NCBI GenBank assembly: GCA_003520025.1
Contig: DOVP01000282.1
Span: 1-24,481, forward strand
DNA: 24,481 nucleotides
From: Phycisphaerales bacterium
Lineage (GTDB): Bacteria > Planctomycetota > Phycisphaerae > Phycisphaerales > SM1A02
Reading direction: 5' to 3'
Shown here: positions 1-24,481 of the stretch, piece after piece
Layout: the number at the start of each line of letters is the position of its first letter
How positions within the stretch are numbered: the first letter of the stretch is position 1
Translations under genes and position numbers: made by a program
The notes under the pieces: model-generated
The model's input: only the letters and a program-made list of their open reading frames with translations
Told to the model about the DNA's origin: nothing
Databases searched by the model: none

Positions 1-861
1 CTCCTCCGTAATCTCGATCGTCGTTTGATCTTTCTCATCATGGGGCTTGCAGTGGCTATCCCGGTCCTGCTTCGTTTCGAGCCACCGTCCGACGTGTCGA
101 TGATGACCCGCAACGTGTTCAACGCCGTGGAAGAGCTTCCAGACGGCTCCCGGGTGCTTCTGTCCTTCGACTTCGACCCGGGATCGCAGGGCGAGTTGCT
201 GCCGATGGCGATGTCGTTTACGCGTCACCTTGCCGAGAAGAAGCACAAGATCTACTTCATGTGCCTCTGGCCGCTCGGCGAGCCCTTCATCGAAGACGCC
301 ATGAAATTGCTTCAGGAGGAGTATCCGCACCTGAAGTACGGCACCGACTACATGTCCTTCGGCTACAAGCCCGGCGGCGAGGCGGTCATCAAGAACAGCA
401 TCGTCGACTGGAAGACGCTCTTCATCACCGACTCTCGAAAGCAGGATCTCAACGAGATATCACTGACGGCGAACATCAAGTCGGCCAAGCAGATGAACCT
501 GCTCATCAGCATCAGCGCGGGCGACCCGGGCACCAAGCAGTGGATTCAGTACGCTGCGACACCAGCGGGCCTTCCGATGGTCTCGGGCTGTACCGGCGTG
601 CAGGCGCCGCTTTTCTACCCCTACATACCCGACCCGCTCACTGGGCTGCTTGCGGCGATCAAAGGCGCCGCCGGCTATGAGAAAATCATGAGCGACCGCT
701 ACCCCGACCTCAAGACGCCGGAGTTTGTCAAGGCCCGGTTCTCATCGACGGCTGCTCAGCAGCGGATGGGGCCGCAGTTCGTCGCGCACCTGCTCATGGT
801 CGCCCTCATCGTTCTGGGCAACATCATCTTCTTTGTTGATCGAAGTCGGGGGAATGCCTGA
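1..861 (+). CDS. Membrane-anchored protein of unknown function (5' end outside window)
   Basis: I do not recognise this family. The reading frame is open to the first base of the window (LLRNLDRR before the TTG at 25), so the true start is probably upstream and the visible part is about 286 residues. A hydrophobic segment (LIFLIMGLAVAIPVLL) follows arginines, giving a likely N-in anchor; a second helix near the C-terminus (LLMVALIVLGNIIFFV) is followed by DRSRG. The roughly 230-residue middle would then face the periplasm or exterior. It alternates strand-like and helix-like stretches (RVLLSFDFDPGSQGE, KIYFMCLWPLG, LLISISAGDPG) and has no catalytic motif I can name. Its stop overlaps the next start by one base, so the two are probably translated together and may form one membrane complex. 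Confidence 0.75.
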   Translation, partial: LLRNLDRRLIFLIMGLAVAIPVLLRFEPPSDVSMMTRNVFNAVEELPDGSRVLLSFDFDPGSQGELLPMAMSFTRHLAEKKHKIYFMCLWPLGEPFIEDAMKLLQEEYPHLKYGTDYMSFGYKPGGEAVIKNSIVDWKTLFITDSRKQDLNEISLTANIKSAKQMNLLISISAGDPGTKQWIQYAATPAGLPMVSGCTGVQAPLFYPYIPDPLTGLLAAIKGAAGYEKIMSDRYPDLKTPEFVKARFSSTAAQQRMGPQFVAHLLMVALIVLGNIIFFVDRSRGNA

Positions 862-2048
862 TGAGCCAGCATGACACAACACACGTCCCGGGAACAACCG
901 GAGGCGGCCTGATCGGCTGGGTTGTCGGTCTGCTCGTGCTCGTGGCGGGCATGGTGGTCGCCGGTTTCATGCTCGACGCCGGGCAAGTATGGGTTGTCCC
1001 GGAGACACAGTCCTACCGAATGCTTGAACAGGTGGATCAGATTGACATCTGGGTTCCCGAGGATTCCCCGCAGGCGAAGTCTTTAGACGCTCAGGGTGTT
1101 CCGCTGGTCCAATCGGTCGTTCGCACTCTGGAGCCTGAATCCCTCGAACTGGCAGGTGGTGACAAGACGATTACGTCGACCACCAAGGTGATGTCGAGTC
1201 ACTTCGTCGGTGCCCTAGTCACGGACGACTGGCAGAAGGCAGATGCATCGGGTCTGTTTGAGGCTGCTCCAAGTGGCTGGAAGGTGACTGACCAGATATC
1301 AGAGTGGGAAACGGTGACGCAGTTGCCACCTGGTAGTGTCGATCGTCCCGCAAACGCCGTGATGAGTTGGAACCGCACCATCGGCGTCTGGCTCGCCGCG
1401 ATCCTGACGCTGTGCATCATGTCTTTCCTCATCGGCGACAACCCTTTCTATAAGACGGCCGAAGCACTCGTCATCGGGGCCTCGGCGGCGTATTGGATGG
1501 TGTACTCGTTCTACACCGGCATCGTGGACAAGTTGCTGGTCAACTTGTGGCCCGGGCTGGTGCGGGGATGGACGACACCGGGTCTCGCCGACGACTGGGA
1601 ATGGAAGTGGATCTACATCATTCCCCTGATCCTTTCGATCATGTTGGTGTGCCGTCTGCTTCCAAAGGGCGGGTGGATTGCCCGCTGGCCGCTGGCCTTC
1701 ATCATTGGCGCAACAGCGGGCTTCCGGCTGCTGGCGCACTTGGAGTCGGACTTCCTGCTGCAGATCAAGGGCACGATCAAACCGCTTTGGGCCGTCGACA
1801 CCGCCGATGCGTTCATGTTCTGGCCATCGATATCGGCGATCGTGATCCTGCTCAGCGTGCTGGCGTGCTTGGTGTACTTCTTCTTCTCGATGGAGCACAA
1901 GGGCTTCGTTGGCAAGACGGCCCGAGGTGGCATTCTGGTCCTGATGGTCACCTTCGGCGCGGCCTTTGGCCTGACGGTGATGGGCCGTATCACCCTCCTG
2001 ACCGAGCGATTCGATTTCTTGTTCAAAGATTGGCTGCATTTGCTGTAG
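861..2048 (+). CDS. Polytopic membrane protein of unknown function
   Basis: 395 residues, family not recognised. One helix near residues 18-38 is followed by a soluble, presumably extracytoplasmic stretch to about residue 170 (QIDIWVPEDSPQAKSLDAQG). About six further helices run to the C-terminus, for example IGVWLAAILTLCIMSFLIG, WIYIIPLILSIMLVC, AIVILLSVLACLVYFFF and GILVLMVTFGAAFGLTVMG. The ATG shares its A with the upstream TGA, so translation is coupled to the upstream anchored protein. The pairing of a two-helix protein with a multi-helix protein suggests a two-subunit membrane complex; this is inference from position only. After the stop lies a non-coding gap holding the rpmF promoter. 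Confidence 0.75.
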   Translation: MSQHDTTHVPGTTGGGLIGWVVGLLVLVAGMVVAGFMLDAGQVWVVPETQSYRMLEQVDQIDIWVPEDSPQAKSLDAQGVPLVQSVVRTLEPESLELAGGDKTITSTTKVMSSHFVGALVTDDWQKADASGLFEAAPSGWKVTDQISEWETVTQLPPGSVDRPANAVMSWNRTIGVWLAAILTLCIMSFLIGDNPFYKTAEALVIGASAAYWMVYSFYTGIVDKLLVNLWPGLVRGWTTPGLADDWEWKWIYIIPLILSIMLVCRLLPKGGWIARWPLAFIIGATAGFRLLAHLESDFLLQIKGTIKPLWAVDTADAFMFWPSISAIVILLSVLACLVYFFFSMEHKGFVGKTARGGILVLMVTFGAAFGLTVMGRITLLTERFDFLFKDWLHLL

Positions 2049-2089
2049 CGGGCCCCGATGGACCCCCGACTTGGTAGCCCTGTAACCGG

Positions 2090-2115
2090 GGCGTTATTGA
2101 CAAAAAACGCCTTTT
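2090..2115 (+). terminator. Possible weak terminator of the upstream membrane-protein pair
   Basis: GGCGTT (2090-2095) can pair with AACGCC (2106-2111) around a 10-base loop, followed by TTTT. It lies about 40 bases after the stop at 2048. The -35 box of the next promoter sits in its loop, so this could equally be chance complementarity around that promoter. Confidence 0.35.
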
Positions 2116-2125
2116 CGCCTACCCT
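2097..2125 (+). promoter_or_regulatory. Promoter of rpmF-plsX-fab operon
   Basis: TTGACA at 2097-2102, a 17-base spacer, then TACCCT at 2120-2125. The -35 is a perfect housekeeping match and the -10 keeps the key TA...T positions. Transcription would start near 2132, giving a leader of about 60 bases before the rpmF ATG at 2191, which has a good ribosome site (GAGGAG). This is the best conventional promoter in the window and would drive the fatty-acid operon. Confidence 0.65.
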
Positions 2126-2190
2126 GCGCAGTTCGCTGGAAAGGCCCGGAAGGGATCTCTCAGGCCCCCAGCCCTTGAGGAGAGCTCACC

Positions 2191-2376
2191 ATGGCCCTAC
2201 CCAAACTCAGGATATCCCCGACTCGCAAGAACAAGCGTCGGAGTCACTTGGCGTTGTCCAAGACGAATTTGCTTGAGTGTCCCTCCTGCGGCGCGACCAA
2301 GCGTCCGCATACAGCCTGTACCGACTGTGGCTACGTCCGGCCTGGGCTGACGCTCAAGACGTCGGGTACAGTCTGA
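2191..2376 (+). CDS. rpmF: Large ribosomal subunit protein bL32
   Basis: 61 residues, normal for bL32. The N-terminus MALPKLRISPTRKNKRRSH is the basic, rRNA-binding tail of the family. C30, C33, C43 and C46 form the CxxC-x9-CxxC zinc ribbon, so this is the zinc-binding version. The ATG is preceded by GAGGAG. It is the first gene of the fatty-acid operon and stands 4 bases before plsX, the classical rpmF-plsX arrangement that links ribosome synthesis to membrane lipid synthesis. Confidence 0.96.
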   Translation: MALPKLRISPTRKNKRRSHLALSKTNLLECPSCGATKRPHTACTDCGYVRPGLTLKTSGTV

Positions 2377-2380
2377 TTTC

Positions 2381-3397
2381 ATGAGACTCGGTGTTGATGT
2401 CATGGGGGGTGATCTTGCGCCAGCCCCAATCCTTGAGGGCGCGCTTGCTGCCACTGTGTCCTTCGATCCTGATGACACACTGGTGCTCTTCGGAGATGAA
2501 GCGATCATCGAAGCGGGCGTTGCCTCCAGCGGCGTTGATGCCGCGCTCATCGAAGTCATTCCGACTTCCAACGAAATCGAGATGAACGAATCGCCCGTCG
2601 AGGCGGCGCGATCCAAGCCCGACTCTGCGCTCGTCCAAATGACCCGCATGGCCGGCCCCAAAGCAGGCGATGCTCGATTGGATATGGCGATCTCAGCTGG
2701 CAACACAGGCGCCTTCGTGGCGGCCGCGCAGATGCACATGCGGCGGCTTCCTGGCGTTGCGAGACCGGGCATTGCCGCGGTTGTACCGACGTTCGCTGGT
2801 CCGGTCACCTTCATCGATGTCGGCGCCAACATCGACCCCAAGCCGCACCATCTACACCAGTACGGCGTCATGGGCACGGTGTACGCCCGCCGCGTACTCG
2901 GCATCGAGCAGCCGCGGGTCGGCCTGATGAACGTAGGCAGCGAAGAACAGAAAGGCACCGAGGACATGCAGCGGGCACGGGATCTGCTTCGCGATGATCC
3001 GGCGGTCGAGTTTGTGGGATATGTCGAGGGGCGCGGCGTCTTTGCAGGTGACTGTGATGTCGTGATTTCGGACGGTGTGACCGGCAACGTCACAATCAAA
3101 CTTGCCGAGGGGCTCAGCAAAGGGATCTTCAAACTCCTGCAGCAAGAACTAGAGTCCCATGACCCGGCCTTTGTCTCGCAGTTTGCTCCAATCGTCAAGA
3201 AACTCTACGCCGAGTACGACTACCACGAATATGGCGGCGCACCGCTCATGGGTGTCAACGGCGGCTGTCTGATCTGCCATGGCTCAAGTAAGGCCCGCAC
3301 AATCACCAACGCCCTCGCCGCTGCGAGACGGTTTGTGGAACTCGGCGTCAACGCGAGAATCATCGAGATTCTCGAAAGCCAGCAGGTCGAAGCCTGA
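2381..3397 (+). CDS. plsX: Phosphate acyltransferase PlsX
   Basis: 338 residues, the usual length. PlsX makes acyl-phosphate from acyl-ACP as the first step of phosphatidic acid synthesis by the PlsX-PlsY route, at the inner face of the cytoplasmic membrane. The opening MRLGVDVMGGDLAPAPILEGAL is the family signature; SAGNTGAFVAAA, FIDVGANIDPKP and ISDGVTGNVTIKLAEGL are further conserved blocks. No Shine-Dalgarno is visible before the ATG; instead TACAGT lies 8 bases upstream, overlapping the end of rpmF, so translation may rely on coupling with rpmF or on a leaderless transcript. The stop overlaps the fabH start by one base. Confidence 0.96.
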   Translation: MRLGVDVMGGDLAPAPILEGALAATVSFDPDDTLVLFGDEAIIEAGVASSGVDAALIEVIPTSNEIEMNESPVEAARSKPDSALVQMTRMAGPKAGDARLDMAISAGNTGAFVAAAQMHMRRLPGVARPGIAAVVPTFAGPVTFIDVGANIDPKPHHLHQYGVMGTVYARRVLGIEQPRVGLMNVGSEEQKGTEDMQRARDLLRDDPAVEFVGYVEGRGVFAGDCDVVISDGVTGNVTIKLAEGLSKGIFKLLQQELESHDPAFVSQFAPIVKKLYAEYDYHEYGGAPLMGVNGGCLICHGSSKARTITNALAAARRFVELGVNARIIEILESQQVEA

Positions 3398-4401
3398 TGG
3401 CCGCCGGGACGCTCTGCGGCGTGCGACTGGCAGGGTGCGGCTCGGCGGTTCCCGACAAGCGTCTGACCAACGACGATCTTGTAGGAATGATGGATACCTC
3501 GGACGAGTGGATCCGGAAGCGCACCGGCATCTTAGAACGAAGAATTGTCGATTCCGACAAGGGCGAGGGCCAGTTCTCGCTCGCGACGGACGCGCTTCGT
3601 AAGGCGCTCGACAATGCCGGCATGGCCGGTGGCGATCTGGACCTGATCATCCACGCCTCGGTTACTTCCGAGATGAGATGTCCCTCCAACGCATGTCGAA
3701 TCTCGGCGGCGCTCGATGCGCAGCCGGCCGGTGCTTTTGACATCGTGGCCGCCTGCTCGGGCTTTGTCTACGCGATCAATCTCGCTGACTCGCTCGTCCG
3801 GTCCGGTCGCTTCGGTTCAATTGGCGTTATTGGGTGTGATGCGATGACAACGGCGATTGACTACAACGATCGTAGTGTGGCGATTTTGTTCGGTGACGCG
3901 GCTGGCGCAGCCGTGTTGGTGCAGGACGAAGACCCCACACGCGGCTGCCTGCATCAGGTCATGGAGGCCGACGGCCGAACGTGGCCGTCTCTGTACATCC
4001 CCAATGTGCCGCAAGACATTCCAGAGGACGTCATCGACTCGGGCATGCGAATGGGGACGCTGCGGATGGATGGCCGTGAGGTCTACAAGTTCGCGGTGAA
4101 GAAGTTCAAGGATGTGATTGAGGAATCGCTTGAAGCAGCGGGGCTCACCGTGGACGACATCGCGCAATTCGTCTGTCATCAGTCCAACGTGCGGATCATC
4201 GAATCGGCCAAGGAAAAACTCGGTTTGCCCGACGAAAAGGTGTACATCAACATCGATCACTACGGCAACAGTTCGGCTGGTTCGGTGGGCCTCTGCCTCG
4301 ATCAGTTGTGGCAGGCCGGCAAGATCACCGAGGGTGACATCATCGTGATGGTCGCCTTTGGTGGCGGGATGACTTGGTCCAGCAGCGTCTGGCGAGTGTA
4401 G
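3397..4401 (+). CDS. fabH: 3-oxoacyl-ACP synthase III (KAS III)
   Basis: 334 residues, full length. It starts fatty-acid synthesis by condensing acetyl-CoA (or a branched acyl-CoA) with malonyl-ACP. The catalytic triad is visible: C120 in DIVAACSGF, H261 in VCHQSN and N291 in HYGNSSAGS. The N-terminal DTSDEWIRKRTGI block and the C-terminal GGGMTWSS block are family signatures. The ATG overlaps the plsX TGA by one base. The sequence does not let me decide between straight-chain and branched primer preference. Confidence 0.96.
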   Translation: MAAGTLCGVRLAGCGSAVPDKRLTNDDLVGMMDTSDEWIRKRTGILERRIVDSDKGEGQFSLATDALRKALDNAGMAGGDLDLIIHASVTSEMRCPSNACRISAALDAQPAGAFDIVAACSGFVYAINLADSLVRSGRFGSIGVIGCDAMTTAIDYNDRSVAILFGDAAGAAVLVQDEDPTRGCLHQVMEADGRTWPSLYIPNVPQDIPEDVIDSGMRMGTLRMDGREVYKFAVKKFKDVIEESLEAAGLTVDDIAQFVCHQSNVRIIESAKEKLGLPDEKVYINIDHYGNSSAGSVGLCLDQLWQAGKITEGDIIVMVAFGGGMTWSSSVWRV

Positions 4402-4422
4402 GCGGTATCCGATCCCTTCTTC

Positions 4423-4428
4423 TACAAT
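4423..4428 (+). promoter_or_regulatory. -10 element placed for a leaderless fabD transcript
   Basis: TACAAT lies exactly 6 bases before the fabD ATG at 4435, and there is no Shine-Dalgarno in between (tcctcgc). A start point 6-7 bases after the -10 would fall on the ATG itself. No convincing -35 is visible. It may be an internal promoter giving fabD and following genes their own transcript. Confidence 0.45.
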
Positions 4429-4434
4429 CCTCGC

Positions 4435-5376
4435 ATGAACACGATTAATGTGACGGCACTGTGCCCCGGCCAAGGCGCGCAGGCGATGGGAATGGGAAGT
4501 GCCTGGTTCGAGGCGAGCGAAGCAGCGAAGGCGGTCTTTGCTCGCGCCGACGAGACACTCGCCGGCACGCTCGGCTCACCACTGAGCGAACTGTGCTTCG
4601 AGGGCCCGGCCGATCGCCTGAACCGCACCGACATCAGTCAGCCCGCCATCTACACTTGCTCGGTGGCATGTTGGCATGGGCTGCATGGCGATGCTGCGAT
4701 GCCCGCCACTGCGGCGGGTCTCTCGCTCGGTGAATACACCGCCTTGCATCTGACGGGCTGTTTTTCATTCGAGGACGGGTTGCGTCTGGTCGCTCAGCGT
4801 GGGGCGCTCATGCAGGAGGCCGCCGAGGCGAGTGAAGGCGGCATGGTGGCGGTGATGGGGGCCACCGAGGAGGAAGCAGAGGCCTTCTGCCAGGAGTTGA
4901 CTGGCGATGGTGGTGTACTGGTTCCGGCCAATCTCAATGCCCCGGGGCAAATCGTGCTCAGTGGGGATGCCACCTGCTGCGAGCGTGCTGTGACGGCCTG
5001 CGAGGAGAAGGGCTGGCGTGGTACGCCCCTCACTGTCGCTGGTGCCTTCCATAGCCCGCACATGCAGCCAGCGGCCGATCGGATGGCCGAGGTGCTTTTA
5101 GCGACGCCCATGCAGACACCCAGCGGCGTGGTGTGGTCGAATGTCACGGCAGGCACCTATGAGGGCATGAGCGTCGATGAGATCCGCGAAACCCTCGTCG
5201 CTCAGATCACCAGCCCGGTTCGATGGGCCGGGCAGTTGGCGAATATGGTGGCAGCAGGCTACGATCAATGGATTGAACTGGCCCCGGGCAAAGTGCTCAA
5301 AGGTCTCATGCGGCGGATCGATCGGTCCGCGAAGGTGCAGAACCATGATCAACCAGATTCGACCGTTTCGGCATAG
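4435..5376 (+). CDS. fabD: Malonyl-CoA:ACP malonyltransferase
   Basis: 313 residues, the usual length. It loads malonyl groups from CoA onto ACP for chain extension. The GQGAQ motif is at residues 12-16, the nucleophile S97 sits in GLSLGEY, R122 in QRGALMQ and H206 in GAFHSPHM, matching the Ser/Arg/His set of the family. It begins 33 bases after fabH; the gap contains TACAAT 6 bases before the ATG and no ribosome site. The last 32 bases are overlapped by the start of a lipoprotein gene in another frame. Confidence 0.95.
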   Translation: MNTINVTALCPGQGAQAMGMGSAWFEASEAAKAVFARADETLAGTLGSPLSELCFEGPADRLNRTDISQPAIYTCSVACWHGLHGDAAMPATAAGLSLGEYTALHLTGCFSFEDGLRLVAQRGALMQEAAEASEGGMVAVMGATEEEAEAFCQELTGDGGVLVPANLNAPGQIVLSGDATCCERAVTACEEKGWRGTPLTVAGAFHSPHMQPAADRMAEVLLATPMQTPSGVVWSNVTAGTYEGMSVDEIRETLVAQITSPVRWAGQLANMVAAGYDQWIELAPGKVLKGLMRRIDRSAKVQNHDQPDSTVSA

Positions 5377-6079
5377 CGTGATTCTTGCCATGTCCTGCGT
5401 CATGGCCCTTCCGATGCTCGGCTGCGAAGATCCCCCTCCGCCTGAGTCGAAGAAGAAAGAACCCGTGCAGGTGGATCCGGGCCCTCCGCCTGCGACATCG
5501 ATCGAGGACTTGATTGCGCAGTACGACATCGATGAGCGGGTCTGGATGGATGAGCGTCAGGCACCGCAGACCGATGAGGAGCGAATCGGATTGTTGAAGT
5601 TCTTCGATGCGTTTGCGAGGGGACGTGCCGACCAACTCAAACCCTACTTCGGCGATATTGAGCAAGAGGAACTCGCTCACCTTGAAGCATCGGGACAACT
5701 CGACCGGCTTTCGGAGGACATTGAAGGGATTGAGATCCTGATGGGCGTGACCAATGAAGGCCGCGCCGCCGTGCTCGGCCTGTATGAGTTCGCTGATCGG
5801 ATTGAGGGTCAGATGTGGGAGATTGTCCAGCAGCCGAAAGCCGGCGGTGGATACGTGTTGGTTGCTGGCTATGCACCTCCTGGGCTGAGCGATGCGCTGG
5901 GGCGGGATGCTTTCGAAGATTGGTATGCGGCCGTACAGGCCGAGCAGGAGAAGTTGGCAGAGGATGATCTTGGCATGCTGGCGGCTCGCGGCAAGGGGGT
6001 AGGTGCCGGCACAGGTGGTCCCGATGGAATGCCCGAGGATGACGAGTCGGGTGGCGGCGGTGGACCGGGTATGCGCTAG
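5345..6079 (+). CDS. Lipoprotein of unknown function inside the fab operon
   Basis: 244 residues from the ATG at 5345. This start is chosen because it gives a lipoprotein signal peptide (basic MINQIRPFRH, hydrophobic VILAMSCVMALPML, then GC with lipidated C27); an upstream in-frame extension inside fabD would bury it. After C27 comes a proline/lysine-rich linker (DPPPPESKKK), then a mostly helical acidic domain (IEDLIAQYDID, ADQLKPYFGDIEQEELAHLE) with a strand-rich part (GQMWEIVQQPKAGGGYVLVAGY), and a glycine-rich tail (ESGGGGGPGMR). No family recognised. It sits between fabD and fabG and overlaps fabD by 32 bases, so it would be expressed with fatty-acid synthesis. A role in envelope growth is guesswork. 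Confidence 0.75.
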   Translation: MINQIRPFRHSVILAMSCVMALPMLGCEDPPPPESKKKEPVQVDPGPPPATSIEDLIAQYDIDERVWMDERQAPQTDEERIGLLKFFDAFARGRADQLKPYFGDIEQEELAHLEASGQLDRLSEDIEGIEILMGVTNEGRAAVLGLYEFADRIEGQMWEIVQQPKAGGGYVLVAGYAPPGLSDALGRDAFEDWYAAVQAEQEKLAEDDLGMLAARGKGVGAGTGGPDGMPEDDESGGGGGPGMR

Positions 6080-6101
6080 GCGGTGACCGACCGCAGACCG
6101 G

Positions 6102-6107
6102 TACACT
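6102..6107 (+). promoter_or_regulatory. Possible -10 element upstream of fabG
   Basis: GG-TACACT stands 52 bases before the fabG ATG in the 80-base gap after the lipoprotein gene. A Shine-Dalgarno (GAGGAG) precedes the ATG, so a normal leader is expected. No -35 at the right distance is visible. It is listed because similar TACANT boxes occur before fabD and acpP. Confidence 0.3.
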
Positions 6108-6159
6108 TTCTCCCTTTGCTGTAGCAGGATTTCTTCTGGAGACCGCGAGGAGCAGCCGC

Positions 6160-6912
6160 ATGAGCGTCGAGCCGGATCAGAACCAGCGTATCGCCATCGT
6201 CACAGGCGCAAGCCGTGGAATCGGGAAGGCCATCGCCGAGCGGCTCGCCGTTGAGGGGCACCATGTGGTACTGGTTGCTCGCTCCGCCGATGCGATCGGG
6301 GCAGTTTGTAATGACATCATCGCATCAGGTGGAAGTGCCGAGGCTTGTCCGTGCGATCTGGGGGATGATGAGGCCGTGGACGCCATGCTCGGAGGCGTCG
6401 TGGACCGTCATGGGCGTCTCGACATTCTGGTCAACAACGCTGGTATTACCCGCGACGGTCTCATCCTTCGCATGAGTGACGAGGATTTTGATGTTGTCAT
6501 CGGCACGAATCTCCGCGCTGCCTTTCGCCTGTGCAGGGCCGCCGCTCGTCCCATGATGAGAGGCCGATGGGGGCGAATCATCAACATCGGTTCGGTGGTC
6601 GGCGTGATGGGGAATCCTGGGCAGAGCAATTATGCGGCCGCCAAGGCCGGACTCATCGGTATGACGCGGAGCATCGGCAAGGAACTCGGTGGCAAGGGCA
6701 TCACGGCCAATGTGGTGGCGCCGGGTTTCATCGAGACGGATATGACCGATGCGCTGCCTGAGCAGTTGGTGCAGGAGGCCGTTGCCAAACTCCCGCTGCG
6801 TCGGCTGGGCCATCCCGAAGAAATCGCCCATGCAGTGGCCTTTCTGGCCTCCGAGCAGGGCGGCTATGTCACCGGCCACGTTCTGGCCGTAGATGGCGGC
6901 ATGTTGAGTTGA
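6160..6912 (+). CDS. fabG: 3-oxoacyl-ACP reductase
   Basis: 250 residues, a classical short-chain dehydrogenase. It reduces 3-oxoacyl-ACP with NADPH, the first reduction of each elongation cycle. The cofactor motif TGASRGIG is at residues 15-22, NNAG at 92-95, N117 in GTNLRAAF, and the catalytic S145 (INIGSVVG), Y158 and K162 (SNYAAAKAG) are all present. The C-terminal GGYVTGHVLAVDGGM block is typical of FabG. SDR enzymes are numerous, but the position between fabD and acpP settles the assignment. A good GAGGAG ribosome site precedes the ATG. Confidence 0.95.
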   Translation: MSVEPDQNQRIAIVTGASRGIGKAIAERLAVEGHHVVLVARSADAIGAVCNDIIASGGSAEACPCDLGDDEAVDAMLGGVVDRHGRLDILVNNAGITRDGLILRMSDEDFDVVIGTNLRAAFRLCRAAARPMMRGRWGRIINIGSVVGVMGNPGQSNYAAAKAGLIGMTRSIGKELGGKGITANVVAPGFIETDMTDALPEQLVQEAVAKLPLRRLGHPEEIAHAVAFLASEQGGYVTGHVLAVDGGMLS

Positions 6913-6942
6913 CAAAGCGATGCCTCAAGGGGCGTGAATAGG

Positions 6943-6948
6943 TACAAT
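6943..6948 (+). promoter_or_regulatory. Likely -10 element of an acpP-fabF promoter
   Basis: TACAAT lies in the 86-base gap after fabG, 50 bases before the acpP GTG start. ACP is needed in far greater amounts than the other enzymes, so an internal promoter here is plausible. A TTGACA at 6909-6914 is 28 bases away and too far to be its -35. Confidence 0.4.
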
Positions 6949-6998
6949 CCCCACCATCATTCAGCAGGGACTGGTCCCTGCCTGTAGGAGACATTCCC

Positions 6999-7244
6999 GT
7001 GACGGTAGAAGAGGTTGAAACCAAGGTCATCGAAATCGTGGCCGAGCAGATGGGCGTTGACAAGGGTGAGGTCAGTCGCGATACCAGTTTCGCCAATGAT
7101 CTCAATGCCGACAGCCTCGATACGGTCGAGTTGGTGATGGAATTCGAGGATGAGTTCGATACATCCATACCGGATGACAAGGCGGAGCAGATTCAGACCG
7201 TCGGAAATGCCATCGACTACATCATCGATGCATCCAAGGGCTGA
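6999..7244 (+). CDS. acpP: Acyl carrier protein
   Basis: 81 residues, acidic and helical. S39 in the [12 protein letters not shown] motif is the serine that receives 4'-phosphopantetheine, the arm that carries growing acyl chains. The following helix ([23 protein letters not shown]) is the recognition helix that docks onto the Fab enzymes. Start is GTG at 6999 with TAGGAG 8-13 bases upstream; no better start exists in frame. It precedes fabF by 35 bases, the classical pair. Confidence 0.97.
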
Positions 7245-7279
7245 TCAGGCGCGAGCCTCCTGCCCCTCGGGGTCGCAGT

Positions 7280-8527
7280 ATGCCTGCTGAGGAACGTCGC
7301 GTTGTTGTTACAGGATTGGGCGCGGTCACCGATCTCGGTGTCGGCGCCGGGGCCTTGTGGAGTGGACTCTGCGAGAGTTGCTCCGGTATCTCAACCATCA
7401 CCGCGTTTGAACATGACGATGACTGGTCCACCATCATCGCGGGTGAAGCGTCCGACTTCGATCCGGAGTCGGTCATGTCCGCTCCGGACGCAAGAAAGGC
7501 GGACCGCGCTTGTCAATTCGGTATGTCGGCTGCCGTGGAAGCAGCGGCAGACAGCGGCATCGATTTTGATTCGGGCGATCCGTATCGGCGGGGCGTTGCG
7601 ATCGGGTCTGGCATCGGTGGCATCCTCACGATCGAGTCGCAGTATGAGCGCCTCCTGCAAAAGGGGCCACGGCGACTCAGCCCTTTCGTGGTGCCCAAAC
7701 TCATGGTCAACGCGACGGCGGGACAGGTTTCAATTCGATTGAATCTGCGGGGATGCAATACGGCCGTTGCAACGGCTTGCGCTACCGGCGGACATGCGCT
7801 GGCGGACGCGAGCATGATGATTCAACGGGGCATGGCCGATGTCATGCTCGCTGGCGGCTGTGAAGCTGCGGTGTCCAAGCTTTGTATCGCCGCCTTCAGT
7901 GCGATGAAGGCACTTTCGACGAGGAATGATAGCCCGGAAACTGCCTCGCGGCCCTTTGATCGCGACCGTGATGGCTTCGTGCTCGCCGAAGGGGCGGCTG
8001 TTTTGGTGCTGGAGGAATTGGAGCATGCCAAAGCGAGAGACGCCCGGATCTACGCCGAACTGCTTGGGTTCGGGATCACCGGAGACGCCCATCACATCGC
8101 CGCCCCCGATCCCGAGGGAACTGGCGCGGGGAAGGCATTGGAGTTTGCGCTCGCTTCGAGTGGCCTGAACCCCGAGCAGGTCGGGTATATCAACGCCCAC
8201 GGCACCTCGACACCACTCGGCGATTCAGCCGAAGTCACAGCTGTCAAACGCGTTTTCGGCGACCATGCCGCTTCACTTGCCATCTCTTCGACGAAGTCGA
8301 TGACCGGCCACGCGCTCGGTGCCGCCGGGGGTATCGAGTCGGTGGCGAGCGTCTTGGCGCTGCACCACGGTGTGCTGCCGCCCACGATCAATCTGGACAA
8401 CCCTGACGAGGGAATGGATCTGGACTTTGTGCCGCATGTGGCGCGTGAGAAACAGGTCGACGCAGTGATCAACAATACGTTTGGCTTCGGTGGCCATAAC
8501 GTGTCGCTGGTATTCAAACGCTGGTGA
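7280..8527 (+). CDS. fabF: 3-oxoacyl-ACP synthase II (KAS II)
   Basis: 415 residues, full length. It elongates acyl-ACP with malonyl-ACP. The catalytic C167 lies in AVATACATGGHA, H307 in NAHGTSTPLGD, and K339 and H344 in STKSMTGHALGAAGG, the Cys-His-His-Lys set of the condensing enzymes. The C-terminal NNTFGFGGHNVSLVF block is typical. FabF and FabB are hard to separate by eye; length and position after acpP favour FabF. It is the last gene of the operon and converges on the PagL-like gene 39 bases downstream. Confidence 0.94.
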   Translation: MPAEERRVVVTGLGAVTDLGVGAGALWSGLCESCSGISTITAFEHDDDWSTIIAGEASDFDPESVMSAPDARKADRACQFGMSAAVEAAADSGIDFDSGDPYRRGVAIGSGIGGILTIESQYERLLQKGPRRLSPFVVPKLMVNATAGQVSIRLNLRGCNTAVATACATGGHALADASMMIQRGMADVMLAGGCEAAVSKLCIAAFSAMKALSTRNDSPETASRPFDRDRDGFVLAEGAAVLVLEELEHAKARDARIYAELLGFGITGDAHHIAAPDPEGTGAGKALEFALASSGLNPEQVGYINAHGTSTPLGDSAEVTAVKRVFGDHAASLAISSTKSMTGHALGAAGGIESVASVLALHHGVLPPTINLDNPDEGMDLDFVPHVAREKQVDAVINNTFGFGGHNVSLVFKRW

Positions 8528-8531
8528 ACAA

Positions 8532-8560
8532 AGGGGGCATGCAGGCCGGCACCGACCCCC
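8532..8560. terminator. Possible hairpin between convergent fabF and pagL-like genes
   Basis: GGGGG and CCCCC about 18 bases apart lie in the 39-base gap between the two convergent stops and could pair to serve both strands. There is no T-run on either side, so this is weak. Confidence 0.25.
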
Positions 8561-8566
8561 ATCCTG

Positions 8567-9304
8567 TTAGAACGGCAAACTGAGTCCGGTGTAGACCATC
8601 ACACTGTCCCGTCCAGGATTGTTCTGGTACAGGGTGGCATTGGAAATGTGATGCCACCGCACGCCGATGATCCAGCGGCGGTCTTGCCCGACGTCAAAGG
8701 TCACGCCAAAACCCGCTTGGGGCGTAAAGTTGAACTGCGAGCCACCCGAAGGCACGTTGTGATTGGTGCCGAGCATGCCGCAGCCGAAGTCGCCGTAGAG
8801 CGACCACGTCTCACCTTTGACGAAGTGCCACTGGAACATGAAGTCCAAACTGCCGCCAAACGCATTCTCGCCTTCTTGCGAGAAGCCCCACAAGTTGATT
8901 TCGGGAGCAAAAGCAAAGTCGTCCACGAGAAACAGTTGCAACCCAAGGCCGAGTCCATACTCGTTGTTGCCCGTGTCGTTGGCATCGACGCCCCAGCGGC
9001 CGGTGATGGACCACCGGGTAGAGCCTTCGGCGCCGAATGCGGTGGTCGCTTCGGCCGGTGCTGCGGCTTCATCCTGTTGCCACATCGAGCGAGAGGAGAA
9101 ATCCAGTGGGGGCGTGTCTGCCCAAGGGGTCAGATGCCCTGCACGTCTATCGCCACTACCAAGGTCAATTTCGAGGGGGCCGACCTCCGGTGCTTGGCCC
9201 CCCAAGGCTGCGCGAATGCTCGGAACCGGCGGTGGGGGCGGCAGCAGGGCGCTCGCCGGTGAGGTGCTACAGAGAGAAGACGCGAGAATTGTGGTCAGCA
9301 TCAT
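8567..9304 (-). CDS. PagL-like lipid A deacylase / acyloxyacyl hydrolase family beta-barrel
   Basis: 245 residues. The N-terminus (MMLTTILASSLCSTSPASA) can act as a signal peptide and is followed by a proline-rich, low-complexity stretch to about residue 90. The C-terminal half has alternating amphipathic strands ending in aromatic F, as in outer-membrane barrels (GLGLGLQLFLVDDFAFAPEI, WSLYGDFGCGML). The end carries H219-I-S221-N and D233 in NNPGRDS, the arrangement of PagL's His-x-Ser plus acidic residue, with Asp where PagL is known to use Glu at the same 12-residue spacing. PagL removes the 3-O acyl chain of lipid A. Its start overlaps the nucleosidase stop (ATGA), so they are co-translated. 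Enzyme activity is not proven by sequence. Confidence 0.7.
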   Translation of the reverse strand: MMLTTILASSLCSTSPASALLPPPPPVPSIRAALGGQAPEVGPLEIDLGSGDRRAGHLTPWADTPPLDFSSRSMWQQDEAAAPAEATTAFGAEGSTRWSITGRWGVDANDTGNNEYGLGLGLQLFLVDDFAFAPEINLWGFSQEGENAFGGSLDFMFQWHFVKGETWSLYGDFGCGMLGTNHNVPSGGSQFNFTPQAGFGVTFDVGQDRRWIIGVRWHHISNATLYQNNPGRDSVMVYTGLSLPF

Positions 9305-9978
9305 GTGGTCGGGGCTCCCGTTTCAGTCTGAGCAGCACAGTATCCGGACTGAGCGTGAAATGTCTGTTCGGCAAGTGCGGCGACCTGCCGCATGGCCAGA
9401 TGTGTTCTTCGGGCGAAGGAGAGCATCTGCAGGAGTTCGCGAGGCCGTCCAAGAAGATCTTTCGCCGCTCGGAGGGGCCGTATGCCGCCATCAGGCGTGA
9501 ACCACTGGTCACAACCGGCTGGTAGATGATGGTCGACCCCATCGCTCACCCCGCGAATAATTGCCCATGGCCGGCCCGCCGCCTCGGCGGCCGCCGCAAA
9601 GGCATGGGATTCCATGTCAACGATGTGGGCGCCGGTTCGCTCTGCCAACGCAGCCTTGTCGCTGGGCGTGGCGACGATCTTGTCGGCGCCTGTGACGCGG
9701 AGCCCTTCAGCAATCAGCGGGCTTTGCAAAATCCCATCTGGTGCAACGACCTCGGCGATCAAGTGCGCCGATCCGGGCTCAAGGTCGGGCACAAGCGCGC
9801 CGGCGACTCCTGCGAGCAGCACCGGGCAGCGGGGCGGCACTGTGGCGAGCGCCCGCTCGATGGCATCGCCACCGATCCCGGTTGTAAGAAGCGTCCAACC
9901 TTGACGACGGACGAGGCCGCTGAGTTTCGCTGCCTCCATTTGCATTGGGCAGAGGATCGTGAGTGTGATGGTGCTCAT
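9301..9978 (-). CDS. PNP/UDP-phosphorylase-family nucleosidase (MTAN / futalosine hydrolase / HpnG-like)
   Basis: 225 residues from the ATG at 9978. I prefer this start because an upstream extension would run into the tRNA-Glu gene. The fold signatures are LLAGVAGAL (residues 54-62), IVDMESHAFAAAAEAAG (M122 and E123 bind ribose in this family) and IIRGVSD (D146, the purine-contacting acid). E15 in CPMQMEAAKL is placed like the catalytic Glu of MTA/SAH nucleosidase. Members cut N-glycosidic bonds in methylthioadenosine, futalosine (menaquinone route) or adenosylhopane. Which substrate applies cannot be decided here: no mqn or hpn neighbours are visible. It overlaps the PagL-like gene by 4 bases. 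Confidence 0.7.
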   Translation of the reverse strand: MSTITLTILCPMQMEAAKLSGLVRRQGWTLLTTGIGGDAIERALATVPPRCPVLLAGVAGALVPDLEPGSAHLIAEVVAPDGILQSPLIAEGLRVTGADKIVATPSDKAALAERTGAHIVDMESHAFAAAAEAAGRPWAIIRGVSDGVDHHLPAGCDQWFTPDGGIRPLRAAKDLLGRPRELLQMLSFARRTHLAMRQVAALAEQTFHAQSGYCAAQTETGAPTT

Positions 9979-10008
9979 TGGGTGGTGAGGTCCGGTGGCG
10001 TGATCCGC

Positions 10009-10014
10009 TATCAT
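10009..10014 (+). promoter_or_regulatory. Likely -10 element of the tRNA-Glu gene
   Basis: TATCAT lies 10 bases before the first base of the mature tRNA, a good -10 with an expected start about 4 bases upstream of the tRNA. No clear -35 is seen. The box lies in the 46-base gap between the divergent nucleosidase start and the tRNA. Confidence 0.4.
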
Positions 10015-10024
10015 CCCCTGACTT

Positions 10025-10099
10025 GACCCCATCGTCTAGTCAGGTCTAGGACATCAGGTTTTCATCCTGGGAACAGGGGTTCGAATCCCCTTGGGGTCG
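10025..10099 (+). tRNA. tRNA-Glu (anticodon UUC)
   Basis: 75 bases forming a complete cloverleaf. The acceptor GACCCCA pairs perfectly with TGGGGTC and G10099 is the discriminator. The anticodon stem TCAGG/CCTGG encloses loop TTTTCAT with anticodon TTC. The T arm AGGGG-TTCGAAT-CCCCT is canonical and the D arm GTCTAGTCAGGTCTAGGAC matches bacterial tRNA-Glu. CCA is not encoded. It stands alone between the nucleosidase and an unknown membrane protein. Confidence 0.95.
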
Positions 10100-10139
10100 T
10101 CTTGACGCGCATGGGCAGGGCCGCGCGTGGAGGGCTGGC

Positions 10140-10676
10140 ATGGTGCAGTTGATCGTACTTTTGGCCGCCGTGAGCCTGCCGCCTATCGGCGAGCCGATGT
10201 CGGTCGAGGGTCGGATTGAGCAGATTGACCAGGAGCAGTCCGGATTCCGAGACATCTGGATTCGTGCCGCTGGTGATCAACTCGTCCTTGTTCGCGGACA
10301 CGAACAGGTGGAGGAATGCATCGTTGGCGATCGAGTGCATGCCGCTGGCACCCGAGGCGAAGATTCCGTGCAGATTGCCCGCGATGGCAGGACACGTAGA
10401 TACACGTTTCTGCAGGCAGAGGGGCCGCTCCTGCGCATGTCCTCCGCCCCCTTTCCGGTATGGATGCTTGCTCTCTTGGCGGGCTTGCTCGCTGTGTTTC
10501 TCATGCTGGCCATCATGTTTGGCCGTCGGCCAATCAGACCGCGGCCAGCCCGTGTGATGGGCGTGGAGAACGAGTTGGAGGCCGATTGGTTGGCGGTGGA
10601 GCCGAGTGATCTCCCCGCAGATCCTGCCGATGCCTTGGCGGAATTGGCTCGCCGGGCCGATGAAGAGCAGGAATGA
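10140..10676 (+). CDS. Small membrane protein of unknown function
   Basis: 178 residues. A hydrophobic N-terminus (MVQLIVLLAAVSLPPIG) looks like a signal peptide. Residues 20-95 are strand-rich with an OB-fold look (VEGRIEQIDQEQSGFRDIWIRAAGDQLVLVRG, GDRVHAAGTRG), then a single helix (WMLALLAGLLAVFLMLAIMF) is followed by RRPIRPRPAR and an acidic cytoplasmic tail. So a periplasmic OB-like domain, one anchor and a short cytoplasmic tail. I do not recognise the family. GGAGGG precedes the ATG. The stop overlaps the aroB start (ATGA), linking the two transcriptionally. Confidence 0.7.
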   Translation: MVQLIVLLAAVSLPPIGEPMSVEGRIEQIDQEQSGFRDIWIRAAGDQLVLVRGHEQVEECIVGDRVHAAGTRGEDSVQIARDGRTRRYTFLQAEGPLLRMSSAPFPVWMLALLAGLLAVFLMLAIMFGRRPIRPRPARVMGVENELEADWLAVEPSDLPADPADALAELARRADEEQE

Positions 10677-11788
10677 GTACTCGAATTCCCATCACCTCCC
10701 GTCAGGGCGACTACGACGTGCTGATTGAGCCGGGTTGCCTGAGGACAGCAGCGAAGTACATCGCTTGTGCGAGCCAGGCCCGGCGTGTGCTCGTTGTAGC
10801 GGACGAGCAGGTGCTCGCTCCCCACGCGGCGGCCGTTCTCGAGTCCCTCCAGCCAGATGGCTGGGAGGCGACGATCACGACCCTGCCCGCGGAGGAACCC
10901 CTCAAGCGGATGGAGGCCGTCGAGCGAATCTGGGAGGCAGCACTTGCCGGTGGGCTCGACCGACATTCAGCCATCATCGCCGTGGGAGGGGGACTGACCG
11001 GAGATGTGGCTGGCTTCGCGGCTGCCACCTATCTGCGTGGAATTGATCTTGTTCAGGTGCCGACTACGCTTTTGGCAATGGTGGACGCTTCGATCGGCGG
11101 GAAGACGGGGGTAAACCTTCCGCTTCCGGGTCTGTCGCGGTTGGGGAAGAACCTCGCAGGTGCTTTCTGGCCGCCGAAACTCGTGCTGGTCGATGCCGAA
11201 ACGCTCGACACGCTGCCGCTGCGAGCGTTTCGGAGCGGACTGGCCGAGTGCGTCAAGCATGCCATCATCAGCGATCCTGACCTCATGTGTTTGCTTGAGC
11301 AGCATGCAGTGGCGCTTCGAGAGGGAGATCGCGGAGCGATCGAAGACATCTTGGTCCGCTCGATCAACGCCAAGCGGCAAATCGTGCAGGAGGACGAACG
11401 TGAGGCGGGCTGTCGTATGCTGCTGAATCTGGGGCACACCTTTGCCCATGCGATCGAACCGATCAAGGAACTCGACTTGACGCACGGCGAAGCCGTTTCC
11501 ATTGGCTTGTCCGCCGCGATGACGTGCGCTGAGCGTTTGGGATTGTGCACGGCAGATGCCGTGAACCGTGTGCGGGTACTGCTGACCGATCTCGGCCTTC
11601 CGGTATCGATCGCCCAGCACGAGCCGGCAGAGGCGCTGTGTGCAGCGATGCGATACGACAAGAAAGTCGACGGTGATCGACTTCGGTTGGTGCTTCCGAT
11701 GCAACAAGGTGCGTGTGTACGCGATGATGTTGCGATGGCGGACATCGAAGCGGCGTGGCACTCGGTGATGCCGCCGAGTTCGGGTTGA
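10673..11788 (+). CDS. aroB: 3-dehydroquinate synthase
   Basis: 371 residues, the usual length. It converts DAHP to 3-dehydroquinate, step two of the shikimate pathway, using NAD and a divalent metal. The NAD-binding GGGLTGDVAGFAAATYLRG block begins at residue 105. The metal ligands are E192 (GLAECVKHA), H255 (LNLGHTFAHAIE) and H271 (LTHGEAVSIG). PTTLLAMVDASIGGKTGVN is a family signature. The ATG overlaps the upstream stop by 4 bases. Sixteen bases separate it from the ParA-like gene, which is probably co-transcribed. Confidence 0.96.
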   Translation: MSTRIPITSRQGDYDVLIEPGCLRTAAKYIACASQARRVLVVADEQVLAPHAAAVLESLQPDGWEATITTLPAEEPLKRMEAVERIWEAALAGGLDRHSAIIAVGGGLTGDVAGFAAATYLRGIDLVQVPTTLLAMVDASIGGKTGVNLPLPGLSRLGKNLAGAFWPPKLVLVDAETLDTLPLRAFRSGLAECVKHAIISDPDLMCLLEQHAVALREGDRGAIEDILVRSINAKRQIVQEDEREAGCRMLLNLGHTFAHAIEPIKELDLTHGEAVSIGLSAAMTCAERLGLCTADAVNRVRVLLTDLGLPVSIAQHEPAEALCAAMRYDKKVDGDRLRLVLPMQQGACVRDDVAMADIEAAWHSVMPPSSG

Positions 11789-11804
11789 GGCTCAAGCGAG
11801 GGCG

Positions 11805-13088
11805 TTGGCAGGGCCGATAAGAGTGGCACCGAAGCGCCTCCTGTCCGGATTGAGAGCCCCCGTGCGAACCATCGCGATCGTCAACCAGAAGGGCGGGTGT
11901 GGTAAAACCACCACCGCCATCAACCTCGCGGCATTGTCGGCCAAGCGAGGAAGTCGAACGCTGCTTGTAGACATGGATCCCCAGTCGCATTGCGCTGCCG
12001 GGCTCGGCATCCCAGAAGAAGCCATCGAGGGCGGCAGCACCAGCGTCATGCGGGGTGAAGCCGATGGCGTGGATCCAACCGAAATCTGCTGGGAGATCGG
12101 GCACCGCTTTCACGTGCTGCCAAGCACCGTGCTGCTCTCTGCGGTGGAGGCCCGCTCGGGCGACGAGACGATTGAGGTGCAGTCGCGTCTGGGTACCTTT
12201 CTCGCCAGATGCCGGGGGCGTTTCGACATCTGCTTCATCGATTGCCCTCCGGCTCTGGGTATGTTGACCTTCAGCGCCCTTCGTGCTGCGAGCGAGGCGA
12301 TCATTCCCGTTGAAACCGGCTACTTCTCCCTCAAAGGGGCCCGCCGGCAGTGGAGTACCATCGAGGCGTTGGTGCGGCGATTGGGCCGACCGCTGCCGCG
12401 GTGGATCGTGCCCACGATTCACGACCCCGCTTCGGGGCTGGCCGCCAAGATTCTCGAAACGCTCACGCAGGAGTTTGACCCACATCTGGCCCCGCTGGTG
12501 ATTCGCGAGCACGAATCGCTTCGCGAGGCAGCCAGTCTCGGCCAGCCGGTATGCGACTTCGATCCCGGTGGATCTGCCGAACGCGACTTTGCGGCGTTGC
12601 TGGACTGGATGGACGGTCTTCCGCAGCCAGAGTTGGGAGCGGCAAGATCGATTGCCGAGGTCCCGGCATCGCGAGCCGGAGAGATTCTGTCTCGTCTCCG
12701 AACAGGCCAAAATGGCGTTCCCCCGCCCGCTCAGCATCTGGAACCTCTTCACGCAAAAATGGCTCCGGTGGATCAAGATCGAGACTACGGCGCCGTCATG
12801 ACCACTCTGGGGGTCCGCTTCAGGCAGCCGGGCCGACCCGATCAGATTCTTGCCGTCTGCGGCGACTTCAACGGATGGTCTACCTCGGCGACCCCGCTGC
12901 GGTGGAATACGGCTGCCAATGCCTTCGAGGCAGTGGTACCACTACCGCCAGGGACGTATCGGTATCAATTGGTGGTCGACGGACGGCCCGGTCCAGATCC
13001 TTTCAACGAGGATGCGCCGGACGAGACCGGACAGGAGCGATCAGCGACCAGCACCGTGCAGGTCGAACCAGCCCCGAGCGAGGCATGA
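11805..13088 (+). CDS. ParA/MinD-type ATPase fused to a C-terminal CBM48/AMPK-type glycogen-binding domain
   Basis: 427 residues from TTG at 11805 (GTG at 11823 is an alternative). Residues 21-260 are a ParA/Soj ATPase: deviant Walker A KGGCGKTT at 29-36 with signature lysine K29, Walker A' TLLVDMDPQ with D56, and Walker B DICFIDCPPALG. Such ATPases dimerise on ATP and position plasmids, chromosomes or protein clusters. After a linker, residues about 333-420 match the CBM48/AMPK-beta glycogen-binding fold: VRFRQPGRPDQ, AVCGDFNGWSTSATPL and LPPGTYRYQLVVDGRPGPDP. This pairing is unusual in my experience. The stop overlaps the next gene by 4 bases. A role in positioning or sensing glycogen-like polymer is inference; the second domain could also be a plain beta-sandwich. 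Confidence 0.85.
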   Translation: MAGPIRVAPKRLLSGLRAPVRTIAIVNQKGGCGKTTTAINLAALSAKRGSRTLLVDMDPQSHCAAGLGIPEEAIEGGSTSVMRGEADGVDPTEICWEIGHRFHVLPSTVLLSAVEARSGDETIEVQSRLGTFLARCRGRFDICFIDCPPALGMLTFSALRAASEAIIPVETGYFSLKGARRQWSTIEALVRRLGRPLPRWIVPTIHDPASGLAAKILETLTQEFDPHLAPLVIREHESLREAASLGQPVCDFDPGGSAERDFAALLDWMDGLPQPELGAARSIAEVPASRAGEILSRLRTGQNGVPPPAQHLEPLHAKMAPVDQDRDYGAVMTTLGVRFRQPGRPDQILAVCGDFNGWSTSATPLRWNTAANAFEAVVPLPPGTYRYQLVVDGRPGPDPFNEDAPDETGQERSATSTVQVEPAPSEA

Positions 13089-14161
13089 ACCGCACCCGCC
13101 AGGAGATTGAGGCACTTGCCGACATCTTTGTGGGCGGTGTCCCCACGCCCGAGGACGCTCCGGCTGATCGGGTTGTGTTGCTATTGGAAGGGCATCTCCC
13201 GGTGCGTGGAGCGTTATGGCGACATGCTGCGGCGACAATGGTGGCGGATGAGTCGGGGCGGGGAGGGACGCTGCTGGAAGTCGATGACCGAGAACTCCAT
13301 GCGGTGCGATTTGGTGGTGAACCTCTTCAGGCAGCAACGCTTGAGCACATCATCGCCGCACCGCGGGCGGGACACCTTTGGATTGTGGCGGGCTTTGGCG
13401 GCGGGATCGGGCCAGATGTGAGCGGGTTGGTCAGCGAGATCGTCTTGCTGACCGGAGCCGATCAGGCAGCAGTGGTAGGAGCGTACCGGGCTGTCAAGCA
13501 ACTGGTGAACGAACGTGGTGGTGTTCCGCTGTCGGTCGGCGTCATTATTGCGGGGTCTTCTCCGGCGGTATCCGAGGAGGTGTGGGGCCGGCTCTCGAGC
13601 ACGTTCCACGAGCATCTCGAAGTGCAGTCGCGACTCATTGGCATTCTCTCACGGCTGGATGCGGCCGAGCCATCCGATCAGATAAGCGTGCCGATGCCAG
13701 CTGAAGGGTTGCCACTGCTGCTGAGCACAATCCGCGCCAGGCCGGTCGGGCTGGCCCCGTCACCGGCGATCGCCGAGCCCCCGCCCGAGTCGGAACCAGC
13801 CATACCGCTCCCGGCTCCGCCGGATTCTGGTGATTGTCTCCCGGATGGACTTCGCCTCTTCGAAGTGCACACGCCGCTTCCGCCGGGCGTGCACGTGGCG
13901 GTTGATGTCGATGGCGGTGTTCACTTGGTGGCAAAGGAAACGGACTGTGGTTCGTTGGAATCTGCTCGCGGCTGGGCCGAGCAGCACCTGCCGCTGCTGG
14001 CGGCGGCCGACAGCGGTATACGGGCCGATCGTCCGGTGTCTTGCGACTTGCTTGTTGAGGACTACCACCGCGCTGGCTCCCTAGCTGGTGGCCCCTGGAA
14101 TGTATTCTTGGTCCATGCAGGGGGATTTCTACGGGTGCCGAAGGGCCCACAGATACCGTGA
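13085..14161 (+). CDS. Putative P-loop-less MinD/FlhG-fold partner of the ParA-CBM48 protein
   Basis: 358 residues from ATG at 13085, overlapping the ParA stop by 4 bases (ATGA). The N-terminal 215 residues resemble the core of FlhG/MinD proteins: LWIVAGFGGGIGPDVSGLVSEIV, then VLLTGADQAAVVGAYRAVKQL (the strand and helix that in FlhG read VTTPEP.A..DAY..IK.L), then GVIIAGSSPAVSEEVWGRLSSTF with a following ..GILSRLD. The KGGxGKT P-loop is absent; GHLPVRGALWRHAA occupies its expected place. A proline-rich linker (about 230-262) leads to a C-terminal domain (HTPLPPGVHVAVDVDGGVHLV). I infer a pseudo-ATPase that pairs with the upstream ATPase. The last 31 codons are duplicated at 15413-15509. Confidence 0.6.
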   Translation: MNRTRQEIEALADIFVGGVPTPEDAPADRVVLLLEGHLPVRGALWRHAAATMVADESGRGGTLLEVDDRELHAVRFGGEPLQAATLEHIIAAPRAGHLWIVAGFGGGIGPDVSGLVSEIVLLTGADQAAVVGAYRAVKQLVNERGGVPLSVGVIIAGSSPAVSEEVWGRLSSTFHEHLEVQSRLIGILSRLDAAEPSDQISVPMPAEGLPLLLSTIRARPVGLAPSPAIAEPPPESEPAIPLPAPPDSGDCLPDGLRLFEVHTPLPPGVHVAVDVDGGVHLVAKETDCGSLESARGWAEQHLPLLAAADSGIRADRPVSCDLLVEDYHRAGSLAGGPWNVFLVHAGGFLRVPKGPQIP

Positions 14162-14328
14162 TTTGATCCCGGGGTTATTCAATTTCATGGTATTCTTCGG
14201 CGGATCGAAGTCAGGCCCTAGTATCTGTGTTCTTTCAGGAGAGTGACAAATGGTCGACTTTTCAGCATCTCGACTCTCGGTTCGCGGTCGCTCCTTGGCG
14301 GCCGTGGTTGCCGCGATGCTCACACCCT
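14068..14328 (+). repeat. Direct repeat copy A (upstream of the protease gene)
   Basis: About 261 bases that recur at 15413-15703. The copy covers the last part of the MinD-like gene, the 88-base gap, and the first 26 codons of the protease gene. The outer parts are nearly identical between copies (the coding end differs by one synonymous base over about 80; the signal-peptide part by three bases over 60), while the middle, 14190-14245, has diverged. Copy A has a Shine-Dalgarno (CAGGAGAG) before the ATG at 14250 and a possible -10, TAGTAT, at 14219-14224. Confidence 0.9.
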
Positions 14329-15395
14329 GTGCCCTCGGTCAACTCACTCCCGATGACATCGATCGGTTGGAGGCCCAAGGTTTGCGTGAGGGCTGGACCT
14401 TCAGCGTTGGACTCAACGACGCGACCGAGATTCCGCTGCAAACGCTTTCAGGAGGCACGCCGCCCGCAGACGGCGACTCCGACCGCTGCGCCCCACCACC
14501 GCGGCAGGACTTGCCAGATTCATTTGACTGGTATCCTGATGGGGTCACGCCAGTGGGTAATCAAGGCCACTGCGGCTGCTGCTGGGCGTTTGGACTGCAC
14601 GGGCAAATGGAGGCGGCCCTGCTCATTCTGTCGGATAAAACCGAGGACCTGTCCGAACAGTACCTCGTCAGTTGTCTGCGCGAGGATGACAATTGTTCGG
14701 GCTGGAGCGCCTATCAGGCGGCGAGCAACTACCTCTCGACCGGCGCGACGCCCTCCTACCACTGCAGCGAATCGGGAACGGTTTCGGAGGGTCAACTGCC
14801 GTACACCTCCGGGACTGATGGAAGTTGGCCTCCATGCGAGTGCTCATACACCCACACCTACTTCCTAGAGAGCCGGGAAACGCCCTGGAGCGGCACGCCC
14901 ACAGTGGACGACCTCAAGACATTCGTGCACGAACACTATCCGATCACCGTCGGCATCCAGACGACCGATGCGTTCCACGCCTACACGGGCGGCGTATTCA
15001 ATGCCTGCCCCTCCAAAACAACCATGAGTCACTACGTGGTCATCGTCGGCTGGGACGACTCCCAAGGCCATTCTGGCGCATGGCACATCAAGAACTCATG
15101 GGGGACCGATTGGGGAGAGTCCGGGTTCATGTGGATTGAATACGGCTGCCTCAATGTCGGCACGTGGGCCACGACGGTGACCTTCGATGCGAGCATCATT
15201 GGAGTACCCCCATGCCCCGGCGACATCACAGGCAACGGCATCGTCGACGATGAAGATCTGCTCGGTATTCTGCAGGGATTCGGCCAGTGCCCGCCGTGTC
15301 ATGAAGATTGCGACCCGGCTACCGAAGCCATGTTTGGCATCGAGGACCTGCTCACGGTGCTGGCCGACTGGGGCACGTGCACACCTGCGAGTTGA
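14250..15395 (+). CDS. Secreted papain-family cysteine protease with dockerin-like C-terminus
   Basis: 381 residues. A twin of the neighbour's N-terminus serves as signal peptide (ASRLSVRGRSLAAVVAAML, cut near A28-L-G-Q31). A short pro-region follows, then a C1A papain domain from about residue 88 (LPDSFDWYPDGVTPVGNQGHCGCCWAF). Catalytic residues are Q105, C111 (in GCCWAF instead of the usual GSCWAF), H261 (MSHYVVIVGWD) and N282 (HIKNSWGTDWGESGF). Residues 323-377 form a dockerin-like pair: GDITGNGIVDDEDLLGIL with calcium-ligand D/N spacing, and a second EDLLTVLADWGTC. In planctomycetes such tails occur outside cellulosomes; here they may anchor the enzyme. The gene lies wholly between two direct repeats and is preceded by CAGGAG. 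Confidence 0.9.
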   Translation: MVDFSASRLSVRGRSLAAVVAAMLTPCALGQLTPDDIDRLEAQGLREGWTFSVGLNDATEIPLQTLSGGTPPADGDSDRCAPPPRQDLPDSFDWYPDGVTPVGNQGHCGCCWAFGLHGQMEAALLILSDKTEDLSEQYLVSCLREDDNCSGWSAYQAASNYLSTGATPSYHCSESGTVSEGQLPYTSGTDGSWPPCECSYTHTYFLESRETPWSGTPTVDDLKTFVHEHYPITVGIQTTDAFHAYTGGVFNACPSKTTMSHYVVIVGWDDSQGHSGAWHIKNSWGTDWGESGFMWIEYGCLNVGTWATTVTFDASIIGVPPCPGDITGNGIVDDEDLLGILQGFGQCPPCHEDCDPATEAMFGIEDLLTVLADWGTCTPAS

Positions 15396-15412
15396 TCACG
15401 ACTACAGCGGCT

Positions 15413-15509
15413 CCGCGCTGGCTCCCTAGCTGGTGGCCCCTGGAATGTATTCTTGGTCCATGCAGGTGGATTTCTACGGGTGCCGAAGGGCCCAGATACC
15501 GTGATTTGA
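15413..15509 (+). pseudogene. Duplicated 3' end of the MinD-like gene
   Basis: This stretch repeats the codons for AGSLAGGPWNVFLVHAGG and onwards of the gene at 13085-14161. Through the shared codons only one base differs, and it is synonymous (ggg/ggt). A 2-base deletion (cacaga to caga) alters the end, so the frame here closes at 15507-15509 with GPDTVI instead of GPQIP. No start or upstream coding sequence is present, so this is a fossil of the duplication, not a gene. Confidence 0.8.
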
Positions 15510-15582
15510 TCCCGGGGTTATTCAATTTCATGCCACCCTTTGGCGGATCGGAGCCAGACCCCGGTATCTGGCCTCTTTCCGG

Positions 15583-15588
15583 TACGAT
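15583..15588 (+). promoter_or_regulatory. -10 element placed for a leaderless DUF2752 transcript
   Basis: TACGAT is followed by exactly 6 bases and then the ATG at 15595, the same spacing as at fabD. There is no Shine-Dalgarno. The aligned position in repeat copy A lacks this box and has a Shine-Dalgarno instead. Confidence 0.45.
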
Positions 15589-15594
15589 TGACGA

Positions 15595-16041
15595 ATGGTC
15601 GGCTTTTCAGCATCTCGACTCTCGGTTCGCGGTCGCCTCTTGGCGGCCGTGGTTGCCGTGGCGGCAGCGAGTCCTCTGGTGGTTGCCGCGATGCTGACTC
15701 CCTCGGCAAGCGGAATGGGCACACATCAGGCACTGGGCTTGCCAGCCTGCGGCTGGCAGACCGCGATGCAGTTGCCCTGTCCGAGTTGTGGCATGACAAC
15801 GGCCTTCGCCCATGCGAGCAGGGCAGACTTCGGGAACGCGCTGTTGGCCCAGCCAGCGGGGCTGCTGCTGAGCCTGTTTGCAGCCTTGACTACTCTTGGC
15901 GGTCTGTATGCGGCTTTTACCGCCGCACCAATGCAGCGGCTCGCGGCCACACTCGTACAGCCCCGGATCGTATGGATCGGGCTCGCCATTCTGCTGCTTG
16001 GGTGGCTTCTCAAACTCAGCCAGGCGGGGATCTTCTCATGA
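15595..16041 (+). CDS. DUF2752-family membrane protein
   Basis: 148 residues. The motif LPCPSCGMTTAFAHASRADFGNAL is the core of the DUF2752 family, small membrane proteins of unknown function with a conserved CPxCGxTT element. The N-terminal 35 residues form a hydrophobic leader (VRGRLLAAVVAVAAASPLVVAAML) that is copied, minus ten residues, at the front of the protease gene. Two further helices follow (AGLLLSLFAALTTLGGLYAAF and IVWIGLAILLLGWLLKL). The stop overlaps the next lipoprotein start by 4 bases, beginning a four-gene overlapping cluster. Confidence 0.85.
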   Translation: MVGFSASRLSVRGRLLAAVVAVAAASPLVVAAMLTPSASGMGTHQALGLPACGWQTAMQLPCPSCGMTTAFAHASRADFGNALLAQPAGLLLSLFAALTTLGGLYAAFTAAPMQRLAATLVQPRIVWIGLAILLLGWLLKLSQAGIFS

Positions 16042-16766
16042 GGGTCATACGGCTGCTGTTGTATGGACTGAGCCTGAGCACAATGGCGGGGTGCGCCTCG
16101 ATTCTCTCCGCAATCCCTTCGATGCTTGGTGCCAGCGAGGCAGGACTTGTCGGTGCCGCAGGCGCTGCGCAGAACTTTGAATACCAGAAACTCATCGAAG
16201 TGCTGCCGAGATACGACGGACTCGAACACCACACCGTCGCGGTGTTGGTCGATGCCCCGCTTGACCTGCTGTACACCAAGCCCGACCTGCTCGATCATGT
16301 TGCCGGGGGATTGATGAGCCGCCTCCAAGAGCACGTGCCGAACATCATGATGATGCACCCATTGGCTGTTCGTCAATGGCAATTTTCGACGCCCCAGTGG
16401 AATGCCATGGCCTTTGGCGAGATGGCGGAGGAGTTGGGTGTCGATCGAGTCGTGCTGGTGGATATTCAGGAGTTTCGTCTGCACCCGCGGGGCAACCGCT
16501 GGTTGTGGGAGGGCCGGTGTCGCGCCACCGTGGGCGTGATTGAACGGGATGGCTACGACACGGATTCCTTTGTCGATGCATGGGAGGTGACGGCAAAGTT
16601 CCCCGACCTTGAGGGACTCGACCGGGATTCGGCGAGCGAGTTTGAAATCCAGACCGGACTGCTCTCGGAGTTCATCAAGCGGACCAGTTATCTGTTCTAC
16701 ACGCATCTCGAGCCGAAGCATCCAGACAAGTACAACCCGAAACTCGATCCGGACTTGGATCTGTGA
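16038..16766 (+). CDS. Lipoprotein of unknown function (first of a related pair)
   Basis: 242 residues from ATG at 16038. This start is chosen because it gives a lipoprotein signal (MRVIRLLLYGLSLSTMAG with lipidated C19) and an ATGA overlap with the DUF2752 stop. The mature protein has strand VAVLVDAP, a helix with VAGGLMSRLQEHV, then AEELGVDRVVLVDIQEFRL and a strand-rich end (WLWEGRCRATVGVIERDG). This order resembles the alpha/beta domain of CsgG/GNA1162-type lipoproteins, but I cannot confirm that. The same order recurs in the next gene, so the two look like diverged tandem paralogues. Likely periplasmic, anchored to a membrane. Confidence 0.75.
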   Translation: MRVIRLLLYGLSLSTMAGCASILSAIPSMLGASEAGLVGAAGAAQNFEYQKLIEVLPRYDGLEHHTVAVLVDAPLDLLYTKPDLLDHVAGGLMSRLQEHVPNIMMMHPLAVRQWQFSTPQWNAMAFGEMAEELGVDRVVLVDIQEFRLHPRGNRWLWEGRCRATVGVIERDGYDTDSFVDAWEVTAKFPDLEGLDRDSASEFEIQTGLLSEFIKRTSYLFYTHLEPKHPDKYNPKLDPDLDL

Positions 16767-17431
16767 TTCGACCAGTTCGCATCTTGTTGATGCTGGCGTT
16801 TCTGGCGGTTGGCACGCAGCTTGGTGGCTGCAACATTGCGCAGGCGGTAGAAACGCTTACGCGGCCGGACCCGGTACAAGAGGCCAAGTATGAGTTGCCG
16901 AATCGCTCGACGGTCATCATGTTCGATGATTACTACAGCATCGTGACACCCGTTCGTGTTCGACGGGACATCGCCGAGGAAGCGACAGTCGTGCTGATGG
17001 AGTACGCGGACATGACGGACATGATCTCACCGCTCGATGCGATTCGGATGGCCCACAAGATGGACAAATCGGTTGAGCGAGTTGCGATCCACGAGGTCGG
17101 CAGGGCACTCGGCGTTGAGCAGGTGATCTACGTGGAGCCCGCCGCTTTTACGATTCCCCCCATTGTTGGTACCGCCGAACCGATGGCAGCCTTCCGCGTG
17201 AAGGTGATTGATGCGCAGACCGGGAAGCGTGTCTTCCCAGCCGATGATGACGGGGGTGCAGCCGGCTGGCCGGTGCAGGTCTCGTTGAGCCGCGGGGAAG
17301 CATCCAGACTTGCCTCTGAGGGGCCAAACGCCATTCGGCAGGAGTTGGCAACCAAGAGCGGAGATGCCATCGCCCGACTGTTCTTCGACACGGGTTACAG
17401 CCAGCACGGCAATCGTCTGCTTGGATTGTGA
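16763..17431 (+). CDS. Lipoprotein of unknown function (second of a related pair)
   Basis: 222 residues, GTG start at 16763 overlapping the preceding stop by 4 bases (GTGA). The signal is canonical: MIRPVRILLMLAFLAVGTQ then LGGC with lipidated C23. The mature part repeats the layout of its neighbour: strand STVIMFDDY, helical stretch RRDIAEEATVVLMEYADM, GRALGVEQVIYVEPAAFTI (compare AEELGVDRVVLVDIQEFRL) and FRVKVIDAQTGKRVFP. The two may form a heteromer in the envelope; that is inference. The stop overlaps the next gene start (GTGA). Confidence 0.75.
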   Translation: MIRPVRILLMLAFLAVGTQLGGCNIAQAVETLTRPDPVQEAKYELPNRSTVIMFDDYYSIVTPVRVRRDIAEEATVVLMEYADMTDMISPLDAIRMAHKMDKSVERVAIHEVGRALGVEQVIYVEPAAFTIPPIVGTAEPMAAFRVKVIDAQTGKRVFPADDDGGAAGWPVQVSLSRGEASRLASEGPNAIRQELATKSGDAIARLFFDTGYSQHGNRLLGL

Positions 17432-18426
17432 GCGGGGCCGTGCATCTTGTGTCCGGCCGCGAAGTTCGCAGCCGCCCGACGCTGATGGCGGCGGTTCGCC
17501 GATCTGCTGCCCGTCGAGACGAGCGAATCGTGTCACTTGGCGCAGCACTGCGAGGGGCCGCCGTGACGATCCCCATGCCAGCCGGTCGCATCGGAATTGC
17601 TTCAGGGGTGCTGTCAAGGTGGGCGGGCCTTCAGATGCGGCCAGACGAGGTACTGCTCGCATGGGATACCGCAGCGGTATGCGTCGCGTCGGAAACGCAG
17701 CAGCCGATTGCGGCCGTCTTGGATGGGCTACCCCATCCTGGCAGGATTACCCGTTGCGCCGCGTCGCTCATCGGTTTGGCATCTGTTCCGCTGATGGCTG
17801 GCTCAACTGCCACGGCCGAGAAGCTCGGTGGTACTTCGCCCGTCGTGGGGTGTGGTGGACCACTTCCTGCCGCCAAAGAGATTTACCCACGGCACGATCG
17901 ACAGTATGTACGCGTCATCTTCGCTGCCGAACCAGATGGTCAGGGTCAGATGCTTCCACTCGTTGGTGTGCTTGGTCGGTTGCACTTGCTTGGCATCCAG
18001 ATACAGATTTGCATCGCCGGCACGCCCGCTGACGCGCCGCAAATGTGCAGCATGCTTGCGGACATCGGCATCGAAGATGTCGTAATGTGTGGAGCCGGAA
18101 ATTCGGTCAGTCAACCTGGCGACGTGGTGTACCTCCCTGTCTCATCGCCTTCTATCGGCGTCGTTCCCCCCGTGGCACCCGCCGTCATGGCATGGTCGAG
18201 TGGAGCCGACATCGTGCTGCCCGTATCCCATCCGGCCATCCCGCTGCTTGGCGGCGTGCCCGGCGTACGAGTGATGCAGGACACGGACGATGTTGTTCGG
18301 TGGATTGTTGGCGGGCGGGACGAAGATGTGGCAAGCCGTGTCGAGGTGGCAGATGGCTGGCGATCGGAGATGGATCGAACGCTCGATGACTTCGTCGCTG
18401 TCACAGCTCGCACAGGCGGTTCATGA
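17428..18426 (+). CDS. Unknown protein, possibly GT-B-fold glycosyltransferase-like
   Basis: 332 residues, GTG start at 17428 overlapping the lipoprotein stop. The C-terminal half has a Rossmann-like order seen in GT-B enzymes: VRVIFAAEPDGQGQMLPLVGVLGRLH, a second strand IQIQICIAG, IEDVVMCGAG, then a late segment WSSGADIVLPVSHPAIPLLGGVPGVRVMQDTDDVVRWI, which looks like the donor-side element followed by the DD.......I end of GT4 proteins. The usual EXXXXXXXE pair is not evident, so it may be degenerate. No transmembrane helix is obvious. The 3' end overlaps the convergent amidohydrolase 3' end by 26 bases. Confidence 0.55.
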   Translation: MSGAVHLVSGREVRSRPTLMAAVRRSAARRDERIVSLGAALRGAAVTIPMPAGRIGIASGVLSRWAGLQMRPDEVLLAWDTAAVCVASETQQPIAAVLDGLPHPGRITRCAASLIGLASVPLMAGSTATAEKLGGTSPVVGCGGPLPAAKEIYPRHDRQYVRVIFAAEPDGQGQMLPLVGVLGRLHLLGIQIQICIAGTPADAPQMCSMLADIGIEDVVMCGAGNSVSQPGDVVYLPVSSPSIGVVPPVAPAVMAWSSGADIVLPVSHPAIPLLGGVPGVRVMQDTDDVVRWIVGGRDEDVASRVEVADGWRSEMDRTLDDFVAVTARTGGS

Positions 18427-19471
18427 GGCGATCCGCCGCGCCGTGATACATCCGGCGGAGTACATCCGTGGGAAGGTGATGCCCGCGAAGCGTGGGCGCA
18501 TCTTCAGCCCCGTGCCGCAGAGGATCCACCATCGCCAGATCCGGGTCCACGATGGGCGAGGGCCCGTCGTAGTCGGTCTCGAACAAAGTTCGCAGCGCCC
18601 AATAGCGGCTCGCGTACAAATCGAAGATCTGTTGGGTGGCATCGTCATTGGTTTCGAGGATCTCGTCCTGCGCGACGATGTCTGATCCGAACAGGATGCG
18701 ATCAGGCCACCGCTGCAGAAAATGCAGCAGGTCCTCGCGGGAGTGGCGGGAGAGTTCACGCACCATCCATTTGGTGGCGCTCGTGTCGAGATGCAGATTC
18801 CGATGTCGTTCGAGCAGCTCATCGAGAAAGGCGAGATCTTCCGGCCAGCCGCCGAAGTGCGCCGCGATCCACGGCACATCAAAAGTGTCCAGCGCGGTTT
18901 CAAAGGGCTCGTACTGTGATGCTTTGGTGCCGTACAGACTGGTGTCCGAGTATCGGGTCGCAAACCAAGTGTCGGGATCGCCGACGTGCGTCATGATGCC
19001 CATGCCCAATTCGACGGCCAGTTCCATTTGAGCCCGGCGTTGCGGGCCGTCGAGGTTCATCAGGTCTGGTACACCAGCCTTCTGGGACAGCTCGCGTGAA
19101 CGGGGCGCAGCCCAGAATTTCACCAACTGCGCGCCCTGATCGTGGAATGCTTCGATGCGCGACAGAAATCCGTCACCCATGGCGTGCAGCAGATCATCAG
19201 AGCGGAAGTCGGGCTGCGCGATGAAGCGGACGGTATCCGCTAGGACATGACGCACCTGTGGGATCTGCTCCAGCGGCGTCATCGACCATGTCTGCGTGAT
19301 ACCGAAGCGACGAGCGACATCGCGGTAGATTCGAATAGCCGACTCGCCGCGGAGGTGCGTATGAACGTCGATGATTCCGATGGGTGGGGGGCCGAGCTTT
19401 GCTGCCTCATCGGCATACTGCAGTCTCAGTCGGTTGGCAGGAGCCACCGCGGGTCGAATGGGTTCGCTCAT
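18401..19471 (-). CDS. Amidohydrolase-2-family metal-dependent hydrolase
   Basis: 356 residues with the TIM-barrel metal motifs of the amidohydrolase-2 family: H37 and H39 in IDVHTHL, H162 in MTHVGDP, H205 in IAAHFGGWPEDL and D264 in LFGSDIV. Family members hydrolyse or decarboxylate ring and amide substrates; the substrate here is unknown. K118 in LVKFW might be a bridging lysine, but this is unsure. The start at 19471 has no Shine-Dalgarno; TACCAT lies 7 bases before it. It is tail-to-tail with the GT-like gene (26-base overlap) and follows the flavin-reductase-like gene by 26 bases. Confidence 0.85.
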   Translation of the reverse strand: MSEPIRPAVAPANRLRLQYADEAAKLGPPPIGIIDVHTHLRGESAIRIYRDVARRFGITQTWSMTPLEQIPQVRHVLADTVRFIAQPDFRSDDLLHAMGDGFLSRIEAFHDQGAQLVKFWAAPRSRELSQKAGVPDLMNLDGPQRRAQMELAVELGMGIMTHVGDPDTWFATRYSDTSLYGTKASQYEPFETALDTFDVPWIAAHFGGWPEDLAFLDELLERHRNLHLDTSATKWMVRELSRHSREDLLHFLQRWPDRILFGSDIVAQDEILETNDDATQQIFDLYASRYWALRTLFETDYDGPSPIVDPDLAMVDPLRHGAEDAPTLRGHHLPTDVLRRMYHGAADRLMNRLCEL

Positions 19472-19478
19472 TCAGTCA

Positions 19479-19484
19479 ATGGTA
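19479..19484 (-). promoter_or_regulatory. -10 element placed for a leaderless amidohydrolase transcript
   Basis: On the minus strand TACCAT is followed by 7 bases and then the ATG at 19471. No ribosome site lies between. The box is in the 26-base gap after the flavin-reductase-like gene, which could also supply read-through transcription. Confidence 0.35.
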
Positions 19485-19497
19485 GACCCCCGCAGGA

Positions 19498-19983
19498 TCA
19501 GTTGGCCGCGAGTGCGCTCGTTCTGGATTCGGTATGCATCTGGATCGGCGCATCGCCGAGGCCGGCGGCGAGTACCTGCCCAATGTAGATACGGTGAGAC
19601 GCGTCGGGGGCGAGGTGCCCGACCAACTCGCAGTCCAGCCAGAACCTGCCCCGGCGAAGGATCGGACAGCCCGTTTCGGCGGTCAGAATCCGCATGCCGA
19701 CAAAGGGGTCCTCGTTCCGCGGTGGGGGTGGATCGAAGCGGCGGGGGATCAGCCGATCATCGGGGTCAAGCGCGGTCAGCGCGAACGTGCGTCCGTCGCG
19801 GATCAGGGGTTCGATTTCGGTGCCCCGTGGGATGGCCACTGTGACAAGCGTGGGCGTCTTGCTGCACTGTTGAGCCCAGGTTGTCACCAAGCCCGTTCGC
19901 GCATCGCCCACACACGCTGTGAGGAGGAAGGGGTGCTGGGGCATCAACTGAACGATGGTTGGATCGATCGACGGACCGTCCAT
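19498..19983 (-). CDS. Flavin-reductase-like FMN-binding domain protein
   Basis: 161 residues from ATG at 19983, chosen because further upstream in frame the residues are low-complexity and unlike the family. The sequence follows the flavin-reductase-like split barrel: PFLLTACVGDARTGLVTTWAQQCSKTPTLVTVAIPRGTEIEPLIRDGRTFALTAL is the FMN-binding core, and GRFWLDCELVGHLAPDASHRIYIGQVLAAG is the C-terminal strand pair that contacts the isoalloxazine in relatives. Such proteins reduce FMN or bind it as partners of oxygenases. The real substrate is unknown. A possible GGAG lies 8 bases before the start. Confidence 0.75.
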   Translation of the reverse strand: MDGPSIDPTIVQLMPQHPFLLTACVGDARTGLVTTWAQQCSKTPTLVTVAIPRGTEIEPLIRDGRTFALTALDPDDRLIPRRFDPPPPRNEDPFVGMRILTAETGCPILRRGRFWLDCELVGHLAPDASHRIYIGQVLAAGLGDAPIQMHTESRTSALAAN

Positions 19984-20124
19984 GGCGGCAACTCCGGGCA
20001 AACAGGCACATGGCCCAGCGGCACCGCTGAGCCCTTCAGTGTGGCCTCGATTTGGGGGAAGTCGACGAAAAACCGCAGGGAATCGTGGTGGGGGGGACGA
20101 CCGTGGACGATCGGCATTTGTTCG

Positions 20125-20145
20125 GGTGCGATGGCACCTTTTTTT
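20125..20145 (+). terminator. Terminator-like hairpin upstream of mraZ
   Basis: GGTGC-GATG-GCACC followed by seven T on the plus strand. The stem is only 5 bp, but the T-run is perfect. No plus-strand gene lies just upstream, so it would insulate mraZ from antisense transcription or act as a leader attenuator if a promoter lies further left. Confidence 0.4.
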
Positions 20146-20182
20146 CGTTCTGTGGCAGAATTGGACCAAAAAAAGATGAGAA

Positions 20183-20208
20183 GTGTTGTGAAGTGGGGCA
20201 GAGTGGGG
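20183..20208 (+). promoter_or_regulatory. Putative MraZ operator: 10-bp-phased direct repeats
   Basis: GTGTTG at 20183, GTGGGG at 20193 and GTGGGG at 20203 repeat with an exact 10-base period. Known MraZ proteins bind TGGGN direct repeats separated by 5-base spacers upstream of their own gene. The array lies 98 bases before the mraZ start, just downstream of the TTGGAC candidate -35, so binding would overlap the core promoter and fit autorepression. Confidence 0.7.
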
Positions 20209-20305
20209 TAGTGTCCCAGCCGACAGGGATGATTGAGTCCTTTGGCCACACAGAATCACGGTGGGTGATTCAGGCCGCATCAGGGAATGCCGCGAGGAAT
20301 GACAG

Positions 20306-20785
20306 TTGCTGTTTACAGGCGAGCACGAGCACACGATCGATGCCAAATCGCGCCTTGCGATTCCGGCCGAGATTCGCGCCGGACTCGAAGCGGCTCAGCA
20401 TGGCACGGCCTTCTACGTGGCGCCCGGCACCAACGACACGGTTTGGCTCTGGCCCGAGCGACTCTTCGAGCAGATGGCCCAGGCATCAGAGGCCTCGCTG
20501 TTGCCGGACGAAGACCTGCTCGAGTTCGAGGAACTTCTGTACTCGCAGGCGAGCCGGGTGGAGATGGACAAGTCGGGACGGATTCGCGTGCCCGAACGAC
20601 TGCTCAAGCAAGCGTCGCTCGGTTCCTCGGTCATCCTGCTCGGGGTAAAGGATCACCTCGAGTTGCGGGATCCCGAACGCTGGGCTCGCCAACGGGACGA
20701 AAAACTGGTCAAGCAGGCCGAAATCATGATGCGGGCGCGTCGCGCGCTGCAACGCAGCCGCTCATCACATACGGAGGAACAGTGA
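20306..20785 (+). CDS. mraZ: Transcriptional regulator MraZ
   Basis: 159 residues with two AbrB/SpoVT-type half domains: HTIDAKSRLAIPAEIR near residues 9-24 and VEMDKSGRIRVPERLL near 86-101. MraZ forms ring oligomers and binds its own promoter, controlling the division and cell wall cluster. Start is TTG at 20306: GAGGA sits 7 bases upstream, and the nearby ATG at 20299 is out of frame. The family start (MF.GE) matches MLFTGEHEHTID. Normally rsmH and ftsL follow; here no rsmH ORF follows, although GGAGGA and a GTG overlapping the mraZ stop are in the right place. The basic C-terminus (RARRALQRSRSS) is slightly longer than usual. Confidence 0.93.
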   Translation: MLFTGEHEHTIDAKSRLAIPAEIRAGLEAAQHGTAFYVAPGTNDTVWLWPERLFEQMAQASEASLLPDEDLLEFEELLYSQASRVEMDKSGRIRVPERLLKQASLGSSVILLGVKDHLELRDPERWARQRDEKLVKQAEIMMRARRALQRSRSSHTEEQ

Positions 20786-20792
20786 TCCAGGT

Positions 20793-20828
20793 GTAGGCCC
20801 TCCGTCGGGCTGACGGGGCCTTCCCTAC
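20793..20828 (+). terminator. Long hairpin directly after mraZ
   Basis: TAGGCC and CCGTC on the left pair with GACGG, GGCC and CTA on the right around loop GGGCT, with small internal mismatches. It begins 8 bases after the mraZ stop. The loop has no GGA, unlike the following hairpins. Only TT follows, so termination would be weak; it may instead be a processing barrier separating mraZ from the downstream RNA. Confidence 0.4.
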
Positions 20829-20830
20829 GC

Positions 20831-21140
20831 AGGTACACAGGCGTCAAGCAGCAAGGACGCTTCTCGCTACAGGCACTGCCACGGATGGCACGCTGTCTGC
20901 AGGGAACCGTCCGATCCGCCGACCGGAACCCGGCGGATCGGACGACTCCCGGTGTACCAGCGAGCCAAGGACGGCTCGCTCAAGGCGCGGCACGCACCAC
21001 GCGGCACGGAAGCCGCGTGCCCCGTCTGCCCGCAAACCACGGTTTGCGGTGGATCTCTCGGTTGGTTCTCCCATACAGGGCGGACCAACACCTTCCCGGT
21101 TCGTGACGCGTCCCACCACGCGTCACGAACTTTCTTTTTG
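20831..21140 (+). ncRNA. Putative CsrA-sequestering small RNA (CsrB/RsmZ-like)
   Basis: About 310 bases with no credible ORF and a chain of stem-loops. Stems and loops: GCGTC/GACGC 20841-20860 with AAGGA at the loop edge; TGCCA/TGGCA 20877-20890, loop CGGA; a perfect 14-bp stem 20908-20921/20931-20944, loop ACCGGAACC; an 8-bp stem 20959-20966/20973-20980, loop AAGGAC; an 8-bp stem 20998-21005/21012-21019, loop ACGGAA; CGCAAACC/GGTTTGCG 21031-21048 followed by GGTGGA; GTTGGT/ACCAAC 21061-21089 with GGA in an internal loop; then the terminator at 21099. Nine GGA triplets in all; AGGA or ANGGA in hairpin loops is the known CsrA recognition element. The GGA loops read correctly only on the plus strand, and csrA is the convergent neighbour. 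The 5' end is unknown; no clear promoter is seen, so it may be processed from mraZ mRNA. Confidence 0.75.
21099..21140 (+). terminator. Strong intrinsic terminator of the small RNA
   Basis: A perfect 13-bp stem (21099-21111 with 21118-21130, TTCGTGACGCGT core) around loop CCCACC, followed by TTTCTTTTTG on the plus strand. The T-run overlaps the last codons of csrA on the other strand. On the minus strand no T-run follows, so there it would only cap the csrA message. Confidence 0.88.
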
Positions 21141-21350
21141 TGTGCCGCGGCCGATCTTGCCGGCGATGGGGGGTTTTTCGGTGAGGATCTGATCGGCGAC
21201 CTCGCGGCGGTGGACTTCGATTTCGCGGGGGAAGTCCATTGCGAGGCGAACGCGATCGCCCTTGACCGAGGCGATCCGGACAACCCCAATGGGGTTCGTA
21301 GGATCTCCAATGACTACTTCTTCGCCTTCCCGACGGGTGATCACAAGCAT
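21123..21350 (-). CDS. csrA: Carbon storage regulator CsrA (RsmA)
   Basis: 75 residues. CsrA is a dimeric RNA-binding protein that blocks ribosome sites carrying GGA in hairpin loops. The sequence MLVITRREGEEVVIG and VKGDRVRLAMDFPREIEVHRREV is diagnostic; R48 in VHRRE corresponds to R44 of the E. coli protein, which contacts RNA, and a 4-residue insert (PTNP) accounts for the shift. The C-terminal tail (TEKPPIAGKIGRGTQKESS) is longer than in enterobacteria. Start at 21350 follows AGGAGG with 8-base spacing; longer in-frame extensions are not family-like. No fliW is adjacent. The 3' end overlaps the terminator of the convergent hairpin RNA. Confidence 0.95.
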   Translation of the reverse strand: MLVITRREGEEVVIGDPTNPIGVVRIASVKGDRVRLAMDFPREIEVHRREVADQILTEKPPIAGKIGRGTQKESS

Positions 21351-21356
21351 GATCCG

Positions 21357-21367
21357 GGCCTCCTGCC
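21357..21367 (-). promoter_or_regulatory. csrA ribosome site doubling as possible CsrA self-site
   Basis: On the minus strand GGC-AGGAG-GCC can form a tiny hairpin with the Shine-Dalgarno AGGAGG in and next to its loop, 8 bases before the csrA ATG. A second hairpin, CGACA-TTG-TGTCG, lies just upstream. CsrA binding to GGA in such loops would block its own translation, a known form of autorepression in other bacteria. The 3-bp stem is short. Confidence 0.45.
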
Positions 21368-21499
21368 GACACAATGTCGTCCTGACTTTTCGATCGAGGT
21401 ACACCAACCTCGACCCACCACCCCGCAGCGTACAGCAAGTCCGCTCCCGCTCCAAGTGAGGCAGGGCCCGACATGCATTTCTGGGCCGTGAGCGGCCTC

Positions 21500-21754
21500 T
21501 CAATCCACTGCGAGGACTTTCGTGACCTCCGGAATCCGGGCCATCAGGTTTTGCTCGATGCCCACTTCGAGGGTCAGGTGAGCCGAGGGGCAGTCGATGC
21601 AGGCTCCGAGCAGGCGGATGTGGACTTCACCCTCGCCGGTCACATCCACCAGTTCCAGATCGCCCCCGTCGGCCTGAATGGCCGGCCGGATGGCTTCGAG
21701 TACCTGCTCGACTCGAGTGAGCAGAGGGCTGGGTTGTTCGGATGCCTCGGTCAT
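21500..21754 (-). CDS. NifU C-terminal (Nfu) domain Fe-S cluster protein
   Basis: 84 residues, a stand-alone Nfu domain. C52 and C55 in GACIDCPSAHLTLEVGIEQNL form the CxxC that, from two subunits, holds a 4Fe-4S cluster for transfer to client proteins. The N-terminal VEQVLEAIRPAIQADGGDLELVDV is the conserved first helix and strand. A gap of 149 bases separates it from csrA on the same strand; that gap holds the csrA leader. It is divergent from the lipoprotein gene at 21829. Confidence 0.9.
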   Translation of the reverse strand: MTEASEQPSPLLTRVEQVLEAIRPAIQADGGDLELVDVTGEGEVHIRLLGACIDCPSAHLTLEVGIEQNLMARIPEVTKVLAVD

Positions 21755-21816
21755 GATTCACGCAGGCTACTTGAAGGAGAGTCGCCGTGACAGCCTCGCA
21801 GGTGTTTGGAGATTCG

Positions 21817-21822
21817 TAGCAT
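21817..21822 (+). promoter_or_regulatory. -10 element placed for a leaderless lipoprotein transcript
   Basis: TAGCAT is followed by exactly 6 bases and then the ATG at 21829, again without a Shine-Dalgarno. It lies in the 74-base divergent gap with the Nfu gene. Confidence 0.4.
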
Positions 21823-21828
21823 GCACTC

Positions 21829-23280
21829 ATGCATAGCCGCCTCTTGATCGTCTTTGCCTTGGTGCCTCTGGTATTCCTCGTCGGGTGTGGATCGCCGATT
21901 ACGGATCCTGCTGCTTCGTTGCGTGACCCGGGCCGGAGTGGCTCGGTGCATCGTGAGGCCCTGCGAATGCTGATGGAGCAACCCGATCCACCGAGGCCCG
22001 ACGGCATCGATGCGGTGCAGGGGCTGGCCTACCGCCCGGGCTATGAGCAGGGCATGCGGCTCGAAGGGCTGGCGTGGCTTGCGCAGGTCGATCGCGAGAC
22101 GCTACTTACGACGCTCCGTCGCCGCCTGCCGCGAGTGAGCGATCACGCATGGCTGCGGGCCTTGTGCGAATTCGTCGCCGAACACAACCTCGTCGAACTC
22201 GATGAGGCACTTGTGAGCAGTTGGGGACGACCGTGGTCGGGGAACCTGCCGGACGAGCAGCGACCCGAGTATCTGGCGCTGCTGCAGATGCACGGGGTAG
22301 GTGCTCCCGAGCGGATCGTTTGGGAGACCTTTCTCAGCGCAACGAGGCCCTCACAGAATGGGATTCGGTTTCGATGCTGGGACTTGCTGCACCGACTTGG
22401 TGGACGCAATCGCTTGATCGAGTTGGTATCGGCTGAAACGGAGAGTGACAGCGATGGGCATCCGCTGCTCAAACCGCTGCATGCCGCGGCCATTTCCTTC
22501 GGAACCGTACCGTGGAATCGCGAGGAAGTACTGTGGATTCACAAGTTGGCCGATCCGTCGCGGGCCGATTTCTGGGAATCTGCCGAGGCGGCGACCGCGG
22601 CGATCTCTCCCGAACGCCGCGGGGCACTCGAGATTCGAGATCTTCCGATCGTTGCTGCAGCGGCGACGCACCGCCCGGAACTGCTTGCGGCGAGTTCAGG
22701 GCAGTTGTACACGCAGATTCATCGCCGCACCGCCAACCAGCGGCACTTCCGCGAGCAGGATCCCGGCTTTCTCCCCGGCAAAGATCTTGACCACCGACTC
22801 TCATCGCATCGGGACCAACTGACCTGGGGCGACCTGCTGGCGATCAGCATGGCACTTGAGGCACTTGATGCGCCGCAGATTCGGGCGCACGTGTTCCACT
22901 TCGCCGATCGCGACCTGATGGACGAAACCACCGAATACGGCGGCATCATTGATCTTGACGAGGCTGGCCGCTTCAACGTGCGGGAATTTCCCCCTCGCAT
23001 CCGCGTGCATGATCGGCGGTTCGAAGCACCGCAGCAGATGTTCGACGCAGGCTATACCGGGCTCTTTCACTTCCACAACCATGTAGAGAAGCATCGCAAC
23101 GGCGCACACGCCGGGCCGGGCGCTGGCGACATGGCCTATGCGGACAACACCCGGGCGAACTGCCTGTTGTTCACATTTGTGGATGAGAACACGATGAACG
23201 TGGACTACTACCGACACGATGGTGTGCTTGTTGATCTCGGCGTGATTCTGCGCCCCATGACCACGCAGCGCGGCGGGTGA
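21829..23280 (+). CDS. Lipoprotein with possible JAMM/MPN-like C-terminal domain
   Basis: 483 residues. A canonical lipoprotein signal (MHSRLLIVFALVPLVF then LVGC, lipidated C20). Residues 40-340 are mainly helical and may be HEAT-like (LEGLAWLAQVDRETLLTTLRRRL, HAWLRALCEFVAEHN). The C-terminal 120 residues contain E369 in TEYGGIIDL, then H414-F-H416-N-H418, and D434 in GPGAGDM, followed by strands CLLFTFVDENTMNVDYYRHDG. E, HxH and a later D in that order recall JAMM metalloproteases, but the spacing between HxH and D is longer than usual, so I rate this as tentative. The stop overlaps the dapF start, so the two are co-translated. Confidence 0.7.
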   Translation: MHSRLLIVFALVPLVFLVGCGSPITDPAASLRDPGRSGSVHREALRMLMEQPDPPRPDGIDAVQGLAYRPGYEQGMRLEGLAWLAQVDRETLLTTLRRRLPRVSDHAWLRALCEFVAEHNLVELDEALVSSWGRPWSGNLPDEQRPEYLALLQMHGVGAPERIVWETFLSATRPSQNGIRFRCWDLLHRLGGRNRLIELVSAETESDSDGHPLLKPLHAAAISFGTVPWNREEVLWIHKLADPSRADFWESAEAATAAISPERRGALEIRDLPIVAAAATHRPELLAASSGQLYTQIHRRTANQRHFREQDPGFLPGKDLDHRLSSHRDQLTWGDLLAISMALEALDAPQIRAHVFHFADRDLMDETTEYGGIIDLDEAGRFNVREFPPRIRVHDRRFEAPQQMFDAGYTGLFHFHNHVEKHRNGAHAGPGAGDMAYADNTRANCLLFTFVDENTMNVDYYRHDGVLVDLGVILRPMTTQRGG

Positions 23281-24080
23281 TGATGATCGATGTTCCTTTT
23301 GTCAAGGCGCACGGACTGGGCAACGACTATCTCATCGTGGAGTCCGCCGTGGTACCGGAGGGAGCTGTGGATCTCGCGCGGGCCATGTGTGATCGCACAA
23401 CCGGAATCGGCGGCGATGGACTGATCCTGTTGAGCAGCGGCGATACTGCGGGGGCACGTTTTCGTATCTTCAATGCCGATGGTTCCGAAGCAGAACTGTG
23501 CGGAAACGGACTGCGGTGCGCGGCGGTGTTTCTCACGGGCTGCTCGGAGGGATCGACCACCGTCGAATCTGCTGTGGGGCGCCACGGAGCCGACGTCACA
23601 CGGGGGCCGCGGGGCGAGTGGCAGGTGGCGATGGATCTGGTGGCGGCGCAGGTCGAGCAGGATGTGAGCATGGTCGTGGATGATGCGAACTACACGCTCC
23701 GGGTGGTTCGCGTGGGCAATCCGCACGCCGTGCTTCTTGTCGAAGCGCCGCCGGCTGAGGGGCTGCTTGGGCAACTGGCTGCCGCATGTGAAGGGCACGA
23801 GCGTTTCGTCGACGGGGTCAATGTGCACATCGCATGGCCCCGAGGCAATGCCGGTCTATCAATGGTGTCTTGGGAGCGAGGTGTTGGACCGGTTCAAGCC
23901 TGCGCCACCGGCGCAGCCGCGGCTGTCGCTGCGATTGGCACCGCTCACCGCTGTGATGTGGGGATGCCGGGTGGATCGCTTGCCATCGAAGCACCGGCCG
24001 GCGATACCGCGATTCGTATGTGCGGCCCCGCGGTCATCATCTGCGAGGGTGTCTATCACTACATTGGCGAACAACCATGA
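23280..24080 (+). CDS. dapF: Diaminopimelate epimerase
   Basis: 266 residues from ATG at 23280 (GTG 23277 and ATG 23283 are alternatives). It interconverts LL- and meso-diaminopimelate for lysine and peptidoglycan. Counting from the GTG at 23277, the two catalytic cysteines are C75 in NADGSEAELCGNGLRCAA and C209 in GVGPVQACATGAAAA; KAHGLGNDYLIVE, GIGGDGLI, GNPHAV and SWERGVG are further signatures. The family usually has GETLACGTG; here ACATG replaces ACGTG. The ATG shares its A with the lipoprotein TGA, and its own stop overlaps the next start (ATGA). Confidence 0.95.
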   Translation: MMIDVPFVKAHGLGNDYLIVESAVVPEGAVDLARAMCDRTTGIGGDGLILLSSGDTAGARFRIFNADGSEAELCGNGLRCAAVFLTGCSEGSTTVESAVGRHGADVTRGPRGEWQVAMDLVAAQVEQDVSMVVDDANYTLRVVRVGNPHAVLLVEAPPAEGLLGQLAAACEGHERFVDGVNVHIAWPRGNAGLSMVSWERGVGPVQACATGAAAAVAAIGTAHRCDVGMPGGSLAIEAPAGDTAIRMCGPAVIICEGVYHYIGEQP

Positions 24081-24295
24081 GTCTGCTTGATCTTCCGCGC
24101 ATCGAAGTTTCCGGGACACTATCTGAACTTGGCGAGGCCATCGGCAGTTCATTGAAGATCGAGATCGCCGCCATGATCGACCGGCGGATGCATGCAGCAG
24201 AATCTTATTTTGCAGAGTGTGGAGTTGGCAGTGTGGTTGAAATGGTCAGGGCGGCTGCCGAGTGCCAGCAGCCTTGCCCGATCAACTCGCGCTGA
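24077..24295 (+). CDS. Short protein resembling the N-terminus of C45-type acyltransferases
   Basis: 72 residues from ATG at 24077, overlapping dapF by 4 bases. IEVSGTLSELGEAIGSSLKIEIAAMIDRRM resembles the opening of acyl-CoA:6-aminopenicillanic-acid-acyltransferase-like (C45) proteins, which begin with a VxGTxxExGxxxG stretch. The frame then ends after ECQQPCPINSR, before any catalytic cysteine or core. Seven bases later a second frame opens that looks like the C-terminus of the same family. Either an internally deleted gene or two small independent proteins; family assignment is by eye and uncertain. Confidence 0.45.
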   Translation: MSLLDLPRIEVSGTLSELGEAIGSSLKIEIAAMIDRRMHAAESYFAECGVGSVVEMVRAAAECQQPCPINSR

Positions 24296-24302
24296 GGATC
24301 TG

Positions 24303-24481
24303 ATGGATCGCGACGAGCTCGATGTCGCAGCAATTCGCCGGCTGATGGCCGACCGCGATGGCGGCATCACCGCGATCAACCGCTATCCAGAAGATGGCGA
24401 GTTCACCGCCACCAACGCGTGCATGATCGGTGTTCCCGCCACGCTGCACCTGGAAGCCTGCCGAGGCCCCGCCGACCGTGG
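24303..24481 (+). CDS. Partial ORF resembling the C-terminal part of C45-type acyltransferases (runs off window)
   Basis: ATG at 24303 with GAGGA 7 bases upstream; 59 codons are visible and the frame is open at the window end. DELDVAAIRRLMADRDGGITAINRYPEDGEF followed by TATNACMIGVPATLHLEACRGPAD has the order of the last part of C45-type proteins (short helix, ..ICRH.., then T.aS.I..p....l..a.G.P). It could be the second half of the gene broken at 24295. Confidence 0.45.
   Translation, partial: MDRDELDVAAIRRLMADRDGGITAINRYPEDGEFTATNACMIGVPATLHLEACRGPADR

What the first reader, a model, noticed from the sequence alone, without database searches (positions are those of the whole stretch)
20831..21140. 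GGA-loop hairpin array: a candidate CsrA-sponge RNA encoded tail-to-tail with csrA
Seen: between mraZ and csrA about 300 bases carry consecutive stem-loops, four with perfect stems and apical loops CGGA, ACCGGAACC, AAGGAC and ACGGAA, plus further GGA triplets in unpaired stretches, ending in a 13-bp-stem terminator with a T-run. All GGA loops read on the plus strand only. Known: CsrB/CsrC and RsmX/Y/Z RNAs sequester CsrA through just such repeated GGA-loop hairpins; they are described mainly from gammaproteobacteria, are very variable in sequence, and are usually not next to csrA. Inference: an independent CsrA-titrating RNA in a planctomycete-like genome, sitting beside its target, possibly a fixed csrA/sponge cassette.
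Basis: partly seen in the sequence, partly recalled or inferred. Interest (0 to 1): 0.95.

Follow-up and report, generated by a model that had tools for sequence, protein, structure and literature searches.

The report
CsrA-trapping RNA tail behind mraZ
In many members of one class of planctomycete bacteria, the DNA right behind the gene mraZ encodes a row of RNA hairpins whose loops show the motif that the regulator protein CsrA is known to bind, and the loops stay the same while the stems change; the RNA is therefore predicted to soak up CsrA, which would matter because in this phylum a protein, FliW, was proposed to do that job.

Summary
The array is real and conserved. In 82 distinct mraZ loci of the window's order, hairpins with an A-N-GGA loop number 218 on the mraZ strand, 8 on the other and 11.9 in shuffles. 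In three alignments stems covary while most A-N-GGA loops stay fixed. A-N-GGA in a hairpin loop is the published CsrA site.

The array follows mraZ. It also occurs in several other orders of the class, where the next gene, when read, was usually rsmH, but not in 45 loci outside the class. The neighbouring csrA is an order-specific paralogue, CsrA2. Nine of nine genomes with only a CsrA2-type csrA and no FliW keep at least two such hairpins.

Best explanation: an mraZ 3' UTR that works as a CsrA sponge, likely under MraZ autocontrol. Transcription, CsrA binding and titration are untested; a cis role on the carrying mRNA is the main rival. No Rfam family reaches its threshold there. New variant of a known kind.

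The parts
20194..20207 (+). MraZ-box-like direct repeat, TGGG at a period of 10 bases, upstream of mraZ
   Evidence: such a repeat lies upstream of mraZ in 63 of 82 loci against 13 of 1130 random windows; the consensus is recalled
20306..20785 (+). mraZ, whose 3' flank carries the array
   Evidence: Pfam MraZ, E 1.1e-23
20832..20838 (+). 5' side of long-range stem P1 (pairs with 20952-20958)
   Evidence: 7 pairs in 6 of 8 relatives, 6 pairs in the other 2, with compensatory forms
20846..20862 (+). hairpin H0, 4-bp stem, A-N-GGA site AAGGAC in a 9-nt loop
   Evidence: GGA invariant in the 8 sequences
20877..20890 (+). hairpin H1, loop CGGA closed by A-T (A-C-GGA site)
   Evidence: both-side changes in 2 of 5 pairs but only 72.5% of cells paired
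20908..20944 (+). hairpin H2, 14-bp stem, loop ACCGGAACC; not an A-N-GGA site
20952..20958 (+). 3' side of long-range stem P1
20959..20980 (+). hairpin H3, hexaloop AAGGAC
   Evidence: A and GGA invariant in 11 sequences, 100% of cells paired
20998..21019 (+). hairpin H4, hexaloop ACGGAA
   Evidence: A and GGA invariant in 11 sequences; stem invariant in 8
21030..21049 (+). hairpin H5, loop CACG, no GGA in the loop
   Evidence: both-side changes in 3 of 8 pairs
21062..21088 (+). hairpin H6, imperfect, GGA inside the stem
21098..21139 (+). terminator-like hairpin with loop CCCACC and T-run
21123..21350 (-). csrA2, divergent CsrA paralogue, convergent with mraZ; its stop codon lies inside the terminator stem
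   Evidence: Pfam CsrA, E 2e-14

Best explanation
The region directly behind mraZ encodes an array of conserved, covarying hairpins that present the CsrA-binding motif A-N-GGA, and this RNA likely acts as a sponge that would bind several CsrA dimers and keep them from their target mRNAs. Proposed mechanism (inferred): the mraZ promoter, likely controlled by MraZ itself through TGGG repeats, makes an mRNA that runs on through the array to a terminator. The array titrates CsrA, as part of the mRNA or as a fragment cut from its 3' end, so that CsrA activity would follow mraZ expression. In the window's order the partner is likely CsrA2, because genomes with a CsrA2-type protein as their only detected CsrA keep the array; in other orders of the class, where no CsrA2 was found, it would be canonical CsrA. 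Shown: array, strand bias, covariation, linkage to mraZ, terminator-like end in many loci, phyletic range. Inferred: one transcript, MraZ control, CsrA binding, titration.
For: 82 mraZ loci: A-N-GGA hairpins 218 on the mraZ strand, 8 opposite, 11.9 shuffled; at least two in 67 of 82 against 0 of 82; A two bases before GGA in 218 of 280 loops against 8 of 93 opposite; 94 of the 218 are hexaloops. Background in the same order 0.133 per 450 nt against 2.66. Pairs changed on both sides: 8 of 56, 11 of 43, 17 of 42, with 94.0, 97.2 and 97.9% of cells paired against 28-43% when slid. Published site: ANGGAN hexaloop, ANGGA hairpins in sponge sRNAs. The hairpins track mraZ. In the order the array is the transcript's end where a terminator-like site was seen, so it is no leader of a next gene there: such a site follows the first hairpin in 44 of 82 loci and precedes it in 1. 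MraZ-box-like repeats: 63 of 82 against 13 of 1130. Nine of nine genomes with one CsrA2-type csrA and no FliW have 2-6 hairpins, 29 in all, 0 opposite.
Against: No transcript or binding data. Many stems are longer than the four or fewer pairs of most SELEX ligands, where great stability was thought to hinder binding (mean stem here 6.6). 15 of 82 loci have fewer than two hairpins, and 37 have no terminator-like site by the stricter definition. Family f5, which lacks csrA2, keeps some hairpins (mean 1.33). In other orders the array lies before rsmH, where a cis role is as likely. MraZ-box-like repeats were seen in only 4 of 27 loci from other orders (different search window).
Confidence: 0.6

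Rival explanations
1. Cis element: CsrA binds the hairpins to control the mRNA that carries them (stability of mraZ mRNA, or translation of rsmH in the orders where it follows), with little titration in trans.
For: In 10 of 11 loci read from other orders the next long frame looks like RsmH, and 3 of 3 tested are MraW/RsmH by Pfam. Two to four sites are common, as in CsrA-controlled leaders. CsrA is known to change mRNA stability.
Against: In the 8 loci of the order read no RsmH-like frame follows, yet hairpins persist there and in csrA2-only genomes; up to 6 hairpins in 450 nt is more than a cis switch needs.
Confidence: 0.25
2. Stand-alone CsrB-like sRNA gene with its own promoter inside or just behind mraZ, independent of the mraZ transcript.
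For: Strong independent fold and a terminator-like end.
Against: No sigma-70-like promoter found in 20100-21450 (planctomycete promoters may differ); the hairpins stay with mraZ across rearrangements, and the first starts a median of 77 nt behind its stop.
Confidence: 0.1
3. The hairpins serve something other than CsrA, for example RNA stability, a different RNA-binding protein, or transcription attenuation.
For: No binding data; hairpins persist in reduced number in family f5 without csrA2; two genomes without detected csrA have 2 hairpins each and one has 1; inside families with both kinds of genome csrA presence makes no clear difference.
Against: A two bases before GGA, hexaloop preference and strand bias are those of CsrA sites. 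Family f79, with no csrA detected in 4 of 4 genomes, has none.
Confidence: 0.05

Closest known systems
CsrB/CsrC and RsmX/RsmY/RsmZ sponge sRNAs (Gammaproteobacteria)
   Same: Several A-N-GGA hairpins in one RNA, terminator-like end, sequence otherwise very variable (features and recall)
   Different: Planctomycete lineage; sits behind mraZ, apparently as its 3' UTR; no Rfam match; fewer sites than the about 18 subunits bound per CsrB; many stems longer than 4 bp
FliW as protein antagonist of CsrA
   Same: Serves to relieve CsrA; fliW lies directly before csrA1 in this genome
   Different: Protein, not RNA; lost together with csrA1 in nine genomes that keep csrA2 and the array
UpsM, sRNA from the 5' leader of the dcw cluster in Rhodobacter sphaeroides (PMC5089854, title and abstract start in a listing only)
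   Same: Small RNA made from the head of the division gene cluster
   Different: 5' leader, not behind mraZ; no link to CsrA appears in the part I saw
TwoAYGGAY RNA motif
   Same: Its name describes two AYGGAY elements, the same kind of loop
   Different: Listed for human gut, gammaproteobacteria and Clostridiales (PMC2864571, passage); not reported by Rfam in the window

Membership tests
CsrB/CsrC/Rsm sponge sRNAs | Several A-N-GGA motifs in hairpin loops on one strand | tested here: met
CsrB/CsrC/Rsm sponge sRNAs | Hairpins under selection as RNA (covariation) | tested here: met
   the measure 'further pair types' did not exceed shuffles (20, 497 and 80 of 500 as high)
CsrB/CsrC/Rsm sponge sRNAs | Match to a CsrB, CsrC or Rsm model of Rfam | tested here: not met
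   these models may not reach other phyla
CsrB/CsrC/Rsm sponge sRNAs | Own promoter, separate transcript | tested here: inconclusive
   no sigma-70-like site; planctomycete promoters not covered
CsrB/CsrC/Rsm sponge sRNAs | Binds and titrates CsrA | not testable with these tools
   needs gel shift and genetics
CsrB/CsrC/Rsm sponge sRNAs | Transcription driven by BarA-UvrY or GacS-GacA | not tested
   no search for these proteins was made; reported as characteristic of gammaproteobacteria
CsrA protein family (for csrA2) | Pfam CsrA domain over the curated cut-off | tested here: met
   53.7 bits against 27
CsrA protein family (for csrA2) | NCBIfam csrA equivalog cut-off | tested here: not met
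   56.3 against 73 and 49.1 against 70.1 bits

The most novel reading that the evidence does not exclude
[quoted passage not shown] It began between mraZ and rsmH, was set free as a terminal 3' UTR in Phycisphaerales, and there serves a second CsrA while FliW keeps the first: one cell, two CsrA proteins, one with a protein antagonist and one with an RNA antagonist.
Probability: 0.4. Interest if true: 0.88.

Novelty: new variant of a known kind. Interest (0 to 1): 0.8.

Why it matters
[quoted passage not shown] A review states that it remains to be determined whether FliW and sRNAs act together on CsrA in any species (PMC7652899, passage). Here FliW, two CsrA paralogues and a sponge-like RNA are encoded in the same genomes, which makes the question directly testable. 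It would also link CsrA to mraZ, the head gene of the dcw cluster, in a phylum described as dividing without FtsZ (PMC12283558, start of abstract in a listing).

Tried and rejected
csrA/sponge cassette: rejected, the array follows mraZ. Co-origin of array and csrA2: considered, rejected when arrays turned up in other orders, where csrA2 was not found. Dependence on csrA: mean 1.56 hairpins in 79 genomes with csrA against 0.45 in 11 without, p 0.003, not corrected for relatedness, and no clear difference inside the four families that have both kinds. One search had counted G167 as csrA-less; one search shows a weak match there, so one search replaces that test. Three of the 11 (G216, G218, G234) were judged only with the CsrA2 protein as query. 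csrA2 loss: family f5, one clade of 6 genomes, mean 1.33 against 2.59, p 0.007, but p 0.19 against the other non-f1 families. Three clusters of 3 or more lie outside mraZ flanks; the one in L074 is a coding repeat, those in L059 and L065 were not examined. Folding energy as strand evidence: rejected. Outside the class, three loci of family f30 (L186, L199, L216) have two A-N-GGA hairpins each in 700 nt; L186 and L216 were folded and left as unclear. Rfam: no match in the array (weak sub-threshold hits taken as chance). No other copy of the array was sought in the window's own draft genome (84% complete), and structure prediction, RNA-model building and the large protein search were not used.

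Literature: ten searches. None of the titles and abstract starts listed describes a CsrA sponge in Planctomycetes or behind mraZ; some lists were cut to the best 12-25 of many, and most subscription journals are not in that library. Read as passages only: PMC2864571, PMC7652899, PMC7366521, PMC8475190, PMC9438474, PMC4682653.

Definitions and dropped rows: hairpin = perfect stem of at least 5 bp (at most one G-T pair) with GGA inside a loop of 4-9 nt; A-N-GGA = A two bases before GGA (where the loop is 4 nt that A is the closing base of the stem). Of 115 loci with mraZ, 82 remain after removing duplicates (same last 120 nt of mraZ) and those with under 250 nt behind mraZ. In one search one of 50 loci had no sequence behind mraZ and 4 belong to the class, which leaves 45. 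G006 is not counted as a case of separated csrA2 and mraZ, because its two contigs both break inside what looks like the same array.

Full report
What is there. The window lies in a draft genome whose nearest named relatives are titled Phycisphaerales or Phycisphaerae (Planctomycetota); I use those names for the order and class labels of the genome search. On the plus strand mraZ (20306-20785) is followed by a dense series of stem-loops and a terminator-like hairpin at 21098-21139. On the minus strand csrA2 (21123-21350) ends inside that hairpin. Folding is stronger than in shuffles on both strands, so the loop motif, not the energy, tells the strand. Plain GGA triplets are not strand-biased in the window (10 against 9); A-N-GGA hairpins are (3 against 0).

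The array follows mraZ. Relatives were fetched by csrA2 and by mraZ. Of 113 distinct csrA2 loci 50 have mraZ tail-to-tail; in these 50 gaps A-N-GGA hairpins number 152 on the mraZ strand and 6 on the other, plain GGA hairpins 183 and 72, with 46.7 expected from shuffles. In 6 loci mraZ has another orientation, and clusters of 2 to 6 A-N-GGA hairpins follow mraZ on its own strand. Of the 57 loci without mraZ in view only 2 show a cluster of 3 or more, and both are cut by a contig end on that side. Two same-genus genomes whose csrA2 lies elsewhere (G005, G008) carry 3 and 2 such hairpins behind mraZ. So the array belongs to mraZ, and csrA2 is a neighbour by chance of gene order.

Counts over mraZ loci. 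In 82 distinct mraZ loci of the order the first 450 nt hold 218 A-N-GGA hairpins on the mraZ strand, 8 on the other and 11.9 in shuffles; 67 of 82 have at least two, against 0 of 82. The base two before GGA is A in 218 of 280 loops on the mraZ strand and in 8 of 93 on the other; loops of 6 nt (94) and 4 nt (75) dominate. Elsewhere in the csrA2 loci the rate is 0.133 per 450 nt over 1.16 million strand-bases. The loci are related, so these counts are not independent; by family the mraZ strand leads in 20 of 23 families (6 of 6, 14 of 17), two are reversed and one is tied.

Covariation. Three alignments were counted with structures that I set from one member of each. Same genus, 8 sequences: 94.0% of cells paired, 8 of 56 pairs changed on both sides. 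Second group, 6 sequences: 97.2%, 11 of 43. Third group, 8 sequences: 97.9%, 17 of 42. For cells paired, pairs and cells changed on both sides, and the covariation score none of 500 shuffles reached the observed value; the count of further pair types was not exceptional (20, 80 and 497 of 500 as high). Sliding the partner gave 28-43% paired. In the third group four A-N-GGA cores are invariant in 8 of 8 while their stems change. A long-range stem around the first three hairpins of the window has 7 pairs in 6 of 8 relatives and 6 in the other two, with compensatory forms.

Range. In 90 mraZ loci from other orders of the class A-N-GGA hairpins number 128 against 6; 37 of 90 have at least two, 0 of 90 on the other strand. 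Strong families are f73 (8 of 8), f78 (12 of 14) and f75 (7 of 10); f79 has none in 4, f84 one of 13. In 10 of 11 loci read from other orders the longest frame behind mraZ looks like RsmH, in none of 8 from the window's order (by eye); Pfam confirmed 3 of 3 tested. Outside the class there is no array: 13 against 10 in 45 loci of 700 nt (minus its four class members), though three loci of one family (f30) have two hairpins each. I infer an origin between mraZ and rsmH and a later separation from rsmH in Phycisphaerales.

Which CsrA. The genome has two csrA genes. csrA1 follows fliW directly. csrA2 has a four-residue insertion relative to E. coli CsrA, falls below the NCBIfam cut-offs and is found in 52 of 61 close relatives at E 1e-17 or better, while 0 of 68 genomes from other orders of the class reach E 1e-10. 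Nine genomes of six genera have a single csrA match and no FliW. For four it is csrA2 by direct comparison, for five I infer csrA2 from the Pfam score. All nine have 2-6 A-N-GGA hairpins behind mraZ, 29 in all against 0 opposite; the one genome with csrA1 and FliW only has 1. So the array does not need csrA1 or FliW. In the reverse case, family f5 without csrA2 (6 genomes), a reduced number remains (mean 1.33 against 2.59, p 0.007; p 0.19 against other non-f1 families). The partner is thus likely CsrA2 in this order and canonical CsrA elsewhere; neither is shown.

Expression. No sigma-70-like promoter was found in 20100-21450. The first A-N-GGA hairpin starts a median of 77 nt behind mraZ; a terminator-like site precedes it in 1 of 82 loci and follows in 44, with none seen in 37 (62 of 82 have one by a laxer definition). 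Direct repeats of the MraZ-box type lie upstream of mraZ in 63 of 82 loci against 13 of 1130 random windows, but in 4 of 27 loci from other orders with a different search window. The box consensus is recalled; that MraZ represses its own gene in E. coli is from PMC8475190 (passages). The simplest reading is one mRNA, mraZ plus array, under MraZ control. This is inference.

Function. The loop rule A-N-GGA(N) with hexaloops is that of CsrA/RsmE sites (PMC7652899, passages; PMC7366521, passages), and several such sites in one RNA are the mark of sponge sRNAs. Against it, most SELEX ligands had four or fewer contiguous pairs, while the mean stem here is 6.6. In Phycisphaerales no RsmH follows, so the array is not its leader there, which favours titration; control of mraZ mRNA itself stays possible. 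I hold the sponge at 0.6 and a mainly cis role at 0.25.

Novelty. No Rfam family reaches its threshold in the array, and ten literature searches listed no paper on it. It works like CsrB/RsmZ but is not filed as a member: the Rfam test is not met and an own promoter is not shown. Two published statements are touched: BarA-UvrY-made sRNA antagonists rarely or never outside gammaproteobacteria, with Planctomycetes listed as possible FliW users, and the open question whether FliW and sRNAs ever act together.

Noticed in passing
window 21112-21117 (+), loop of the terminator hairpin: The loop CCCAC(C) is conserved although terminator stems differ between genera: 32 of 41 mraZ-downstream terminators have it against 1 of 72 others in the same loci. 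Unexplained; it is complementary to GTGGG of the MraZ-box-like repeats.
   Followed up: partly
window 21123-21350 (-): CsrA2: a CsrA paralogue with a four-residue insertion, found in the order only among the class genomes searched, below the NCBIfam csrA cut-offs.
   Followed up: partly
window 20786-21125 (-), behind csrA2: No T-run follows the hairpin on the csrA2 strand, so a csrA2 transcript could run on as antisense RNA to the array (inference from the sequence).
   Followed up: no
L170, L177, L179, L180, L181 (family f5, no csrA2): Behind mraZ a small open frame seems to begin; in L177 two A-N-GGA sites (AAGGA, ACGGA) lie just before its likely ATG, like a CsrA-controlled leader (read by eye).
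   Followed up: no
L074, about 1012-1163 on the minus strand of the turned locus: A-N-GGA cluster that is a coding repeat (Asn-Gly rich), not an RNA array.
   Followed up: yes
L186, L199, L216 (family f30, outside the class): Two A-N-GGA hairpins each within 700 nt behind mraZ; may be a weak relative of the array or chance.
   Followed up: partly
window 14250-15395 (+): Open frame that looks like a papain-type cysteine peptidase with a dockerin-like end (recalled resemblance, not tested).
   Followed up: no
window 10025-10099 (+): tRNA gene, the only Rfam match over threshold in the window.
   Followed up: no
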